Assembly (NCBI GenBank): GCA_902826615.1
Contig: CADEFN010000003.1
Location: 393,133 to 457,132 of the forward strand
Origin: an uncultured Gemmatimonadota bacterium
GTDB taxonomy: Bacteria; Gemmatimonadota; Gemmatimonadetes; Gemmatimonadales; Gemmatimonadaceae
Direction: 5' to 3'
DNA length: 64,000 nucleotides
Shown: positions 1 to 64,000 of the stretch, piece by piece
Layout of the letters: every line of letters begins with the position of its first letter
Position numbering within the stretch: the stretch's first letter is position 1
Notes under the pieces: generated by a model
The model's input: the letters and a program-made list of their open reading frames with translations, nothing else
What the model was told of the DNA's origin: nothing
Databases searched by the model: none
Program-made: the position numbers and the translations under genes

Positions 1-206
1 GCGGGATTTCCCGGCACCCCTTCGACGTCGGCCACACGCCCGCTGGTGTTGGCTGGTCCGATGTTGCGCCACTCGAGCCCCCGCCAGATCGCTGAGTCTG
101 GATCGGCGGCGACCTGGGCAATTGGCCGGGCTGGTGCCTCTTGCGGCGCACGTTGCGCGGCGAGAGGACCAGCGGCGAAAGAAAGAAGTACGAGGCTTCG
201 GTGCAT
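1..206 (-). CDS. Sortilin/BNR-type beta-propeller protein, N-terminal fragment
   Basis: The reading frame opens with ATG at 206 and runs off the left edge of the window, so only 68 codons are visible. The N-terminus carries a signal peptide (hydrophobic LVLLSFAAG stretch ending in an LAAQ cleavage-type site). It is followed after about 25 residues by WRNIGPANTSGRVADVEG, which I recognise as the first strand of the large secreted Asp-box (VPS10/sortilin-like, sometimes called BNR glycosyl hydrolase) propellers common in this kind of genome. Function in that family is poorly defined. It is divergently oriented from the gene starting at 308, leaving about 100 bp for two promoters. Confidence 0.7.
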   Translation of the reverse strand, partial: MHRSLVLLSFAAGPLAAQRAPQEAPARPIAQVAADPDSAIWRGLEWRNIGPANTSGRVADVEGVPGNP

Positions 207-307
207 GTGGGATGAAACGTGTTGAGGGCTGAAGCGTCGAACCTACGCTGGGGCACACCTCGCGCAATCGATGTGGCGCCTCTATCGTGAGGAGGAGCAC
301 GAGCCCG

Positions 308-1957
308 ATGTATCATCTCGCCCTTACTCTCCTGCTGCAGAGCGCCCCGGTTGATCCGCAGGGCGCCAGCCTCCCGGACTCCGCGCGGCTGCGTCGCGAC
401 GCGGTCGGGGCGCAGGGTGACTTTGAGATCCAGCGTCGTCGCCGTCTCCCCGTTACCTGGGGTGGGTACAGCGGTCGCTGCGACGTGCGAGTGGGTCGTT
501 TCTGCTACTGGCATGACGACGAGTCACCCCAGGGACCCAAAGAGCCCGCAAGCATCGCCCCACTCAGACAAGCGCTGCTCGTACGACTTGGCGAAGCAGC
601 GAAGTGGCTCCCCGGCGACGGATGGATCGTCGGCCAGCAGGTGCGTTATCTCCTGGAAGCAGAACGTGCCGGTGAAGCGCTGGACGCGGCGGAACGTTGT
701 CGCGCCGAGGCGTGGTGGTGCCGGGCCCTCGAGGGACTGGTGTTGCACACACAACGGGCCTACGCCGAGGCCGACTCCTCCTTTTCGGCAGCCCTGCTCG
801 TTATGCCTGACGAGTTGCGCTGCCGCTGGGAGAACATTGCCGATCTCCTGCCCCCCACGGCCGCGCGGGTGTACCGCGGGCGTTCCTGTGCCGAGCGGCG
901 AAGCTGGGCCGACACCACCTGGGCACTAGCCGATCCACTCTGGAGTGTGCCGGGCAACGACCGGCGCACCGAGCACTATGCCCGTCACGTCATGTCGCAT
1001 CTCGAGCGCCACTCACGCTCGACCTACCAGATGTCATGGGCCGAGGACACACACGAACTCCTGGTGCGTTTTGGCTGGCCGGAGCGCTGGTCGCGACGAG
1101 ATCAGAGTGCGCTGAGTCCGTCGGAGGTGAGTGTGATCGGGCACGAGGCACATCCTGCATTCGACTTCTGGCCAGTGGACGACGCACTCGGCGATGCCCG
1201 TCGCCTCTCGAATGAGGCCTACCGCTTCAGTGTCCCGGAGGCAGCGTCGCGGTATTCGCCCGCCTACGCCAAAGTCGTGAAAGCTGTGCCCGCGCAGGTG
1301 ACTCGTTTTCTGCGTGGAGACTCCATGGAAGTGGTCGCGGCATGGCGACCCCCTGCCGACACCACCTTTGAACGTGCCTCGCTTTCGGCGGCCCTCGCCG
1401 TGCGTGGGTTCAGCGGTGCGCAGCGGGTTGCGGTGAGCAGTGACCATGTGCTCCGTGTGCGAGCCACACGCGATTCAGGTTGGACCAGTCTCGAGGTGAG
1501 CGCCCCCGAAACCAAGGGCCTCGCGCGATATCGCGCTGCACTCCCGCGTCCAGACTCGGCTGAACTGGGGCTCCTGCTCTACTCCGACCCGTCGCCCACC
1601 GACGGCACTCTCGATGACGTGATCAGCCGTGCGCTGCCCTCGCTTGAAACGTCGCGTCGTGACCGGCTGGGGATTTACTGGGAGTATCCGGCGGCGCGTG
1701 ACTCGGTGACCTTCGTGTTGTCCGTGTATCCGCGCTCGGCGCATTGGCTCACCCGGCTGGCGCGTAGCATGCGCCTGGCCGAAGCGGCCGCCCCCGTGCA
1801 TGTACGCCTCACCGAGCCTGCGGGTGCCCGCACTTCGAGATCGTTAGGCGTGGATGTGTCGCACCTGGCACCGGGCACCTACGACGTGCGGGTGCGGGTG
1901 GAAACCGGTGCGGTGGAGCTCGGGCAAGCCACACGCACCGTGGTACTCAAGCGTTAG
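308..1957 (+). CDS. Secreted protein of unknown function with TPR-like segment
   Basis: A 549-residue protein that I cannot assign to a named family. The ATG at 308 is preferred over the in-frame GTG at 287, because a GGAGGA ribosome site at 291-296 lies between them. The N-terminus is mildly hydrophobic and may be a signal peptide. Residues about 105-165 have an Ala- and Glu-rich helical-repeat look (TPR-like). FGWPERW at 255-261 recalls the GWxTD-type domain found in Bacteroidota and Gemmatimonadota, which is only suggestive. The C-terminal 120 residues look like a beta sandwich. The gene ends 6 bp from the convergent CPBP gene. Confidence 0.6.
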   Translation: MYHLALTLLLQSAPVDPQGASLPDSARLRRDAVGAQGDFEIQRRRRLPVTWGGYSGRCDVRVGRFCYWHDDESPQGPKEPASIAPLRQALLVRLGEAAKWLPGDGWIVGQQVRYLLEAERAGEALDAAERCRAEAWWCRALEGLVLHTQRAYAEADSSFSAALLVMPDELRCRWENIADLLPPTAARVYRGRSCAERRSWADTTWALADPLWSVPGNDRRTEHYARHVMSHLERHSRSTYQMSWAEDTHELLVRFGWPERWSRRDQSALSPSEVSVIGHEAHPAFDFWPVDDALGDARRLSNEAYRFSVPEAASRYSPAYAKVVKAVPAQVTRFLRGDSMEVVAAWRPPADTTFERASLSAALAVRGFSGAQRVAVSSDHVLRVRATRDSGWTSLEVSAPETKGLARYRAALPRPDSAELGLLLYSDPSPTDGTLDDVISRALPSLETSRRDRLGIYWEYPAARDSVTFVLSVYPRSAHWLTRLARSMRLAEAAAPVHVRLTEPAGARTSRSLGVDVSHLAPGTYDVRVRVETGAVELGQATRTVVLKR

Positions 1958-1963
1958 GCAGCC

Positions 1964-2716
1964 CTACGCGAGCAGCACCAGCATCACATCGTACAGCGCA
2001 TGGGTCCACGCCGTGATGCCAAAGCCACGGACGACATACAGGGCGCTGAAGGCCACCCCCGCCACCGCGCGGAACATGAACGACGACAGGGTCAGGGCGT
2101 CGCCGTAGGGCCCCACATAGTGGAAGGCGGAGAAGATGAGGGCCCCACCAAGGATGGCGAAGGTGCCGCTGGCCACCGGGCCCCAGCCGAGGAGTTTGCG
2201 ACTCCCCCAGAGCAGCGCCCCCACGAGAATCACCCGGAAGAGGAGTTCTTCGTACAACCCGGCACCTAACGACACCATGATGCCGCTGGGCACCCCGAGC
2301 TGTTCCAGCTGAACACCCATGGCAAGGCGCTGCATCGGGTTGAGGAGCTGGGCCGTCACCATACCCACGACCACGCCAAACACTGCGGCGAGTACCACCG
2401 ACTCCGCCAGCATGAAGGCGAAGGTGGAGGCTTTGAGTGGCGCCTTTCCCCTGGAGTCGCGATAAACCAGCCAGAGGAAGATGACACCAAGCAGCCCGAC
2501 GAACACCAGGGGACCACGAGCGCCCGTGAGCGCGACGAATGGCGCCTTGAGCATGACATCGGCGCCATTCCGCAGCCCCTGCGCCCCTTGACTCAGGGCA
2601 GCAGCGAGGAGCTCGTAGAGCACGAAGAGCGGGAGCGCAAAGGTCAGACTGTACCGCGGCGCTCTCGTCTCGTGCCAATACGTCTTTCTGGTGCTGGGAA
2701 GGGGTGTGGCGGCCAA
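1964..2716 (-). CDS. CPBP-family intramembrane metalloprotease
   Basis: A 250-residue polytopic membrane protein with about six to eight hydrophobic segments. The diagnostic motifs of the CPBP (CAAX protease and bacteriocin-processing, Abi) family are present in order: EELLFR at 156-161 with the Glu pair and Arg, FSAFHY with His199, and TAWTHALYD with His239. These are the residues that coordinate metal and act in catalysis in Rce1-type proteases. Bacterial members cleave or handle peptides in the inner membrane, but the substrate here is unknown. It lies 70 bp downstream of the S9 peptidase gene on the same strand, so the two could be cotranscribed. Confidence 0.88.
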   Translation of the reverse strand: MAATPLPSTRKTYWHETRAPRYSLTFALPLFVLYELLAAALSQGAQGLRNGADVMLKAPFVALTGARGPLVFVGLLGVIFLWLVYRDSRGKAPLKASTFAFMLAESVVLAAVFGVVVGMVTAQLLNPMQRLAMGVQLEQLGVPSGIMVSLGAGLYEELLFRVILVGALLWGSRKLLGWGPVASGTFAILGGALIFSAFHYVGPYGDALTLSSFMFRAVAGVAFSALYVVRGFGITAWTHALYDVMLVLLA

Positions 2717-2786
2717 GTCAGTAGGGAGGTTGGGTATCTCTCCCTACGGTAGCGATGGTACGGCGGGTTTCCAATTCCTTCCGGTG

Positions 2787-4703
2787 CTACATCCCCGCCG
2801 TGGCCACCCGCCCACCTTTGAGGTGCTGGTCGAAGTAGGCGGTGATGTCCGCAAACATCTTCATCATGTTGTCGCGTCCCCGCACATAGTAGTTCTCGTT
2901 GGGGTACGTCTTGTAGACGAAGGGCTTGTAGTTCATCTCCAGGCGGTCGGCGAAAATCCGCGACGCCTCGGAACGCGGCAGCTGCGCCCCAACACCGTGC
3001 AGCAGCATGATCGGCGTCTGAATGTCCTTGATGTTGAAGATCGGCGACGAGGCGCGATACACCGGGTCGGCAGCCGGTAAGGTGCCGAATTCGTACTCCA
3101 CCAGCTTCAGGTGTCGCAGTTCCTGCTCCTGGACCATGTGGAACCAGTCACCGTAGCCGGACACTGCCACTGCTGCCTGAAAGACGCCCGGCGCAAAGGC
3201 GGCCGCCGCGAGGCTCATGCAACCACCGTAGCTCGTCCCGGTGATGCCCATCTTCTCACCGTCGACATATGTGAGCGAACGGAGATAGTCCACGCCGGCC
3301 GTGACATCGATCAGATCACAACGTCCCCAGCAGGCATTGTTGGCATCTTCGAACTTCTTGCCGTAGCCCGAACTACCTCTGATGTTGGGCAGCAACACTG
3401 CGTAGCCGCGCATGGCGAGGTACTGCACTTCGGCCTGGTAGGTGTCATTGAACGACGACGTGGGCCCACCGTGGATGTACAGAATACCAGGCGCCTTCTC
3501 ACCCGTCTTCTGGATGGGTTCGTAGAGGTACGCCGCGACGGTGAAGCCATCTTTTGTCTTGTAGGTGACCTTGCGAGGACGGATGAGTGCCCTGCTGATA
3601 TACTCGGGGCCTGCGGAATGGGTCAGCTGGCGCGCCGCACCACCGGCCGCGGCCACGACGTAGAGATCGGAGGGCGCCGTGGGTGTTTCGAGTGTGTACG
3701 ACACCGAGGCGCCGTCGGGCGACCATTCGCCGTTGGAGACCATTCCCATCGTCTCGGGCTTCGCGAGCACCCGGGCCTTGCCACCCGCCGCGTCAACCAC
3801 CCGCAGATCCTGCATCCCATTCCAGAGACTCTGATAGAGCATCGATTTGCCGTCGGGGGACCAGCGGGCGCCGCTCTGATTGGCCTCTTCGGCCGCAACC
3901 TGCCGCGGCGTACCGCCAGCCATCGGCACCATCCAGTAGTTCACCCAGCCACTCCGATGTGACTTGAAGACCAGCTGCTTGCCATCGGGTGAGATGAGTG
4001 GATAGCCGAAGTTGCCGCCCGCCTGGTAGTCGAAGAAGTCCTTGTCTGAGACGATGAGCCGCGGCGTTCCCTGCCCTGCAGCGCCCAGTTCGAGCACATC
4101 GTGGTCCAGCCAGCGGTCGTCCATGCGAACGTAGACCACCGATTTGCCATCGGGTGTCCAAACCGGAAACACCTCGTACCGCCCATCACTCGTCAGCCGC
4201 TGGGCAGCGCCATCGAGCCCCGCGATCCAGATGTCGAAGCTTCCGTACTTGTCGCCTGCCAGGGCCAGCCGTTTGCCATCGGGTGCCCATGAATACGAAT
4301 TGATGCGCGCACCGAGTCTGGTGACCTGCTGCATTCGCCCATTCTCCACCGAGCGCACATACAACTCGGTGGCATTGCCGCTCTGGGCCAGGTAGGAAAT
4401 CCACTTCCCGTCCGGTGAGAATTTCGGCTGGTTCGCCTGGAGAAAGGCCGTCTCACCCATGCGCATGTTCATGGAGACCGGAAAGCCACCGGTGGACGGC
4501 ACCGACCAGAGGTCCGAGCCACCAAGTGCACCGCCGATGAGAATCCGACTGCCGTCGGGGAACCATTGGGCCGTTCCCCCAACAACCGAGCGCAGGGAGG
4601 TGACCTCTTCGGCGCTCAGCGTAGCGGGCTGTGCATTAGCTGGAGAGGCCATGGCCCCTACGACCGCAAGTCCGACCCCGAGCTTTTTATAGGGGATTCT
4701 CAT
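2787..4703 (-). CDS. S9-family (prolyl oligopeptidase-like) peptidase, secreted
   Basis: A 638-residue protein with a signal peptide (residues 1-24, ending ANAQ). It has a TolB/WD40-like propeller made of repeated SPDGK-type strands (about 40-360) and a C-terminal alpha/beta hydrolase domain (380-630). The nucleophile motif GTSYGG places the serine at 491, and HGGP at 411-414 matches the oxyanion region. The usual Asp after the HG of HGxxD is absent (HGVGAQLP at 569-576), and the usual His near residue 604 is Tyr, so activity is doubtful. The open frame extends far upstream, but that part is antisense to the neighbouring SusC gene. The ATG at 4703 before the signal peptide is the sensible start. 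Confidence 0.87.
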   Translation of the reverse strand: MRIPYKKLGVGLAVVGAMASPANAQPATLSAEEVTSLRSVVGGTAQWFPDGSRILIGGALGGSDLWSVPSTGGFPVSMNMRMGETAFLQANQPKFSPDGKWISYLAQSGNATELYVRSVENGRMQQVTRLGARINSYSWAPDGKRLALAGDKYGSFDIWIAGLDGAAQRLTSDGRYEVFPVWTPDGKSVVYVRMDDRWLDHDVLELGAAGQGTPRLIVSDKDFFDYQAGGNFGYPLISPDGKQLVFKSHRSGWVNYWMVPMAGGTPRQVAAEEANQSGARWSPDGKSMLYQSLWNGMQDLRVVDAAGGKARVLAKPETMGMVSNGEWSPDGASVSYTLETPTAPSDLYVVAAAGGAARQLTHSAGPEYISRALIRPRKVTYKTKDGFTVAAYLYEPIQKTGEKAPGILYIHGGPTSSFNDTYQAEVQYLAMRGYAVLLPNIRGSSGYGKKFEDANNACWGRCDLIDVTAGVDYLRSLTYVDGEKMGITGTSYGGCMSLAAAAFAPGVFQAAVAVSGYGDWFHMVQEQELRHLKLVEYEFGTLPAADPVYRASSPIFNIKDIQTPIMLLHGVGAQLPRSEASRIFADRLEMNYKPFVYKTYPNENYYVRGRDNMMKMFADITAYFDQHLKGGRVATAGM

Positions 4704-4916
4704 GGATACCAACCGGTAGATGGTGAAGATGGCATCCAAGTTACGTCTCTCCCCCCACGCAGCCAGTAGCGGCGCACCATGAAGTATTTCTACCGTCACG
4801 CATACATGACTTTGATGCGTCACGGTGCTTGCGGTGGGACGGGTGAGGTGGCAGCGTAGGCCTACGCTTGGCGTTAGGCCGAGCGGGTCCACCCTCATTT
4901 GCGGGAGAGATTGCGC

Positions 4917-7868
4917 ATGATGCTTCGACGTCCCCCTTGGCGTTTCCTTGCCCTGGCACTGCTGGCACTTCCGGCAGGCCTTGGGGCGCAGGATCGTCGC
5001 GTTACCGGCCTCATCACTCGCCAGGGAGCGGGCACGCCGCTCGATGGCGTGGAGGTATCGGTCATCGGTCCCACGCGTGGCCAAACCGTTCGCAGTGGCG
5101 CTGACGGCCGCTATTCGCTGAATGCACCGACAGGAGATGTTCGCCTGCAGGTGCGGTTGATCGGCTTCAAACGGGTGGAGTTCACCCTCGCGGCCGCACA
5201 GAATACGGCCGACTTCGCGCTCGCCCAGGACGTCTTCAAGCTTAATGAGGTAGTGGTCTCCGGTCAGGCGACGACCATCGAACGCCGGAGTGCGACCACC
5301 TCTGTCGCACTGGTGACCAGCGACGAGCTCAAGCGGGTCCCTGTCCCAACGGTCGAGGCCTCCCTCACCGGCAAGATCACGGGCGTCAACCTGCAGGCCA
5401 ACTCGGGTGCACCCGGCGGCGGTATTCAGCTGCAGATCCGTGGCAACAATACCGTCCTCGGCGGATTTGACCCGCTGTACGTCGTGGACGGCGTGATCTA
5501 CTCCAACGCCGTTGTGCCTGGCGGGCGCGGTCTGACCAACAACGCCGCGAATGCGACACTCGAGGCTGACGCGGTCAACCGGCTGGCCGACCTCAACCCT
5601 AACGACATCGCCAGCATCGAAGTCCTCAAGGGTGCCTCGGCGTCGTCGATCTACGGTTCGAAGGCTGCCAACGGCGTGGTCGTGATCACCACCACACGCG
5701 GAAACAGCGGGACACCGCGCTTCAACCTCACGCAGCGCGCGGGACGCTTTGATCCCCTGCGCCTCATGAAGCATCGCAAGTGGACCCTGGATTCCGCCGT
5801 CGCACGTTATGGCGCGGCCGCGCAGCCTTTCTTTGCGAACAATCCCAACCCGTTCTTCGACAACGCCGCCGCCGTCTACGGTCAGCGTGATCCGTCGCAC
5901 GAAACGGTCGCCGACGTCAGTGGCGGCAATGCCAACACCAAGTACTTCATCTCCGGTAACTGGAAGCGCGATGAAGGGATCGAACTGAACACCGGTGCCG
6001 GCAAGCAGGGTCTCCGGGTCAACGTCGACCAGACCTTCAGCCCCACGACAGACCTCCGCGTGTCCAGCGTCTACACACGCAACACCAACGAACGCGGCTG
6101 GAACAACAACTGTAACAACTACGGGTGCCACGGCTACGCCCTCACCTACATCCCCAGCTTTGTCGATCTGACCAAGCGCAATGCGGATGGGACGCTCAGC
6201 CCCGCTGGATTGGGCAACGCGGCCAACTCCAACCCCTTCCAGCTGGCGCAGCTCGGCGTCAACGAGGAAGAGACCAATCGCTTTACCGGTGGCGCCACCT
6301 TCGGCTGGAACCCGCGTATCGGTGAAGGACAGAGCCTGCGCGTGGTCGCCAGCGGCGGTGTTGACGTGTTCGACCAGCGCAACAACGTCTGGACCAACAA
6401 CGATCTCTTCTTCGAGCGTGTGCAGCCGCTGCCCGGCGAGTCGGTCGAAAGCGGTGGTCGCAGCAAGTTCTTCAACTACAACCTGAATGCGATCCACACC
6501 GGCACCATCTTCGGGCTCAATGCCTCGACGTCAGCCGGCCTGCAGTACGAAGATCGTGAGCTCAACACGTTCCAGATTCGTGTGCAGAACCTGCTCCCGG
6601 GTCAGCGCAACGTGAACCAGGGGACGACCCCTGGTGTGAACGAAAACCTCACGCAGGAGCGCACCATTGCCGTGTACGCCAGCGAAGAGCTGCGCATGCT
6701 CGGCGAGCGTCTCCTGGTGCGCGGCGGACTGCGCGCCGAGCGCAGCAGCGTGATGGGCGACGTCAACAAGTACTACATCTTCCCCAACGTCTCGGGCTCC
6801 TACCGCTTTGAGAATGTCTTTGGGGCCGGCACCGAGATGAAGCTCCGTGCGGCGTACGGTGAGACGGGCAACCAGCCGCTCTTTGGTCAGAAGTTCACCA
6901 ACCTGGTGACACCGCAGCTTGGCGGTCAGCAGGGTGTGGCAGTGTCGCAGATTGCGGGCTTCGCCGATGTGGAACCGGAGCGTCTCAAGGAAATCGAGGC
7001 GGGAGCGGAAGGATCGCTCTTCAGCGAGCGCTTCACCTGGGAACTCACCTACTTCAACCGCAACACCACCAACCTGCTGCTGCAGCGTGTGCCGGAGCCC
7101 TCGTCAGGCACCACGAGCCAGGTCTTCAATGGTGGCAAGATCCGTAACTGGGGCATCGAGGCCGGCATCGGCTTTACACCCATCCAGACGGCAAACATGA
7201 CCTGGGTCAGCCGGTCGACGTTTACGGCTTACGACAGCGAAGTCGAAGATCTCGCGGGTCTCCCGCCGTTCTTCCCGGCGGCGTCTGGCTTCGGAAACCT
7301 GGGTCGTACCCGCGTGGAAGTTGGCAAGCAGATCACGCAGATCGTCGGCTTCGGTTTCGACGCACAGGGCAATCGCGCGGCAGTGCTGTCGCAGCTCGGC
7401 AACTCGGCCCCGAACTTCCGCATGGGTTTCTCCAATGACCTGTCGTGGAAGCGCGTCACCTTCAACACCATTGTCGACTGGCAACAGGGTGGCAATGTCA
7501 TCAACCTGACCGAGTATCTGCAGGACGACGGCCGCACCTCCGAAGACTGGGGTTCTCCGGCCTGGGCCAAGCGGTACGACGGCTACCTCAAGGGTGCCAT
7601 CTCGCCCTACATCGAAAGTGCTTCCTTCGTGAAGGTGCGCGAAGTGTCGCTCAACTACGATGTGCCAACCAGCTGGTTCTCGCGGGTGAACGGTTTGCGC
7701 AACGCCCGGGTTGGCGTTGCCGCGCGTAACCTCTTCATGTTCGCGCCATATCGCGGCCTCGATCCCGAAGTCGCCAACTTCGGCTCCGCGGCCATCCGAA
7801 ACAACCTCGACATCGCGCCCTATCCGCCCTCCCGGAACATCCTGCTCAATGTCACCCTTGGCTTCTAA
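4917..7868 (+). CDS. SusC/RagA-type TonB-linked outer membrane protein (pair 1)
   Basis: A 983-residue outer-membrane transporter. The order is signal peptide (1-25, ending LGAQ), carboxypeptidase-regulatory-like domain (about 28-105), a TonB plug with QLQIRG, PLYVVDGVI and NDIASIEVLKGASASSIYG motifs, then a long beta-barrel ending in an aromatic residue (LLNVTLGF). These are the hallmarks of SusC proteins, which with their SusD partner import glycans, peptides or other oligomers using TonB energy. The start at 4917 (ATGATG) follows GGGAGAG at 4902-4908. An in-frame TTG at 4899 is less likely. The SusD gene starts 4 bp after the stop, so the pair is one operon. The substrate cannot be read from the sequence. 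Confidence 0.95.
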   Translation: MMLRRPPWRFLALALLALPAGLGAQDRRVTGLITRQGAGTPLDGVEVSVIGPTRGQTVRSGADGRYSLNAPTGDVRLQVRLIGFKRVEFTLAAAQNTADFALAQDVFKLNEVVVSGQATTIERRSATTSVALVTSDELKRVPVPTVEASLTGKITGVNLQANSGAPGGGIQLQIRGNNTVLGGFDPLYVVDGVIYSNAVVPGGRGLTNNAANATLEADAVNRLADLNPNDIASIEVLKGASASSIYGSKAANGVVVITTTRGNSGTPRFNLTQRAGRFDPLRLMKHRKWTLDSAVARYGAAAQPFFANNPNPFFDNAAAVYGQRDPSHETVADVSGGNANTKYFISGNWKRDEGIELNTGAGKQGLRVNVDQTFSPTTDLRVSSVYTRNTNERGWNNNCNNYGCHGYALTYIPSFVDLTKRNADGTLSPAGLGNAANSNPFQLAQLGVNEEETNRFTGGATFGWNPRIGEGQSLRVVASGGVDVFDQRNNVWTNNDLFFERVQPLPGESVESGGRSKFFNYNLNAIHTGTIFGLNASTSAGLQYEDRELNTFQIRVQNLLPGQRNVNQGTTPGVNENLTQERTIAVYASEELRMLGERLLVRGGLRAERSSVMGDVNKYYIFPNVSGSYRFENVFGAGTEMKLRAAYGETGNQPLFGQKFTNLVTPQLGGQQGVAVSQIAGFADVEPERLKEIEAGAEGSLFSERFTWELTYFNRNTTNLLLQRVPEPSSGTTSQVFNGGKIRNWGIEAGIGFTPIQTANMTWVSRSTFTAYDSEVEDLAGLPPFFPAASGFGNLGRTRVEVGKQITQIVGFGFDAQGNRAAVLSQLGNSAPNFRMGFSNDLSWKRVTFNTIVDWQQGGNVINLTEYLQDDGRTSEDWGSPAWAKRYDGYLKGAISPYIESASFVKVREVSLNYDVPTSWFSRVNGLRNARVGVAARNLFMFAPYRGLDPEVANFGSAAIRNNLDIAPYPPSRNILLNVTLGF

Positions 7869-7872
7869 TCCC

Positions 7873-9306
7873 ATGCGCCGACTCAATACACGCATCGCGG
7901 TGCGAGGCCTGCTGGCGCCTCTCGCCATGGCGGCCGCCTTCGGCTGCCGCGACCTCGATATCGTCAACACCAACGCACCAACGCTCGAATCCCTCACCGG
8001 GGCACCCACGCGCGCCATTCTGGCCCGCGCCGCCACCGGTCTCTTCTCGCAGGCCTATGCTGACGTGGGCGCCGAAGCGACCGTGTATGCGCTCTATGGC
8101 CGTGAGGGCTACAACCTGCTCGGTAACGACCCGCGCGAAACGCAGGAGCAATTCCGTGGACCGCCAGACCCCACGGGACGGCACAGCGCGGTCTGGATCA
8201 ACCTTTACCAGACCATTCGTTCGGCCAACACGTATCTCGTCGCACTCCCCAGTGCTGCGGGTATGACGGCCGCCGAAGTCCGTGCCTCCGCCGGATTTGC
8301 CAAAACGGTGAAGGCCTGGATGCTCCACCGTGTGGCGATACGCACCGGAGCATTAGGTGTGCCGGTTGCCACCGACAAGGAGCTGGGGAGTGCACCAGCC
8401 CCGTTTGTGTCGTTCGACGCCGCTCTCAAAACGGCCGCCGACCTCATGGACGAGGCCTTCACCGATCTGCAGAACGGTGGTGCCGCCTTCCCCTTCACGA
8501 TCCCACCGGGTTACACCGGCTTCAGCACACCGGCGACCTACGCTCGGTTCAACCGGGGTCTGGCCGCCAAGATGCAGGTGCATCGCGCGACCTTTGTGAA
8601 CTGCACCGCGTGCTGGCAGTCGGCGGCGACGGCCATGGCGGCGTCGTTTGTCAGCGATGCCGGTCTTCCCGGCTCACTGACCACCGGCGTGTACTATGCC
8701 TACTCCACGGCAGCGGGCGAGCCGACCAACCCGGTCAGCGAGCCGATCGCCTCGCAGCGTTTCTGGGTGCACCCGTCGATTGTGAATGGGGCGCAGTCCA
8801 GCAATGGCGTCCCGGACCGTCGGCTCACCACCAAGGTGCGCGCTGCCGGACGCACGCTCAACCTCAACGACCTCGTGGGGACACACAAGCCGGTGATGTT
8901 CAACAGCACCGCCGATCCCACGCAGGCCAACCTCGGCGCATTCCTTCCCTGGATCACCAACGAAGAGCTGCTCCTGCTTCGGGCCGAGATCCGCTGGAAC
9001 ACTGGCGCACGCCAGGGTGCGGTTGATGACATCAACCTGGTGCGTCTGCATGCGGGTGGACTCGGCGCGTCAGCGCTGACCGCCGGTAGTTCGAACGCCG
9101 ACTTCATCACCGAGGTGCTCTACAACCGGACCTTCTCGCTGATGTGGACGCAGGGCACGCGCTGGATTGATGCACGTCGCTACGGCAGGACGAGCACGCT
9201 GCCTCTCGACCGCCCGGGTGACATCATCTATCCGAACATGATCATCCCGGCAGCAGAGTGCGATGCACGACGTCTTCCCGTTCCCTGCACACCGTTAGGG
9301 AGCTAG
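7873..9306 (+). CDS. SusD/RagB-family outer membrane lipoprotein (pair 1)
   Basis: A 477-residue lipoprotein with a hydrophobic leader and a lipidation cysteine at residue 25 (AAFGC). The body shows SusD/RagB features: TPR-like helices, the NEELLLLRAEIRWNTG segment, the RTFSLMWTQGTRWIDARRYG segment and the C-terminal LPLDRPGD motif followed by a Cys-containing tail. It should bind substrate at the cell surface and act as the lid of the SusC barrel encoded immediately upstream. The ATG at 7873 is 4 bp after the SusC stop. A strong hairpin terminator follows at 9331-9363. Confidence 0.93.
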   Translation: MRRLNTRIAVRGLLAPLAMAAAFGCRDLDIVNTNAPTLESLTGAPTRAILARAATGLFSQAYADVGAEATVYALYGREGYNLLGNDPRETQEQFRGPPDPTGRHSAVWINLYQTIRSANTYLVALPSAAGMTAAEVRASAGFAKTVKAWMLHRVAIRTGALGVPVATDKELGSAPAPFVSFDAALKTAADLMDEAFTDLQNGGAAFPFTIPPGYTGFSTPATYARFNRGLAAKMQVHRATFVNCTACWQSAATAMAASFVSDAGLPGSLTTGVYYAYSTAAGEPTNPVSEPIASQRFWVHPSIVNGAQSSNGVPDRRLTTKVRAAGRTLNLNDLVGTHKPVMFNSTADPTQANLGAFLPWITNEELLLLRAEIRWNTGARQGAVDDINLVRLHAGGLGASALTAGSSNADFITEVLYNRTFSLMWTQGTRWIDARRYGRTSTLPLDRPGDIIYPNMIIPAAECDARRLPVPCTPLGS

Positions 9307-9330
9307 GCAGCCGCAGGAGACCAGAACACG

Positions 9331-9363
9331 AAAGGCCGCGGGGCATGTGCTCCGCGGCCTTTT
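9331..9363. terminator. Hairpin terminator between convergent operons
   Basis: An 11-bp perfect stem (AAAGGCCGCGG pairing with CCGCGGCCTTT) encloses a 10-nt loop, followed by a T tract on the plus strand. It sits between the end of SusD (9306) and the end of the TolC-family gene on the other strand (9383). It can serve the plus-strand operon and, less strongly, the opposite one. Confidence 0.8.
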
Positions 9364-9382
9364 CGCGCGCCGTTGCTGAAGA

Positions 9383-10834
9383 TCAGGGCCGCAGCACCGC
9401 CCCCTGCTCGAAGTCGTACAACGTCACGCGGCGCAAGCGGTAGTACGCACTCCAGTACCCGCGCAACGCCTGCACATAGGCCTGAATCGCCTGGTCCTTC
9501 TCCTGCTGCGCCAGATACAGATTGTCCATTCCGATTCGCCCGATCACGTAGCGGTTCTTGGCGACATCAAAGCGTTTGTTGGCGACGGTGTCGGCCTTGG
9601 CCGACAACTCCAGCTGTCCCCTGGCCTGCTGCAGTTGCAATGCCGCAAAGTGCGCGTCCTGGATGAGCTGCTCACGCCCCAGCCGGCGATTGGCATCCAC
9701 TCGACGCTCATCGGCACGAGCCGCTTCGATCTGACCATTCCGCTGTCCCCAGTTGATCAGCGGCGTCGACAGCGCGAGGGAGAGTCGCTGGGCGTTCCGC
9801 AGATCGCGAAAAGCCGCGTCGAACTCCGGGCTGGACTGGTTGTAGCCAACACTCGCCTGCAAACTCGCACCAAAACCGTTGTTGAGCCGAGCTTCGGTTA
9901 CCCGCCGGCGCGCCTGCACTTCGTTGAGCTCGAGCAGGGTCATCTGCGCGCGGTTGCGGAGGGCCTGCTCTACCGCCACCGCGGTATCTGCTTCAAAGCT
10001 GGGGACCTGGTCCACGACGGCGATCGACAATGCGGCCCCGACCGGCATGTTGAGCTGCAGGCGGAGAGCCGCCAGTGCCCTGTCGTGTTCAAGACGCGCG
10101 GCGTTGAGCGCGTTCCGCGATCGCAACAACGCCAGCTCACTCTGCAGCAAGTCGTTTTCCCCGATCTTGCCGACTTCGTAACGCCCCTGATTGAGGGTGT
10201 ACAAGGTGTCGTTGACCGCCGCGTTGTTGGTGGCGTTGCGCAGCGTCGTGCGTGCGGCGTACAAGTCGAAGAAGGCATTGGCCGTGTTCACCGCGACGTC
10301 CTCGCGCGCCTCCAGGTACTGCCGCTCGGCGGCCTCGAACTGCAGGCCCTGCTCGCGCGTATCCCAGGCCTGCACGTTAGGCCTGAGGAGGGGTTGTACC
10401 AGACCGATGAGAAAGGGCGTCGATTGCCAGTTTCGTGTGCGCTGCTGCCCCGAGATGTCGAGACGGGCGAGCGACGATTGCAGAAAGAGATCCCCGCCGG
10501 TCCAGGGCAGCCGCTGGCTCACCCGTGCGTTGAGACCCGCCTGACTCTGCTGCTGGGCACGGAACTCCGTGCTGCCGTCGGGCTGCAGGACCGGGATGAT
10601 CGACCGGTTGTAGACCGGCACGTCACCGGTGAGGGAGATCTGTGGCAGAAATCCCGCGCGGAATGAGCGATCACGCTGCGTAGCAGCATCACGACTGCTT
10701 GCCGCTGCACGAGCCGCAAACGACTCTCGCTGCGCCCTCGCCACCGCCTGCTGCAAGGTGAGTTCTGCCGGGGACTGTGCCTGCGCCACCCCTGCCGCAA
10801 GCCAAAGGGCAGTGCCGATCAGATGGGCTTTCAT
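9383..10834 (-). CDS. TolC-family outer membrane efflux protein
   Basis: A 483-residue protein with signal peptide (ending VAQAQ) and two OEP-type helical repeats, as expected for the TolC fold (strings such as LTLQQAVARAQRESF and ARDEL-like helices with many Gln and Ala). TolC proteins form the outer-membrane channel of tripartite export pumps. Its ATG (10834) overlaps the TGA of the permease gene by one base (TGATG), which indicates translational coupling. It is the last gene of the adaptor, permease, channel operon. A GTG three bases upstream is an alternative start. Confidence 0.9.
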   Translation of the reverse strand: MKAHLIGTALWLAAGVAQAQSPAELTLQQAVARAQRESFAARAAASSRDAATQRDRSFRAGFLPQISLTGDVPVYNRSIIPVLQPDGSTEFRAQQQSQAGLNARVSQRLPWTGGDLFLQSSLARLDISGQQRTRNWQSTPFLIGLVQPLLRPNVQAWDTREQGLQFEAAERQYLEAREDVAVNTANAFFDLYAARTTLRNATNNAAVNDTLYTLNQGRYEVGKIGENDLLQSELALLRSRNALNAARLEHDRALAALRLQLNMPVGAALSIAVVDQVPSFEADTAVAVEQALRNRAQMTLLELNEVQARRRVTEARLNNGFGASLQASVGYNQSSPEFDAAFRDLRNAQRLSLALSTPLINWGQRNGQIEAARADERRVDANRRLGREQLIQDAHFAALQLQQARGQLELSAKADTVANKRFDVAKNRYVIGRIGMDNLYLAQQEKDQAIQAYVQALRGYWSAYYRLRRVTLYDFEQGAVLRP

Positions 10835-12231
10835 CACTCATACCTCAGGCAGACGACGGGATCCTGATGCGCGGCCCGGTATGCGGGCACGATACCAAAC
10901 ACAATTCCCACCGTGAACGACACGCCAAACGCCACGATGACGGAGAGCGCCGAGACAAGTGTCTTGATGCCGGCGAACTGTTCGATGCCGTAACTGAGCG
11001 CCACGCCAACCAGAATGCCGGCGAGTCCACCCGCCACGCTGATGAGCACGGCCTCGGCCAGGAACTGCGCAAGCACGGTGGTGCGGGTGGCACCGACGGC
11101 GCGGCGCACACCGATTTCGCGAATGCGCTCGAGGACCGAGGCCAGCATGATGTTCATGATGCCGATTCCGCCGACGATCAACGAGATCGAGGCGATGGCC
11201 CCCAGCACGATGTTGAAGATTGTCTTGGTCCGCTGCTCCTGCTGCAGCAGGAGTTCAGGGACGGTGATCTCGAAGTCGATGACCGAGTTGTGACGCCGTG
11301 CCAGCATGCGCTGCAGCACCTCGGCCACTGGTGACACAAGACTGGCCTCTCGCACCCGGACCACAATGCGATCGAGCTGATGGTAGTTGAGGCGCTCGGC
11401 CCTTACGTCTTCTTCCTCTTCTTCGGCGCCGGGCTGGGTATTGACCTCGCGCGACGCTGCCTCCACTCGTTGCTGCGTCACCAGGGCGCGGTTGCGGTAG
11501 CGCGCCAGCATGGAGGGGAGTGGTACATACACATCCATGTTTGGGTCGCGCACCCCGAGCCGCTCCGACACATCCTTGCTCACCACACGATCGGCCAGTA
11601 CACCCACCACCGTCAGCCAGGTGTCGCCAGCCTTGATGGGTTTACCGATGGGGTCTTCGGTGGTGAAAAAGCGCGATCGGATCCCGTGACCGATGATGGC
11701 CACCGGCCGGCCGTAGTCCACGTGGGTTCGCTTGAACCAGTCACCCTTCGCCAGGGTGAGGTTCAGCAGCCGGAAGTAGCTGGTGTCGACCCCCACCACC
11801 TTGCCCGTACGCCGCCTTCCCTCGCGTGTGATCAGCGTGTTGAGGACAATCTCGGCACTGACCACTTCCACCTCTGGCAACACACGCTTGATGGCGATGG
11901 CGTCCTGATGGGTGAGCCCTGGTGTGAACCGTTTGGGCTCCTTGCGGCCCTCGGCCTCCTTGGCCGCTTCTTCCTTCTGCTCCACCAGGGGCGTGATCAC
12001 GATGTTGTTGGAGCCCAGGAGCCGCATCTGGGCGAGGATCTCCTGCTCGGCTCCCTTGCCGATGGCCAGCATCGCGATCACGGACGCCACACCGAAGAGA
12101 ATGCCTAGTGAAGTGAGTGCCGCACGCAGTTTGTTGTGCCCCACAGCCACCGACGCAGTGCGAAGGCTCCCGGCGATGTGCGCCATGAGCTGCGCGCGCG
12201 CCGAGCCTCCCGGCTCCGGAGAATCACTCAC
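10834..12231 (-). CDS. MacB-like ABC transporter permease (FtsX fold), no ATPase domain
   Basis: A 465-residue inner-membrane permease. The N-terminal transmembrane helix (about 38-58) is followed by a large periplasmic MacB_PCD-type domain. Three C-terminal FtsX helices contain the signature VGGIGIMNIMLASVLERIREIGVRRAVGA. Canonical MacB carries an N-terminal ATPase of about 220 residues, which is missing here, and no ATPase gene is found next to it, so the nucleotide-binding partner must be encoded elsewhere. An acidic insert (AEEEEEDVRAE) lies in the periplasmic domain. The gene is 3 bp downstream of the adaptor gene and overlaps the TolC gene by one base. Confidence 0.9.
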   Translation of the reverse strand: MSDSPEPGGSARAQLMAHIAGSLRTASVAVGHNKLRAALTSLGILFGVASVIAMLAIGKGAEQEILAQMRLLGSNNIVITPLVEQKEEAAKEAEGRKEPKRFTPGLTHQDAIAIKRVLPEVEVVSAEIVLNTLITREGRRRTGKVVGVDTSYFRLLNLTLAKGDWFKRTHVDYGRPVAIIGHGIRSRFFTTEDPIGKPIKAGDTWLTVVGVLADRVVSKDVSERLGVRDPNMDVYVPLPSMLARYRNRALVTQQRVEAASREVNTQPGAEEEEEDVRAERLNYHQLDRIVVRVREASLVSPVAEVLQRMLARRHNSVIDFEITVPELLLQQEQRTKTIFNIVLGAIASISLIVGGIGIMNIMLASVLERIREIGVRRAVGATRTTVLAQFLAEAVLISVAGGLAGILVGVALSYGIEQFAGIKTLVSALSVIVAFGVSFTVGIVFGIVPAYRAAHQDPVVCLRYE

Positions 12232-12234
12232 AAA

Positions 12235-13641
12235 TCAGCCCCGTGGCTCGGCCGCTGGCCTGGACTGGGGCCTCCCTTTAGCGGGCTGTTCTCCTTTGGC
12301 AGGTGGTACCACGGGCGCCGGCACACTCCGGGCGGTGTCCCCGGCACCCGCCTTGGGCACGTCACCCGAACCCGGAAGTCTGATGGTCTCGATGCCTTCG
12401 GTTGACGCTGGCGGCGAGATGAGCACTTCGTCGCCTGCTTCGAGGCCCTTCGTGATCACGACCTCGTCGTCGTTCATGGCGCCGGTAGCCACTTCCACCC
12501 GTTTGACGGTCGATCCGGTTCTCCGGTACACATAGGGCACGTCATTTTCGGAGACCACGGCCTCGAGCGGGATGGAGGTGGCCTCTTTCACGGAGTAGGT
12601 CTCGATGGCGGCACCCGCTGTCATGCCGGGGCGGAGGGTGGTGTCGGCTTCGGCCACCAGAATTCGGACCTCGAAGACCTTGGCGTCAGAGTTTGGGCGT
12701 TGCTCGCCGACATTGGCAACCTGGGTGACCGTGCCGGTGAGCTTCTTCGTTGGATCGGCGTCGAGGGTCACGAGCACCTTGTGCCCCACCGAGATCTTCC
12801 GGACGTCAATCTCGTTGACGTACGAGATGGTTTCCATCTTCGAGAGATCCGGCAGAGTGGCGACGGTGGGATCCCACGGATTGATCTGCGAGCCGGCCGT
12901 CTTTTTTCGCCCGTTCCACTCCTTGACATAAATCACCATCCCTGGCGCCGGTGCCTTGATGGTGAACTCACCCATGACCTGATCCACGACAGTCAGTTTG
13001 TTGCGCTGACGCTGCACGTCGGAGCCCACCTCGCGCATCTTGGCCTGTGCCTGCTCAGTCTTTGTCTTGTAGTCAATTTTTGCCTGGGCGAGCGCACGTT
13101 CGGCCTTTTCGTGATCGATCTCGGCCTGCCGCTTTACCGACGGAGCCTCGAACTTTGCCTGATCGCGGGCGATACGCTTCTCCTCGAGCGTGAGCTCCAT
13201 GGTCCGCATCTCTTCCCGCGCCTTGGACAAATTGAGCGTGGAGTCGAGCTGCGCCTGCTCCAGCTGCGCCTCGGCCTTCTGGAGTGCCAGGAAGACCTCG
13301 GCGCGTTTGGCGGCGATCGACCCACGGTCGAGTTCGGCAACCATGTCGCCTTCCTTGACCACGGTGCCTTCGGGCACGATGGTCGAGATCTTCATCTGGT
13401 AGGCATCGGCTTGCGCGGCATTGGTAGGCCCCTGCACCTGCACGAACTTCACCGCTCGCAGCTCACCGGTAGTGTTCACGACAACGGCGAATTGCCCCTT
13501 CTTTACCTTGGCTGTAAGCCCGCCCCCTTCAGCGGCCGGCGCCTCCCGGGCCAGGAGCCACGCTCCCGGTACCCCAACCACCGCAAGTGCTGCAGCGAGT
13601 GCCATCCACCGCCGACCAGGGGCGCGAAGCAGAGCAGCCAT
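12235..13641 (-). CDS. HlyD/MacA-type periplasmic adaptor
   Basis: A 468-residue membrane-fusion protein with one N-terminal anchor helix (residues about 12-32), a split lipoyl domain, a long Lys/Glu/Ala-rich alpha-helical hairpin (about 105-215), and beta-barrel and membrane-proximal domains. The Pro-rich tail is low complexity. The ATG at 13641 is preferred to the GTG at 13668 because GAGGA lies 6-11 bp upstream of it. It bridges the inner-membrane permease and the TolC channel encoded just downstream, giving a MacA-MacB-TolC-like exporter. The substrate is unknown. Confidence 0.9.
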   Translation of the reverse strand: MAALLRAPGRRWMALAAALAVVGVPGAWLLAREAPAAEGGGLTAKVKKGQFAVVVNTTGELRAVKFVQVQGPTNAAQADAYQMKISTIVPEGTVVKEGDMVAELDRGSIAAKRAEVFLALQKAEAQLEQAQLDSTLNLSKAREEMRTMELTLEEKRIARDQAKFEAPSVKRQAEIDHEKAERALAQAKIDYKTKTEQAQAKMREVGSDVQRQRNKLTVVDQVMGEFTIKAPAPGMVIYVKEWNGRKKTAGSQINPWDPTVATLPDLSKMETISYVNEIDVRKISVGHKVLVTLDADPTKKLTGTVTQVANVGEQRPNSDAKVFEVRILVAEADTTLRPGMTAGAAIETYSVKEATSIPLEAVVSENDVPYVYRRTGSTVKRVEVATGAMNDDEVVITKGLEAGDEVLISPPASTEGIETIRLPGSGDVPKAGAGDTARSVPAPVVPPAKGEQPAKGRPQSRPAAEPRG

Positions 13642-13883
13642 ACCGAATCCTCGCCGAATGTGAGCCACCAGAAAGACCCCGCTCCGTGCGAGGCTCTTTC
13701 AGCTCTCCTTTGACACCGGTCAAGGGTTTTGAGTTTCGTCCCATCACGAAAGAGCGTCACGACAGATTTAACGCTCTTGTAATCCGTCACTTGCCAGCAG
13801 TTGGTCGTTGGCGCGGGTCGGGTGGCCTGAACCGTCGGCCTCACGGCCGGGCACGTCCCGGACTTCCATGGCCCCAAAAGAGA

Positions 13884-13907
13884 GAGGGAGGCCGCGTGGC
13901 CTCCCTC
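13884..13907 (-). terminator. Terminator of SusC/SusD operon 2
   Basis: A 10-bp perfect stem (GAGGGAGGCC with GGCCTCCCTC) and a 4-nt loop lie 33 bp beyond the SusD stop. On the minus strand the hairpin is followed by a pyrimidine tract with TTTT. On the plus strand it is also followed by TTTT at 13911-13914, so it may work in both directions. Confidence 0.7.
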
Positions 13908-13939
13908 CCCTTTTACCCTGCAGTACTCTCCAGCGGCGG

Positions 13940-15181
13940 TCAGCCACCCCGGAGGTTGGGGTTGTTGTCCCGCTCCTGCAGCGGCAGTGGATAACACGTC
14001 ACACTCCCAACCGGTGCAAAACCAGCCTTGAAATACGCTGAACCGGGCGCTGGGAGCGCCGTCATGTTGTTCGGGTTACGGCGCGAGTCACCAAGCCGCT
14101 TCCCTTCCAGCCAGAAGTCGAGCGACTTCTGCCACAGTAGCTCGGTCAGCACCGCGGAAGCCGTCGTCGCGCCGCTGTACCCCGGCTGCCCGGCCGCCGC
14201 CCGACGAGCCGCAATCAAAGCCAGCTGGTCTGCCGTCGTCCCCGCCTCGGCCGCGATGTAGTCAGCCTCCAGTTTCGAAGCTACGCGGATGGGGGTCGTG
14301 AAGGCCGGGTACTTGTCCTGAATGAAGAACGCACCCGCCGAGGGATCCTGCGGTGTCAGGTTGTGCTGATTTGGGGCCTTGAATCGCACACGCGAATCGG
14401 TGACCCGAAAATCGGGCGCCACACTGATGGAACCACGATCGAGTGTAAACTGCCACATGCGATTGCCGAGCCGATTCCGGTTGGCCAGGTCGTCGATGTA
14501 GCCGAGCGTGAATGCAAAGGCCGCTGGCACGGCGGCGGCGTCTGCCGCAGCCTGTGTCTTGCGCCCGGCCTGTAGATGTGCCCGCGCCCGCCCCACGAGG
14601 GCGGTGTTGGCCAGTGCAGTCGCTTCTGCCGTGTTGATGGCGCGTCCGATCGTGATGGCTTGCGTGAAGTTGGCCACCGCCGAGTCGAGCATGATTGCCG
14701 TGCTCAGCTCGGGGCCCGATTCCACGGTGCCCGTGCAAAAGGTCTCTGCCATGAGCACAAACGAGAATCCCCGCCACAAGGCTGTTCTTGTGAAGTTCAG
14801 GTTTGTGGTGGGATTGGGTAAGGCCAGCTTGAGCACCAGGTTTGACGACGCGGCCGCGGTGGCCAGCGTGGCCCACACATCGACGTTCAGGTTGCCGTTG
14901 GACTGCTGCACGTCGCGACGCCCGAACTCATTGCGCGTCGGGAAGGTCTCGGACACCTGGGCTTCACCGGTAAACCAGGCCTGATACATGATTGACCATC
15001 CCAGTGCCGCCGCAAAGTTCTGCTGCGCCGAGTTGGCCAGTGTGCCGGCATCAGCCACCGGATCGATCGCCCCAACGTCAATGACGTTGGGATTGTCCAC
15101 CGCGAGGAAGTCGCTGCACGCGACGCTGAGGGCGCAGGCCGAGGCCAGCAGGCCTCGTCGCACCAGAGAATATGAATGCAT
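13940..15181 (-). CDS. SusD/RagB-family lipoprotein (pair 2)
   Basis: A 413-residue lipoprotein, short for the family. The leader ends in LSVAC with the lipidation cysteine at residue 22. Conserved features include GEAQVSETFPTRNEFGRRDV near the N-terminus and the C-terminal ELLWQKSLDFWLEGKRLGDSRR segment typical of SusD proteins that lack the long insert of pair 1. The gene starts 8 bp after the SusC stop. As with pair 1 there are no flanking glycoside hydrolase genes, so the ligand could be a peptide or another organic oligomer. Confidence 0.9.
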   Translation of the reverse strand: MHSYSLVRRGLLASACALSVACSDFLAVDNPNVIDVGAIDPVADAGTLANSAQQNFAAALGWSIMYQAWFTGEAQVSETFPTRNEFGRRDVQQSNGNLNVDVWATLATAAASSNLVLKLALPNPTTNLNFTRTALWRGFSFVLMAETFCTGTVESGPELSTAIMLDSAVANFTQAITIGRAINTAEATALANTALVGRARAHLQAGRKTQAAADAAAVPAAFAFTLGYIDDLANRNRLGNRMWQFTLDRGSISVAPDFRVTDSRVRFKAPNQHNLTPQDPSAGAFFIQDKYPAFTTPIRVASKLEADYIAAEAGTTADQLALIAARRAAAGQPGYSGATTASAVLTELLWQKSLDFWLEGKRLGDSRRNPNNMTALPAPGSAYFKAGFAPVGSVTCYPLPLQERDNNPNLRGG

Positions 15182-15189
15182 GGCTGATA

Positions 15190-18100
15190 TCAGAAGGTGA
15201 GGTTGACGCGCAGAACTGCGCGGCGCGGATTGGGGAGCGTGAAGAAGTCGGTGCGGTTGAAGTCATTGTTTGCCGCCGACACCACTTCGGGGTCCGGACC
15301 TTCATAGTCAGTCCACAACCCGATGTTCTGCATGGCCAAACCGATCGTAGCTCCAGACAAGCGACCGAAACGCAGGGCATTGCGTGGCAGGGTGTAGGTG
15401 GCCGACAACTCGCGGAAGCGAATGAAGTCACCCGGCTGGAGGAAGGCGTCACGCACTTCGTCCACCGTGGTGGTGCGGCCGTTTTCCTGCACAAAGGCCG
15501 GCTGCCCGGCCGTCGGGTTGCCATAACGACGCAGACGCTCACGACGCGAGAGCACCAGGGTGTCGAGCCGGTTGTTGCTGCGGACCACCTGCGTCTCGCG
15601 GAAGAAGTCGGCGTTGTTGAACACCACGAAGTCCTGCTTGGTGTCGACTAATGCGCTGAAGCGCCAGTTGCGGAAGAGCGTCACGGTGTTGGTGATGCCG
15701 CCTTCGAGTGTCGGCCAGAGATTGCCCGCCACCTCGAAGGTGTCCGCGACCGTCACACGCCCCGACACTTCGTCGATCGAACGGATGCGCTTGGAGACGA
15801 ACGCACCGGGCTGATATCCCGAGGTAAAGCGATTCAGCGTACCAAAGGGCGACACCTCACCGAGGCTGACCACCTTGGTGTTGAGTGTGTTCATCGCAAC
15901 TCGTGTCTCCCAGTCGAAGTTTTTCGAGCGGAGGAGCACGGTGTTGAGCGCCAGCTCCCAACCCTTGTTGCGCACCTGGCCGATATTGGCGAAGGGATTC
16001 GCCTGAAAACCAAGCGACGGAGGAAGAGGCCGTTGCAGCAGCACATCTCGGCTGACCTTGTCGAAGTAGGTGAGTTCGAGCTGCACGCGATCCTTGAACA
16101 ACGTTGCATCAAAGCCGCCTTCGAATTCGGTGCCACGCTCCGGGAGGAGCTTTTCGTTGCCGGGGTTGAGCGGAACTGCACCAGGCTCGGACACAATCGA
16201 CTGCCCATTCGTCACCGCTGACGGTGCCGAAGTGAGCGTGGTCAGGGCCGCACCGGGCAGCGGGGCGCGTCCCGTGGTGCCGTATGCAGCGCGCAGACGG
16301 AACGATCCGACAATGTTGGCCAGCGGCTCAAAGAAGGCCTCATCGCTCACCACCCACGAGCCACCGATCTTCGGCAGGAGGATGGGGTCGGTCTCGGTAC
16401 CAAAGGCGGAGAAGTCGTCGTAGCGAGCGCCCACCTGCAAGAAGAGCCGATCACGCCAGCCGAGTTGCAGCTGGCCGAGCAGGCCGACCTGTCGTGTTTC
16501 GTTGAACTGCTGATTGGACGTCGTGGTCGACGCCGAGCCGATGACGTTGGAACTGTTGGTCGTGAAGCCCTGCCCGGTGGCCGCAAGTGAGTCGGTGCGC
16601 GTCACGATGGCCTGTGCACCTAACGACAGGTTGAGCGCGAGCCGGTCGTCGGAGAGATATTTGCGGCTGATGTCCGAGATGAAGTCGGCCGTATAACGCT
16701 GGGCATTCAGCCGCGTTTGTGTGTTGTTGCCCGTGTTGAGCAGGCCGGCGTACTGACCGACACCATTCCGCGGGAAGAAGCGGGTGGCTTCGTCCTGCAG
16801 GAGGTCAGCGCCAATCGTCAGACGATTCTTCAGCCAGGCGTTCGGCAGATGCGTACCGGTCGCGGTCACGATATTCCGGCGGGTCGTCACGTCGTTATCG
16901 ATGGCTTCGATGGCCGCCACCTGACGCGCAAAGCCGAACCAACCATCCTGACTCGCGACGCCGTCGTCGCGCCGGGTGAGGGGCGAGCCCAGCATCGCAC
17001 CACCGAGATAGCCGTAGATGTTGTTATCGTTGTCGGGAATCAGGGCGGTAGACTGCAGCGTCTGGATCCCGGCCTCGAAGGTCAGCTTCGGTGTGGGGAC
17101 AAAGTTGAAGTTGGTCCGCAGCGTGTAGCGGCTGAACTCATTGCTTGGCAGGACACCCAGGCTGCGGTCGGCGCCGGCGCTCAGGAAGTAGCCATAGTTC
17201 TGTCCACCACCACGCCCGCTCCAGCCCAGCAGCAGGTCGGAGCCCTGACGGAAGGCACTGGTGCGCTCGAGCGGATTGTCGCTGACGAGCGTACCGACGG
17301 TCTTGCCACGGCAGAGCGGATTGGTGCTGGTCGAGGCGACAAGCGCTGGGGTGCAGGCACCGAAGTTGGCCGGCGGCGTGTAGTTGCGATCCACGGTGCC
17401 GTACTCGCTGCGCAGCGTCTGCGAAAACGAGTTCGACCCGATCCGTCCGCGTTTGGTGATGATCTGGATCACGCCGGTTGAGGCGTCAGCGCCGAACAAC
17501 GTCGCGGCGGCCGGTCCCTTGACGACTTCGATGGACTCGATGTCGTCCGGATTGAGGTCGTTGAGACGATCGGTAACCTGTCCGCCGGTCCCGAGGTTGG
17601 ACGACGTCTCCACCACGCGCACGCCATCAATGAAGACGATGGGGCGATTGGCGAGGGAGATCGATGCCGGACCACGCACGCGAATGGAGCGCGACGCACC
17701 GGCCTGGCCCGAGCCCGAGTTCACCGACACACCGGCCATCCGCGACTGCAACATCTCGTTGACGTTGGTGATCGCCGCGGCCGCCTTGATATCTGTAGCA
17801 CTGAGGCTCGTCACCGTTGCCGCCTGCGCACGTCGTTCCTGATTGCCCACCGTACCCGTCACCACGACGTTGGAGAGGGTGGTGAGTGACGCCGAGAGGG
17901 CAAAGTCTTTCTGTACCGTCTGTGTCCCGGTCACCTGGACGGTGTCCGACATGGCGCGATAGCCGATACGGAGCGCCGCGAGCTGCACACGCCCCGCCGG
18001 GACATTGAGCAGTCGATATTCACCACGGTCATTGGTGACCGTTTCGAGCGTGGTGCCGACGACACGCAGACGCGCATCGCCAAGCGGCGCGCCGCTGACC

Positions 18101-18216
18101 ACATCGGTCACCCGACCTGTGATGCTGCCGCCTTGTTGTGCGGCGAGCGGATCCGCCACGATGGCGGCGAGGGCCAATGCCCCCAATGCCCTGCTGAGCT
18201 GACGAGGGAGGTGCAT
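15190..18216 (-). CDS. SusC/RagA-type TonB-linked outer membrane protein (pair 2)
   Basis: A 1008-residue transporter with signal peptide (ending PLAAQ), carboxypeptidase-regulatory-like domain (about 32-110), plug with SIRVRGPASISLANRPIVF and IESIEVVKGPAAATLFGADA, and a barrel ending in VLRVNLTF. The ATG at 18216 is chosen because AGGAG lies about 8 bp upstream. The frame stays open to 18267, but that extension has no leader. It is the first gene of a two-gene operon with SusD pair 2. The plug and barrel differ clearly from pairs 1 and 3, so this is not a recent local duplication. Confidence 0.94.
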   Translation of the reverse strand: MHLPRQLSRALGALALAAIVADPLAAQQGGSITGRVTDVVSGAPLGDARLRVVGTTLETVTNDRGEYRLLNVPAGRVQLAALRIGYRAMSDTVQVTGTQTVQKDFALSASLTTLSNVVVTGTVGNQERRAQAATVTSLSATDIKAAAAITNVNEMLQSRMAGVSVNSGSGQAGASRSIRVRGPASISLANRPIVFIDGVRVVETSSNLGTGGQVTDRLNDLNPDDIESIEVVKGPAAATLFGADASTGVIQIITKRGRIGSNSFSQTLRSEYGTVDRNYTPPANFGACTPALVASTSTNPLCRGKTVGTLVSDNPLERTSAFRQGSDLLLGWSGRGGGQNYGYFLSAGADRSLGVLPSNEFSRYTLRTNFNFVPTPKLTFEAGIQTLQSTALIPDNDNNIYGYLGGAMLGSPLTRRDDGVASQDGWFGFARQVAAIEAIDNDVTTRRNIVTATGTHLPNAWLKNRLTIGADLLQDEATRFFPRNGVGQYAGLLNTGNNTQTRLNAQRYTADFISDISRKYLSDDRLALNLSLGAQAIVTRTDSLAATGQGFTTNSSNVIGSASTTTSNQQFNETRQVGLLGQLQLGWRDRLFLQVGARYDDFSAFGTETDPILLPKIGGSWVVSDEAFFEPLANIVGSFRLRAAYGTTGRAPLPGAALTTLTSAPSAVTNGQSIVSEPGAVPLNPGNEKLLPERGTEFEGGFDATLFKDRVQLELTYFDKVSRDVLLQRPLPPSLGFQANPFANIGQVRNKGWELALNTVLLRSKNFDWETRVAMNTLNTKVVSLGEVSPFGTLNRFTSGYQPGAFVSKRIRSIDEVSGRVTVADTFEVAGNLWPTLEGGITNTVTLFRNWRFSALVDTKQDFVVFNNADFFRETQVVRSNNRLDTLVLSRRERLRRYGNPTAGQPAFVQENGRTTTVDEVRDAFLQPGDFIRFRELSATYTLPRNALRFGRLSGATIGLAMQNIGLWTDYEGPDPEVVSAANNDFNRTDFFTLPNPRRAVLRVNLTF

Positions 18217-18537
18217 GATGAACTCCTGCAAGAGGGTTCTGCGGCCACGACGATCGTCGTCAGGCACGCATGCCGACTATTCGGCACCCCTACAAGAGTC
18301 ACGAGCTGGGATATGGGCCAGCTGTACGGGACAAAGGGACGGAACGACGCCACCAACGACACGTGGGAGCCTGACGAGGAGAGTGGGCCGGAGCGCAACG
18401 GACCGTCCCTTCCCTTTCTGCCACCTTTGTCGTTCTCGGCGATTGGGACATCCCTGTCACAGAATGGCCCACCTCGGAGATGCTCCGGGACGGGCCACTC
18501 ACACACCTGTACACAACAACATCACACGCTCGACCGC
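18217..18537. other. Intergenic region upstream of SusC pair 2
   Basis: About 320 bp between the SusC start and the end of the lipoprotein gene, both on the minus strand. It should contain the SusC promoter. I see no convincing coding sequence, RNA gene or strong hairpin. Short open frames here on both strands have no ribosome site or recognisable protein features. Confidence 0.5.
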
Positions 18538-19317
18538 TTAGCTCCCCGTCGACAGAGAGAACGAGCGCGCGATGTTACGCGCTACCAGCGCCGCGTTCGC
18601 ACCGGCCGGGTTGGCGCTCGCCGGATCGATGGACTTCCCATCCTCGGTGCGGAACCACTTGGCAAGATCCACTCGGATGTTCACCACCGTACCGGTCTTC
18701 TCCACGGTGAGGGAAGGCTTGAACTCGAGTTCGAGTTCGGCGGCCGCGCGCCCGGCATACGTGAAGGCCTTTCCCTTGTAGCTCCCTTCCGCTCGCACAC
18801 TGATGTCCCTGAAGTCAGGGTTGCGGGACACAAAGGCCACGCCAGACGAATCGTTATCTGGACGATCGATTTTGAACTCGATCTCGCGGTACACACCGGC
18901 CGGAATGTCATTGGCGAATCGTGCGACCGAGCTGGTGGAGAGCGCCAGGTTCACCAGAAAGGGTCCGAGCTCAATCTCCGGGCAACGATTGCGACGCTCC
19001 TTGGCCTCTTCCGACTTGCCCTTCGACTTGTCCGAACCTTTGCCCTTGTTCTTGTCGTCGCCACCCGATCCGCCAGAGCCACCCGAGGCACTGCATAACG
19101 AGTCTCCGGCCACCCGACTCAGCTCGAGTTCGCTCATCACAATCTGAACGCGGGTGATGATCAGGCTGTCGGCCAGCCTGGCGGTGTCGGCAACCGTGCG
19201 AGCGCCGGTTGCGGTAAAGGCGATGGCAACCGGCTGCTCCGAGGCCGGGGCGGCGGCCTGGTCGCAGGCCGCAGTGGCCAGGACAAGTGTGAGCGATAGT
19301 GGCAGCGTAAGCCGCAT
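18538..19317 (-). CDS. Lipoprotein of unknown function
   Basis: A 259-residue protein with a clear lipoprotein leader (MRLTLPLSLTLVLATAAC, cysteine at 18). After a first segment (residues 30-75) comes a low-complexity stretch of Gly, Ser, Asp and Lys (about 78-105), then a beta-rich domain with PAGVYREIEFKIDRPD. The layout vaguely recalls DUF4382-type surface lipoproteins, but I do not claim membership. It is monocistronic, with long gaps on both sides. Confidence 0.6.
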   Translation of the reverse strand: MRLTLPLSLTLVLATAACDQAAAPASEQPVAIAFTATGARTVADTARLADSLIITRVQIVMSELELSRVAGDSLCSASGGSGGSGGDDKNKGKGSDKSKGKSEEAKERRNRCPEIELGPFLVNLALSTSSVARFANDIPAGVYREIEFKIDRPDNDSSGVAFVSRNPDFRDISVRAEGSYKGKAFTYAGRAAAELELEFKPSLTVEKTGTVVNIRVDLAKWFRTEDGKSIDPASANPAGANAALVARNIARSFSLSTGS

Positions 19318-19481
19318 GTGGGATCCTCTGAGGAAAGACGGTGAGGTGGGGGGAGCGGCGAGCGCATCCTACAGCCATCAACTGCTTTCGACTGTGCCCT
19401 GTCTCACCTCTGTCCATTACAAGCTCGGCCGTTGATGCTGATATTCATGCGAACGTCGACGACGACCTTCCAGCCCTTCCG

Positions 19482-20333
19482 ATGACCCACCCCCAGAGGC
19501 CGACGCCACCGGCCGACGCCGCCCAGCGCCGCGCCGTCAGGCCCACCATCGTCTACGAGGTTGAGCAGCTCCCGGCCTTCGACGCCGAGTTCTACGAACG
19601 CGCCCGCACTGGGATGACCCTGGTGTCCGAGACCATCGTCCCACGCCGAGAGGGACGCACCATCCGAGTGCCCAAAGGACACCTCTTCCGCATTGTCAGC
19701 GTCGAGGGTCCACAGGTGGGCGACCTCAACCTGTGGAATGCTGCCGACCTCACCGAGCGTTTTTTCTCCGGTAAGACGCGGGCGCTCCACGCCACGCACG
19801 TCACCACCGGTGACCGGCTCTGGAGTACCCTGCCCTCTCTCAGACCCATGGCAACCATCACGCACGACACACTCGCCTGGTACGGCTACGATGCCGATGG
19901 CGGAGGGGTCCACGACGTGATCGGCACACGCTGCGATCCCTACACCAATCAGCTGCTCAAGGGAGTGCCCTATCACCACTGCTGCCACTCCAACCTGACT
20001 CGCGCGCTCGCCACCACAACCGGCCTCCCCCTTTCTGAGGCGGAGCCACTTGTCCACGATGTGCTCAACGTCTTCATGTGCACCGGCTTCACCCACGACA
20101 CACACCAATATTTCATGAAGGCGAGCCCGGTGCGGCCCGGCGACTTCATCGAGTTCTTCGCCGAAATCGATTTGCTGGCGGGACTCTCGGCGTGCCCGGG
20201 AGGTGATTGCGGCTCCTCGCACTCCGACGACGTCGCACCATGTTATCCCCTGAAGGTCGAGGTCTTTGCCCCACGCCCCGAATCCCTCGTCGGCTGGACG
20301 AGTTGGGCGCGCAATTCATACGTTCACCCGTAG
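19482..20333 (+). CDS. DUF1989 / urea carboxylase-associated family protein
   Basis: A 283-residue cytosolic protein. The segment VPKGHLFRIVSVEGPQVGDL (63-82), the RPMATITHDT strand (121-130), HDVIGTRCDPY (144-154) and HHCCHS (165-170) are the signature of the DUF1989 family, also called urea amidolyase-associated protein. The conserved Cys and His residues are thought to bind metal. Members sit near urea or amino-acid degradation genes, but no such genes occur here, so the role is open. The ATG at 19482 is used because the open frame upstream has no family similarity. The DinB gene follows 11 bp downstream. Confidence 0.8.
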   Translation: MTHPQRPTPPADAAQRRAVRPTIVYEVEQLPAFDAEFYERARTGMTLVSETIVPRREGRTIRVPKGHLFRIVSVEGPQVGDLNLWNAADLTERFFSGKTRALHATHVTTGDRLWSTLPSLRPMATITHDTLAWYGYDADGGGVHDVIGTRCDPYTNQLLKGVPYHHCCHSNLTRALATTTGLPLSEAEPLVHDVLNVFMCTGFTHDTHQYFMKASPVRPGDFIEFFAEIDLLAGLSACPGGDCGSSHSDDVAPCYPLKVEVFAPRPESLVGWTSWARNSYVHP

Positions 20334-20344
20334 ACTCTCATCCA

Positions 20345-20854
20345 ATGCCAAACACCGAGTGGTGGCAACGCGGCCCTATCGAGGGTGTGCCCGCTGCCCT
20401 GCAACCCGCCGCACACATCCTCCTTCAGGTGCGCGACAGCGTCACGGAGCTCGTTGACGGGCTCACCGTCGACCAATGGAACGCGCGACCAGCTGGTGTG
20501 GCGTCGGCCGGGTTCCACGTTCGCCATATCACCGGCGTCATCGATCGGCTCTTCACATACGCGCGTGGTGACTCACTCATCGAGTCGCAGTTCCAGGCGC
20601 TTCGGGCAGAGGGTGCCGCCTTTGATGAATCGAGCGCCGCAACAGCACTCGCGGCACTCTCCGCTGGCGTCGACGCAGCGATGGCGCAGCTCCGAGAAGT
20701 CGATCCCTCAACCCTGGGCGACTTCCGTGGCGTCGGCCGCGCGCAGCTCCCATCAACCGTGATCGGCTGCCTTGTGCATGGTGCCGAACATGCCATGCGG
20801 CATGTGGGTCAGCTTTCGGTCACCACGCGTATCGTCAGATCTGCGGCCGTGTAG
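20345..20854 (+). CDS. DinB-family protein
   Basis: A 169-residue four-helix-bundle protein. The His residues expected of the DinB/YfiT metal site are visible at GFHVRHITG (His58 and His61) and VHGAEHAMRHVGQ (His145, His149, His153). DinB-like proteins include metal-dependent hydrolases and thiol transferases, and specific functions are rarely known. It lies 11 bp after the DUF1989 gene and 14 bp before the GrpB-like gene, so the three probably form one transcript. Confidence 0.8.
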   Translation: MPNTEWWQRGPIEGVPAALQPAAHILLQVRDSVTELVDGLTVDQWNARPAGVASAGFHVRHITGVIDRLFTYARGDSLIESQFQALRAEGAAFDESSAATALAALSAGVDAAMAQLREVDPSTLGDFRGVGRAQLPSTVIGCLVHGAEHAMRHVGQLSVTTRIVRSAAV

Positions 20855-20868
20855 GCTGACGGAGAGAT

Positions 20869-21423
20869 ATGTCCAGAGTCGAGCTCTCGGCCTACAACCC
20901 GGAATGGGCAAACACCTTTGAACGCATTCGCGCACTGGTGTGGCCCGCTGTTCAGCACGCTTCCATGTCGCTGGAGCATGTCGGCTCCACCTCCGTGCCA
21001 GGGCTCAGTGCCAAACCCGTCATTGACGCATGCATCGTGGTCGCCTCTCGACGCGACCTCCCATACGTCGTGAAGGCATTGAACGCGCTGGGCTACACTC
21101 ATCGGGGTGACCTGGGTGTGCCGGACCGCGAGGCCTTCAGGTCTCCGGCATCACTCCCGAAGCATCACCTCTACGCGAGCCCTCGTGGGAGCCTGAGCCT
21201 CAAGAATCAGCTCGGCTTGCGCGACTATCTCCGGTCCACTCCTCAAGCCATGCTTGAGTACGGAGAACTCAAGGAGTCACTCGCCAGGCAGTTCCCCGAC
21301 GACATCGACAATTACATCGCGGGAAAGACCGACTTCATCCTCGGCGTTCTTCTGCAGGTGGGACTCACGGACGAAGAACTGGAATCGATCAGGCGGATCA
21401 ACCAGCCGCCGGCCACTTCATGA
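20869..21423 (+). CDS. GrpB-family nucleotidyltransferase-like protein
   Basis: A 184-residue protein with the GrpB family core: VELSAYNPEWANTFERI near the start, then LEHVGSTSVPGLSAKPVID with the GST motif and acidic residue of the nucleotidyltransferase fold, and the LRDYLRSTPQAMLEYGELK helix. Family members are predicted nucleotidyltransferases, sometimes fused to CoaE. The physiological substrate is unknown. GGAGAG precedes the ATG closely. It is the last gene of a likely DUF1989, DinB, GrpB transcript and is convergent with the next gene, 17 bp away. Confidence 0.85.
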   Translation: MSRVELSAYNPEWANTFERIRALVWPAVQHASMSLEHVGSTSVPGLSAKPVIDACIVVASRRDLPYVVKALNALGYTHRGDLGVPDREAFRSPASLPKHHLYASPRGSLSLKNQLGLRDYLRSTPQAMLEYGELKESLARQFPDDIDNYIAGKTDFILGVLLQVGLTDEELESIRRINQPPATS

Positions 21424-21440
21424 TGGCGCGCTGCGCCTGA

Positions 21441-23924
21441 TCACCGGCTGCCGAAATACACCACGTTGGTCGCCTCTGACCGTGCGACCACGATGTCGTT
21501 GAGCCCATCCTTGTCCAGGTCACCGACGGCGAAACCGTAGGTCACCCCGCTGGCATCGCCAAATGGCACCGACGAAAAGCGCCCCGGTGCATCATTAAAG
21601 AACACTATCGACCGATTGCTGGTGTAACCCACCAGCACGTCGGGACGACCATTCCCGTCGACATCGTGCACCGCCAGTGCATAGGGACGTGCCCCGGCTG
21701 GCCCCAGTTGTTCGGGCGCCGCGTAGGTGCCGCCAGACAAACCACGGACTGTTGCCGCACTCCCCGACTCATCGATCGTCGCAAGATCCATGATGCCATC
21801 GCTGTCGAAGTCGGCGGCGTACGCGCTGCGGATGGTAGCATTCGCCGGGCCGAATGGACGACGCGACGGAAAGGTGCCGCGCCCATCGTTGATGTACACG
21901 TAACTCTGTCCGCCGTCGCGGTGTGGCACCACCAGATCGAGGGCCCCATCACCACTCACGTCGGCCATGGTGATGGTGGTCGCCGAGCCGGTCGAGATCT
22001 CGCGACAGTTTGCCTCGATGCGTCCCTGGCCAGCACCAAGACAAGCATAACTCGCCGTCGCTTGGCGACTCCCACGATTGGCCAGCACCAGATCCTTGAT
22101 GCCGTCACCGTTTATGTCACCCACTGCCACGTGCCGGGTGTTCCACTCAGGTTTGCCAAACACGGAAGTGAGTGTGTACCGCCCCGTGCCATCGTTGCGG
22201 TACACCTTCTTGCGGTCCGGCGAATCATTGCTGACGACCATGTCCAGCGCGCCGTCGCCATCCATGTCCACCAGCACACCCGAATACGATCGGTCGGCGG
22301 CGGTGTCCACCGGGACAGGTTTGCCGAAGCTGCCTTTGCCATTGCCCAGCAGCACGAGATTCTGCAGCGGCCAGTGACGACCCTTCACGAGCACGATATC
22401 AAGGTTCCCGTCGCGATTCACGTCGCCCACACTGGCATTGGCCGATGTGTACCCGGAATCCTCGAGTGCGAGTGTACGTTCGAATCGCCGAGCGCCAGCG
22501 GCAGCGGCGTCGCTCCCACGTGGCCCACGGCCTGACGAGAGCTCGCGCGGCTTGCGCGCACTGCACTTGATCTCCACCAGGGCGGCCGGTCGCGGCATCG
22601 CCGTCACTGACAAGGTCGCGCGCGCCGGAGGATTAACGGGAAAATACTTGATGTACTCCGCATTCATCGCCGCGTAGTCGGCCATGTCCTTGAGGAACAC
22701 CGTACACTCGGCCACATCGGCCATGGTCGCGCCACCGGCTTCGAACGAGGCCCGGATGTTCTCCATGGTTTGCCGAGTCTGCGCCGCCACGCCCCCGTCG
22801 ACGATGTCCTGTGTTCCGGGCTTGATTCCCGTCATTCCCGACACAAACACCCAGTCGCCATCGCGAATCGCGACCGAGTAGGCTGGCACCAGGGGCTTGA
22901 GTCCCGGCGGATTGATCACTTCGCGGCCATTTGGCGCGCTGGATGCTGACGCCACCGTTCGGGCGGGCACGACGATGGGGGTGAACCAGGTCGGCGAGAA
23001 GGTGCGGCTGCCTGGTGACGCCGCCTTTACCTCGTCAAGGAAGCGCGCCCGGTCGGCCAGCGCGGCAGCGCTCGGTTTGGGATCGCCATAGGCGTCGGCA
23101 TGACTCGGGATGACCAGCGCCGGGTAGCCAAGCGCGCGCAGCAGGCGGCGTGTGTAGTCGTGAATCTCCAGCCGCTGGCTATTGGCGCCGACCAGGGCAA
23201 TGTCGGGCCGAAGCCCTTCCATTTCCCGCTCGATGAAATTCATCGAACCCATGATCAGTACTTCATGACCGGCCATGCGAAGGAGGTAGGCAAAACTTCC
23301 CCCTTCCTGGTAGTCGCGCCGGCGGAGCGGAGCCTTGAGCCCGCGCGGCGCCGTGCCCGCTATGCCGCGACCATTGTTGAAATACCGTTTGTCGTCGAGT
23401 GCGCTGTGAATGCTGGGCACCACACGCAGCGAGAAGTCGTCAAAGGCGTAGTCCTCACCACCGCGTACGGTGATGAGCTGACTGTCGGCCACCGCGTATG
23501 CACGCGACAGGTTGGCCGCCGTCTCGCTCCCGATGACGACCGCCCCTGTGCGTTTGGCGATGTACCCCGCGTCGAGTGCGTGGTCGGAGTGGCCGTGGGT
23601 GATGAGGATGTAGTCGGCCCGGCTCACATGCCGATTGATGAGTGCCGTGTCCGCCGCATACAGCGCCCCGGCATCGGGGCCTTCACTCCGGGCGCCCGGC
23701 TGCCAGCGCGCAAACTGCGTGAGAAAGGGATCGACCAGCACCACTCGGCGACCATCAGTAATCTCCCAGCCTGCGTTACCGAGGTAAGTGAGGCGGAGTT
23801 CACCCTGAGCGAGCGGTGTTGCCGACGACGCCGGGCTGGCCCGCGGCGAAGGGCTCTGCGCGTCGGCGAAGGCGGTCATGACGACCGTGCTGGCAAGTAC
23901 GGCAATGACGTGCCGGAGGGGCAT
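21441..23924 (-). CDS. Secreted metallo-beta-lactamase / RidA / FG-GAP fusion protein
   Basis: An 827-residue protein with three modules. After a signal peptide (1-22) comes a metallo-beta-lactamase-fold domain (about 40-310) with ITHGHSDHALD, giving His110, His112, Asp114 and His115, plus later His273. Residues about 336-457 form a RidA/YjgF-like domain with the conserved PPARATL arginine. From about 498 onward are seven FG-GAP/VCBS repeats with DxDxDG-type calcium loops (DVNRDGNLD, DMDGDGALD, DINGDGIKD and four more). The ATG at 23924 starts the signal peptide. RidA proteins are normally free cytosolic enamine/imine deaminases, so an exported fusion is unusual. The physiological role is unknown. 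Confidence 0.85.
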   Translation of the reverse strand: MPLRHVIAVLASTVVMTAFADAQSPSPRASPASSATPLAQGELRLTYLGNAGWEITDGRRVVLVDPFLTQFARWQPGARSEGPDAGALYAADTALINRHVSRADYILITHGHSDHALDAGYIAKRTGAVVIGSETAANLSRAYAVADSQLITVRGGEDYAFDDFSLRVVPSIHSALDDKRYFNNGRGIAGTAPRGLKAPLRRRDYQEGGSFAYLLRMAGHEVLIMGSMNFIEREMEGLRPDIALVGANSQRLEIHDYTRRLLRALGYPALVIPSHADAYGDPKPSAAALADRARFLDEVKAASPGSRTFSPTWFTPIVVPARTVASASSAPNGREVINPPGLKPLVPAYSVAIRDGDWVFVSGMTGIKPGTQDIVDGGVAAQTRQTMENIRASFEAGGATMADVAECTVFLKDMADYAAMNAEYIKYFPVNPPARATLSVTAMPRPAALVEIKCSARKPRELSSGRGPRGSDAAAAGARRFERTLALEDSGYTSANASVGDVNRDGNLDIVLVKGRHWPLQNLVLLGNGKGSFGKPVPVDTAADRSYSGVLVDMDGDGALDMVVSNDSPDRKKVYRNDGTGRYTLTSVFGKPEWNTRHVAVGDINGDGIKDLVLANRGSRQATASYACLGAGQGRIEANCREISTGSATTITMADVSGDGALDLVVPHRDGGQSYVYINDGRGTFPSRRPFGPANATIRSAYAADFDSDGIMDLATIDESGSAATVRGLSGGTYAAPEQLGPAGARPYALAVHDVDGNGRPDVLVGYTSNRSIVFFNDAPGRFSSVPFGDASGVTYGFAVGDLDKDGLNDIVVARSEATNVVYFGSR

Positions 23925-24068
23925 TGAGAGTCTCGGTGAAGGCAGGGGTCGCGCCGGTTGAGCGCACCGACGGGATGATACGCGCAAACGCGCGCACCGC
24001 CAGCATCACCACCGACGCTGGACCCTGGCCCTTGTCAAAAACCCCCAGCCCCCAGCGTTGCCGCCCGC

Positions 24069-24908
24069 TTACCTGTTGATCGAGTGCACGGCGATCATCG
24101 CCCCGTGGGGATCCATCCCCTGTGCGATGCGCTCACCACCCCCCGGAACCTCCATCGGTGGCATGAAGACTGATCCGCCAGACGACGTCAACAAGTCCGC
24201 AGCAGCATCAGCAGAGGGCACGCGCACATAAAACACCCAGCTCGCCGGCATCTGCGCGGTCATTTCGGGTGACATGGCGAAAATGCCGCCATATGGAACA
24301 CCGGTCATCCCCGGCGGCGCCCCTGCTCCTGCGTGCCCGTACATCAGGTACTCACCACCGCCCATGTCGGCGCCCATCGCCATCGAGCCAACAGCCTCCC
24401 ACCCAAACAGCGCGGAGTAAAAGGCCATGGCCCCCGGCTGGTCCGGTGTCATCAGCTCATGCCATGAGAACTGCCCGAGCTGCGGCGCGAAGTCGCCGGG
24501 TGGCAGGCCATCGATATTGGCGTAGAGCGACAGGATGGCCCCCTGCGGGTCGGCAATCACGGCCCAGCGACCGATCCCCGGAATGTCCGCCGGTGCCGTC
24601 ACCACCTTGCCGCCTAACGACTCCGCCCGTCGTGCCGCATCATCGACATTGGCCACACCCACCGCACCCATCCAGTGCGGCGGCACGTTCGGCATCTCGG
24701 GTCCCATGGCGTTGACCCCTCCAACGGCGGCGTCACCATTCATGAACATGGTGTACATGCCGCCGGGACCCATATCCATCGAGCTGGTCCCCCAGCCGGC
24801 GAGCTTTCCATAGAAGGCGATGGAGCCCGGGACGTCGCGCGTCATCAGGTCGTACCACACCCAACGGCCAAAGGGCGCTGCCTGTGCGGAGCCGAAAATT
24901 GAAGTCAT
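24069..24908 (-). CDS. VOC-family protein with two glyoxalase-like domains
   Basis: A 279-residue protein made of two vicinal-oxygen-chelate domains (about 12-132 and 143-275). Each begins with a WxxLMTxDxxxAxxFY-type strand (WVWYDLMTRDVPGSIAFYG, then FSWHELMTPDQPGAMAFYS) and ends with a DPxGA strand (DPQGAILSLY, DPHGAMIAVH). This matches the Cfp30B/27-kDa-antigen type of VOC protein, whose chemistry is undefined. Start at ATG 24908. The frame is open further upstream but without similarity. It is divergent from the ADOP permease at 25073. Confidence 0.85.
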   Translation of the reverse strand: MTSIFGSAQAAPFGRWVWYDLMTRDVPGSIAFYGKLAGWGTSSMDMGPGGMYTMFMNGDAAVGGVNAMGPEMPNVPPHWMGAVGVANVDDAARRAESLGGKVVTAPADIPGIGRWAVIADPQGAILSLYANIDGLPPGDFAPQLGQFSWHELMTPDQPGAMAFYSALFGWEAVGSMAMGADMGGGEYLMYGHAGAGAPPGMTGVPYGGIFAMSPEMTAQMPASWVFYVRVPSADAAADLLTSSGGSVFMPPMEVPGGGERIAQGMDPHGAMIAVHSINR

Positions 24909-25072
24909 GGCAAGATGGTTCGAGGGAGGCCTGAGTTTATCCGCAGAGACGAAAGGCGCCAGACTCACCGGGACGAACCGCATTGGCAGGTGCGCCGAAG
25001 CGTGCTGGGGGCCTCCAAAGGAGGGATCAGCACCGGCAGAACCATCCGCCGCAGACCGGTGTCCAACGCCAC

Positions 25073-27550
25073 ATGGACTCCGCCATCCTTGCCGACCTGC
25101 GGCACGCTCTCCGCGGCTTTCGGACCAAACCCGGTTTTGCATTTGCGGTCGTGGCCACCCTCGGCCTTGGCATCGGCGCCAATGCCGCGATGTTCGGCAT
25201 CGTCGACCGCCTCCTATTTCGGGCGCCGCCGATGATGCTCGAACCCGAGACCGCTCACCGCGTCTATACCTACTTGGTGTTTCGTGGCAAGGAGCGCGCA
25301 AATGGCGGAGGCCAGTATGCGCGTTTCAGGGATTTCCGCGATCTGACGCAGAGTTTTTCGCTGGTAGCCGCGCACAGCTCCAGGGACCTCGCGGTCGGCA
25401 TCGGCGATGCAGCGCGTGAAATGCGGATTGGCGCGGTCAGCGCGGACTTCTTCAAGTTCTTTGATGCACCACCCACCCTCGGCCGCTACTTCACGGACGC
25501 CGAAGACCAGTTGCCTGAGGGAACGCCGGTTGCGGTGATCAGTCATTCCATGTGGGAGACGCGCTACGGTGGCGTCCCTGACATCCTGGGGAAAACCGAG
25601 CAGGTCGGCCCTGTCGTGTACACCATCATCGGTGTTGCGCCAAAGGGATTCGCCGGATTGTGGCCGGACCGGCCGCCGGCGGTTTACCTGCCCATCACGA
25701 GTTACGCAGGGGGCCTCGGCAGAAGAGGAGGAGATGTCAGCTGGTGGGAGACCTACTCGTGGAGCTGGATGTCGACCATCGTGCGCCGAAAGCCGGGCGT
25801 GTCGCTGGCGGCGGCCAGCGCCGATCTCTCCAACGCCATGGTGCGCAGTTACGAGAAGCAGCTTGCAGAGCAGCCGAAATCCCAGCCCCTCGCCGTAGCC
25901 AAACCACGGGCTATCGCGGGTTCGATTCTGGCCGATCGAGGTCCGACTGCACCGGCCGTCGCCAAGGTCGCGACCTGGCTTGGTGGCGTCTCGGTGATCG
26001 TGCTGCTCATTGCCATGGCCAATGTCGCCAACCTCATGCTCGCTCGCGCCATCCGTCGCCGCCGCGAAATTGCGCTTCGGCTGGCCCTCGGCGTCAGCCG
26101 AGGACGACTCGTCAGGCAGCTCCTGACCGAAAGTACGCTGCTTGGCATCGTTGGTGGTGGACTGGGCCTGGTGCTCGCACACTGGGGAGGCGCGGCACTC
26201 AGGACCTTTCTCCTCGAGAAGAGTGAAGCCGCTGCCGGCTTTCGTGACGGACGCACCGTACTCTTTGCCATTGCGGCGGCCATTGCGGTCGGTCTTCTGA
26301 CCGGCCTCGCGCCCATCCTCCAGTCCGCTCGGGCAGACCTGACCGGTGACCTCAAGTCCGGCTCGCGTGAGGGCACGTATCGCGCATCGGGGACGCGCAA
26401 CCTGTTGCTGGTGCTCCAGGGTACGCTGTCCGTGGTGCTGCTGGTCGGCGCCCTGCTCTTTGTCCGGTCGCTGCGCAACGTGCAGAAACTTCGCCTGGGC
26501 TTCGACGTGGATCCGATTGTCATCGTCGACCTCAACATGCGAGGGGTGGCTGACGACTCCCTCAAGGACATCGCCCTGCGCGATCGACTTGTGGCGGCAG
26601 CACGCACCATGCCCGAGGTGGAGCAAGCCAGCCGGCAGGTCGGTGTGCCCTTCTGGAGCAGCTGGTCGCAGGGCCTCTACGTGGAAGGGATCGATACCGT
26701 GTCGCGTCTCGGCCAGTTCAACATCAATGCCGTCTCCCCCGAGTACTTCGCCACGTTAGGCACGCGGCTCATTCGTGGGCGGGGCATCGAGCCGACAGAC
26801 CTGGCCACCACGCCCGGGGTCGCGGTGATCAGCGAAGCCATGGGAAAGGCCCTGTGGCCGGGTGCCGACGCCATTGGGCAATGCTTCCGGATTGGGCGCG
26901 ACACCATGCCATGCACGACGGTCGTTGGCATCGCCGAGGATATCAAGGCACAAAATCTCGCCCCCGACTCCACCTTCTATTACTACCTGCCCTCACCGCA
27001 GTTCAATCCCAACCGCGGCGGTCTCTTTGTGCGGTTGCGGGGTCAGGCCACGCAGCACATGGAGTCGGTGCGCAAGCGGCTGCAGCAGGAGATGCCTGGG
27101 GCCTCCTACGTGGTGGTGACCCCCTTCAGCCAGATCGTGGGCAGTCAAAAGCGCTCGTGGGCGTTAGGCGCCACCATGTTCTCCGTGTTTGGCGGCATGG
27201 CGCTGCTGCTCGCCGCGATCGGCCTCTACTCCGTCATCGCCTACGACGTCGCCCAGCGCACACATGAGCTCGGGGTGCGACGCGCCCTTGGCGCACAGGC
27301 GGCACATGCCATTCGGCTGGTGGTGCAAAAGGCGCTGTGGCTGGCGGGACTTGGGGTGGTGCTTGGCGGAGCGGGAGCGCTGTGGGCCGGACGCTTCATC
27401 AAGCCACTGCTATTCGGTGTTTCGCCGAGCGATCCCCTGGTGTTCGCCAGTGTGACCGCACTGCTCATCGGAGTGGCGTTGCTGGCGAGCTGGTATCCCG
27501 CCATGGTCGCCGCCCGCGTCGATCCGAGTGTGGCACTCCGCAGCGACTAA
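25073..27550 (+). CDS. ADOP-type duplicated ABC transporter permease
   Basis: An 825-residue inner-membrane protein with the duplicated-permease layout. The N-terminal segment LADLRHALRGFRTKPGFAFA and helix are followed by a MacB_PCD-type extracytoplasmic domain, an FtsX block (ANVANLMLARAIRRRREIALR), a second PCD domain and a final FtsX block (HELGVRRALGAQ). It ends in ARVDPSVALRSD. This is the ADOP family, abundant in Acidobacteriota and Gemmatimonadota, and thought to export lipids or small molecules. No ATPase gene is adjacent. The ATG at 25073 is followed directly by the family-conserved N-terminus. Confidence 0.9.
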   Translation: MDSAILADLRHALRGFRTKPGFAFAVVATLGLGIGANAAMFGIVDRLLFRAPPMMLEPETAHRVYTYLVFRGKERANGGGQYARFRDFRDLTQSFSLVAAHSSRDLAVGIGDAAREMRIGAVSADFFKFFDAPPTLGRYFTDAEDQLPEGTPVAVISHSMWETRYGGVPDILGKTEQVGPVVYTIIGVAPKGFAGLWPDRPPAVYLPITSYAGGLGRRGGDVSWWETYSWSWMSTIVRRKPGVSLAAASADLSNAMVRSYEKQLAEQPKSQPLAVAKPRAIAGSILADRGPTAPAVAKVATWLGGVSVIVLLIAMANVANLMLARAIRRRREIALRLALGVSRGRLVRQLLTESTLLGIVGGGLGLVLAHWGGAALRTFLLEKSEAAAGFRDGRTVLFAIAAAIAVGLLTGLAPILQSARADLTGDLKSGSREGTYRASGTRNLLLVLQGTLSVVLLVGALLFVRSLRNVQKLRLGFDVDPIVIVDLNMRGVADDSLKDIALRDRLVAAARTMPEVEQASRQVGVPFWSSWSQGLYVEGIDTVSRLGQFNINAVSPEYFATLGTRLIRGRGIEPTDLATTPGVAVISEAMGKALWPGADAIGQCFRIGRDTMPCTTVVGIAEDIKAQNLAPDSTFYYYLPSPQFNPNRGGLFVRLRGQATQHMESVRKRLQQEMPGASYVVVTPFSQIVGSQKRSWALGATMFSVFGGMALLLAAIGLYSVIAYDVAQRTHELGVRRALGAQAAHAIRLVVQKALWLAGLGVVLGGAGALWAGRFIKPLLFGVSPSDPLVFASVTALLIGVALLASWYPAMVAARVDPSVALRSD

Positions 27551-27605
27551 CGTGCAGCCTGGCCCGACGTCACCCTGTGCGAGAGCCCGGGTGAGGGGGT
27601 AATAA

Positions 27606-27773
27606 TCACGGCGAGGAAGTGACCCCGCCAGAAGGGTCACGCACGACACGGACGCGTCGCCGAGCCATCACGCGCGCGACAATCCACGCCGTGATGGTCG
27701 CGAGCACCGCGAGTTCCAGGAGTCCGGAGCCGCCATCCGGTGAGAGGCCGAAAATGCGTTCGATGAAATCCAT
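27606..27773 (-). CDS. Small single-pass membrane protein, 55 aa
   Basis: A 55-residue frame whose ATG at 27773 is preceded by a strong AAGGGGGAG ribosome site 3 bases away. Residues about 18-38 are a single hydrophobic helix, followed by an Arg-rich cytoplasmic tail (ARVMARRRVRVVRD). I do not recognise a family. The good ribosome site and membrane topology argue that it is real. It is convergent with the ADOP gene (end 27550). Confidence 0.5.
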   Translation of the reverse strand: MDFIERIFGLSPDGGSGLLELAVLATITAWIVARVMARRRVRVVRDPSGGVTSSP

Positions 27774-27927
27774 GACTCCCCCTTGCCGGCCCTCGGGACC
27801 GGCGAACACTGCGATTCGTCGCGACATTAGCATGGGAGCGTGACATTGCGCAACAGAGTGCAACTTGTCTTTCGGTCGTTTGCCGAGCCTGCCGTCGCCT
27901 GGTCCGGCGGCTCGGAGCAGACAGGCG

Positions 27928-30900
27928 CTACCTCTTTCGCTCTTTTGGCTTTGGCATCACCCGCACTTGGTACTCACTCCCGCCGACCAGGCGACCGCCA
28001 CTCCACTGCTCGACGTAGAACACCGGCACAGTGCCGGCCCTTACTCCGGATGGCAACTTGACGTAGATGGCGGCCGGAAGGATCTGCTTCGTCGGCAGAA
28101 TGCCGAAGATCCCCGGATGTTCTCCACGCCTTGCCGCGCGGCGCCCCACGTCAAGCACAAACGCGCGGTCGGCGCGAAATTTGGGGGGCTCGCCGCACTG
28201 TTCTTCGGGCGGGTCCGGGATACGGAATCCCTTTCGCGGACGGAGTGACAGCCCGGGGATGGACTTGTCGAGCGGCAGCCGAGTCTTGAACTCCGGCAAA
28301 TAGAAATGCACCCGCGTCCCGCGCGGCAAGGTCCCGGGGTTGATGCGAATGTCGACGTACTCCGCGCTTCCGAGGGGCGCGAAGCCGATGAAAATCGGGC
28401 CGGCCCCTTCGTCGGCACCAGGCCCGCCCGGAATGAAGGCCTGCACATGCAGGTTCTTCAGCGTGACGTTGTTGTCGGCGTTCACGGCGGTGGCAATGTC
28501 GAGCGCCGCTGTTGTCACTCCGTTCTCCGTACACGTCGCCGAGGCAAGCATGCAGGTGTGGTCCGGCGCGCTGGCAGGGACCAGCCAGCTCCAGGACGCA
28601 ATCTTCGGATTCCCGGGGAGGATGTCGCCGAGCGAGATGGCCGTACCGACGGGATGCCAAACCGAGGTATCGGAGGGGTCAGTGTTGGGAAACGCGGTCC
28701 AGAAGTCGGCCGGCAAATTGGGCAGCCCGCCACCCGCATTCGCCCAGAACGGGCGCACCTGCACGTTGGTCGCCGGGTTGTTGCCACGATTGTGCACCTG
28801 CACATGCACGCGCACCCATGTATTTCGCCGGGGATTGTCGTGCGTCAGCTCCTCGAACTGTACATAGTCGATATCGCGGCTCGGGGTCTGGTAGGCATTC
28901 GTCACCGGATCGGGAGCATCCACCTTGATGTCGGGCGATTGGTACCAGTAGACCGTCTCGCCCGCATTGAACGGGTGCTCCACGCCCGATGGACCCGGCG
29001 TCGCCAGCCCCGTATCCAGCACATCGTCGCGCAAATAGATGTCTGTGAGCGGGATGGATGCCGCATCCACCGGACGTTCCCATACGGAGCGTCCGTGTGT
29101 CGCCGCACGCAAGAGTCGCCGAGGCGCGAAGAACTTCAGGTCCTGCACCGAACAGTTGGGGAGACCAGTATCCCAAGTTGCCCAGGCCCCTCCCCCGTTG
29201 GTGGAGCGGAAGATGCCGACATCGCACCCGATGAAGATGGTGTCGGGATTCAGGGGATCGATCGCGACGGCATTCACCGGGTTGGCCTGGGCGAGCCCCG
29301 TGGAACGATTGGCCCAGCTCGTTCCGCCGTTGGTGGTACGAAAGACGTGATCATTGGTGAATTCCCCGGCGCCTTCCGAGAAGATCAGGTTGCTGGTCGT
29401 GACATACGCGATGTCGGCATTGGACGGATGTACGGCGATGTCGGAGATCTGCCCTGCGGGGAGCGGCGCCGACGTGACATTCGTGGCGGTCCACGATCCG
29501 GCGCTGAAGGTGAGGCGAAACACGCTGCCATTCTGCATACCCACATACACCCGGTTGCTGTCCGAAGGGGCGATGGCAATGGCTGTGATGTTGGTGCCGG
29601 TTCCGATCAGCGACGCCGTGATGGCCGTCCACGTGCCGCCACCGTCGGCGCTCCGCCAGAGCCGGTCGTAACCGACGTAGAGCACCGTTGAATCGCCGGG
29701 ATCCATCTCCAGCGGCGGGTAGAACCAGTTGCTGTTGGTGCCGATTGTGCCCTTGACGTCAGTCCATGTCCCGGGAGCGCCCGCGCTGTCGCTTCGGAAG
29801 ACCGGGAACGAAAACCAGCGGCTCTCGTACCAGCGCCGGATGTTGGTAGTGGCGTTGATGGCAGCATACGCGCCATCGCCTAACGCAGAATGCTCCCAGG
29901 CCGGATGACTCAGATACCGCTGGGCGCCATTGTCCTGCGTGCCACCAAGCATCACCGCATCCCACAGCGAGTGATTGGCGCATGTGAAATACTGCAGGGT
30001 CGCCAGGTCCTTGTTGCGGTGGGCATACGTGACCCCACCATCGGCGGAGTAAAACACCCCGCCATCATTGCCGACAAACACCCGACTGCCGTCCGTGGGA
30101 TGGAAAGCCACGGCGTGCTGGTCGGGGTGAATACCGGGCGATCCCGTGCTCACGCGCGTCCACGCGCCACCGCCATTGGTGGTGCGCCAGAGGTGCACCT
30201 CGCCAAAGAGGACCCGGTTGCTGTCGGTGGGATCAACGCCGAGCACCAGGTTGTAGGCTGCCTGGGCTACGCCGGCCGGTGTGGCGGCAGTTTGGGTCCA
30301 GGTGGTGCCACCATCCGTCGTCCGATATATCCCCGTGAGCGCGGAGCCGTTGGCGAACGCCGCGTAAAGGGTGCCCGCGTTGCCGGGCGACATCGCCAGA
30401 GCAATGCGCCCTCCCGACACCGGAAGCCCACCACCGAGTGTGGACCACGTGGCTCCGCCGTCGGCGCTGTACCGAACTCCCGTGCCCGACTGTCCCACGT
30501 ACAGCTCGGGGCCGGCCGCATTGCCCCAGTCCACCACCAGGTCGAAAAAGATCCCGGCTTCGAGCTGCGCCCAGTTGAGGCCCCCGTCGTTCGATTCGTA
30601 AATCCCGATATCGGTCGCGGCATACAAGTGCTGATTGTCGGCCGGGTCAACCTTGATAGTGGAGAACGCGGCACGCGCAAAGGTGGCGGCCCCCCGTGTC
30701 ACCCAGGTCTCACCCGCATCGGTCGACAACAACAAGCCGGCCCCGTAGTAGCTGTCGCTCCCGTTAGGCTCGCCGGTCCCGGCCAGGATCCGCTGCGATT
30801 TGCCGCCCAGCGCAACAGACGAGTCCACCGTCACGCACCCAATAGCAAGCGATGGGGCAAAGTCGCTTTTCGCGCGCCAGTTCAACCCTCCATCGCTTGA

Positions 30901-31605
30901 TTTCCACACGCCCCCCTGCGCGGTCGCCGCGTACACGATGGCCGTATCGAGGGGGTCCCAGGCAATGCTTGTCACGCGACCGGAAATGGGGGCTGTAGCC
31001 CAGGTGCCAGCCGCCGCCCCGAACACCTGGCCGCCACGCACGACGGAGGGTCCAATGCAATACCAGTTGGCGCCGGGATCGACTGGCGGAGCTCCAGTAT
31101 CCGGGTCGAACTTCCGACCACGGTGCCGCATGGCATCGCGATGTGCCAGCGCCCGCAATCGGCTCCCCGGTCGACGATTCACTCCGTCAGGAAATCGCTC
31201 AACGAGGAAATGCGCCTGACGCCGGAACCAGCGATGGGTGGGACGTCCATCCTTGCCGGTGTCGGGCACACGATCAATGACGATCTCTACATTCGCCTGC
31301 TCGGTGCGTCCACGTACCCTGCACGTCGCGACGATGCGGTGCCGCCCGGCGCTCAGCCCGGGGACAGTCAGCAGCACAAGAAACTCACCGGCGACGGGCC
31401 GCACGCTTTCCCCGGACGCCTCGCCGCGCAGGACGATCGCGGGAGTGATGACCCTCTCCCCGTCGAGGAGGAAGGTGACCGGGCAACTGCTCCATCTGCC
31501 ACCTGCAAGCTGGATCTTGTGCGGGAACAGATACCGGTCCGGCAGCGCCACCAGGACGGGTGACTCGCGTCGGCCCTTCAGTCGGGAGGTCGTACGCTTG
31601 GCCAT
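27928..31605 (-). CDS. Giant Asp-box (BNR/sortilin-like) propeller protein, 1225 aa, no leader
   Basis: A 1225-residue protein. Residues 1-190 are Arg-rich with an Ig-like strand pattern and no hydrophobic signal peptide. From about 190 to 880 there are around ten Asp-box motifs of the S(S/T)(D/N)GGxxW type (for example SSDGGLNW, SNDGGLNW, SADGGATW, TTNGGTSW), typical of beta-propellers of the sortilin/BNR class. The C-terminal 330 residues look like beta-sandwich domains with an invasion-type NNPATNVQVRPFWAN segment. GGAG precedes the ATG at 31605 by about 8 bases. A propeller this size without a leader is odd, and it may use another export route. Confidence 0.82.
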   Translation of the reverse strand: MAKRTTSRLKGRRESPVLVALPDRYLFPHKIQLAGGRWSSCPVTFLLDGERVITPAIVLRGEASGESVRPVAGEFLVLLTVPGLSAGRHRIVATCRVRGRTEQANVEIVIDRVPDTGKDGRPTHRWFRRQAHFLVERFPDGVNRRPGSRLRALAHRDAMRHRGRKFDPDTGAPPVDPGANWYCIGPSVVRGGQVFGAAAGTWATAPISGRVTSIAWDPLDTAIVYAATAQGGVWKSSDGGLNWRAKSDFAPSLAIGCVTVDSSVALGGKSQRILAGTGEPNGSDSYYGAGLLLSTDAGETWVTRGAATFARAAFSTIKVDPADNQHLYAATDIGIYESNDGGLNWAQLEAGIFFDLVVDWGNAAGPELYVGQSGTGVRYSADGGATWSTLGGGLPVSGGRIALAMSPGNAGTLYAAFANGSALTGIYRTTDGGTTWTQTAATPAGVAQAAYNLVLGVDPTDSNRVLFGEVHLWRTTNGGGAWTRVSTGSPGIHPDQHAVAFHPTDGSRVFVGNDGGVFYSADGGVTYAHRNKDLATLQYFTCANHSLWDAVMLGGTQDNGAQRYLSHPAWEHSALGDGAYAAINATTNIRRWYESRWFSFPVFRSDSAGAPGTWTDVKGTIGTNSNWFYPPLEMDPGDSTVLYVGYDRLWRSADGGGTWTAITASLIGTGTNITAIAIAPSDSNRVYVGMQNGSVFRLTFSAGSWTATNVTSAPLPAGQISDIAVHPSNADIAYVTTSNLIFSEGAGEFTNDHVFRTTNGGTSWANRSTGLAQANPVNAVAIDPLNPDTIFIGCDVGIFRSTNGGGAWATWDTGLPNCSVQDLKFFAPRRLLRAATHGRSVWERPVDAASIPLTDIYLRDDVLDTGLATPGPSGVEHPFNAGETVYWYQSPDIKVDAPDPVTNAYQTPSRDIDYVQFEELTHDNPRRNTWVRVHVQVHNRGNNPATNVQVRPFWANAGGGLPNLPADFWTAFPNTDPSDTSVWHPVGTAISLGDILPGNPKIASWSWLVPASAPDHTCMLASATCTENGVTTAALDIATAVNADNNVTLKNLHVQAFIPGGPGADEGAGPIFIGFAPLGSAEYVDIRINPGTLPRGTRVHFYLPEFKTRLPLDKSIPGLSLRPRKGFRIPDPPEEQCGEPPKFRADRAFVLDVGRRAARRGEHPGIFGILPTKQILPAAIYVKLPSGVRAGTVPVFYVEQWSGGRLVGGSEYQVRVMPKPKERKR

Positions 31606-32056
31606 CGGGCTCGCTCCTTGTCGTCAACACCTCGGGCCCACGTCTTCGGCGAGGCGCCTCGTCCGCGGCCCACCGCACTCGGCGTTGTGCGCGAGTGCGA
31701 CCTCCAACGAGCTGCTGCAGGCATGTACCATGAAGTGCAGGCAACCACCGCGCAAGAGGGCATGCCGCTACCCTCGCGGCGGGCTGAGCTGTGGCTGCAC
31801 CCGTCGGCTGTCGCCGCCTCGGGACATTTGTGGTCCAGTGATACCCACGACGCCTCATCCCGGGATATGACTCGCCGCGCGGCCGGCGTGCGCAGCAGAT
31901 TTCCTTCTGCTGCTCTGCGAGCAAGGGCGGCGCATCTGCACGATGGGGCGGCCCGCACTGACATCATTGGCTGAGACCACTCGGTTGCGGCTTACACTCC
32001 CCGCCAGTAGCGTCCCTCGCCTCCACCAACTTCCCACTCCCGTCACCCACGGGCAC
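31606..32056. other. Divergent intergenic region, 451 bp
   Basis: The region separates the BNR protein (minus strand) from the Tat-leader gene (plus strand) and should hold both promoters. A 118-codon open frame on the plus strand and overlapping minus-strand frames are present, but none has a ribosome site, leader or recognisable domain. I see no RNA gene. Confidence 0.5.
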
Positions 32057-32614
32057 ATGCGACGCCGAACGCTCATCCAGTCCGTGGCGGGCCTCGCCGC
32101 GATTCTGCCCATTCCCCGCGTTCGCGCGTGGGCGGCCGGCACGGCCTTCCCCGGCGCACAGGAAGACACACTCCGGACACTCGCAGCCACGGTCCTCCCC
32201 TCTTCGTTAGGCACCGCGGGCACCAACGAGGTCGCCGCCGAGTTTGCCGACTGGATCGCGGGGTACCGCGCCGGCGCGGAGATGTCCCCCGGGTATGGCA
32301 CTCCGCGCGTGCGCTACAAGGGCATCTCACCGGCGGCCCTCTTCCAGCGTCAGCTGCAAGCACTCGCCACAGGCGCGCTCGCCTCCAACGACCTGGCCGT
32401 CCGTCGACAGCAGCTGGCCGTCGAACTTGAACGGGCCGGCATCACCGATCTCTCTACGGTACCACGCGGCGAACATGTCGTCGCCGACCTGATGAGCTTC
32501 TGGTTCGCCAGCCCCACCGCCCACGACATGGCCTACCAAGCCGCGATCGGTAAAGACCGGTGCCGCACGCTCGAGGCGTCAGCGCAGATGCCGACCTCCC
32601 TGGTGAAGGAGTGA
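32057..32614 (+). CDS. Tat-exported small subunit-like protein of a GMC dehydrogenase
   Basis: A 185-residue protein starting MRRRTLIQS with a hydrophobic stretch, consistent with a twin-arginine leader (the consensus is relaxed). The mature part has the size and helical character of gluconate 2-dehydrogenase subunit 3-type proteins. These act as small partners that chaperone or export the FAD-containing large subunit by hitch-hiking. The assignment rests mainly on size, the leader and the neighbouring GMC oxidoreductase gene, which begins 5 bp after its stop. Confidence 0.65.
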   Translation: MRRRTLIQSVAGLAAILPIPRVRAWAAGTAFPGAQEDTLRTLAATVLPSSLGTAGTNEVAAEFADWIAGYRAGAEMSPGYGTPRVRYKGISPAALFQRQLQALATGALASNDLAVRRQQLAVELERAGITDLSTVPRGEHVVADLMSFWFASPTAHDMAYQAAIGKDRCRTLEASAQMPTSLVKE

Positions 32615-32619
32615 GTCCC

Positions 32620-34200
32620 ATGCGTCGTGTCGAAACCGATGTCTGCATCATCGGCGGTGGCATTTCTGCCGCGCTCCTCGCTGAGAAACTTTCGGAGAAG
32701 GCTCCACAGCTCAGCGTGGTGGTGGTCGAGGCGGGTCGGCGGCTCTTCGATGCGGAGAACCGCCTGGAGTACCGCCGCCGATCCATAGCCTACGACGAAA
32801 ACCAGTGGCCCGGCGACTTCATCGAGGACCAGGGGGGCGAGGGGGTCATCAGCCGCACCATGGCCGTCGGCGGCTCGGCGATGCACTGGCAGGGACATGC
32901 CAATCGCTTCTCCGAAGAGGATTTGCGTCTCAAGTCGATGTACGGGCTTGCTACCGACTGGCCCCTCTCCTGGTCCGAGCTCGAACCATGGTTAGGCGAT
33001 GCCGAGCGACGGATCGGTGTGGCTGGGGAGGCGTCACCCCATCGGGAAGACGCGCGCTCATCGCCGTACCCCATGCCTCCCATGCCGCTCACCTACAACC
33101 TCGAGCGCATCAAGGTGTGGGCCGAGAAGGCCGGCTTGCCGTTTTATGGATGCCCGGTGGCGCGCAACACGGTGCCATACGACGGCCGCTCGCAGTGCAA
33201 GCGATGCAACACCTGCACTGTTTGCCCCACGGGAGCCCGCTACTCTCCCGACTACACCTTCAAGAAGTTGCTGACCGGCCGGCAGATCGACCTGCACGAC
33301 CGCGTGCTCATTCGTCGGCTCGTTATGCACGAGACACGCACCGACATAGTGGCCGCGGTCGGGTACCACGCTGATCGCCCGGGGGAATCGGTCGAGTACC
33401 GCGCACGCACCTTCGTGCTCGCCGCCGGATACGCCTGGAGTCCGCACCTGCTCCTCCTCTCTGCCAACTCGCGTTTCCCCAACGGGCTCGCCAACCGCTC
33501 CGATGCTGTTGGGCGTTACATGACGGGCCACCGCTTTACCACAGCCAACATCGAGCTGGAGGAGAAGCTGTATCCCGGGATGAATGCGCCCTACCCCCTC
33601 ATCTCGCGACAACACTTTCGCTGTGCGCCCAGCGCCCCCTACGCACGTTTCGACGTCCAGATATTCGAGAGCGAGTCGGGGCGACGGCCGCGTCTCAAGG
33701 GCGAGGGTGGCAAGGTGTTGTTTGGTGATGACCTGCTGCGCGACTGGAGTGCCAGAGCTGCGCGGGGTGTCGCCCGGGTGCGGATGTACTCCGACACCCA
33801 CCCATCACCCGACAGCCGTCTGACACTCGACGCCGGCACACGGAACCGTCATGGCGATCCCATGCCACGCATCGTGCACAAACTGGATGCAGCGAGCGAG
33901 GCCCGTGAACCGGCCACACAGGCGCAGATCCGGAGCATCTATGATGCGATGGCGCGCGCCGGGGGTGGTCGTGTGTTATCGGTGTCGGTGGCCGACTATC
34001 AGGACCATCCCGCCGGTGGGTGCCGCATGGGCACCGATCCCGCGAGCAGTGTGTGCGACAGTTATGGCCGCACCCACGACCACCCCAACCTCTTCGTTGT
34101 TGGGGCGCCCACGCTCCCGACGGGTGGGTGCACCAATGGCACCATCACCTTCGCCGGTCTCACGCTGCGCAGTGCGGATCATCTCGCGTCGACGCTCTGA
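32620..34200 (+). CDS. GMC-family FAD oxidoreductase with CxxCxxCxxCP motif
   Basis: A 526-residue flavoprotein. The dinucleotide-binding motif is at IIGGGISAALLAEKL (10-24), and VGGSAMHWQGHANRF (83-97) is the second FAD motif. The C-terminal DHPAGGCRMGT and PTLPTGGCTNGTITFAG carry the conserved His and Asn of the gluconate/glucose dehydrogenase large-subunit branch. Residues Cys193, Cys196, Cys199 and Cys202 followed by Pro form a ferredoxin-like cluster motif. There is no leader of its own, so it probably travels with the Tat-signal protein encoded 5 bp upstream. AAGGAG sits 8 bases before the ATG at 32620. No cytochrome c subunit gene is adjacent. Confidence 0.88.
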   Translation: MRRVETDVCIIGGGISAALLAEKLSEKAPQLSVVVVEAGRRLFDAENRLEYRRRSIAYDENQWPGDFIEDQGGEGVISRTMAVGGSAMHWQGHANRFSEEDLRLKSMYGLATDWPLSWSELEPWLGDAERRIGVAGEASPHREDARSSPYPMPPMPLTYNLERIKVWAEKAGLPFYGCPVARNTVPYDGRSQCKRCNTCTVCPTGARYSPDYTFKKLLTGRQIDLHDRVLIRRLVMHETRTDIVAAVGYHADRPGESVEYRARTFVLAAGYAWSPHLLLLSANSRFPNGLANRSDAVGRYMTGHRFTTANIELEEKLYPGMNAPYPLISRQHFRCAPSAPYARFDVQIFESESGRRPRLKGEGGKVLFGDDLLRDWSARAARGVARVRMYSDTHPSPDSRLTLDAGTRNRHGDPMPRIVHKLDAASEAREPATQAQIRSIYDAMARAGGGRVLSVSVADYQDHPAGGCRMGTDPASSVCDSYGRTHDHPNLFVVGAPTLPTGGCTNGTITFAGLTLRSADHLASTL

Positions 34201-34273
34201 CGCGAGGGGTGCTCCAGCGCACGCACCGCGACGATCGTCGGAGCCCAGCGGCCACTCCACTTTCGTGTACGCT

Positions 34274-34597
34274 CTACGTCGGCCTTGGCAGGTCACGATA
34301 CTCGCCCGGGTGCATCGCCAAGCCCGCAGCGGCCACGGCAACAGCATGCGGTCGGAGATCCGGCCAACTAGTGGTCCACAGCACCATGATCGCGATCCGC
34401 CGAGTCGTAAGGTCTTGCTGATAGCGCAGGTTCTTGTCGGTCGTGACGAACAGCTCGAAGCCCTGCTCCTCCGCAGCGCTCAGCAGCGCCCCATTCTGCA
34501 GCGCCGCCCAACCGCGCTCGAACGCTGTTGCGACCTCGTGCGGCTCAAAGGACCGCCGGAGCGGAACGGGGGTGCCCTGATCGAAGAGGAGCCTCAC
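34274..34597 (-). CDS. DUF5615-type PIN-like toxin
   Basis: A 107-residue protein beginning MRLLFDQ, where the Asp matches the first acidic residue of the PIN-like DUF5615 fold. ELFVTTDKNLRYQQDL carries the second acidic motif (TTDKNL). DUF5615 proteins are predicted ribonucleases paired with DUF433 antitoxins. The DUF433 gene lies directly upstream, 6 bp away on the same strand, so the two form a standard type II toxin-antitoxin operon with antitoxin first. Confidence 0.85.
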   Translation of the reverse strand: MRLLFDQGTPVPLRRSFEPHEVATAFERGWAALQNGALLSAAEEQGFELFVTTDKNLRYQQDLTTRRIAIMVLWTTSWPDLRPHAVAVAAAGLAMHPGEYRDLPRPT

Positions 34598-34603
34598 GCC
34601 ACC

Positions 34604-34825
34604 CTACGCGGAGACCGCGAGGCTTCGGCTGGTGTGCTCGAGCACCGCGTCGACTTGCTCTCGCGTCACGCCCGGGAACCACTCAAGAAAGTCGGCCACG
34701 GACGCACCGCCCTCCACGTTCTCGAACAGCGCACGCACGGGCACACGCGTCGAGCGGAAAAGCCACTCCCCGCTAACCCTTCCCGGAATCCGTTCAACGG
34801 CAGGACAGTCGTTCCAGTCGAGCAT
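34604..34825 (-). CDS. DUF433 antitoxin
   Basis: A 73-residue DNA-binding-type protein with the DUF433 core: GRVSGEWLFRSTRVPVRALFENVEGGASVADFLEWFPGVTREQV contains the GxPxxxGTRVPV-like strand and the winged-helix-like FLEWFPGVT segment. The family is the antitoxin partner of DUF5615/PIN-like toxins, and the toxin gene follows after 6 bp. The short GGTA-AGTG-TACC palindrome at about 34829-34840, just before the ATG, could be part of an autoregulatory site. Confidence 0.85.
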   Translation of the reverse strand: MLDWNDCPAVERIPGRVSGEWLFRSTRVPVRALFENVEGGASVADFLEWFPGVTREQVDAVLEHTSRSLAVSA

Positions 34826-35115
34826 ATGGTAAGTGTACCCTCAGCCGCTGGCCGAGGGGAGTGCCCTGCCCCCCGGTCTAGTGACCGGGCCTTCGGGACG
34901 GCTCAGATTCTCCATGCCGGCACCGCAAACCCACGGCATCAGTCACCCGCTATGAGAGGAGATCGGCCGCCAGCTGCACCTCGAGCGTGGCACGGCTCCG
35001 CCCAGGAGAGAGAGGGGGACTTCACGCGGCTGGGCGGCTTCCGCACGAGTCGCCGCGCCATGACCTCTCGACCCTGACCAACGATTCCGAGGAAGGCACA
35101 GGCCCCTGCTCAGTC

Positions 35116-35490
35116 TCACGAAGCGCGCGCAGGCTGATCGCTGAGGTTGTTGTCTCGGGTGTCACGCCTCGCGGTCCGGGCGAAGGCGATCAAGCACACC
35201 CCCGTTCCCGCATACATCCCGATTTGTAGCAGGATTTGCAGCCAGAACACTACAGGTTCCTGGCTCCGATGAACGTGTTGAGCTGGGCTCAGGTTGCGTG
35301 CGGTGTAGCCACCGATCGTGTCCCCAAGTAGGAACAGGAGGGCCACCCCGACTATCAGCCACCCTGCCAGGGCTACCAGGCGTCGCGGTGTAATCCCCGT
35401 GTGCGGCATGATGAGCGGCAAGCGAAAGTCACGCCGGCGCCAAGCCCACGCGCCTGCGATGATTGCGGTGATCAGGACCACGTTCGCCAT
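35116..35490 (-). CDS. Membrane protein of unknown function, three hydrophobic segments
   Basis: A 124-residue protein with hydrophobic segments near residues 1-16, 38-58 and 80-104 and a basic, disordered tail. The start ATG at 35490 follows GGAGG by about 6 bases, which is better than the GTG at 35502. No family recognised. It sits between two toxin-antitoxin operons, with 290 bp of unassigned sequence on its 3' side. Confidence 0.55.
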   Translation of the reverse strand: MANVVLITAIIAGAWAWRRRDFRLPLIMPHTGITPRRLVALAGWLIVGVALLFLLGDTIGGYTARNLSPAQHVHRSQEPVVFWLQILLQIGMYAGTGVCLIAFARTARRDTRDNNLSDQPARAS

Positions 35491-35538
35491 TTCAACCTCC
35501 ACGCGGAATGTCTATGAACGCGGGCGCCCTCTCGACTC

Positions 35539-35934
35539 TCAGCTGGCTGACAATCGCTCGAGTCTGCCCTTTCGCCGAACGATGTTCTTGTAGTCCCACT
35601 GAATGGTGCGGGACTTCTTCAACCATCGGCGCACGACAGCCTTCTTGATGTCGGACAGATCGGTGAGAAACACGGAGGCATCCTTGAACTTTGCGCCTAC
35701 CACGTTGAGTCCAGGTTCCTCGAAATCTGCTCCGCTCCAGAACATCAGCCGAATGCCCGGCTTCTGTTTGCTGTATCCGACAATCGGATTGCCATTCAGG
35801 AACCACACCGGATGACCATGCCAGATCTTGCCGTCCGCATCCGGCAGACCGCGCTCGATTTCGCTTGCGAGGGTGTCGCAGACGTCCTCAAAGCCCTCGT
35901 GCTGCTGATTGTACTTCGCGATCGCCGGGTCCAT
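35539..35934 (-). CDS. DUF1801-family protein
   Basis: A 131-residue cytosolic protein with the DUF1801 pattern: a central IWHGHPVWFLNGNPIVGYSKQK segment, then RLMFWSGADFEEPGLN, then an ADVFLTDLSDIKK-like C-terminal half. The family belongs to a YdhG-like alpha/beta fold without defined activity. A second, different DUF1801 gene occurs at 59032-59493. Confidence 0.75.
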   Translation of the reverse strand: MDPAIAKYNQQHEGFEDVCDTLASEIERGLPDADGKIWHGHPVWFLNGNPIVGYSKQKPGIRLMFWSGADFEEPGLNVVGAKFKDASVFLTDLSDIKKAVVRRWLKKSRTIQWDYKNIVRRKGRLERLSAS

Positions 35935-36243
35935 TGCTGATGTCTCACGGGGGGTTGTACAAGTAACTGAAGCAGCCGAGCCTCTGTTGGGGGATGTCAG
36001 GCAACGGCGTGCTGCCTGCCGTGGCTACCTCCACTGTCGTCCGCAGCAGCGTGCGGCGGCACCGCGCGGACCCACCGCCTTGGCGCAGTGTATGGCGGCG
36101 CGTTCAATATGTCCTGGGGCGCCGGCCGCAACCACGTGGTGGGGAGCGGCTGGCGCGGCTTCCATCGCGGCGGGACGAACCCCGACTCCAAGGTCCCCGA
36201 GGGCACCCTTGGCTGGGTAGCATGCCCGTGCTACACTTCGAGC
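35935..36243. other. Intergenic region upstream of the AbrB/Doc operon
   Basis: About 309 bp between divergent genes. Overlapping open frames run through it on both strands, but none has a ribosome site or family similarity. The last 30 bp hold the inverted repeat listed separately, so the promoter of the toxin-antitoxin operon is probably at the right end. Confidence 0.5.
36217..36234. promoter_or_regulatory. Inverted repeat, likely operator of AbrB/Doc operon
   Basis: GTAGCA and TGCTAC form a perfect 6-bp inverted repeat around a 6-nt spacer, ending 9 bp before the antitoxin ATG at 36244. Type II toxin-antitoxin operons are commonly repressed by their own antitoxin binding such a palindrome. 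That this is the operator is inference from position. Confidence 0.45.
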
Positions 36244-36471
36244 ATGATCCGTTCCATCAAACTCCGGCAGGTTGGCGGCTCCGTGGGCGCCACGCTCCCG
36301 AAAGACATGGCCGATCGCCTCCACCTCGCCGTGGGCGATTCGGTATTGGCCGTCGAAACGGAGAACGGCATCCTTCTGACGCCCTACGACCCCACGCTCG
36401 AAGCAGGCCTGGCCCTGGCCGCGCGCGCCGCCAAGCGCTACCGGCACGCGTTGCGCGAGTTGGCGAAGTAG
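36244..36471 (+). CDS. AbrB/MazE-type antitoxin
   Basis: A 75-residue protein with the swapped-hairpin AbrB pattern: IRSIKLRQVGGSVGATLPKDMADRLHLAVGDSV, where the VGGSVGATLPK strand-turn matches the DNA-binding element. The C-terminal half (ALAARAAKRYRHALRELAK) is a helix suited to bind a toxin. The Doc-like gene begins 3 bp after its stop, as in a Phd-Doc arrangement with an AbrB antitoxin in place of Phd. Confidence 0.85.
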   Translation: MIRSIKLRQVGGSVGATLPKDMADRLHLAVGDSVLAVETENGILLTPYDPTLEAGLALAARAAKRYRHALRELAK

Positions 36472-36474
36472 CAC

Positions 36475-36885
36475 GTGGGGCGACGAGAGCCACGCTGGGT
36501 GTCCCGTCTGCTGGTCGAAGCCATGCACCTCGACCAACTACGGGCCCACGGTGGGCTGCCAGGGCTCCGGGATGACGGCGCCCTGGAGAGCGCTTTGGCG
36601 CGGCCTCGGAACAAGCTCGCCTACGGGCGCCGGATCGACCACGCCGCGTTGGCAGCGGCGTACGCATACGGTCTAGCCCGGAGTCATCCCTTCAACGACG
36701 GCAACAAGCGCATCGCCTTCCTCGCGGCGGTCGTGTTTCTGGGGCTGAACGGCTGGGACTTCGAGGCACCCGACGCCGAGGTGGTGGCGCAAATGGTCGC
36801 GCTCGCGGACGGGCGGATTACTGAGGCGAAGTGCGCGGCCTGGTTCCGCACCGGCATGGTCCGATTGCCGAAGGACGCAGCCTAG
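36475..36885 (+). CDS. Doc/Fic-family toxin
   Basis: A 136-residue Doc-type Fic protein. The catalytic loop HPFNDGNKR is complete at residues 71-79, with the catalytic His, the acidic metal ligand and the Arg. Doc toxins phosphorylate EF-Tu, while other Fic proteins AMPylate targets. The start is GTG at 36475, 3 bp after the antitoxin stop, which suggests coupled translation. The size and the IDHAALAAAYAYGLARS helix fit the death-on-curing subgroup. Confidence 0.88.
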   Translation: MGRREPRWVSRLLVEAMHLDQLRAHGGLPGLRDDGALESALARPRNKLAYGRRIDHAALAAAYAYGLARSHPFNDGNKRIAFLAAVVFLGLNGWDFEAPDAEVVAQMVALADGRITEAKCAAWFRTGMVRLPKDAA

Positions 36886-37058
36886 GCGTCTGCCAATTCG
36901 GAGGCAGCTGCTCGACGTGCCGTAGGGGTCTCTCCTGGGCGCGACCGCTCCGACTGCGTCACCCAGGGCCGTCGGCCGGCATCGACCTGGTAGCGCTTGA
37001 TTCACTGCTGAACGTGTGGGCCGCGCAGCCGATTTCTGGCCCTCGCCGTCACGGCGGC

Positions 37059-37148
37059 TCAGTCCGACGCGTGCGCACATCGCTGCTCATACACCAGCCG
37101 GATCGCCCGTTCACGGACTTCCGGCGAATACCGCGTTCGTTTCGCCAT
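37059..37148 (-). pseudogene. Remnant of IS3-family transposase OrfA
   Basis: A 29-codon frame starting MAKRTRYSPEVRERAIRLV, which I recognise as the N-terminus of IS3-type OrfA (a helix-turn-helix protein of normally about 90-100 residues). It stops after YEQRCAHASD, where the family would continue. No OrfB or terminal inverted repeats are visible nearby, so this is a decayed insertion scar. The stretch 36886-37058 next to it holds no gene that I can recognise. Confidence 0.65.
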
Positions 37149-37160
37149 GACTCCATCTTC

Positions 37161-37511
37161 TCACGAAATGGAGCCTTCGGGAATCCCGGGTCGATTCAAG
37201 ATGAAGAGCGGCCCCGGCCGCGCGGTGACGCGAAATCGAAACTGCTGCTTGCGGTAGTGGTCCACCAGCAGCAGGCGATGGTGGCCAGGTGCAACCCTGA
37301 CGGAGTCGAACAACACCGCACTGGTGGCATTCTGTGGGGTTCCCACGACGGTATCGATGACGACCACGTCATTCACCCGGAGCTCAAAGCGTCGGATGAT
37401 GAAGCTCTCGTTCGTCACGAACACCGGTGCGGTGAAAGGCACGGCGGGCATGGTACTACCCTGTGCGAGCACTGATCCGCGGCCGGTCGCGAGGGCAAGG
37501 AACACCCACAC
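37161..37511 (-). CDS. Secreted small protein of unknown function
   Basis: A frame of about 116 codons from a GTG at 37511. The first residues (VWVFLALATGRGSVLAQ) look like a signal peptide, and the rest alternates hydrophobic and polar residues like a beta sandwich (VTNESFIIRRFELRVNDVVV, then HHRLLLVDHYRKQQFRFRV). No family recognised. The frame is open to 37754, but that portion overlaps the next gene and has no leader. No ribosome site supports the GTG, so the start is uncertain. An AT-rich patch lies just upstream. Its end is 13 bp from the IS3 remnant. Confidence 0.45.
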   Translation of the reverse strand: MWVFLALATGRGSVLAQGSTMPAVPFTAPVFVTNESFIIRRFELRVNDVVVIDTVVGTPQNATSAVLFDSVRVAPGHHRLLLVDHYRKQQFRFRVTARPGPLFILNRPGIPEGSIS

Positions 37512-37527
37512 GCCCCACCATACGCGG

Positions 37528-37552
37528 CTATAACTAATTATTTGAATAACCC
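37528..37552 (-). promoter_or_regulatory. AT-rich patch, possible promoter
   Basis: A run of about 25 bp that is mostly A and T (TAACTAATTATTTGAATAAC on the plus strand) is striking in this GC-rich DNA. It lies just upstream of the small secreted protein gene. It may contain a -10-like element on the minus strand or simply be part of imported DNA. Confidence 0.25.
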
Positions 37553-37641
37553 CGCAGGCCGTGCGTCCGCCCAACGCTTCCCGGTCACTTGCGGACCCGG
37601 TAAACAAGAGGTCGAACAGGTCTGCCAAGTGCAATGGGTTG

Positions 37642-38232
37642 TCAGCCGGCATGGGCATCGAGGCCGACAACGCTGCCATCTCGATGAACGGTGATGAGTT
37701 GGATGCCCAAGCGTGCGACCAGCGGGGCGCGGCGCCACCGGTTGACAAGTTCACGAAACTTAGGCGTGTCTGGTACTGCTACCGCGAGGAGATCATCTGG
37801 TGACGCCTCTTCGAATGTCATGAGCGTCCCAATAGCCTCTCTCAACAAGGGGTACTCTTGCGAACTCTTGCCCCTTGCCAATGGCCCCTTCTTGCTTTCA
37901 ACACGCAGGGTCCGATCTGAGCCAAGGCGCGCGACGACGTCGCCACGTCCCGGGCGAGAGTGGATGTTCAAACGAAATGTAGCACCTCGGAGCGAGTACG
38001 CGCCTTGCCAAGGGGCGCCCGGGACCACCGGCGTGCAATGGTGTTCCTCCAGAAATGCCGCCAGGGGAAAATGGATTGTGTCTTTGGTCTGCACTTGCGC
38101 GCCATCGAGTGCCACCTGGACGTCCGACTTTGCAAGCCCGCATAGCAGAAGGTGGAACGCGACGCGCAGACTGACCTCTGCCTCTGTCATTCTGTCGTCG
38201 CCGAGTGTCCCACGCGTCCTGACCTCGGTCAA
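37642..38232 (-). CDS. Possible PD-(D/E)XK nuclease-like protein
   Basis: A 196-residue cytosolic protein of no recognised named family. The segment RGDVVARLGSDRTLRVESKKG supplies Asp98 and the pair Glu112-Ser-Lys114, spaced like the D...(E)xK active site of PD-(D/E)XK nucleases. The following helix (SQEYPLLREAIGTLMTFEE) fits that fold. This is motif-level inference. The TTG start at 38232 overlaps the TGA of the upstream HEPN gene (TTGA), which indicates coupling. An ATG at 38190 is an alternative start. The pair may form a defence or toxin-like cassette. Confidence 0.5.
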   Translation of the reverse strand: MTEVRTRGTLGDDRMTEAEVSLRVAFHLLLCGLAKSDVQVALDGAQVQTKDTIHFPLAAFLEEHHCTPVVPGAPWQGAYSLRGATFRLNIHSRPGRGDVVARLGSDRTLRVESKKGPLARGKSSQEYPLLREAIGTLMTFEEASPDDLLAVAVPDTPKFRELVNRWRRAPLVARLGIQLITVHRDGSVVGLDAHAG

Positions 38233-38891
38233 CGAAACAGCCGCGCGAATCGAGCGCGGAAATCCCGCTTCCGGCTCTCCGGCACTCCGGGCGGGAGCCC
38301 CTTACACGCAAAGGCAGCATGCGCGTCCCAGCCTAAGGGCCAAACCTTGAACACCTTTGACCGACAGGCTGGACACAGGACAGCCTGGTTGACCGCACTG
38401 TCCGCATCAAGGAGGTCGGGATCCAGCGCCCCATCGCTCCGCGGTGCCTGCCGCTTGGAGGACCTGGGAACTTGAGAGCGTGCCTCGGTCGGACTAGCTG
38501 GTGACCGCGATATCAGACGATCTAACTCCAAGGCCGCGTGGCTGCCGCCGATCGCTAGCGCTAGCAGCCGAATCGTGCGAAGGGCATGATCGACTTCGTC
38601 CGCGTTAAAGGTCTCATGATGAGCATGCCTGTTAGCGACGTCACGTAGCATATGTAGGTACTGCTTCACCTGGCTCGGTGTGTTGTCACGAAATGCTTGC
38701 TCCCATTCAGCGAGGCTCGCTTTGATGAGCGCCCTTGGATCCCGATCGCTAAATGGGCGTTCGCCGGTCCTTGAGAGCCGTTGCTGAAACTCGGGGCCGT
38801 ACTTCGCTTCAAGGTGAGCCCGCACAAACGTCCGGAGGTGTGGCACCAACGTTTGAAAACTGGCTCGAAGGAGATCGTCAGGTACGCTCAT
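38229..38891 (-). CDS. Swt1-like HEPN domain protein with C-terminal zinc ribbon-like motif
   Basis: A 220-residue protein. Residues about 1-118 resemble the Swt1-type HEPN fold: LEAKYGPEF near the start, then LAEWEQAF, then RDVANRHAHHETFNADEVDH (83-102), which contains the R(x4-6)H motif of HEPN RNases. A disordered Ser/Pro/Arg linker (128-165) leads to CPAC (173-176), His191 and Cys196, a plausible zinc ribbon. HEPN proteins are often RNases in toxin-antitoxin and phage-defence systems. The ATG at 38891 begins the conserved part, and upstream codons to 39065 have no similarity. It overlaps the nuclease-like gene by 4 bases. Confidence 0.65.
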   Translation of the reverse strand: MSVPDDLLRASFQTLVPHLRTFVRAHLEAKYGPEFQQRLSRTGERPFSDRDPRALIKASLAEWEQAFRDNTPSQVKQYLHMLRDVANRHAHHETFNADEVDHALRTIRLLALAIGGSHAALELDRLISRSPASPTEARSQVPRSSKRQAPRSDGALDPDLLDADSAVNQAVLCPACRSKVFKVWPLGWDAHAAFACKGLPPGVPESRKRDFRARFARLFR

Positions 38892-39135
38892 GAATGGAGT
38901 TCTGTCACCTGTCCGGCTAACTCTGTATTGTGCTGCCCACCCCAGGAAGCGACGCACGGTGGTCGGTGAGCAAGGCATGGGCGCAGGGCCTTCCCGCTCC
39001 CGCACACTCTCCAGTGTCCGCGCGCATGCCGTCATGCCAAGCACGACCCGCCCACTTCGTGTCATTTGTCCCGAACCAATCCCACGCCAGCGTCAAGCCG
39101 ACACCCGGCGACGCCAAACGGACCTCCCCCCCCGC

Positions 39136-40017
39136 TCAGAACGGCGCCGTGATCTGCCCAGGAAAACAGTCCGCCAGAATTCCCTGATTAGGATCAGGGA
39201 TCGGATCAGGATGCGGCAACAGCCGGTCCGGGTACCTCACCGGATCCTCACCATCCTTGAGCCGCAGCATTCGGTGCACCCACTTGAAGTCCACGTCCGG
39301 CTCCCGAACCTCACGCAGCTCCAGCTCGGGCCACTCCATCGGATTGATCTGGCACAAGTTGGCAATCTTCAGCATGATGGCCTGTGTCCCATCAGGCAGC
39401 GGGCTCGGGACCAGCGGGATCGAGACCCACTCCGTCGCACCAAAAGGGCGCAGCCGGACGGTTAACCCCGTTCCCTCGATAAAACGATCCCAGTAGGACA
39501 GCCCACCGTATTGTCCTACGGTCTCGCGTCCGTCAGGCCGCAACTCGCCCGTAATACGCCAGGTGCCCGTTTCCACCGCCGTGGAGAGCGCACCACCCGG
39601 GATCACCATCCGCATGTTCACGCCTGCGGGGATCGCCGTGTCAAACAAACCATCTTGCACCGTGCGAACCGGTGCGATTTCGTCGAAGTCCGGCACCTGA
39701 AACGACCCCGTACTCGGAGTGCCGTCGAGTGCCACACCAATATCCAGCTCTTCGGCCGCGAACCTGTGCACCACCTCGTATGGTGGCGCATCCGAACCAT
39801 TCGATACCGGAAGCCCCTTCACCCCGGTCAGGTTCGCGGCGTCAAAGCGGAGATACCCTACGTGCGGTGCCGCGTTCGTACCATCGGCGTGCTGCATTTG
39901 CTGCGACTTCTTGAAGCGTGCATCCGGCATGACTACACCGATTTTCCTTCCGTCCGGATTCTTGACAAAGAGAATGATGCCGGCGAACTCGATACGGAGA
40001 AGAAAACTGGTTGCCAC
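39136..40017 (-). CDS. Unknown protein coupled to CHAT gene
   Basis: A 293-residue protein without leader or membrane segment. I do not recognise a family. It looks beta-rich, with FLLRIEFAGIILFVKNPDGRK at the start (residues 5-25), a mid-region PVRTVQDGLFDTAIPAG and a Pro/Asp-rich tail. Its GTG start at 40017 lies one base after the TAA stop of the CHAT gene (TAA-C-GTG), so translation is almost certainly coupled and it should act with the CHAT protein, for example as substrate, inhibitor or adaptor. That role is inference from gene order. Confidence 0.65.
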   Translation of the reverse strand: MATSFLLRIEFAGIILFVKNPDGRKIGVVMPDARFKKSQQMQHADGTNAAPHVGYLRFDAANLTGVKGLPVSNGSDAPPYEVVHRFAAEELDIGVALDGTPSTGSFQVPDFDEIAPVRTVQDGLFDTAIPAGVNMRMVIPGGALSTAVETGTWRITGELRPDGRETVGQYGGLSYWDRFIEGTGLTVRLRPFGATEWVSIPLVPSPLPDGTQAIMLKIANLCQINPMEWPELELREVREPDVDFKWVHRMLRLKDGEDPVRYPDRLLPHPDPIPDPNQGILADCFPGQITAPF

Positions 40018-40018
40018 G

Positions 40019-43000
40019 TTAGGTCCCGGTGTAGGTGAATGCCGCCCAGACTTGCGGCGAACTCAAGGCACCTCCTCCCCCTATTGCCTTGAGTTGCGCC
40101 CGTCGAAGCGCCTCGGCCCCACCCAACCCTGCCACCAGCCCCCGATGAACCTCGACCACAAACTCCCCAGCTCTTTCATCACCAATGTCCCACACGGTGC
40201 TGATGACACCCCTGGCCCCTGCCCTCATGAAACTCAGAGCAAGTCCATTCACTCCACCGCCCCTGGTGGCCCGCGCACCAAGCGTCTGGCACGCCGACAA
40301 CACCACCACCTCGACATGAGACAGCCGCAGCTTTCCGATTTCCCGGGCCAGAAGTCGACCGTCGTCATTCTTGCCCGTCGGAGCCAGCGCGAGAAAGGAG
40401 AGCGCGGGCATCTCGGGGTCGTTCACGGCGTGACCGGCAAAATGGACCACCCTCGCCTCCAGGGCGGCCGCTGCAAATCGGGCCGGCGACGCCTCCTCGC
40501 CTCGCAATGCCACCCCACCCTCATGTATCGCCACGACAGCGTTCACCTCACTGGTCGCGCCAGGGAGCGGGGGCAGCTCCCCCCCATCATCCCCGCCCTC
40601 GCTCGCCACCAGACCCCTGCCCCCCGTTCTCGGGCCCGAAGAGGTCCCTGACAAGCCTGTCAGCCGCGTGAACTCGTACCGTTGCACGGCATACTCTCTA
40701 CGCTTGTCGTCCCACAATCCGGAAAAAGGCACCAAACTCAGCTCACGGTCCGCGAGTACGTCGACCCGCTCGACCTCCGCAAGACAACCGGCGGCAGGAC
40801 GCAGCAGCAGATCAAACAACGCCGCCGACGCCGGCCGCAACGAGGCCGAGCCTCCGCGAGCATGAAGCGCGGCGGCCAGCACCGCCACGGAGTCGCGTCG
40901 GACCGCGTGTTCAAACCGGGTCAGCGTGCCGCGCGCGATACACCACCCCACCACCCGCGTCGGCAGCAGCGCGAATGCGAGGGTGGCGCGCCCTCTCTTG
41001 CCGGAGAGCCGAGTACGCAGCAACGCCGCCCCGGCGGCGTCGCCGTTGTCGCGCTCCCAGGCAAGGCGCCTGGCACGTTCGAGGGTCGCAAGTGCACCCC
41101 ACTGCGCGTCACGCGCCAGCTCCAGTTCGATGGCCAGATCGTACACACTTTCCACGGTCTCCGAAAAGGCCGCGCGCAACTCGATCACCTCTGCTGTTCT
41201 GCTTTGGGCTTCCAGCTCCGCCATGGCGCGCTCCAGGGAACGCTGCGCCATTGTCGTGTCGCCGCGCTGCAACTGCGTGAGTGCCAGCAGATGCAGGGCG
41301 CGCGGCAGCAGTGGCTCAGCCGTTGCCCCTCCCAGCAACCGCACGGCTTCCTGCATTTCCGATTCGGCGTTTGGCGATGCCGACTCCACGAGCGCCTCAC
41401 CACTCAACAGCCGAAGACTGCCACGCACACGATCCGACGCACGCCCCGGCGGTAGCGCCAGAGCCAGACGCATGGCTTCCTCCGCATCTGACGCGCTCGC
41501 CTTGCTCCCGAACGCCGCCTGACGTGCCCGCGCCCGCTCGGCGAGGGCCAGCGCCTGGACCGCCTCGTTGCCCGAACGTCTCGCGGCCAGTGCCGCCTCG
41601 TCGGCCAGCGCAGCCGTGGCGTGCCTGAGCCCCTCATCGCGCGCGAGAGCACCCACCATCAGCAGCAAATTCCCCCGTGCAGGTGCCTGCGGGCTCGACA
41701 TCAGCTGACCAAGCCCGCGCAGCGACGCACGTTCGGCTTCGGCGCGCAGACCCGCACGCGACAATCCCTCGGCGAGCACATACGCGGTGTGTCCACGGGT
41801 GTCCCGTTCGGTGGTCGCGGCGATGGTCTGCGACGCAGCGCGGTACCAGGCCACCGCCGCCGAATAGTCGCCACGACGCACACGACTCACGCCGAGCCCC
41901 AGCTCCGTCCTGGCCCTGAGCACGCGGTGTGACGGTGGTGCCTCCCGAAGCACCTGCTGAAAGAGCGAGTCGCCCTCGACGAATCGTCCCTGCCCGACCC
42001 GCGCCACCGCCATGTGGTAATGTGCCCAGGGGGCCGCAGCACTACCCCACTTTTCAAAAGTGCGCTGCGCACGCTCGAGTTGCGGAAGGGCTGAGTCCGA
42101 GTGACCCTCCTGCATTGCAGCCACTCCCGCACTCAGCGCAGCATGTGCCTCGGCCAAATCAGGCACTGCCGCAGCGCGCTCAACAATCTGCAGCAGCGTT
42201 GAGTCACCACTGACCTGGGCGACTGCCGTTGCGGCGGCCCTCGCCTGTGCCAGCATCACGGTATCTGTTGCGCCGGCCACCACGGAGCGACCCCAGTTTC
42301 GGAGCAGCGCCCACACGGCCTCCCGGGTTGCCTCGGGGCTCTCGCGAGCCGCTCCGAGTCGTTCGGCGGCGGCCGCTGCCCGCCAGTCGGCCGGCACCGG
42401 AGCCCGCACTTTTTCGCGGGCCAGAGCCTGCCGATATCGCGCACCTTCGTCATGCCAGCGGTTGTCGTCGCGCGTGAGGAGATAGGCGTCCCACGCCCGT
42501 TCAGCCGTCTCCGCCAGGTGGAGCCGAGTGAGAATCAGCGCCCGGTTGAAGGCCACCGGCGCTGCCAAACTGTCGGCAGCATGGGCGCGTTCCGCGTAGT
42601 CGAGCGACTGCAGCAGATCACGCAGCTTCTGTGTGCGTTCTGCCTTCCAGAGCCAGACAACGGCCGCGTCATTCAGCAGCGCCGAAGTGACAGGCCCCGC
42701 CTGCAGCGCCTGGGCCATCAGTCGAGCCGGCAGGGCTGGGTCGGTCTCGCCCACCGACCCTTCCATGGCCAGGATGGCCCGCAGCCGCAACGCATCGGCG
42801 TTCTGTTCATTCTCGGCGCGATGAACCACATCCGAAAGTTCGCTCACACGTTGGCGCCGAGCCGCAGTCCGGAGCTGGCAGGCCATTCGAGGAACGTCCA
42901 GCGCCGTGCTGGCGCTGTCGCATGCACCCCACGTCACACCACCACTCCAGCGCCCCGTAGCAACACGAGTCGTGCGGAGCATCGTGTCCAGTTCCACCAG

Positions 43001-43090
43001 TTCCGTGGCGGGCTGAGTGCCGCAGGCCATGAGGCTCCCGCAACAGAGCACCGCCAGCCAGATTGGTCGGAACTTGAGCATCAATGGCAT
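40019..43090 (-). CDS. CHAT-domain protease with TPR-like helical repeats and lipoprotein signal
   Basis: A 1023-residue protein. It begins with a lipoprotein-type leader ending LMAC (MPLMLKFRPIWLAVL... Cys about 23). An Ala/Arg-rich helical region (about 60-700) has TPR-like repeats. The CHAT (caspase-like) domain occupies the last 330 residues, with the catalytic His in VVHFAGHAVND (about 887) and the catalytic Cys in VVLSACQTLGARAT (about 934). CHAT peptidases relate to separase and caspases and include the CRISPR-linked TPR-CHAT. Most are cytosolic, so a lipoprotein leader is unusual. ATG starts at 43090 and 43081 are both possible. The unknown gene follows one base after the stop. Confidence 0.88.
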   Translation of the reverse strand: MPLMLKFRPIWLAVLCCGSLMACGTQPATELVELDTMLRTTRVATGRWSGGVTWGACDSASTALDVPRMACQLRTAARRQRVSELSDVVHRAENEQNADALRLRAILAMEGSVGETDPALPARLMAQALQAGPVTSALLNDAAVVWLWKAERTQKLRDLLQSLDYAERAHAADSLAAPVAFNRALILTRLHLAETAERAWDAYLLTRDDNRWHDEGARYRQALAREKVRAPVPADWRAAAAAERLGAARESPEATREAVWALLRNWGRSVVAGATDTVMLAQARAAATAVAQVSGDSTLLQIVERAAAVPDLAEAHAALSAGVAAMQEGHSDSALPQLERAQRTFEKWGSAAAPWAHYHMAVARVGQGRFVEGDSLFQQVLREAPPSHRVLRARTELGLGVSRVRRGDYSAAVAWYRAASQTIAATTERDTRGHTAYVLAEGLSRAGLRAEAERASLRGLGQLMSSPQAPARGNLLLMVGALARDEGLRHATAALADEAALAARRSGNEAVQALALAERARARQAAFGSKASASDAEEAMRLALALPPGRASDRVRGSLRLLSGEALVESASPNAESEMQEAVRLLGGATAEPLLPRALHLLALTQLQRGDTTMAQRSLERAMAELEAQSRTAEVIELRAAFSETVESVYDLAIELELARDAQWGALATLERARRLAWERDNGDAAGAALLRTRLSGKRGRATLAFALLPTRVVGWCIARGTLTRFEHAVRRDSVAVLAAALHARGGSASLRPASAALFDLLLRPAAGCLAEVERVDVLADRELSLVPFSGLWDDKRREYAVQRYEFTRLTGLSGTSSGPRTGGRGLVASEGGDDGGELPPLPGATSEVNAVVAIHEGGVALRGEEASPARFAAAALEARVVHFAGHAVNDPEMPALSFLALAPTGKNDDGRLLAREIGKLRLSHVEVVVLSACQTLGARATRGGGVNGLALSFMRAGARGVISTVWDIGDERAGEFVVEVHRGLVAGLGGAEALRRAQLKAIGGGGALSSPQVWAAFTYTGT

Positions 43091-43096
43091 TCGGAC

Positions 43097-44011
43097 ATGT
43101 GGTGGCAGTGCTTTGCACCTGAGCTGATCCTCAACTACCGGCGCACCCTGCGCGCCGTCAGATGCTGTCCTCAGGTAACCGGTGTGGACATCGGCTACCT
43201 CTATGTCAGCGGTTCCCGCACAGCGAATGTGGGTCTTCGGGTGCATCTCCGCGAGGAGAGGGCCCAACCTCTGGTACCGCGCCCAGTCCCCTGGGCACCC
43301 ATGATTACCTCTGTCACCGTCAGCGGACACGGGGCCAGGGAGGTCATGCCGTCGTCGCGTACAGCCTTTGCCAATCCCATCTGCCCCGGCGTTCAGGTGT
43401 GCAATGTTCACCGCCGCGGCGGCACACTCGGGCTCCTGGTGCTCGACCGCCACGAACGGCCACATGTCCTGAGCTCACTCCATGTACTGGGCAGCCCGCT
43501 GCGGTCGGGTGGGAGTCCCGCGGTAGTACAGCCCACCCCTCCCATGATGCTGGGGCAAATGACCAACGGTTTTGACGACGTCATGGGAGATGTCGCTATC
43601 GCAACGATCGACGACCGGGACTGTGTTCCCGCTCAGTTCGGAACGGGGGCGCTTGTCGCTGACGCGGGCTTTCCTCAACTTGGCGATCCGGTGACCAAGT
43701 CAGGTGTTGCATCTGACGTCACTTCGGGGATCGTCGATGGCATCGGCCGCTACATGATGGGCCGAGGCGGACGCGAGGGGATGGACGGCTTTCGGGTGGT
43801 GGCAGCTGATGCCACAGGTTTGGTGGCTCGGCCCGGTGACTCAGGCGCGCTCTGGTATAATCCGCTCACTGACGTGGGCTATGGACTCCATGTCGCGGGT
43901 GAGGCGAGCGACGAGGGTACCTGGCGCGTGGGGATTGCCTGTCATCTTGCTCCTGCCCTCGATCGGCTCGGGGTTACACCATTACGGCACCCCGTCCGCG
44001 CCGATCGTTAA
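43097..44011 (+). CDS. Nal1-like trypsin-fold serine protease
   Basis: A 304-residue cytosolic protein. The N-terminal part (VTGVDIGYLYVSGSRTANVGLRVHL) is the strand-rich entry seen in Nal1-type proteases. RRGGTLGLLVLDRHERPHVLSSLHV gives the catalytic His129, MGDVAIA gives Asp165, and ARPGDSGAL gives Ser249, so the triad looks complete. It lies on the opposite strand to its neighbours: its ATG is only 6 bp from the CHAT ATG, and its stop overlaps the anti-sigma stop by 4 bp. No ribosome site is visible, so the start is less certain. Trypsin-fold and CHAT proteases are both known effectors in bacterial conflict systems. Confidence 0.75.
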   Translation: MWWQCFAPELILNYRRTLRAVRCCPQVTGVDIGYLYVSGSRTANVGLRVHLREERAQPLVPRPVPWAPMITSVTVSGHGAREVMPSSRTAFANPICPGVQVCNVHRRGGTLGLLVLDRHERPHVLSSLHVLGSPLRSGGSPAVVQPTPPMMLGQMTNGFDDVMGDVAIATIDDRDCVPAQFGTGALVADAGFPQLGDPVTKSGVASDVTSGIVDGIGRYMMGRGGREGMDGFRVVAADATGLVARPGDSGALWYNPLTDVGYGLHVAGEASDEGTWRVGIACHLAPALDRLGVTPLRHPVRADR

Positions 44012-44922
44012 CGCGCCAGCTCTTCCAGTATGACCGAGAGGTGCTCCCGGGTTGCCCCCTTGCGCACCGGATCCCGATAGTCCGCTGCGATGGTCTGCAG
44101 CCGTGTTGCCAGGGAAGGATTGCCCACAGGTAGTTCGAGTGCCGCAGCCCGCGCCCGGGTGATGGCCGGGAGAAAGTGCGCGTCACCACGCTCAGCCGAG
44201 AGCCGAGAGGCCTCAATCCACCTCCCCACTTCGTACCATGACTCTGCGTGGGTCCGAGCGGCCAGCCGCTGCAGCAAGGTGGTGTAGTCATCGGCCGATG
44301 CCCGGGCCTGTGTCACCTGCTCCCGGAGCTGGTCGGCGATCACATCCCCACCTTCGACGCGCCGCGCGAGGAGGGTCAGAGAGTCCGCCAGAGCCATGGC
44401 GGCACTCCACTCACCCAGCGCTGCGGCGTCCCACAGATCCGCAGATCGCACCCCGAGCCGTACGGCCAGCGCTTCTTGCGACAGTACTTCGGCCCCCGCA
44501 CGCACACTCCCCCAACCAGCGTGTGCCGCTGATGGAGCTGTGGCGGCGGATCGGATGCTCGCGGCGTCGGGCAACCAGCCCGGTTCATCGTCCTGCGGCA
44601 CTTCGGGGCTGAGCACACTGCGCACACCAATCACCATCGTCACGCAGGCGGCAAGCACCACGGCGGGTGTTCGGAGTTTGCCAATCCTCCACGTGTGAAC
44701 CTTGGGGGCGGTCCTCCTGGAATCCGGCACGAGGGCCAGGTGTCGCGCCCGTTCGTCAGGCACATCTGACATGTGGCGTTCGACCCTGACGACGGATGCG
44801 GCGTACGTAATGGCGTCGGGATCTTTTGCCAGCACCTCCAGCACACGCGCGCGCTCGTCGGGTGTCAAACCCCCGTCGATGAAGGCGGCGAGTGTTTCGG
44901 GGTCAAGGTGTTCACTGCTCAC
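44008..44922 (-). CDS. Anti-sigma-factor-like single-pass membrane protein
   Basis: A 304-residue protein. The N-terminal cytoplasmic segment HLDPETLAAFIDGGLTPDERARVLEVLAKDPD looks like an anti-sigma domain, although the zinc-binding HxxxCxxC pair is absent. One transmembrane helix follows at about 86-104, then a helical, TPR-like extracytoplasmic part. Start GTG at 44922 with GGAG about 8 bases upstream. It is 99 bp downstream of the sigma-factor gene on the same strand, the usual order for a sigma/anti-sigma pair. Assignment rests on the short N-terminal motif, topology and position. Confidence 0.65.
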   Translation of the reverse strand: MSSEHLDPETLAAFIDGGLTPDERARVLEVLAKDPDAITYAASVVRVERHMSDVPDERARHLALVPDSRRTAPKVHTWRIGKLRTPAVVLAACVTMVIGVRSVLSPEVPQDDEPGWLPDAASIRSAATAPSAAHAGWGSVRAGAEVLSQEALAVRLGVRSADLWDAAALGEWSAAMALADSLTLLARRVEGGDVIADQLREQVTQARASADDYTTLLQRLAARTHAESWYEVGRWIEASRLSAERGDAHFLPAITRARAAALELPVGNPSLATRLQTIAADYRDPVRKGATREHLSVILEELAR

Positions 44923-45021
44923 TGATATCTCCGCAAAGTCCGGTGCAGCACAGGCGCAAGACGCGCATCGGGTGGCCTTTCATGATTAGACAGCCGCAGC
45001 GCCCCAACTTCCGGTAACTTC

Positions 45022-45796
45022 TCACAGCCCTCCCTCATCCAGCAGGTCATTCGCCTCTCCGCCATCAATGCCTCGTTGCTCGAGCTTGCTTCTGAGTTTG
45101 AGCTTCACCTGCTCAAAGCGGCGATAGAGCAGGCGGGGTTCCACCGAGAACAACCTGGCGATCTCTGCCATGGTGACCTCTTCTTCGTAGCGCAATCGCA
45201 GCATCGCCTGATCCTGATGGGGCAGATCGCCAATCAAGGTGCCCAGCAGGTGCCGGAAGCGATGCCGCTCAAGGGCACTAACAACAGGATCACTCTCGCT
45301 TCCCGCGATGGCTGGCCCGATTTGGTCAAGCGATATGGCCGCCTTGTCGGGGCGCAGTGGCAGCTGCCGTGCAGTTCGATGGAGGTCACTCGCCACAAGC
45401 GAGGGCTGCCTCCGCATCAATTCATCGATCGCCTCCCCGATGGGGTAGCCATCGCGATAGATGAGCTTCTCGAGTCCAATCGCCACCGGCCCCAGCCGCT
45501 CGGCTTCGGCCGAGGTGCGCCAGCGTCCCCGTTCCTTGTCGATGTAGTCAAGGCAAAGCCTGCTGACGACCGTTGTCAGAAATGTCGTCAGTTTGCTGCG
45601 TCCCTTGAACGCCCGCAGAATTTTGCAGTCGTTATTCGAGCAGGCGCGTGAAGGCATACCCACTGAAGTCCTGTCGCTCCTCAGGACTCAACCCGTGCGA
45701 ACGGGCAGACGCCCGTATCAGCCGCTCGAAGAGCGCGTGCTGCGCTTCAAGAAGGTGCCTGGGGTCGGATGGATATTCTTCGCCGGTATCTGTCAC
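45022..45796 (-). CDS. ECF-like sigma factor split by a +1 frameshift in region 2
   Basis: Two frames together make a sigma-70 family protein of about 257 residues. The first frame (GTG at 45796 to TAA at 45632-45634) codes for the start of region 2, ending SGYAFTRLLE. The second, one base on, continues as NDCKILRAFKGRSKLTTFL and LCLDYIDKERGRW (rest of region 2), and later has HQDQAMLRLRYEEEVTMAEIA and LLYRRFEQVKLKL, the region 4 helix-turn-helix. Dropping one T at GAA-TAA-C restores LLENDCKILRAF. The second frame alone could start at GTG 45663 but would lack most of region 2.1. Error, decay or programmed shift are all possible. Confidence 0.75.
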
Positions 45797-45902
45797 CCGA
45801 CCGCTGGTAATTGGGGGGGCGAAAAGTTACCGCTGCCGGGGACGCAGGGGGAGTCGTCCCTGGGCGCTCGCGCCCCCAGCGAGGACCTGTCATCTTGAAC
45901 CC

Positions 45903-47384
45903 ATGCTCCCCTGGCACTCCTCCCTGCAGATGAGGTCTCGCCATTTCGCCGGTGCCTGTGCTCTGGCGTTCTGCATGACGGCGGCAACTTCTTCCGCGCA
46001 AAACGCCCGAATCAGTGGCGTTGTTTTCGACTCCCTTCACGGTACGGCCCTGCGAGGCGCGGAGGTCCACCTCGCCGACCTGACTGCGCCCTCCCAGCTG
46101 CGGGTCACGCTCACCGATAGCACAGGCGCATTTTCGTTCGACCAGGTAGGTGCCGGTCGGTACGGGATTGGCTTCCTGCACCCCCTGCTCGATTCCCTGG
46201 CCCTCGACCCGCGTACACATGAGGTCGCTGTGCCCGGTGACACGGCGAGCCTCACGCTCTTCGTTCCATCGGCGCGAGCCATGGTGCGCTCGATTTGCCG
46301 AGCTGACGTGCAGGTGGACTCAACAGGACTCTTTCTTGGCAGGGTGCGCCGGGTGGGTGACAAGCCGGCGGCTTCGGGGGGCGTTCAGGTCTCGTGGGCA
46401 GAACTGCGCTTCAACCGGCTGGGTGTGGAACGCAAGACACCCACACTCACCGCGCAAACTGGTCCTGGCGGGTGGTTCGCCATCTGCGGTGTGCCCCTCG
46501 AGACGCCGATCAGTGTGCGCGCCTGGATCGCCAGGGACTCCACCGGCCTGCTCGAACTCGACATTCCGGCTAACGGCTTGTTGCGCCGTGACCTGTATGC
46601 CAGTGACGCCAAGGCGACGGTGAGCGTGCAAACGACGAGCACACGCGTCCCCCGCGACGGCTTTCCGCCATTGATTCGTCATGACACCGTCTCGATGACG
46701 AGAAGCGTGAAAGGCGCTGGCCGTTTGCGCGGACGGGTCGTTGCAAGTACGGGCGCGCCTGTCGCTGAGGTGCGCGTGGCGTTGTGGGGAACCGGGCACG
46801 AAACGCTGACCGATCCCGACGGGCGATTCGAAATGGACTCGGTGCCGGCCGGCAGTCAGACACTCATTGCGCGCTTCCTCGGCTTCAGGCCCTACCGCGC
46901 GATAGTCGACATCGTCCCGCCTGACGAGGGGCAGCACGAGGTGACCCTCGAACCCCTCGTCGTGGCGCTGGACACGGTGCGTGTGCTGGTGCCCCTCGCC
47001 CGCGACAGCTGGCGCGCGGGATTCGACGAGCGACGCCGAGTGGGACAGGGGGAGTTCATCCTCGATACCGAGATCGCCCGGCGCAATTCGCCCGCGATAT
47101 CGACGTTGCTGCAAGGCACACGCGGCCTGGACATCATTGCGACGGGTCCCTTCCGAAAGACGGCACTCATGCGCTCGCTCGGCGGCGGACAATGTGTGCC
47201 CACCGTGCTTCTGGATGGCATCCGGGTCGTTGAGGGCGCTGACGACCTGGATCTCCTGGTGAACCCCACGGACATCGCGGCCGTTGAGGTGTACCCGCGC
47301 GCCAGCCTGGTCCCGACCGCCTTTGTGGACGCGCGGTCGGTGTGTGGAGCCATCGTGATCTGGACAACGATGAAAAGAAGGTGA
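45903..47384 (+). CDS. Secreted protein with regulatory-like beta domains and orphan TonB plug
   Basis: A 493-residue protein with signal peptide (ending SSAQ), a carboxypeptidase-regulatory-like domain (about 35-125), a second such domain (VKGAGRLRGRVVASTGAPVAEV onward, about 280-360) and a C-terminal TonB plug-like segment. That segment has CVPTVLLDGIRVVEG and PTDIAAVEVYPRASLVPTAF and ends CGAIVIWTT. The beta-barrel that normally follows a plug is absent. Such barrel-less proteins are common in Gemmatimonadota and of unknown function. The ATG at 45930 gives a tidier signal peptide and is an alternative start. Transcribed divergently from the sigma-factor gene. Confidence 0.78.
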   Translation: MLPWHSSLQMRSRHFAGACALAFCMTAATSSAQNARISGVVFDSLHGTALRGAEVHLADLTAPSQLRVTLTDSTGAFSFDQVGAGRYGIGFLHPLLDSLALDPRTHEVAVPGDTASLTLFVPSARAMVRSICRADVQVDSTGLFLGRVRRVGDKPAASGGVQVSWAELRFNRLGVERKTPTLTAQTGPGGWFAICGVPLETPISVRAWIARDSTGLLELDIPANGLLRRDLYASDAKATVSVQTTSTRVPRDGFPPLIRHDTVSMTRSVKGAGRLRGRVVASTGAPVAEVRVALWGTGHETLTDPDGRFEMDSVPAGSQTLIARFLGFRPYRAIVDIVPPDEGQHEVTLEPLVVALDTVRVLVPLARDSWRAGFDERRRVGQGEFILDTEIARRNSPAISTLLQGTRGLDIIATGPFRKTALMRSLGGGQCVPTVLLDGIRVVEGADDLDLLVNPTDIAAVEVYPRASLVPTAFVDARSVCGAIVIWTTMKRR

Positions 47385-47450
47385 GCGCGGCACCACCGGT
47401 GCGCGCGGGCCTGTCGAGCCCCGCGCGAACGCATCGATCCCGTCAGTTCA

Positions 47451-47945
47451 TCAGCGCGGGAGTGCGTTCCACGCCGCTTCGCTCACCGCCTCCAGCTGGC
47501 GTTCCATGATGATGCGCCACTTCCCCTGGTGCCTGACCAGCAACGTCTCAAGCTGCCGATAACTTGGGGTGGCCTTCCCCGACTTGTCGATCACCGTGTA
47601 CTTGAACAGACCGGTCTCGAACGCCGAGTCGGCGTCATCCTGTCGTTTGGTGAAGCGGAACTCCACGGTGGCGCGGTCCCCTTTCGCCCGCGCCGTCACC
47701 ATGTCCTTGCCCCATCCATCCAGCGCCGAACGAATGGATCTGGTCCCTCCCGACGAGACGAGCACGGCGTCAGGGTGATAGACCCGACCCATGGCGACGA
47801 TGTCGCTGTTCACTACCGAGGCCGCCACGGGAGCCCAGACATCGGCGTCGATGGCCGCGCTGGTCGACTGTGATTTGGGCTGGAGGGTTGTGGCGCCGAT
47901 GGTGGTCGACAGCCCGAGGATCAAGGCGAGGGAGAGTCGGTTCAT
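47451..47945 (-). CDS. Secreted NTF2-like (DUF4440/SnoaL-type) protein
   Basis: A 164-residue protein with signal peptide (1-18) and an NTF2-like cone fold. The segment VVNSDIVAMGRVYHPDAVLVSSGG is the typical helix-to-strand entry, and RQLETLLVRHQGKWRIIMERQ the final strands. SnoaL/DUF4440 proteins bind small ligands or act as simple enzymes, and the role here is unknown. It lies 72 bp downstream of a gene that itself has an NTF2-like N-terminal domain, on the same strand. Confidence 0.75.
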   Translation of the reverse strand: MNRLSLALILGLSTTIGATTLQPKSQSTSAAIDADVWAPVAASVVNSDIVAMGRVYHPDAVLVSSGGTRSIRSALDGWGKDMVTARAKGDRATVEFRFTKRQDDADSAFETGLFKYTVIDKSGKATPSYRQLETLLVRHQGKWRIIMERQLEAVSEAAWNALPR

Positions 47946-48017
47946 GAGTGGTTTTCAAGGAGGTGGATGCCTCAAGATCTCCCGATTGCCGTCGCGCCGC
48001 CAATGCCACCCTCGGCG

Positions 48018-49568
48018 TCATCCCCCGATCTGGGCCGGCGAGCGCACCCGCAGGATCTGGCCGTTGAGGGCGTCTGTGAGCAGGTAGAGCACCCCAGCCG
48101 GGCTTTGCACTACCTTCCGTATCCGGGCGCGCTGGTCCACAAACAACTCCTCGGCGGCCACCACGCGCTCTCCCTGCACCGTCATCCGCCACAACGATCC
48201 GCGGGACAGTCCTCCCACAAAGAGCGACCCACGCCAGGCGGGAAACTCCGTTCCCGTGTAAAACACCGGTCCTGTGGGTGAGACCGTATGCGGCCATGAC
48301 CACACCGGATCGGTGAGCGAGTCGCGAGCTGCTGGCGGCTTGTAGGTTGTGTCGCGATAGCGCCCGGTGGTGCGCAGCGGCCATCCATAATTGGCGCCGG
48401 CACGAAGGACGTTGATCTCGTCACCCTGGTGTGTGCCATGCTCCGTAAACCAGATTTCGCGCGTGTGGGGGTGGACGGTCAGACCCTGACTGGCGCGGAT
48501 ACCGCGTGCAAAAAGCCCCGGCACACTGCCGGGGCCAAAGTCGGGATTGTCTGCCGGGATACGTCCGTCTCGGTGGAATCGGTAAACCTTGCCACGCCGG
48601 TCGCGGGCGTCCTGAGAAATCGGCCAGAACGGCTCATCGCCCTCACTGAACAACCGCCCGCCCACCGTCGCGTACAGCATGCTGTCTGGACCGATGAGCA
48701 GACCACCACCATAGTGCACCCGCTCGGCGGTGTACGGTGCGGCCTCGAGAATCGGTCGCACCTCGGTGAGTGAATCACCCTGCAGCCGAGCACGCACGAC
48801 CTTGGTTGTCTTGCCACGACCGTTGCTGGCAGCGTACGCCAGGAAGAGCTGACCATTCTCCGCGAAGCCCGGGTCGAGGACCACATCGAACTTCCCTGTG
48901 TTGTCCCCAAACCCAAAGGCACCCACGCTGTCGGCCATGTCTCGGGGAAAACCGCGGATGGGCCGACGTGTACGCGTCGCAAGGTTCACGCGCAGCAGGT
49001 CGCCATCCTTCTCCGAAACGATCACTTCATCTTCGCCGACGAATGCCATGCTCCAGGGTCGCCGCAAGCTGTCGACGACCGGCTCGAGGATCGGGACCAC
49101 CGGCGCAGCGGCATCGTTGCCTGACGAGGGCGAGCCTGCCCTCGGGATCATGGTCGAAACCTTGTCGACGATGAACCATCCCTCGTCGGTTTTGAGCAGG
49201 TTGAAAAAGTCGACGAAGGTGTTGGTGCCGATGCTGATCTCGGCGCGCGCCTGGGCGATGGGCCCCACGATGTCGAGGTAGGCAATACGCGTCGCAAGCG
49301 TGGGGTTGCGAGGGTGCAGCCGCATCCCGCCGACGTACTGCTCGCGTGTCATGTCCGCGAACTTCCCCTCGACCGATCGCTTGAGGTGTGCTGAACTGTG
49401 CATGGCGCGGCCGAGGAGCGCCGAATCGCCCACGGCCCATCCGTCGAAGTACATCTGAATGGTGCGCTCGATAGCCCGACGTTCGTCGGCAGGGGTGCTC
49501 TGGGCGTCTGCCCGGCGCGTAGCAATCAGCGCCGCAACCATGAGGATCGCGCGAAAGGTGGAGTACAT
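48018..49568 (-). CDS. NTF2-like / PQQ-dependent sugar dehydrogenase fusion
   Basis: A 516-residue secreted protein (signal peptide to about 22). Residues 26-142 are an NTF2-like domain of the putative lumazine-binding type (ERTIQMYFDGWAVGDSALLGRAMH). Residues about 165-512 are a soluble glucose/aldose-sugar-dehydrogenase propeller with HYGGGLLIGPDSMLYATVGGR, ASQGLTVHPHTREIWFTEHG and GDEINVLRAGANYGWP, the family's PQQ and calcium-site segments. Such enzymes oxidise sugars in the periplasm with PQQ. No PQQ biosynthesis genes occur in the window. The N-terminal fusion is unusual. Confidence 0.85.
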   Translation of the reverse strand: MYSTFRAILMVAALIATRRADAQSTPADERRAIERTIQMYFDGWAVGDSALLGRAMHSSAHLKRSVEGKFADMTREQYVGGMRLHPRNPTLATRIAYLDIVGPIAQARAEISIGTNTFVDFFNLLKTDEGWFIVDKVSTMIPRAGSPSSGNDAAAPVVPILEPVVDSLRRPWSMAFVGEDEVIVSEKDGDLLRVNLATRTRRPIRGFPRDMADSVGAFGFGDNTGKFDVVLDPGFAENGQLFLAYAASNGRGKTTKVVRARLQGDSLTEVRPILEAAPYTAERVHYGGGLLIGPDSMLYATVGGRLFSEGDEPFWPISQDARDRRGKVYRFHRDGRIPADNPDFGPGSVPGLFARGIRASQGLTVHPHTREIWFTEHGTHQGDEINVLRAGANYGWPLRTTGRYRDTTYKPPAARDSLTDPVWSWPHTVSPTGPVFYTGTEFPAWRGSLFVGGLSRGSLWRMTVQGERVVAAEELFVDQRARIRKVVQSPAGVLYLLTDALNGQILRVRSPAQIGG

Positions 49569-49766
49569 GCTGGGGAAAAGGGTTGGAGGACCACATGATG
49601 CGTGACAGAACACACTCTGACACACGCCGTAGTTCCCCAGGGACCATTGCGGCCACGGATTAGCTACCCGACCGCACCACTCCAGGCCGCATGACGTTGT
49701 GACAACACGAGTCGGGCCGAGGTCGGCCCGAGGCGAGCCGCCCTGCCCTTCTTGTTAACATGAAGG

Positions 49767-50783
49767 ATGATCACGCAACTCGCGCTCCTTGCCCAAGTCG
49801 CCGTCGCGGTCGAGGTTCAAAGCAACGACATCGCTTTTCGGTCATCCAGCGACGGCGTGACCCTGTCCGGGACCGTGACGTCGCCCGCTGCTGGGCAACC
49901 GATCGCTGCGGTCGTACTGCTTTCTGTGGCCGGACCTGATGAGCGCGATATGCGTGTCGGTCCGCATCGCCTCTTTGGAGAACTGGCTGAGCGCATGGGC
50001 GCTGCGGGCATCGCGTCACTGCGCGTCGATGATCGTGGCGTGGGTGGCTCAGGAGGTGATTGGGTCACGACGTCCTTCCCCGATCGTGTCGCCGACGCCT
50101 GCCGGGCCGCCGCCGAGCTTCAGACGCGTTTTCCCCGGACAAAGATCGGCCTTGTAGGCATGAGCGAGGGGGGAGGTCTTGCCCTTCACGCTGCTGCCTC
50201 ATGCGCGAGGGTCGCCTTTGTGGTTTGCCTCTCCACTCCTATTCGGGACGGGCGCCAGGAGATGGACGCACAGCTGGAGCGTATGCTCGTCACGGCTCCG
50301 TTGGCGGACACGCTCAAGAGCGCGTTGCGACTCGACGCGCGTCGCCTGTTGGACTACGCGGGCGACACAGCAACTGGTACCGCGACCGACAGTCTGCGCT
50401 CGCTCCTGTCGACCCCGCGTGGTCGCATGTTATTGCCGCCCTATCGCTTTGTGCCGCGCGATCCCGAGGCCCAGTTGCGGTTCCTGCAGTCCCCCTGGTA
50501 TCGATCGCAGCTTGGCTACCATGTCAGCAGCGCACTGGCGGCATATCAGGGTCCTCTTCTGGCCATCTACGGGGCCCTCGACAGGACCATCGACGTGGCG
50601 GCCAACCATGCACTGCTCGCGCGAGCTCGGCCACTCGACCGCGTCACGATCCTGCCAACACTCAACCACGTACTGCAGGAGGCGCGAACTGGTTTGCCAG
50701 TCGAGTATGCACAATTGCCGGCTGGCATTGCCGACGACGTGACCCAGTCGATGACCAGCTTCATTCGTGGAGTTGTCCGGTAG
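49767..50783 (+). CDS. Secreted alpha/beta hydrolase
   Basis: A 338-residue alpha/beta hydrolase. The nucleophile elbow GMSEGG places Ser133. An oxyanion HG is replaced by VAGPDERD (55-62), and the acidic residue (ALDRTID) and histidine (TLNHV) of the triad are visible near 265 and 296. The short N-terminal hydrophobic stretch may be a leader. It resembles the broad-specificity acyl or peptide hydrolases annotated as dienelactone-hydrolase-like. Its 3' end overlaps that of the convergent response-regulator gene by 23 bp. Confidence 0.8.
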   Translation: MITQLALLAQVAVAVEVQSNDIAFRSSSDGVTLSGTVTSPAAGQPIAAVVLLSVAGPDERDMRVGPHRLFGELAERMGAAGIASLRVDDRGVGGSGGDWVTTSFPDRVADACRAAAELQTRFPRTKIGLVGMSEGGGLALHAAASCARVAFVVCLSTPIRDGRQEMDAQLERMLVTAPLADTLKSALRLDARRLLDYAGDTATGTATDSLRSLLSTPRGRMLLPPYRFVPRDPEAQLRFLQSPWYRSQLGYHVSSALAAYQGPLLAIYGALDRTIDVAANHALLARARPLDRVTILPTLNHVLQEARTGLPVEYAQLPAGIADDVTQSMTSFIRGVVR

Positions 50784-51534
50784 CGGATGTGCGTCGCGGA
50801 TTGACCCCGAGTCTGGCGAGATGCGCCTGCAGTATATGCTTGTAGTGCCGGCTCCCGCGCACCTCCACACCTGAGGCGAGTCGCACGAGGTGGTCGCCGT
50901 TCATCCAGGGCCGCACTTCACGAATCGCACCGGTATTCACTATGACGGACCGGTGGATTCTCGCAAACACCGACGGATCCAGGCGTGCCACCAGTTCGTG
51001 TATCCGCTCTCGATGCAGGAGTTCACCACGCGAAGAATGCACTCGCACATAGTTGCCATCGGCCGTGAAGTACTCGATTTCATCGGGGTGCAGCAGCAAC
51101 AGTCGTCCTCGATCATGGACCGCGACCGGTCGTGCCTCCGAGCGTTTCACCGGGGCCACGGGAGTGGAGGCAGACGGCGAGAGCCGTCGTTGCACCCGTG
51201 TCATGGCGTCCGCCAGCCGGTCCCTCGTGACCGGCTTGAGCAGGTAGTCAATGGCGTCAGCGGCAAAGGCCCCGACGGCAAACTCCGCGTAGGCGGTAAC
51301 GATGACCACGAGCGGGAGGCGCTGCGTGTGCCGGCGCCGCTCGCTTAGCGCCTCGAGACCATTTTCGCTGTGCAGCTGAATGTCGAGGAAGACGACATCC
51401 ACCGCGTCCCAGTGCATCGCGCTCTCTTCCACACCTCTTGCCTCGACGATGCCCGTGACCTCCGGGTACTCGGACACGAGGCGCCGGAGCCTCCGCAGGG
51501 CGGGTGGTTCGTCATCGATGAGAAGCAGTCGCAA
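50761..51534 (-). CDS. LytTR-family response regulator
   Basis: A 257-residue regulator. The receiver domain (1-115) has the acidic pair in LLLIDDE (7-8), phospho-acceptor Asp51 in VVFLDIQL, Thr80 in IVTAY and Lys100 in YLLKPV. The LytTR DNA-binding domain (about 135-245) has DEIEYFTADGNYVRVHSSRGELL and RIHRSVIVN. The start chosen is TTG at 51534, where GAGGA overlapping the kinase stop codon is correctly spaced. The frame is open to 51588 without similarity. The sensor kinase gene ends 10 bp upstream, so this is a two-component operon. Confidence 0.9.
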   Translation of the reverse strand: MRLLLIDDEPPALRRLRRLVSEYPEVTGIVEARGVEESAMHWDAVDVVFLDIQLHSENGLEALSERRRHTQRLPLVVIVTAYAEFAVGAFAADAIDYLLKPVTRDRLADAMTRVQRRLSPSASTPVAPVKRSEARPVAVHDRGRLLLLHPDEIEYFTADGNYVRVHSSRGELLHRERIHELVARLDPSVFARIHRSVIVNTGAIREVRPWMNGDHLVRLASGVEVRGSRHYKHILQAHLARLGVNPRRTSATGQLHE

Positions 51535-51544
51535 GATCAGATCC

Positions 51545-53275
51545 TCAACGTCCCGCTGGCGTGGACGCCAGGGGAGTGCCCAGGGCACTCAGGTGCGAGA
51601 CGGCGCGTCCCACCGGTTCTTCGGGACGCGCCAGGGTCGCGCGCACTGCTGCGGCCAGTTGTTCAATCGCTTCCTCCAGCTGCTCATCGGTGGCGTGATG
51701 GGCGGACGCAATGGCGTCGAGCGACTCACGGAGTACCTGGAGTGATTCCCGCATCGCGGAACGTTCACTGGCCAGCCGCGCCGCAGCCTTGCGAGCATCG
51801 TCCACGGCTCTCGCGTCGGCATCTGCCCAGCCCAGCAGGTGCCATGTGGCACCTAACGCAAAGGCAACCATGGCCAGCAGCGAGACGTAGAGGAAACGCA
51901 CAAAGAGCACGAGCGATGGCGGCGGCGCCGTGTGGAGCACCCCAACAACCTCCACCAATGCCGCGACGTGCGCCACCACTACCCCACTCGCCACGACCAG
52001 CCGCGGACCCACCACACCACCGACGACGGCACGAGCCATCAACCATCCTGCACCCGTGGCCAGCAGAGTGGATAACGTCGTCCATCCCATGCGATACAAC
52101 GTGAGCGCCGGTGTGCTGCTCGGCGCACCGAGGAGCCCGGGTGTAAGCTGATCACTGGCAAGCAGCATCGTCCACATCACCAGCATATAGATGCCGGCGC
52201 TGACAGCGATCTGCCTTCGCCACCCGATGGCCCCGACTGGCGCGGCGGTCCACAGAGTGCGCACGGCACCGGGGGGCGCGGCAGGCTGCGGAATGCGAAG
52301 CTCAACGCGAAGACCATGTGACCCGTCGCGCTTGAATGACAACCCGGCGTTCGGGTGCACCGCCGACAGACGGGCCGCAACACCAGAGAGTCCCGTGCCG
52401 GGGCGAATTTCATGCGTCGGTCCGGGACCACTGTCTTGCACTGCGACGACGAGTGTTGAGCCGGCAACATGCGCCGCAATGCGAATCACTCCGCCGGCAA
52501 CCGGGTCCCCGAGACCATGTCGAAGGGCGTTTTCAACAAGTGGTTGCAGCACCAGAGGCGGGATGCCACTCCGGGATGCCGCACCCTCCACGGTGCACTC
52601 AAGCACCGCTGCGTACCCGAAGCGTTCCTGCAGGAGGGCGAAGTAGTCACGCACGGCCGCGAGTTCCTCGTCGAGCAAGACGACGGGCGTTTGGTCCAGA
52701 CGGGCCACATGTCGCGCCAGGCGCCCCAGTTGCTGAACAAGCGCGAGGCCGCGGGCGCGATTGTCACGCACACTTTCCGCGAGCATGGCGAGGGTGTTGA
52801 ACAGGAAATGCGGATGCAGTTGCACGGCCCGAAGGGCGTTCTCCGCGTCCGCCAGTTCGGTGGCCGACTCTGCGCGTTCAGCCAGTGCGCGCAGTCGCAG
52901 ACTACGGATCCGCAGCAGAAGGGCCACCGCGGCAATGGCGCCAAGTGTCGCGAACGCGCGTGGCGCACGCTGCGCCAGGATCAGTGCATATCCTTCCGCT
53001 GGGGCGCCCGCCACGACCCAGGCCAGGAGTGCATCGGCCAGGGTGGCCGAGAGCGCCAGCCCTGCGACGGCAAGGAGGTCAACACGTCGCCATGCATGAG
53101 GAACTCGAGGCGCGAGCCGCATGCTGAGGGCGGTCACCAGCGCCCACATGGCGCACGACGCAGCGATGGCAGCGAACGCCGGCAACCAGGCGTCACCCGG
53201 CGACGCGAGCATCAGAAAGAGGCTGGCGCGAAAGGCCGCGATCAGGCACCAGGCAAGAACCACCGGCAACACCAT
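51545..53275 (-). CDS. LytS-type sensor histidine kinase with second membrane domain
   Basis: A 576-residue kinase. Four hydrophobic segments (about 3-125) lead to a His_kinase domain with HPHFLFNTL (His154), then HATPase with LVENALRHGL (Asn249), DSGPGP (281-286) and GTGLSGVAARL (293-303). This is the LytS/YehU class that pairs with LytTR regulators. Unusually the chain continues after the ATPase domain with four more hydrophobic segments (about 353-480) and a coiled-coil-like tail (485-550) without any kinase motifs, as if a second sensor half were fused on. The regulator gene follows 10 bp downstream. Confidence 0.88.
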   Translation of the reverse strand: MVLPVVLAWCLIAAFRASLFLMLASPGDAWLPAFAAIAASCAMWALVTALSMRLAPRVPHAWRRVDLLAVAGLALSATLADALLAWVVAGAPAEGYALILAQRAPRAFATLGAIAAVALLLRIRSLRLRALAERAESATELADAENALRAVQLHPHFLFNTLAMLAESVRDNRARGLALVQQLGRLARHVARLDQTPVVLLDEELAAVRDYFALLQERFGYAAVLECTVEGAASRSGIPPLVLQPLVENALRHGLGDPVAGGVIRIAAHVAGSTLVVAVQDSGPGPTHEIRPGTGLSGVAARLSAVHPNAGLSFKRDGSHGLRVELRIPQPAAPPGAVRTLWTAAPVGAIGWRRQIAVSAGIYMLVMWTMLLASDQLTPGLLGAPSSTPALTLYRMGWTTLSTLLATGAGWLMARAVVGGVVGPRLVVASGVVVAHVAALVEVVGVLHTAPPPSLVLFVRFLYVSLLAMVAFALGATWHLLGWADADARAVDDARKAAARLASERSAMRESLQVLRESLDAIASAHHATDEQLEEAIEQLAAAVRATLARPEEPVGRAVSHLSALGTPLASTPAGR

Positions 53276-53305
53276 CAGGCTCGCCTCAGGGCGGCGTCAG
53301 GGCTG

Positions 53306-53707
53306 TCACCGCCCACTCGGCTGATCGCTGACGCGTTGCGAGGCCGAGAACCAGGCTCCGGCACCCATCACAACAAACACCAGAAAGAAGGGATTGCCGC
53401 CATATCGAATCATGGCCGCCACGCCGTAGAGACCAACGGCGAGCGCCGCCCAGCGCACCACACGAGCCCCGCCGGGCACGGTGGGATTGCGCAGGTACGA
53501 GAAGAGGAGTGCCGCGAACAGCAGCAGGAAGACGCCTCCGAACAACCACCCGGCTTCGAGCGAAGCCATCAGCTCGGCGGACACGGTGCGCTCTTGCAAC
53601 GCCCCGCGGAGTGAGCGCCAACCAACAATGCTGTGCATCCAGACAGACACCACAACAAAGAGGCACGTCAACTGACCGACAACAGTGCGCAGACGGGAGG
53701 GGACCAT
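53306..53707 (-). CDS. Four-helix membrane protein of unknown function
   Basis: A 133-residue inner-membrane protein with hydrophobic segments near 8-30, 52-70, 83-98 and 104-122. No family recognised. It lies 30 bp upstream of the histidine kinase gene on the same strand and may belong to the same transcript, for instance as an accessory sensor. That is inference from spacing only. Confidence 0.55.
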   Translation of the reverse strand: MVPSRLRTVVGQLTCLFVVVSVWMHSIVGWRSLRGALQERTVSAELMASLEAGWLFGGVFLLLFAALLFSYLRNPTVPGGARVVRWAALAVGLYGVAAMIRYGGNPFFLVFVVMGAGAWFSASQRVSDQPSGR

Positions 53708-53858
53708 GAGCAGGTAAGCAGGCCGGACGTGTACATACGCGAGCGAGAGCCCTACGATGCAATCCTGGTGGAGGCTACCACCACCCGGAGGGCCGCGCGA
53801 GGGTCAGGACGACCTCAGCGTGTGACAGGGCGACTCCCTGATCCGGCAGGCTGGGCAG

Positions 53859-54482
53859 CTACCGCAGGGTGCGTGAGTACCCTATCCGTATGGATCCGCG
53901 CTGATAGTACCTGCGGTCATCCAGCTGGCCGACGATACCACGTCCATATTCGCCGGCAGCTGAGAAGAGGAGACCGCGCCACCGAGCATACCCCCCAGCT
54001 TCCGCGCCAAGTCCCCATGCACGCAACGTCGTCGGTGGGAAGCGAGAGTCGTCCGGATCCACCGTTCCCCTTCGAGTAGTGCGTGATCCAACCAGACCAA
54101 CGTCAACACCCACGTGCCGCGACAACGGCTTTCGCAGCGTCACGCCGGTGGCAAGACGCTGTGCTCGCCATTCAATTGTGAACGGCGCGAGGGCGGGTGG
54201 CGGCCAGACACATGCCTCGGGACATGGAAGGGCCGGCATCTCGTGCTGGTATCGGTCCGCCGACACCTGCCATCCCACCGTCCCCGCACGGGTGGTGATG
54301 AGGCGCAGGTCAGCGCGTGCGCCTAACGGCTGCTGCCACCGCCCCTCTTCGAGTCCGGTGGCGCCATGAATGCGCGAACGGCCCGCAGACAGAGTGAGGT
54401 CCACCGCAGTCTGACCGCGCAGCTCGGCAGCGACGGCCATGAAGCACCAGAGAGCGCCGAGTGCACACTGGAGATGTCGCAT
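53859..54482 (-). CDS. Outer-membrane beta-barrel-like protein
   Basis: A 207-residue protein with signal peptide (ending LRGQ) and alternating polar and hydrophobic strands throughout (for example AVDLTLSAGRSRI, GVDVGLVGSRT, RGSIRIGYSRTLR at the end). This suggests a small outer-membrane barrel. GGGAG precedes the ATG by about 9 bases. No named family. The region 54483-54721 to its right has no gene I can support. Confidence 0.6.
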   Translation of the reverse strand: MRHLQCALGALWCFMAVAAELRGQTAVDLTLSAGRSRIHGATGLEEGRWQQPLGARADLRLITTRAGTVGWQVSADRYQHEMPALPCPEACVWPPPALAPFTIEWRAQRLATGVTLRKPLSRHVGVDVGLVGSRTTRRGTVDPDDSRFPPTTLRAWGLGAEAGGYARWRGLLFSAAGEYGRGIVGQLDDRRYYQRGSIRIGYSRTLR

Positions 54483-54721
54483 GATCGAGGCTCCCCGATG
54501 GCTAGCCTCTTTCAGTATGGCAGGATCGAGACCGACTTGCTGTCGGACAGCACCGCGGCAACGTCGTCCTGTACCACAACCAGCCGTCGGTCGTTGGCGT
54601 CACTCACACCCCGGCACCACCCACTCCGACTGACAACACCCCGGCTCGCTCTGTCACGCGGTGGTGGCCCCATGCGGAGTCTGCGCACACGTTGGCATCG
54701 TCTCTCAACCGCTCTTCCATC

Positions 54722-55987
54722 ATGTGGGTTGCCTCAGGCAACGTCTCCCGCCGCACACTCGGGCTGCTTCTGCTCGCCTGCTGTCCACGCTTTGCCTACG
54801 CGCAGGCGGCGGTCAGCACAGTGCCGGTCACGATGCTGGGACATGTTCTGCTACGCGCCGACGTGGCCGGGGCTCCCGCCTGGCTCGTGCTCGATCCGAT
54901 CGCCGGGATCATCCTCGACCAGCGGTGGGCGCGCCAGCATGCCATACCACTGGTGGATGGCGTCGCGGCAGGACTCGGAAGGCGCGCCATGGTTGGGGGT
55001 GCCGGGAGCGAACGCCGCGAAGCCCTTTTCATCAGGAATGCCACTCTACGCGTTGGATCAGTGCACGAGACCGGCGAGCGTCTGGCGCTCCCGCTCGACT
55101 CGTTGCTGGCGTCGTCCATTGGACACCGTGTCGATGGCCTGATCGGTCTGACCGCATTCGATGGCCACATCGTTGAGGTGTCAGCAACTGATGGACAGTT
55201 GCGGCTGCACCCCCGTGGCGGCTTTGTCCCCCCCAGTGGCGCGCAGCAGATGCCGGTGCGGTACGACGGCGGCATTCGGCCGTTGGTCAGCGTGCAGCTC
55301 TCGCTTCCCGGCGGCCGCACCACAAACGCGACGGCCTACTTCGACCTGGGCATGTCTGGCTCGCTCCGCCTGACGACCCGCTTTGCCGACTCGCTCGGCC
55401 TGGCGGAGGAAGTGTGCGCACCAGACCGGATCGCGGCACTTGATTCATCGGAAGTCGGCCTTGGCGGCGTCCTCGCCAGTATTCGCACGCGATTGCCGGC
55501 GGTGCGCCTTCATGATGACGCGCCAGTGGAATCACTGGTGGTGACACTCGCCCGCGAACGCGACGGGGCCGACGCCGCCCCGGCGTGGGATGTTCTCGTG
55601 GGCTGGTCGTTGATGCGCCGCCACGACTGGTGGTTTGATGCACACGGCGGACGACTCTGGTTCCGCCCGAACCCACGTGCGCTGTCGCCCGAAGGAAGTG
55701 CACAGGCCGGGCTGGAGTTCGCGTCGCTTCGCGGCGAGCCTGGGGAGCCGCTCGTAGTCGCCGCGGTATCGGGAGCGAGCGTCGCTGCCGGCGTTCTGGT
55801 TGGCGACACGCTCCTTCGTCTTGACCAACAACATGTTGCCGGGTCAGACGCCGAACGCGTGCGCACACAACTCAGCTGGAGCCCGGCGCGCGCACACCCG
55901 CTCGTGCTCCGCCGCGGCGGGCGCGACCGGCGCGTGGTCATCACACCACGTGAGACGCTGCGTGCCGGCGGATGCGGTCGCGTCTGA
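54722..55987 (+). CDS. Retropepsin-like and PDZ domain protein with altered active sites
   Basis: A 421-residue protein with signal peptide (ending AYAQ), two retropepsin-like halves (about 30-165 and 185-310) and a C-terminal PDZ domain (about 335-415, with SGASVAAGVLVGDTLLRLD). The first active-site loop reads LVLDPIAGIILD where LDTG would be expected, and the second reads AYFDLGMSGSL. The aspartates remain, but the DTG/DSG triplets are altered. This aspartyl-protease plus PDZ layout is known in Gram-negative bacteria with unknown substrates. Start at ATG 54722, and an in-frame TTG at 54692 exists. The next gene starts 48 bp downstream. Confidence 0.72.
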   Translation: MWVASGNVSRRTLGLLLLACCPRFAYAQAAVSTVPVTMLGHVLLRADVAGAPAWLVLDPIAGIILDQRWARQHAIPLVDGVAAGLGRRAMVGGAGSERREALFIRNATLRVGSVHETGERLALPLDSLLASSIGHRVDGLIGLTAFDGHIVEVSATDGQLRLHPRGGFVPPSGAQQMPVRYDGGIRPLVSVQLSLPGGRTTNATAYFDLGMSGSLRLTTRFADSLGLAEEVCAPDRIAALDSSEVGLGGVLASIRTRLPAVRLHDDAPVESLVVTLARERDGADAAPAWDVLVGWSLMRRHDWWFDAHGGRLWFRPNPRALSPEGSAQAGLEFASLRGEPGEPLVVAAVSGASVAAGVLVGDTLLRLDQQHVAGSDAERVRTQLSWSPARAHPLVLRRGGRDRRVVITPRETLRAGGCGRV

Positions 55988-56035
55988 AGGACGCACCGAT
56001 GCGGGATCAAATACCTCACACCACCTGGAGAACAG

Positions 56036-57118
56036 ATGAACAAGACCGTGTTGATCGTGCTCACCACTACCCTTGCGGCATGCGGGCTGGATTCCATCGA
56101 GACGGTGGGTCCGCAACGCGAGGTGAGTGAACCAACTCTTTCCCGCCAGTTAGGCACAGGCGATATCCTGGCCCTGTACGGCGCGGACCCCGGTGGCACG
56201 GGCCGCCACGAGGGCGCGTGCCGTAATGCGGCGCATCGCGGCTTTGACTTCTGGCTCGGTCAGTGGCGCATCGTGAGTGCCGCGGATCCCTCCAGCCCTC
56301 AGGGTCAGAGCCGCATCGACTCGGACCTGAATGGGTGTGCCGTGATCGAGAACTATTCGGGAGCGGGTGGAGCGCCGGCGCGGTCTCTCAACCTCTATGA
56401 CAGGGTAAGCGCGACATGGTCGCAGACATACATCGATGACGTGGGCTTCACACTTCGGATGGACGGCAAGCGCCGCGATCGTGTACTGACGATGACCTCC
56501 GGAGTCCGCTCGATTCCCGCGATCGGCATCGCCCTGACAGACACCATCCACTGGCGCGCAGAACAGGGAGGGACGGTGCGCCAGACGTGGCTCCAAAGCA
56601 CCGATGGTGGGCTCACGTACGTCAATGTCTTTGACGGCCGCTATCTACCCGACCCGGGGGCCACGCTGCCACCCGAAGCACCACGAGGTCTGTGCCTCGC
56701 ACGACCGGGGTATCGGCCGGGGGACGGGCTGGCTGGAACCTATAATGTGAGTGCGGGCGGTGTCGCCCTGGGCACGAGCACGATCCGGTCAACCCTGGGC
56801 GCATGTCTGCTTGACGAGGAGTTTGTCGCAACAGAAGGCTTGCGCAGTCGTGGGTTCATCGCCTTTGACCGTTTTGTCGGGGAGTGGTTCTGGACGCGCG
56901 GAGACACCCGCGGTCGCGTGGCACGCCTGGTAGGCAAAGTGAGTCCGGGGGGATTTGTCATGGCAGGGAGTGCCTCACCGCGCCCGGAGGTGACGGCGCA
57001 GGTACGGGTAACGTTCCAGGGTGTCGGCACCTCGCAAATGACGTTGCAGTGGGAGGTTGAAGAGACGCCGGGCCTCTGGTCGCCGCTGGTCACGATTGTG
57101 TACGATCGTGTGGCGTAG
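56036..57118 (+). CDS. Lipoprotein with DUF1579-like domain
   Basis: A 360-residue lipoprotein (MNKTVLIVLTTTLAAC, lipidation Cys16). The segment HRGFDFWLGQWRIVSAAD, followed by NGCAVIENYSGAGG and LNLYDRVSATWSQTYID, is the pattern of DUF1579-like beta-barrel proteins that often carry DFWLGxW. The second half (240-355) has a similar strand order (CLLDEEFVATEGLRSRGFIAFDRFVGEWFW), so the protein may be an internal duplication. Function is unknown. It lies 48 bp after the retropepsin gene on the same strand. Confidence 0.68.
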   Translation: MNKTVLIVLTTTLAACGLDSIETVGPQREVSEPTLSRQLGTGDILALYGADPGGTGRHEGACRNAAHRGFDFWLGQWRIVSAADPSSPQGQSRIDSDLNGCAVIENYSGAGGAPARSLNLYDRVSATWSQTYIDDVGFTLRMDGKRRDRVLTMTSGVRSIPAIGIALTDTIHWRAEQGGTVRQTWLQSTDGGLTYVNVFDGRYLPDPGATLPPEAPRGLCLARPGYRPGDGLAGTYNVSAGGVALGTSTIRSTLGACLLDEEFVATEGLRSRGFIAFDRFVGEWFWTRGDTRGRVARLVGKVSPGGFVMAGSASPRPEVTAQVRVTFQGVGTSQMTLQWEVEETPGLWSPLVTIVYDRVA

Positions 57119-57285
57119 CGCCTGACCCCCATCGCGCTGCCAACGCCCTTCGGCGTGCGCGGCCCAACCTTCACCGCAGTACCGGGGCAGCTGGACTCAA
57201 AGAACCCCAGCTTTGAGGTGCCCGCATCAGCCCCGGCCGTCTTCCGCAGCGCGTCCGGGTCGCCACCTCCTGCCTCGGATGCCCC

Positions 57286-58953
57286 ATGCCCCTTCTTCGG
57301 TCTGCCCACGTCTCGCTGGCCGCCTGGTCTTCTGCCATCATCCTGCTCGCCGCGTGTGGCGGGGGAGAGTCGTCCGGTCCCCCACCTGACACCACGCCGC
57401 GTGTCACATCGGTCGCAGTCGCCCCATCAACCGTCACCCTTACGGTCGGCGACCAGTCGCAGCTTAACGCAACCGTGAGCGTCACCAACGGAGCAGCCAC
57501 CTCGGTTGCCTGGAGTTCGTCAACACCAGCCGTCGCCACGGTTTCCGCCGCGGGTCAGGTTGCGGGTGTGGCAGTGGGAAGTGCCACCATCACCGCGACA
57601 AGCACCGTCGATGCGACCAAGTCAGCCTCGGCTACCGTCACCGTCAATCCGCGGCCGGCGGTGTCGGCCGTGTCCGTATCTCCCGGCACGGCATCGGTAG
57701 CTGTTGGTGCAACAGCAACCCTCACGGCCAGCGTCACGGCGGTAGGCGGAGCGGCGACCACGGTGGTCTGGACCTCTTCTGCCCCGACGATTGCTTCGGT
57801 GAGCACATCTGGTGTGGTCACCGGTGTGGCACCAGGCGCGGCGACGATTACGGCAACCTCCACGTTTGACGCCACCAAGTCAGCACTCGCGTCGGTGACG
57901 GTCACACCGCCACCGCCGTCGGTCGCGTCGGTGACCGTCACTGCACCGTCGAACACCCTGGTGGTTGGCGCCACCCTTGCGCTCACGGCCAACGTGTCGG
58001 CCGCAGGTGGCGCAGCGACCACCGTTACCTGGGCGGCGTCCAACACCGCCGTGGCGACGGTGTCCGCGGCAGGCGTCGTAACAGGGGTTGCGCCGGGCAC
58101 CGTGACGGTGACTGCGACGTCAACGTTTGACAACACGAGGTCCGGATCCGTCGCGCTCACGGTAACGCCACCGCCGAGTGTTCAGTCGGTGACCGTGTCG
58201 TCGCCTGAACCCGCCCTGATTGTCGGCACCAGCACGCAGCTCACCGCAACGGTCACCGCCTCTGGGGGTGCTCCCACCACCGTGAACTGGAGCAGCAGCT
58301 CAACCGCTATCGCGACGGTGAGTGCGTCGGGTCAGGTGACGGCGGTTGCCCCGGGTACCGCGACGATCACTGCCACTTCGACCTTCGACGCGACGAAGAC
58401 GGCCTCGGTGTCCGTGCGCGTCGACGCAGCTGCCAGTGTGTTGTCGATATCGGTGGGCCCGGCGTCGCTCACCCTCCAGGTTGGCAACCAGGGGCAATTG
58501 ACTGCCACCGTCACCGTGGGGAACAACGCGTCGAAGCAGGTGACGTGGAGCACGTCGAACGCCGCGATTGCCACGGTCGACCAGACGGGCAAGGTCACAG
58601 CGGTTGCAGCGGGCACGGCGACCATCACCGCGGCGGCGCAGGCGGATGCCACCAAGGTCGCCACGGCAGGTGTGAGTGTGACAGCGCCTGCGTTCCCCTC
58701 GAGCGCGCAAGTACAGGCCGGTGCCGACTCCCAGTTCAGCCCGAACTCGGTGGACATCGCGGTGGGCGGCACCGTGTCGTGGGTCTTCGGGCCGCTCGCA
58801 CACAACGTGACGTTCCAGGGCGGGACCGGGGTGCCGTCGGGTATCGGCAATACCTCGAGCCAGACCGTGAGCCGCACCTTCGGCACTGCGGGGTCGTTCC
58901 AGTACACCTGCACGCTGCACTCGGGCATGGACGGCACGGTGGTCGTGCACTAG
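57286..58953 (+). CDS. Lipoprotein with five Big_2 Ig-like repeats and a cupredoxin domain
   Basis: A 555-residue surface lipoprotein (LLAACGGG, Cys24). After a short linker come five bacterial Ig-like (Big_2) repeats of about 85 residues (39-121, 125-207, 212-296, 299-381, 385-469). Each has a VTWSSS-AIATVS-G-V-G-ATITATST pattern. Residues about 475-555 form a plastocyanin-like cupredoxin with type 1 copper ligands His506 (LAHNVTF), Cys542 and His545 (YTCTLHSGM) and Met548. Big_2 repeats usually act as stalks on the cell surface, so a copper protein displayed at the end is the natural reading. A strong hairpin follows the stop. Confidence 0.85.
   Translation: MPLLRSAHVSLAAWSSAIILLAACGGGESSGPPPDTTPRVTSVAVAPSTVTLTVGDQSQLNATVSVTNGAATSVAWSSSTPAVATVSAAGQVAGVAVGSATITATSTVDATKSASATVTVNPRPAVSAVSVSPGTASVAVGATATLTASVTAVGGAATTVVWTSSAPTIASVSTSGVVTGVAPGAATITATSTFDATKSALASVTVTPPPPSVASVTVTAPSNTLVVGATLALTANVSAAGGAATTVTWAASNTAVATVSAAGVVTGVAPGTVTVTATSTFDNTRSGSVALTVTPPPSVQSVTVSSPEPALIVGTSTQLTATVTASGGAPTTVNWSSSSTAIATVSASGQVTAVAPGTATITATSTFDATKTASVSVRVDAAASVLSISVGPASLTLQVGNQGQLTATVTVGNNASKQVTWSTSNAAIATVDQTGKVTAVAAGTATITAAAQADATKVATAGVSVTAPAFPSSAQVQAGADSQFSPNSVDIAVGGTVSWVFGPLAHNVTFQGGTGVPSGIGNTSSQTVSRTFGTAGSFQYTCTLHSGMDGTVVVH
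57403..58690 (+). repeat. Five tandem Big_2-coding repeats
   Basis: Five imperfect direct repeats of roughly 255 bp inside the lipoprotein gene. A block coding for ATITATST(F/V)DATK-type sequence recurs nearly unchanged at about 57580, 57840, 58100 and 58360. This gives substrate for unequal recombination and may vary in copy number among strains. Confidence 0.75.
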
Positions 58954-58963
58954 TGGTTGAAAG

Positions 58964-58999
58964 CGACGGGCCCCGGCGCTGCTGTGCCGGGGCCCGTCG
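58964..58999 (+). terminator. Strong hairpin after Big_2/cupredoxin gene
   Basis: A 14-bp perfect GC-rich stem (CGACGGGCCCCGGC with its complement) with an 8-nt loop begins 11 bp after the stop codon. No clear T tract follows, so it may stop transcription with Rho or act mainly as a 3' stabiliser. It lies between convergent genes. Confidence 0.55.
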
Positions 59000-59031
59000 A
59001 CCTTCGTGATGCGCAGTGCGTTTGCCAGACG

Positions 59032-59493
59032 TCAGCGCTTCTTGCGCCCGGTTGGCGTCTGTCGTTCGGTGACCCGGGTGTTGTTTGCGTAGCTCTGCGC
59101 TATCAGCTCGCAGAGTACGTCGAGATTCACGTCGGCCAGCGACGGCAGGTAGAGACATCCCCCGCCGACCTTGTGTTTGCCGAGCGTCTTCAAGAGTTCA
59201 CTGTGGACCTTGAGACCGCCCATCAGATACACGGTCAACGCCGCCTTGCGTGGCGAGAACCCGACGGGAAACCAATCCACCGTGCGGCCCTTGCTGCCCG
59301 CATAGGTCATAGCCCCATACCCGACGATCGCCGTGCCCCACATGGCGGGTGTCGTGCCGGTGGCCTTCCGAAACAGGGCGGCGAGGGCCTTCGCCTCCTT
59401 CCGCTGCGCATCATCCGGAATCCCGGCAAGGAATGACGCGACGGACGCGCCTGTCTTTTGGGTTTTGATTTCCGTCTTTCGTTTGGAAGGCAT
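59032..59493 (-). CDS. DUF1801-family protein
   Basis: A 153-residue basic protein. The start ATG at 59493 precedes a Lys-rich N-terminus (PSKRKTEIKTQKT). The core has VASFLAGIPDDAQRKEAKAL, MWGTAIVGYGAMTYAGSKGR and LLKTLGKHKVGGGCLYLPSLADVN, the standard DUF1801 pattern. Function is unknown. It is unlike the DUF1801 gene at 35539 in length and sequence, so the two are not recent duplicates. Confidence 0.8.
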   Translation of the reverse strand: MPSKRKTEIKTQKTGASVASFLAGIPDDAQRKEAKALAALFRKATGTTPAMWGTAIVGYGAMTYAGSKGRTVDWFPVGFSPRKAALTVYLMGGLKVHSELLKTLGKHKVGGGCLYLPSLADVNLDVLCELIAQSYANNTRVTERQTPTGRKKR

Positions 59494-59673
59494 GACTTGC
59501 GGTGGACCTCTCGCGCGTATGGTTGAGGCCGGGTGTCGGCCGGCCACCTACAGAATTCTACCCGACAATCTTACCGGACGCTTCCCAGAGCGCCGATCGT
59601 GGGTCCCTTCTCGTCCCGATAACCTTGGCCCACGGCGGCGGTGGGCGCCGCCTTGTGAAGGAGGGAGAGTGTC

Positions 59674-59937
59674 ATGGCAGTGCTGATTGTCGCCGAGATC
59701 AAAGGGCAGACGGCAGAAGGATACGATCACATGATCGCTGATATGGGGCCGATCATTCGCGAGGCACCAGGGCGTCTGATGCACGCCTCACACGCCGCAG
59801 AGGACGGCTGGCGCGTGATCGAAGTGTGGGAATCGAAGGAGTTGGCCAACGAGTGGTTTGCAAAGTTTGTTGCGCCGCGGCTCCCACCCGGCATCCGGCC
59901 CCGGCGCACCTTCCAGGAGCTGCATCTGGCGCTGTAA
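59674..59937 (+). CDS. Small ferredoxin-like-fold (ABM-type) protein
   Basis: An 87-residue cytosolic protein with the pattern of the dimeric alpha/beta barrel family that includes antibiotic biosynthesis monooxygenases: MAVLIVAEIKGQTAEGYDHMI, then GRLMHASHAAEDGWRVIEVWESKE with the WxVxEVWES core, then a final LHLAL strand. A strong GGAGGGAG ribosome site lies about 6 bp before the ATG. No catalytic assignment is possible. Confidence 0.75.
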   Translation: MAVLIVAEIKGQTAEGYDHMIADMGPIIREAPGRLMHASHAAEDGWRVIEVWESKELANEWFAKFVAPRLPPGIRPRRTFQELHLAL

Positions 59938-59977
59938 GCGAAAGGCCCCGCCTGGACGGGGAGGACATGGAAACGAA

Positions 59978-60003
59978 ACGGCCGACCCTTTCGGGTCGGC
60001 CGT
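59978..60003 (-). terminator. Terminator of SusC/SusD operon 3
   Basis: An 11-bp perfect stem (ACGGCCGACCC with GGGTCGGCCGT) and a 4-nt loop lie just beyond the SusD stop at 60025. On the minus strand the hairpin is followed by TTTCGTTTCC, a T-rich tail, so it should end the operon 3 transcript. Confidence 0.7.
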
Positions 60004-60024
60004 CGCGCGCTTGGCTATGAAGAG

Positions 60025-61470
60025 TTAGCAGCCGTTGGGCTTCACTACACGAGCGTCACATTCCGTCGTCGGAATCGGAACCACCCGGGCAATGAAATGG
60101 TTCGGCCGATCCAGCGGAAGTGTGTTGAGTCGTCCATATCTCCGCAGGTCGTGCCAGCGATGTCCCTCGTAGAGCAGGGAGTATCGCTTCTCATACAACA
60201 ACGCGTCGAGCTGCGCCGCCTGCGTCGCCCCAAGGCTGGCGAGAGCGGGCAATCCGCCTGACGTCGTACGCACCGCGTTCACATCTTGGAGCGCCGCCGC
60301 CACGTTGTTCGTCATGATGTTCGCTTCCGCACGAAGCAGCATGAGTTCCTCCGCCCGCACGAACGCCCCGTTGGAGCCAGGTGTCGGATAGATCGTGAAG
60401 TTGTGCGTCGCGTCGATTCCGAAACCACCAGGTGACGGCACCGGGTTGGTCAATGAAGTAACCTTGCGGACAAGACGTGCATCCGGCCCCGCGCCACCTG
60501 CTCTCTGCTGGGCGTCCCTGACGATTGACGCATGTGCGTAGTTCTGTGCGTCCTGCGCAAAAGAGGCCGTGTTTGGAGTGTCGCCAGCGGCAGTCGAGAA
60601 TATGTGATACACGCCCACGTCCAGAGCCGTCTGCGTAACCGCGGCACCTAGCCCTGGTACCCACGTTTCTCCGAGTGCGGTAAGGGCCGCCTGGTAACAG
60701 GCAGCACCACAACCGAGAGAGCCACGATAGTTGTTCGCTCGGGCTGCAATCGCCCGATTGAACCGAATGAAGCTGGCAGGCGTGGTGAAACCGGTCCAGC
60801 CCGAGTGCAGGGTGAACGGGAACGCTCCACCACCGGCCTGCAGGTCAGCCTTGGCGGCGTCGAGTGTCCCGATGATGAACTTGTAGACCGAGTCGCGAGC
60901 TACGAAAGGCGCCGGTTGCGAGATATTCGTCGTGATGTCAACCGGCACCCCCAGGCTATCCCGAGACATGATCAGATACAGGACCTCAAGAGCGTAGATC
61001 GTGTTGGCAAAACCCTTGGCCGCACGCTTGCCGGCTGCGTCCACATAGGTAGCCGCATCCACCGCCTCCCTGAACTGGACGATGTTCCGCATGTTCGAGT
61101 AGCGATTGTTCCACAGCGGCGTGCCAGCCGCAAAGCCCTGCGGATCAAGCTTTGGACCGGCGATCCCGATGAGGTAGTTCGACACCGATCGCGCATCGGT
61201 AGAGAAGTACCGGTACGACTCACGGCCGAAGACGCCGAAATCGGAAATCATGCCGAACCAGTTGTCTCGGTTCACATCAACAATGCCGGTGGCAAGGAGT
61301 TGCACCCCTGCCGGGTCCTTGGCCACACCTTCAATAGTCGGGCGGTTGTAATCGCGGACATTGAGCTGGTCGGTGTTACACGCCGCGGAGGCAGCGAGGA
61401 AGACCGCACCGGCCACCCGCGCAAAAGAGCGCATCATGGTCTGCTTGGGGTTATGCGAGGTCGTTGTCAT
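60025..61470 (-). CDS. SusD/RagB-family lipoprotein (pair 3)
   Basis: A 481-residue lipoprotein with leader ending in AASAAC. SusD-type features are present: IVQFREAVDAATYVD, PAPFVARDSVYKFIIGTLDAAK, EELMLLRAEANIMTNNVAAAL and the C-terminal YEKRYSLLYEGHRWHDLRRYG with LPLDRPNH. It resembles the SusD of pair 1 in these motifs more than that of pair 2. The start at ATG 61470 is 2 bp after the SusC stop. An ATGATG at 61437 would give a shorter, more typical leader and is an alternative. Confidence 0.92.
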   Translation of the reverse strand: MTTTSHNPKQTMMRSFARVAGAVFLAASAACNTDQLNVRDYNRPTIEGVAKDPAGVQLLATGIVDVNRDNWFGMISDFGVFGRESYRYFSTDARSVSNYLIGIAGPKLDPQGFAAGTPLWNNRYSNMRNIVQFREAVDAATYVDAAGKRAAKGFANTIYALEVLYLIMSRDSLGVPVDITTNISQPAPFVARDSVYKFIIGTLDAAKADLQAGGGAFPFTLHSGWTGFTTPASFIRFNRAIAARANNYRGSLGCGAACYQAALTALGETWVPGLGAAVTQTALDVGVYHIFSTAAGDTPNTASFAQDAQNYAHASIVRDAQQRAGGAGPDARLVRKVTSLTNPVPSPGGFGIDATHNFTIYPTPGSNGAFVRAEELMLLRAEANIMTNNVAAALQDVNAVRTTSGGLPALASLGATQAAQLDALLYEKRYSLLYEGHRWHDLRRYGRLNTLPLDRPNHFIARVVPIPTTECDARVVKPNGC

Positions 61471-61472
61471 GG

Positions 61473-64000
61473 TTACCACCCCAGGTCAACAGAGAGGAAG
61501 AACGAACGCGTGGGCGGGAATGGCGCCAGGTCAACGACTCGGGCCACCACGTTACCAGCGTTGTTCACTTCGGGATCGTAGCCGTTGTACGGCGTGATCA
61601 TGAACAGGTTACGAGCCGACAGCGTCAGGCGGCCATTGCGGGCACCGGGCAGACGCGAGAACAGGCTCTGCGGCATGTCGTACGAGAGGCTGAGCTCGCG
61701 GAGCTTGGCGAACGATGCCTTCTCGAGGTAGTACGTTGCATCCGAACCACCATTCCACGAGTTGAAGCGCCACTCACCCAGCGTCTTGCCAACCGACGCG
61801 TCCGGCGACGGCTCGTCGTAGTCCCACGAGTTCTGCCCTTCGTCATAAAGCGACAGCGTGAGGTTGGACATGTACCCACCATGCTTGTAGTCCAGCACGC
61901 TGGTGAGTGTGAAGCGCTTCCACTGCACGTCGTTGGTGAAGTTCATGAGGTAACGCGCATTGGCGTCGCCCAGCTGGGAGTTACCCACCACGGCGCCATC
62001 CACCACCTTGTTGCCGAAGATCATCGACACCGGCGCGCCTTCGGTAAAGCGCAGGCGGCCGTACGCACCACCAAAGCCACCACCAGTCGGTGCGAAGAAT
62101 GGCAACACACCTTCAGGGAAGTCCACGATGTCCTGACGGTTCTGGTACCAGGTGGCACGCGAGGTCCAGGTGAGGTTCTGGGTCTGGACCGGCACCGCCG
62201 TGAGCCCGAGCTCGTAGCCCTTCGACTGCATTTCCCCGCCATTCACGATCGTCGAGGCCACACCCGTGGAAGGTGCCGGCACCGGGCGAACGAGGAGGTC
62301 GGTGATGCTGCGGTTGAAGTACGTCGCCTCGAGGCGGACGCGGTCTTTCCAGAACGCGGCGTCAAAGCCGACTTCGATTTCGTTGTTGATTTCGGGCTTG
62401 GCGGTCGGGTTGTTCACCGCCGTGTTCTGCACCAGCGAGGTGGCGCCGCCAATCTGGCCGCTGCTCGCCAGCACGAGGAAACGCTCGCCGTACTGCGGCT
62501 GGTTACCGGCCTGCCCATACGATGCGCGGATCTTGAACTCACCCACACCCCGCACCGGGTTGACGAAGCGATACGACGCCGCGCCACGGGGGAAGTAGAA
62601 CAACTTCGTGGGATCGCCGTTGACCGACGATCGCTCGGCGCGAACTGCTGCCGACACGTAGAGGCGCTCGCCAAAGAGGATCATTTCCTCCTGCGCATAA
62701 TACGCCTGGTTCTTGATGAGCTGCCGGGTGTTCTCGCCCGTGATGTTCTGGGCGTTGGCATTGGCGTTCACCTGCTGCGGAGCGAGACCACGGGCAATGA
62801 TGTTGTAGTCATTCGCGCCGCGCTCTTCGTACTGGATACCCACCGACGTGGTGGCGTTCATCCACGAGAAGTACGTGTTGTTCCAGTTGGCCGACGCGGT
62901 TCCGTTGAGGAACTTGTTGGTGCCGTTGCCCTGCACCGCGGTGCCTGGGAAGGCACCACCAGCCGGCGACCCACGACGCTGGAACTGCAGCTCAGCCGGG
63001 AAGAGGAGATACGACTCATTGCTGTAGCGGTCCACGCCACCCACGGCGGTCATCGTCACGTTGTTCTTGTCGGTGTTCCACGCGTTGTACGTCGCGCGTC
63101 CCGAGAAGACCGCACGCCAGACGTCCTCGTCGTTCTTGACCATGTCGTAGGTCTGGAACGGATTGGCGCTGTTGGTCACGCCGCCACCCGGGAAGGGGTT
63201 GTCGATGATCTGTCCGTTCGGCAGCCGGCTGGTGAAGTCCGCAATGGCCGGGGTGTACCCCCAGGCGTACAGCGGTGAGGCGAAGGTGTTGTCGTTGTTG
63301 GTGATGCCGCGAGCGCTCTTGGAACGCAGCGCATTGAGACCTAACGACAGGTTGAGCTTGCTGCCGATGCTCTGGTCAACGTTGGCGCGCATCGACTGAC
63401 GGCGGGCATACGTGCCGGTGGCGATGCCCTGTTCGTCGCGATGGTTGGCCGAGAGGAAGTAACGCGAGTTGGAGCCCGTGCCACCGGTGAAGGTGAGCGC
63501 CGTCTCGTGCGACAGGTCTTTGCGGCCAAACAGGGTCCCGACCATGTCATAGTAGGGGCACTGCGGCGTGCAGTTGGCGCGAGCCAGGGCAATCCCTTCC
63601 GGGTTGTTGCCGATGACACCCAGCACCTGGTTGAGATCGTTGAACTTGCGAGTGCCCATGTTGCGCAGCAGCGAGAACGTACCGGCGCGCTGCGTGAGGT
63701 TGAACGAGGGACGCCCCGCGGTGCCACGCTTGGTGGTGATCACGACCACCCCGTTGGTGGCCTGCGAGCCATAGATGGCCGCAGCAGCCGCCGACTTCAG
63801 GATCTCGACACTTTCGATGTCGTTGGGGTTGATGTCGGCCAAACGGTTGGTGCCGTTTTCTTCGCCGCTGTTGAGCTGGCGGGTCGCCACCGACTGACGA
63901 GTCGCGCGCACGGCGTTGGAGATGATGACGCCGTCAACAACGAAAAGCGGCTGGATGTTGCCGAGCAGCGACGAGGCGCCACGGATCTGCACCTGGGCAC
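61473..64000 (-). CDS. SusC/RagA-type TonB-linked outer membrane protein (pair 3), N-terminus outside window
   Basis: The last 841 residues of a SusC protein. The visible part starts inside the plug (VQIRGASSLLGNIQPLFVVDG), continues with NDIESVEILKSAAAAAIYGSQATNGVVVITT and the barrel, and ends FFLSVDLGW. The signal peptide, carboxypeptidase-regulatory-like domain and first part of the plug, together perhaps 150-200 residues, lie to the right of the window. The paired SusD gene follows after 2 bp. Motif wording is close to pair 1, which suggests an older duplication. Confidence 0.94.
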   Translation of the reverse strand, partial: AQVQIRGASSLLGNIQPLFVVDGVIISNAVRATRQSVATRQLNSGEENGTNRLADINPNDIESVEILKSAAAAAIYGSQATNGVVVITTKRGTAGRPSFNLTQRAGTFSLLRNMGTRKFNDLNQVLGVIGNNPEGIALARANCTPQCPYYDMVGTLFGRKDLSHETALTFTGGTGSNSRYFLSANHRDEQGIATGTYARRQSMRANVDQSIGSKLNLSLGLNALRSKSARGITNNDNTFASPLYAWGYTPAIADFTSRLPNGQIIDNPFPGGGVTNSANPFQTYDMVKNDEDVWRAVFSGRATYNAWNTDKNNVTMTAVGGVDRYSNESYLLFPAELQFQRRGSPAGGAFPGTAVQGNGTNKFLNGTASANWNNTYFSWMNATTSVGIQYEERGANDYNIIARGLAPQQVNANANAQNITGENTRQLIKNQAYYAQEEMILFGERLYVSAAVRAERSSVNGDPTKLFYFPRGAASYRFVNPVRGVGEFKIRASYGQAGNQPQYGERFLVLASSGQIGGATSLVQNTAVNNPTAKPEINNEIEVGFDAAFWKDRVRLEATYFNRSITDLLVRPVPAPSTGVASTIVNGGEMQSKGYELGLTAVPVQTQNLTWTSRATWYQNRQDIVDFPEGVLPFFAPTGGGFGGAYGRLRFTEGAPVSMIFGNKVVDGAVVGNSQLGDANARYLMNFTNDVQWKRFTLTSVLDYKHGGYMSNLTLSLYDEGQNSWDYDEPSPDASVGKTLGEWRFNSWNGGSDATYYLEKASFAKLRELSLSYDMPQSLFSRLPGARNGRLTLSARNLFMITPYNGYDPEVNNAGNVVARVVDLAPFPPTRSFFLSVDLGW

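Follow-up and report, generated by a model that had tools for sequence, protein, structure and literature searches.

A predicted-exported MBL-RidA-FG-GAP propeller fusion as one form of a recurrent trio in Gemmatimonadota

The window (the whole 64,000-nucleotide stretch of contig CADEFN010000003.1 that was analysed, from an uncultured Gemmatimonadaceae bacterium) harbors on its minus strand a gene with its ATG at 23924, its stop at 21441 and no internal stops over 827 codons. The initial annotation had assigned a fusion of a metallo-β-lactamase (MBL) fold, a RidA domain and an FG-GAP propeller to positions 21441-23924, naming no strand, and these coordinates correspond to this one minus-strand gene. 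Its features are the following:

21441..23924, minus strand: whole gene, encoding a predicted-exported MBL-RidA-FG-GAP propeller protein of 827 aa (open reading frame)
23856..23924, minus strand: signal-peptide-like N-terminus (MPLRHVIAVLASTVVMTAFADA; read from the translation and by our own hydrophobicity rule)
22959..23807, minus strand: MBL-fold domain, residues 40-322 (Pfam, profile search, AlphaFold2 pLDDT 90.5, VIA-align)
23580..23597, minus strand: metal motif HGHSDH, residues 110-115 (read from the translation; ligand-type residues invariant in the alignment)
23244..23246, minus strand: Ser227 of GSMN, which takes the place of the bridging Asp found in the GDTG of TM_1162 (profile alignment)
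22548..22925, minus strand: RidA domain, residues 334-459 (Pfam, match to PDB 2dyy, alignment)
22620..22622, minus strand: R435 in PPAR, counterpart of RidA/TdcF Arg105 (invariant in the alignment)
21444..22487, minus strand: seven-repeat FG-GAP β-propeller, residues 480-827 (Pfam, AlphaFold2, Foldseek)

Pfam places Lactamase_B_3 at residues 44-249 (E 6.8e-10, above the curated cut-off), Ribonuc_L-PSP/RidA (PF01042) at residues 348-457 (E 5.5e-27; 94.6 bits against a cut-off of 27.3) and FG-GAP_3 in 7 stretches (E 6.9e-40; 135.9 bits against a cut-off of 26.9). The AlphaFold2 model, a monomer built with 42 sequences, reaches a mean pLDDT of 85.8 and is floppy at 325-331 and 463-476; with a full-length pTM of 0.49 it shows three folded domains and fixes no mutual placement for them. 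From this single model Foldseek recovers an integrin/CRTAC1-type propeller, a UPF0173-type MBL and a YjgF-type RidA. The proposed triple fusion is thus borne out by Pfam, AlphaFold2 and Foldseek, and by the frames of two other assemblies (L012 and L013). The count of seven propeller repeats agrees with the 7 FG-GAP_3 stretches and with seven DxDxDGxxD-type repeats, and the signal peptide claimed ahead of the MBL domain finds its counterpart in an N-terminus that is signal-like by our hydrophobicity rule.

In L012 and L013 the MBL-RidA-propeller frame is equally uninterrupted, at 77-78% identity, and a search of the gene's own genome returns it as a single full-length match without a stop, on a 720-kb contig. 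Against L013 and L012, dN/dS is 0.07 for the MBL domain, 0.07 for RidA and 0.09-0.15 for the propeller, and the N-terminus and linkers retain only 34-45% identity. All three domains are under purifying selection. An assembly or frame artefact that fused separate genes draws on the fact that related loci do carry separately encoded parts; set against the continuous frames in two further assemblies, the low dN/dS of each domain beside divergent linkers and the stop-free match in its own genome, it has a negligible probability. The initial annotation had named an assembly error as one way in which its claim could fail, and such a join is ruled out by the L012 and L013 frames together with the selection on all domains. 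It had also pointed to separate genes in close relatives. These do exist. Since the frame is continuous in other assemblies, they do not count against the fusion, and they strengthen the functional link between the parts. The gene almost certainly encodes a genuine fused protein. Two further relatives are less complete. In genome G012 (L011/L037) the propeller is split over two frames with about 55 residues missing, the cause being gene decay or else an error in the assembly. In G090 the MBL-RidA part is cut off by the end of one contig and a propeller that has no signal peptide sits at the end of another, an arrangement compatible with the same fusion, short of proof.

Research on Rid enzymes has centred on a cytosolic housekeeping role, the removal of reactive imines formed by PLP enzymes and amine oxidases. 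The RidA domain of the window protein matches PDB 2dyy (E 4.4e-24), and the alignment shows the pocket residues Y349, S362, N421, R435 and E451 to be present; for S362 and N421 the pocket assignment uses E. coli numbering that we assume. R435 and E451 are invariant in 24 aligned RidA rows, which upholds the conserved arginine noted earlier. Arg105, Tyr17 and Glu120 of E. coli TdcF, the counterparts of R435, Y349 and E451, are named in Niehaus 2015 (PMC4433059), where the arginine of Rid proteins is taken to predict imine hydrolysis and Rid proteins are described as typically trimeric. Because its TIGR00004 score of 92.9 bits is below the curated cut-off of 106.25, the domain is filed, on its sequence, as a RidA-like member of the Rid family. 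The RidA clade of the window also has a lineage-specific GMTG where GQIP is expected. This replacement, the trimeric habit of the family and the conversion of E. coli RidA into a chaperone by N-chlorination (PMC4284807) would suit a RidA domain that serves outside the cytosol mainly as a trimerisation scaffold or oxidant-activated chaperone, with the MBL domain as the enzyme and the propeller as an anchor. However, the Arg, Glu, Tyr, Ser and Asn of the imine-hydrolase pocket are kept, as catalysis would require, and RidA also occurs with the propeller in the absence of MBL, and alone as a predicted lipoprotein. A scaffold or chaperone is therefore unlikely, and the RidA domain is probably catalytically active.

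The nearest solved folds of the MBL domain are TM_1162, Igni18 and the cAMP-bound UPF0173 protein 7e3w (Z 22-23); VIA-align superposes it on 3x2y (TM_1162) with Z 23.4 and an rmsd of 2.5 over 216 residues. UPF0173 is its nearest fold and not a family to which it belongs: in NCBIfam the window protein reaches 57.3 bits for PRK00685 (UPF0173) against a curated cut-off of 144. A true β-lactamase was considered and rejected, since the protein scores 16.4 bits against a cut-off of 100 in the NCBIfam class B β-lactamase core model and has no bridging Asp. All 23 aligned MBL rows keep the four ligand-type residues of HxHxDH, the third His (173) and the last His (275) unchanged. In the profile alignment, the GDTG of TM_1162 falls on GSMN, replacing the bridging Asp by Ser; Ser or Gly occupies this position in every one of the 23 rows, and the metal-bridging Asp of the usual dinuclear site was found neither in the window MBL nor in any of these rows. 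The HxHxDH motif described as intact is thus kept, but the site as a whole is not. As read from the alignment, the site may be mononuclear, may recruit a different ligand or may lack hydrolytic activity. The last option, in which the MBL domain binds or senses a ligand and RidA is the sole enzyme, accords with the Ser or Gly throughout the rows and with the cAMP bound in the UPF0173 relative 7e3w; given the invariant HxHxDH and later His residues, and a dN/dS of the kind seen in a constrained enzyme, we consider it improbable. The balance inclines, somewhat less firmly than for RidA, toward a hydrolytic MBL domain.

The propeller carries the GRHWPL motif of its family. Seven DxDxDGxxD-type loops are read in its sequence, which makes calcium binding by the loops a reasonable prediction, and the Foldseek matches are CRTAC1, the propeller chain of KICSTOR and integrin-type propellers. 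In the propeller tree, which contains one very long branch (G354), the propellers of MBL-RidA-FG and FG-MBL-RidA proteins occupy separate well-supported clades, each next to stand-alone propellers; the propeller fusion hence arose at least twice. Backbone support in the RidA tree is weak and its bootstraps are unsettled.

Signal-like N-termini were scored throughout by our own hydrophobicity rule rather than by SignalP. By this rule they are present in 22 of 23 RidA-first frames (14 with a lipobox), 23 of 25 MBL-first frames and 32 of 37 FG-first frames, and some of the remaining frames are cut at contig ends. Signal-like N-termini also occur in 20 of 33 other Rid matches of related genomes, so the premise that RidA proteins are cytosolic does not transfer to this group. 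Exported Rid proteins appear to be common in the Gemmatimonadota group of the window. Stand-alone Rid proteins with lipobox-like signals, predicted to be lipoproteins, are seen at L213, L216, L217, L218, L219 and other loci. The accidental joining of a cytosolic Rid protein to the other domains was considered and rejected.

Each domain was searched separately in 179 family genomes and linkage was read from the listed coordinates. MBL is present in 24 of these genomes, the window-type RidA clade in 39 and the window-type FG family in 42. The MBL and RidA parts are at most 3 kb apart in 21 of the 22 genomes having both, in one frame in 15 and adjacent in 6; in the remaining genome, G102, a truncated RidA gene follows MBL where the contig ends. 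RidA and FG lie within this same limit in 19 of 32 genomes, and MBL and FG in 13 of 22. Where RidA and FG are not so close (13 of 32), they are on different contigs in 12 cases, some at contig ends, and in G080 they are separated by 237 kb on one contig. Several family genomes hold a single part. Co-occurrence of the parts gives Fisher p values of 1e-14 to 6e-20, in tests that ignore relatedness. The arrangements are:

MBL-RidA-FG in one frame: window, L012, L013
FG-MBL-RidA in one frame: L018, L019, L020
MBL-RidA with FG in tandem: L014
MBL-RidA with FG convergent: L017, L022
Three separate genes, FG divergent: L026, L028, L030
RidA-FG fused without MBL: G081
RidA and FG adjacent without MBL: G083, G093, G094, G098, G104
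MBL-RidA, or MBL beside RidA, with FG on another contig: for example G068, G073, G103, G110

The window gene is therefore one form of a recurrent predicted-exported trio in Gemmatimonadota.

Outside the family, a sample of 298 genomes of the phylum yields the window-type MBL family in 33. Twenty MBL genomes were followed (18 from other families of the class, a divergent own-family copy in G020 and G378 from the Sphingomonas order). With a query from G228, a propeller of the same kind is found in 19 of these 20 and adjoins MBL in 7 of the 19. PF14588 Rid, a different Rid subfamily, is present in 13 of the 20 and is fused to or beside MBL in 4 of the 13. In G228, G231 and G311 it forms the N-terminus of the MBL protein, which reverses the order, and in G228 the propeller gene follows this fusion directly downstream on the same strand. 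In an alphaproteobacterial record (L033), a Rid gene overlaps the start of the MBL gene. MBL and FG are adjacent without an adjacent PF14588 Rid in six genomes (G235, G263, G284, G349, G354, G363); a RidA-type Rid beside MBL-FG was searched for in G354 only and not found. The MBL-Rid, Rid-FG and MBL-FG links are thus each seen without an adjacent third part, with RidA-type Rid checked for MBL-FG in G354 only. MBL relatives on two actinomycete plasmids (L240, L241) have neither a Rid of the modelled types nor FG within 5 kb. Sphingomonas sp. 35-24ZXX carries an MBL-RidA fusion at 73% identity (L023:7920-9296), likely acquired by transfer between phyla, because MBL is rare in its order (2 of 296 genomes). 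Two other records show further partners. At L204:1737-5138 (plus strand) a PQQ-dependent dehydrogenase propeller (PF01011) shares one frame with an FG-GAP propeller of the same family, and a stand-alone MBL relative lies convergently at L204:5179-6243 (minus strand). At L206:4292-5617 the frame holding MBL starts, at its N-terminus, with a short stretch of flavin amine oxidase (Amino_oxidase, NAD_binding_8), perhaps left over from an adjoining gene.

Fusions and neighbourhoods of this sort could be neutral by-products of gene fusion and fission, with no functional coupling. The parts are on different contigs or single in several genomes, and the fused proteins share descent, which makes the events fewer than the genomes. 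Nevertheless, there were at least two independent FG fusions with differing orders, and all three pairs recur in linkage in further combinations that extend to other families and to a second Rid subfamily; neutrality is accordingly very improbable. A functional partnership of MBL, RidA and propeller is very likely. As the parts are predicted to be exported, linked despite their varied order, and conserved, they are best viewed as partners that would act in one extracytoplasmic process. They are separable, as seen in RidA-FG without MBL, MBL-FG without an adjacent PF14588 Rid and single-part genomes, and an obligate two-step catalysis in all carriers is for this reason unlikely.

The neighbour scan covered 130 of 145 genes, the others being the 12 genes of L030, L147 and L032, which are near-duplicate or distant loci, and three long genes. 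Neighbours of the trio genes include members of M1, M24, M28, S9 and S15, γ-glutamyltranspeptidase and asparaginase. Among the 25 commonest families, S9 is counted 4 times, S15 and PF00144 3 times each, and γ-glutamyltranspeptidase, M1, M24, M28 and M20 2 times each, with partial overlap since the same proteins are counted under more than one family. The control covered 123 of the 255 genes predicted in random stretches; it gives 2 for S13 and shows M23 in one member (25 commonest families, relatedness uncorrected). The peptidase context is thus a loose list against a small control. The MBL-RidA-propeller gene of L013 is immediately preceded, on the same strand, by genes for a DAO/GCV_T protein and a predicted FAD oxidoreductase whose N-terminus is twin-arginine-like (L013:3374-7691), and partners of that kind are reported for RidA genes (Niehaus 2015, PMC4433059). 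A 1225-aa frame with what we read as BNR/Asp-box-like repeats lies at 27928-31605 (minus strand) of the window, and a homologue is near the propeller-MBL-RidA gene of L020 (1611-5021). A gene pair that we take to be SusC/SusD-like (13940-18267) lies some 3 kb past the window gene on its 3' side. Homologues of this pair are directly upstream of MBL-RidA at L016:3404-7737, and a homologue of the SusD-like gene is near L025 and L027.

From the observed fusion, its conservation and the pairwise fusion or adjacency of its parts, we infer a single extracytoplasmic process and the outline of its chemistry. The MBL domain would act on an amino compound by hydrolysing a bond of amide, lactam or ester type, and RidA would hydrolyse the resulting or accompanying enamine or imine to a carbonyl compound and ammonia. 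RidA is probably trimeric and would thereby bring three copies together, and the propeller may provide docking, be it to a substrate, a glycan or a partner at the surface. That the window gene is the fused form of a conserved predicted-exported module of MBL hydrolase, Rid imine/enamine hydrolase and FG-GAP propeller is a proposal for which the case is evenly poised. More tentative is a broader version, a predicted-exported catalytic module that would have arisen at least twice from different Rid subfamilies and would pair an MBL hydrolase lacking the bridging Asp with a Rid imine hydrolase to act together on a propeller-bound substrate, and the strictly sequential chemistry, MBL and then RidA, is somewhat more doubtful again. 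The most likely role is that of a periplasmic or surface module for nitrogen scavenging from amides or peptides, given what the Rid arginine predicts, the peptide and amide hydrolase neighbours and the oxidoreductase partner at L013. If the broader version is true, enamine/imine chemistry would take place outside the cytosol as a step in nutrient scavenging or detoxification.

Each of the three domains is of a known kind, and the findings suggest that the trio is an undescribed working unit. The initial annotation knew of no described system with this order; likewise, no description of the MBL-RidA-FG architecture or of the trio was found in the open-licence PMC literature among the matches listed. 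In the passages checked, PMC12419801 and PMC4921024 are not about this architecture, and the word "lactamase" is not in the main text of Niehaus 2015 (PMC4433059). A recurrent exported Rid partnership, in several orders and with two Rid subfamilies, would imply imine chemistry outside the cytosol on a substrate nobody has sought. Because the partners exist both fused and separate, the link is directly testable.

The window protein shares features with several known systems. Its RidA domain has the fold of known RidA proteins (1x25, 2dyy; TM 0.91 on target) and, like the RidA subfamily of Rid (YjgF/YER057c/UK114), scores above the PF01042 cut-off and has counterparts of Arg105 and Glu120. In contrast to that subfamily, it is under the TIGR00004 cut-off, has GMTG in place of GQIP, is predicted to be exported and is fused to MBL and a propeller. 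The 3x-RidA tandem fusions (Niehaus 2015, PMC4433059) also contain Rid within a multidomain protein, but they join three Rid domains together, with neither MBL nor propeller. The MBL domain has its nearest solved fold in UPF0173 (TM_1162, Igni18, C7P97_11315), with which it shares HxHxDH and the later His residues; it differs in the replacement of the bridging Asp by Ser and in its predicted export. The propeller resembles FG-GAP/VCBS propellers (CRTAC1, integrin α, bacterial FG-GAP_3) in its seven blades with DxDxDG loops, but represents a distinct GRHW-motif subfamily that is fused to, or lies beside, Rid and MBL.

Follow-up and report, generated by a model that had tools for sequence, protein, structure and literature searches.

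A TPR-CHAT protease, very probably exported and membrane-anchored, encoded in a sigma/anti-sigma cassette of a Gemmatimonadota bacterium

The window, by which we mean the whole 64,000-nucleotide stretch of DNA from an uncultured Gemmatimonadota bacterium that was analysed here, encodes a TPR-CHAT protein that is very probably exported and anchored in the membrane, judging from its own N-terminal leader and those of its homologues. Its gene belongs to a cassette made up of an ECF-like sigma factor, a membrane anti-sigma factor, the anchored TPR-CHAT protein, a companion protein and an interchangeable second peptidase, and membership of this cassette suggests that the CHAT protein links signals at the cell surface with gene expression. 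From sequence and predicted structure, the most fitting interpretation is that the protein corresponds to the ectodomain of a switch resembling DdvA, here made as a separate, self-anchored protein. The features on which this reading is built are listed in Table 1.

Table 1. Features of the CHAT gene and its cassette neighbours, in positions of the window
Feature	Position	Strand	Basis
TPR-CHAT protease gene, 1,023 residues	40019..43090	-	Open reading frame, as placed in the earlier note
Export leader, residues 1-22, MPLMLKFRPIWLAVLCCGSLMA	43025..43090	-	N-terminal sequence and leader search
Cys23, predicted lipidation site, LMAC lipobox	43022..43024	-	Cys in 10/26 aligned homologues
Cys57, invariant 26/26, likely disulfide partner	42920..42922	-	Homologue alignment
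Cys71, invariant 26/26, likely disulfide partner	42878..42880	-	Homologue alignment
Helical TPR region, about residues 95-680	41051..42808	-	Pfam, predicted model and structural comparison
CHAT domain, residues 753-1022	40025..40834	-	Pfam
His887, catalytic His (HFAGHA), invariant 26/26	40430..40432	-	Homologue alignment
Cys934, catalytic Cys (VVLSAC), invariant 26/26	40289..40291	-	Homologue alignment
Companion protein, 293 residues, without signal peptide or Pfam match	39136..40017	-	Open reading frame, alignment, Pfam
Trypsin-like peptidase (GDSG motif), divergent from CHAT gene	43097..44011	+	Orthologue at same place in G176
Anti-sigma-like protein with a single membrane helix, preceded by a short N-terminal part and followed by about 199 residues	44008..44922	-	
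Membrane helix of anti-sigma-like protein	44608..44664	-	
ECF-like sigma factor, downstream piece of frameshifted gene	45022..45687	-	
ECF-like sigma factor, upstream piece, other frame, ending at a stop	45632..45796	-	

By its domain and catalytic dyad, the gene product is a caspase-like CHAT protease with predicted proteolytic activity. The match to the Pfam CHAT family PF12770 (residues 753-1022) had an E value of 1.5e-50 and a score of 172.8 bits against a cut-off of 24, and both residues of the His887/Cys934 dyad are intact in the window protein and invariant across 26/26 full-length homologues, an alignment comprising 25 members with the companion gene and one further member, L075. This confirms the claim of the earlier note that the C-terminus keeps the CHAT His and Cys motifs. 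A PADLOC analysis of the CHAT part returned a weak BovA match alone and named no known defence system.

The N-terminus, MPLMLKFRPIWLAVLCCGSLMAC followed by GTQ, has a positive n-region, then a hydrophobic core, and at Cys23 a lipobox (LMAC followed by G), so that the hydrophobic stretch ending in LMAC that had been read from the sequence earlier is confirmed. Under a simple hydrophobicity rule, used in place of SignalP and accompanied by a simple rule for choosing start sites, the same leader search was run on codon-shuffled N-terminal regions of the same genes, of which 17% gave a hydrophobic and 0.4% a lipobox leader, and on two control families of cytosolic genes at these loci, in which 1/50 and 1/26 members had a hydrophobic leader. 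Against these shuffled regions and controls, the leader in the window is more than would be expected by chance. Translation probably starts at either the ATG at 43090 or the ATG at 43081, and the leader is kept with both. A start upstream of 43090 was rejected, as the homologues place the leader at 43090/43081; codon-position base composition gave no decision there because that region is coding on the other strand.

A hydrophobic leader is present in all 26 homologues, with a lipobox in 14 and a Cys-less, anchor-like form in 12 (24 measured by script, L166 and L075 read by eye), and none was seen to start downstream of the leader, the observation that had been named earlier as speaking against a lipoprotein. 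The aligned Cys23 column holds a Cys in only 10/26, which is how the conservation check proposed for the Cys near residue 23 turned out. As the leader is found throughout and the cysteine is not, the anchor is conserved but its lipidation site is not: predicted membrane anchoring is a conserved property of the family, and the anchor chemistry, a lipid or an uncleaved helix, is variable. The lipoprotein reading thus stands for the lipobox of the window protein, with lipidation being one of two anchoring modes in the family rather than its general rule; a Cys shared by orthologues would strengthen that reading but is not strictly required for it.

Beyond the leader, the evidence on topology points outward. 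Cys57 and Cys71 lie just behind the leader, with 30-46 residues between leader end and Cys57 in the measured homologues, and this invariant pair fits a likely disulfide outside the cytosol; in the predicted CHAT model, residues 38-80, where the proposed bond would lie, are of low confidence. Against an outside location, an oxidising compartment would be an unusual place for a free catalytic Cys. In nearly all of the 26 homologues, positive charge is greater on the N-side flank of the leader than on its C-side. In addition, a relative at another locus (L149:7223-11548, minus strand) unites a zinc finger, a membrane helix, and the TPR and CHAT parts in a single frame of 1,442 residues with a sigma gene immediately before it, which places CHAT C-terminal to an anti-sigma membrane helix. 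Together with the leader in 26/26 and the cysteine pair behind it, this fusion supports the earlier proposal of an exported, membrane-anchored protein.

These observations also bear on the possibility that CHAT is cytosolic, with the leader acting as a signal anchor whose C-terminus is inside and the companion serving as a substrate, as Csx30 does for Csx29. Lipoboxes are functional in exported proteins only, and 14/26 leaders contain one; the invariant Cys57/Cys71 pair, the charge bias predicting an N-inside orientation and the position of the L149 CHAT beyond the anti-sigma membrane helix likewise oppose a cytosolic location, which we regard as very unlikely despite the companion being a constant neighbour without a signal peptide. 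In favour of a cytosolic CHAT, a membrane CHAT protease is known in HetF, which, according to the available part of its description, has one membrane segment and is found at the membrane (PMC8406250); HetF differs in having its CHAT part N-terminal and in acting in cyanobacterial cell division and heterocysts, and that part of the description mentions no sigma cassette (PMC8406250).

In order to place the window protein among its relatives, CHAT genes were collected across the phylum with their surrounding DNA, and 125 distinct CHAT reading frames were sorted by their neighbours. The leader test was passed by a majority in every CHAT group of the phylum (20/29, 17/26, 11/15 and 30/45), and among six CHATs on plasmids of other phyla a hydrophobic leader was recognised by eye in 3/4 cyanobacterial and 2/2 Bacteroidota proteins. 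An exported CHAT protein is therefore, as far as predicted leaders indicate, not unusual, being common in this phylum and also occurring in some cyanobacterial and Bacteroidota CHATs. The earlier note had presented export as breaking a rule that CHAT peptidases act in the cytosol; that premise is true of characterised cytosolic enzymes only. Of its overall interpretation, export and anchoring have held, the broken rule has not, and the cassette of sigma, anti-sigma and companion genes, which provides the best candidate for a target, had been missed.

The sigma gene of the window is split by a frameshift, its two pieces (45796-45632 and 45687-45022) matching contiguous parts of one orthologue. 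The two split pieces give weak matches when compared with sigma-70 regions 2 and 4, and an orthologue (L066) scores above the TIGR02937 sigma70-ECF cut-off. The frameshift could reflect a mistake in the assembly, decay of the gene or recoding, and because of it the window copy of the cassette may be impaired. The source record is a 98-contig assembly. A second cassette in the same genome (L076, G000:C1, about 767-775 kb) has an unbroken sigma frame, together with an anti-sigma gene, a lipobox CHAT, a companion and a C14 caspase. The anti-sigma-like protein of the window has a sub-threshold zf-HC2 match and lacks the zinc motif. The CHAT and anti-sigma genes do not form one simple operon, since the divergent trypsin-like gene lies between them, its likely ATG (43097) being a few bases from the CHAT start. 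Further along, a Swt1-like HEPN protein is encoded immediately downstream of the companion gene (38229-39065, minus strand), and a MazE-like antitoxin gene followed by a Fic/DOC gene forms an ordinary-looking toxin-antitoxin pair (36088-36885, plus strand).

Across the phylum, the cassette was found in four families. Sigma genes of one type, matching at above 150 bits, are concentrated around CHAT genes, with 47 in the 732 kb within 3.5 kb of them and 2 in the 597 kb beyond. Each anti-sigma-like protein has a single membrane helix, in most cases preceded by positive residues, and two sub-types can be told apart. In the zinc-motif sub-type (27 loci), HxxxCxxC is present in 26/27 and mostly about 110-120 residues lie outside; in the sub-type of the window, the zinc motif is found in 0/20, and 190-220 residues follow the one helix on the outside. 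The zinc motif is not universal among anti-sigma factors. The companion family belongs to the sub-type of the window and not to the zinc-motif one. The same sub-type often has a second peptidase, which is a C14 caspase at 10 loci, an S8 subtilase at 5, a trypsin-like enzyme at 2 (the window and G176) and an M28 peptidase at 2, and four peptidase queries gave no match in the 27 loci of the zinc-motif sub-type. In a tree of 122 CHATs built by a quick method, the companion-linked CHATs group with two unlinked rows (L075 and L146) apart from the others with a support of 87, and 65/122 CHATs fall outside both sigma-linked groups. Outside the phylum, the same gene order is seen on the Aureibacter tunicatorum plasmid pAT7 (Bacteroidota; L208), with a sigma gene, an anti-sigma-like membrane protein and a CHAT that bears a signal peptide, so this arrangement is not confined to the phylum; that CHAT has a C-terminal membrane helix and adjoins a peptidase ABC exporter. 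Two other loci were seen in passing. One, on a G347 contig (L088), is an array in which the series CHAT, companion, subtilase occurs twice in succession, followed by a protein kinase-like reading frame; at the other, in Gemmatirosa kalamazoonensis (L070, NZ_CP007129), the orthologous CHAT sequence is divided between two reading frames.

The companion family occurs in 14/395 genomes, nearly always beside CHAT genes. It had no match in Pfam, its profile had none among solved structures, and a predicted model built from 4 sequences (mean pLDDT 64.9) gave no useful fold match, from which we do not claim a new fold. A pattern scan of the genome contigs found no relatives with the single protein as query and three with the companion alignment as query. 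In all aligned companions (8/8), the C-terminus lies near a Cys and DFKW is invariant. Neither the companions nor the second peptidases have an obvious signal peptide, and any link between them and a protease outside the cytosol must consequently be indirect.

Among solved structures, the closest counterpart of the window protein is DdvA. The CHAT profile matched PDB entry 8rot at an E value of 3.5e-15 across both the N-terminal TPR and the CHAT parts with His and Cys kept, and DdvA was the top match of the predicted model in Foldseek and VIA, with a Z of about 20 and a high whole-chain rmsd, domain arrangement lying outside that comparison. In its PDB title, 8rot is given as DdvA, a transmembrane anti-sigma factor, and those who deposited it describe a protein with a CHAT domain. 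As known here from the PDB title and the alignment, DdvA (8rot, 8rw5) shares with the window protein homologous TPR and CHAT parts, the dyad and a tie to a sigma factor. DdvA is one polypeptide, whereas anti-sigma (44008-44922) and CHAT are separate genes in the window and are fused only in the relative L149, which is placed among separate-gene relatives on the quick tree. The window CHAT also has an anchor of its own, either a lipid or a helix, and its cassette additionally contains a companion and a second peptidase.

The L149 fusion and the DdvA match place CHAT in the sigma switch itself. We consider it an evenly balanced proposition that the CHAT limb controls the membrane anti-sigma factor, probably by cutting it; the leader, the dyad, the cysteine pair, the cassette and the membrane helix of the anti-sigma protein are seen in the sequence, and cleavage, sensing, the regulon and the disulfide are what we infer here. 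Several observations speak against the proposal: the divergent trypsin-like gene between the anti-sigma and CHAT genes of the window, the missing zinc motif of its anti-sigma-like protein, the companions and second peptidases with no obvious signal peptide, the unusual setting for a free catalytic Cys, and the 65/122 CHATs outside both sigma-linked groups. In this proposal, the TPR-CHAT cysteine protease would be exported and then tethered to the membrane, through either a lipid or a helix that stays uncleaved, with its TPR and CHAT parts outside the cytosol, forming the extracytoplasmic limb of a sigma/anti-sigma switch that would be a split version of the single-chain DdvA arrangement. A signal outside the cytosol would be sensed by the TPR region and would activate the CHAT domain, which would then target the portion of the membrane anti-sigma factor that lies outside, most likely cutting it, and so free the sigma factor. 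The freed sigma factor would increase expression of the cassette genes, among them those for the cytosolic companion and the second, cytosolic peptidase.

Two other roles can be weighed against this. CHAT could be an output of the sigma factor instead of its regulator, an exported protease with targets in the envelope or outside the cell. Conservation of leader and dyad would suit such a role, target genes often adjoin sigma/anti-sigma genes, and many exported CHATs of the phylum have no sigma neighbour; the L149 fusion and the DdvA match, which put CHAT in the switch, leave this a distinctly doubtful reading. CHAT could also serve chiefly in sensing or as a scaffold, holding the anti-sigma factor and releasing it by a conformational change, with peptidase activity being minor. 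DdvA unites anti-sigma and CHAT parts in one chain, the TPR region suits binding, and the CHAT substrate is not known; given that His887 and Cys934 are invariant in 26/26, as strict as any residue, this role appears unlikely.

No description of this cassette was found in the literature searched, of which coverage was partial, and several known systems share parts of it. Craspase and CASP-sigma likewise combine a TPR-CHAT protease, a sigma factor and a sigma inhibitor in one locus, where Csx29 (TPR-CHAT) cuts Csx30, the inhibitor of CASP-sigma (PMC10028731), which is a precedent for a TPR-CHAT protein that cleaves an inhibitor of a sigma factor. Craspase is RNA-guided with Cas7-11, whereas the window CHAT has an export leader; there were no direct repeats of at least 22 bases, and so no repeat array, in the 34-50 kb part of the window and no Cas family among the neighbouring reading frames scanned. 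In the EACC1/EACC2 systems, a protease of the caspase type has membrane segments, some parts are constant and others variable, and an ECF sigma gene is sometimes nearby (PMC7159879, PMC8195603), whereas here the companion lacks a Pfam match and the constant protease is an exported TPR-CHAT. RseA/DegS (cited in PMC10028731) is the counterpart of the mechanism proposed here, in which proteolysis of an anti-sigma factor in the membrane takes place from outside the cytosol; DegS belongs to the serine proteases, whereas the putative cleavage here would be by a membrane-anchored caspase-like enzyme.

Finally, the cassette may form a proteolytic relay spanning two compartments, in which the exported, anchored CHAT would cut the anti-sigma factor and the freed sigma factor would induce the companion and the interchangeable protease, in a surface-triggered and possibly suicidal or defensive response. 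We put this forward tentatively, as possible but somewhat doubtful. With its near-exclusive occurrence next to these CHAT genes, the companion family presents a new and concrete target, and together with the peptidase module it is worth specialist attention. The cassette offers a direct test of whether CHAT proteases are the first to cut in sigma release, and it joins three scattered observations, namely the solved anti-sigma factor DdvA with a CHAT part, the cutting of a sigma inhibitor by Craspase, and the large number of exported CHAT genes to which no role has been assigned. If the proposed switch is correct, caspase-like signalling would be extended to the outside of the bacterial membrane.
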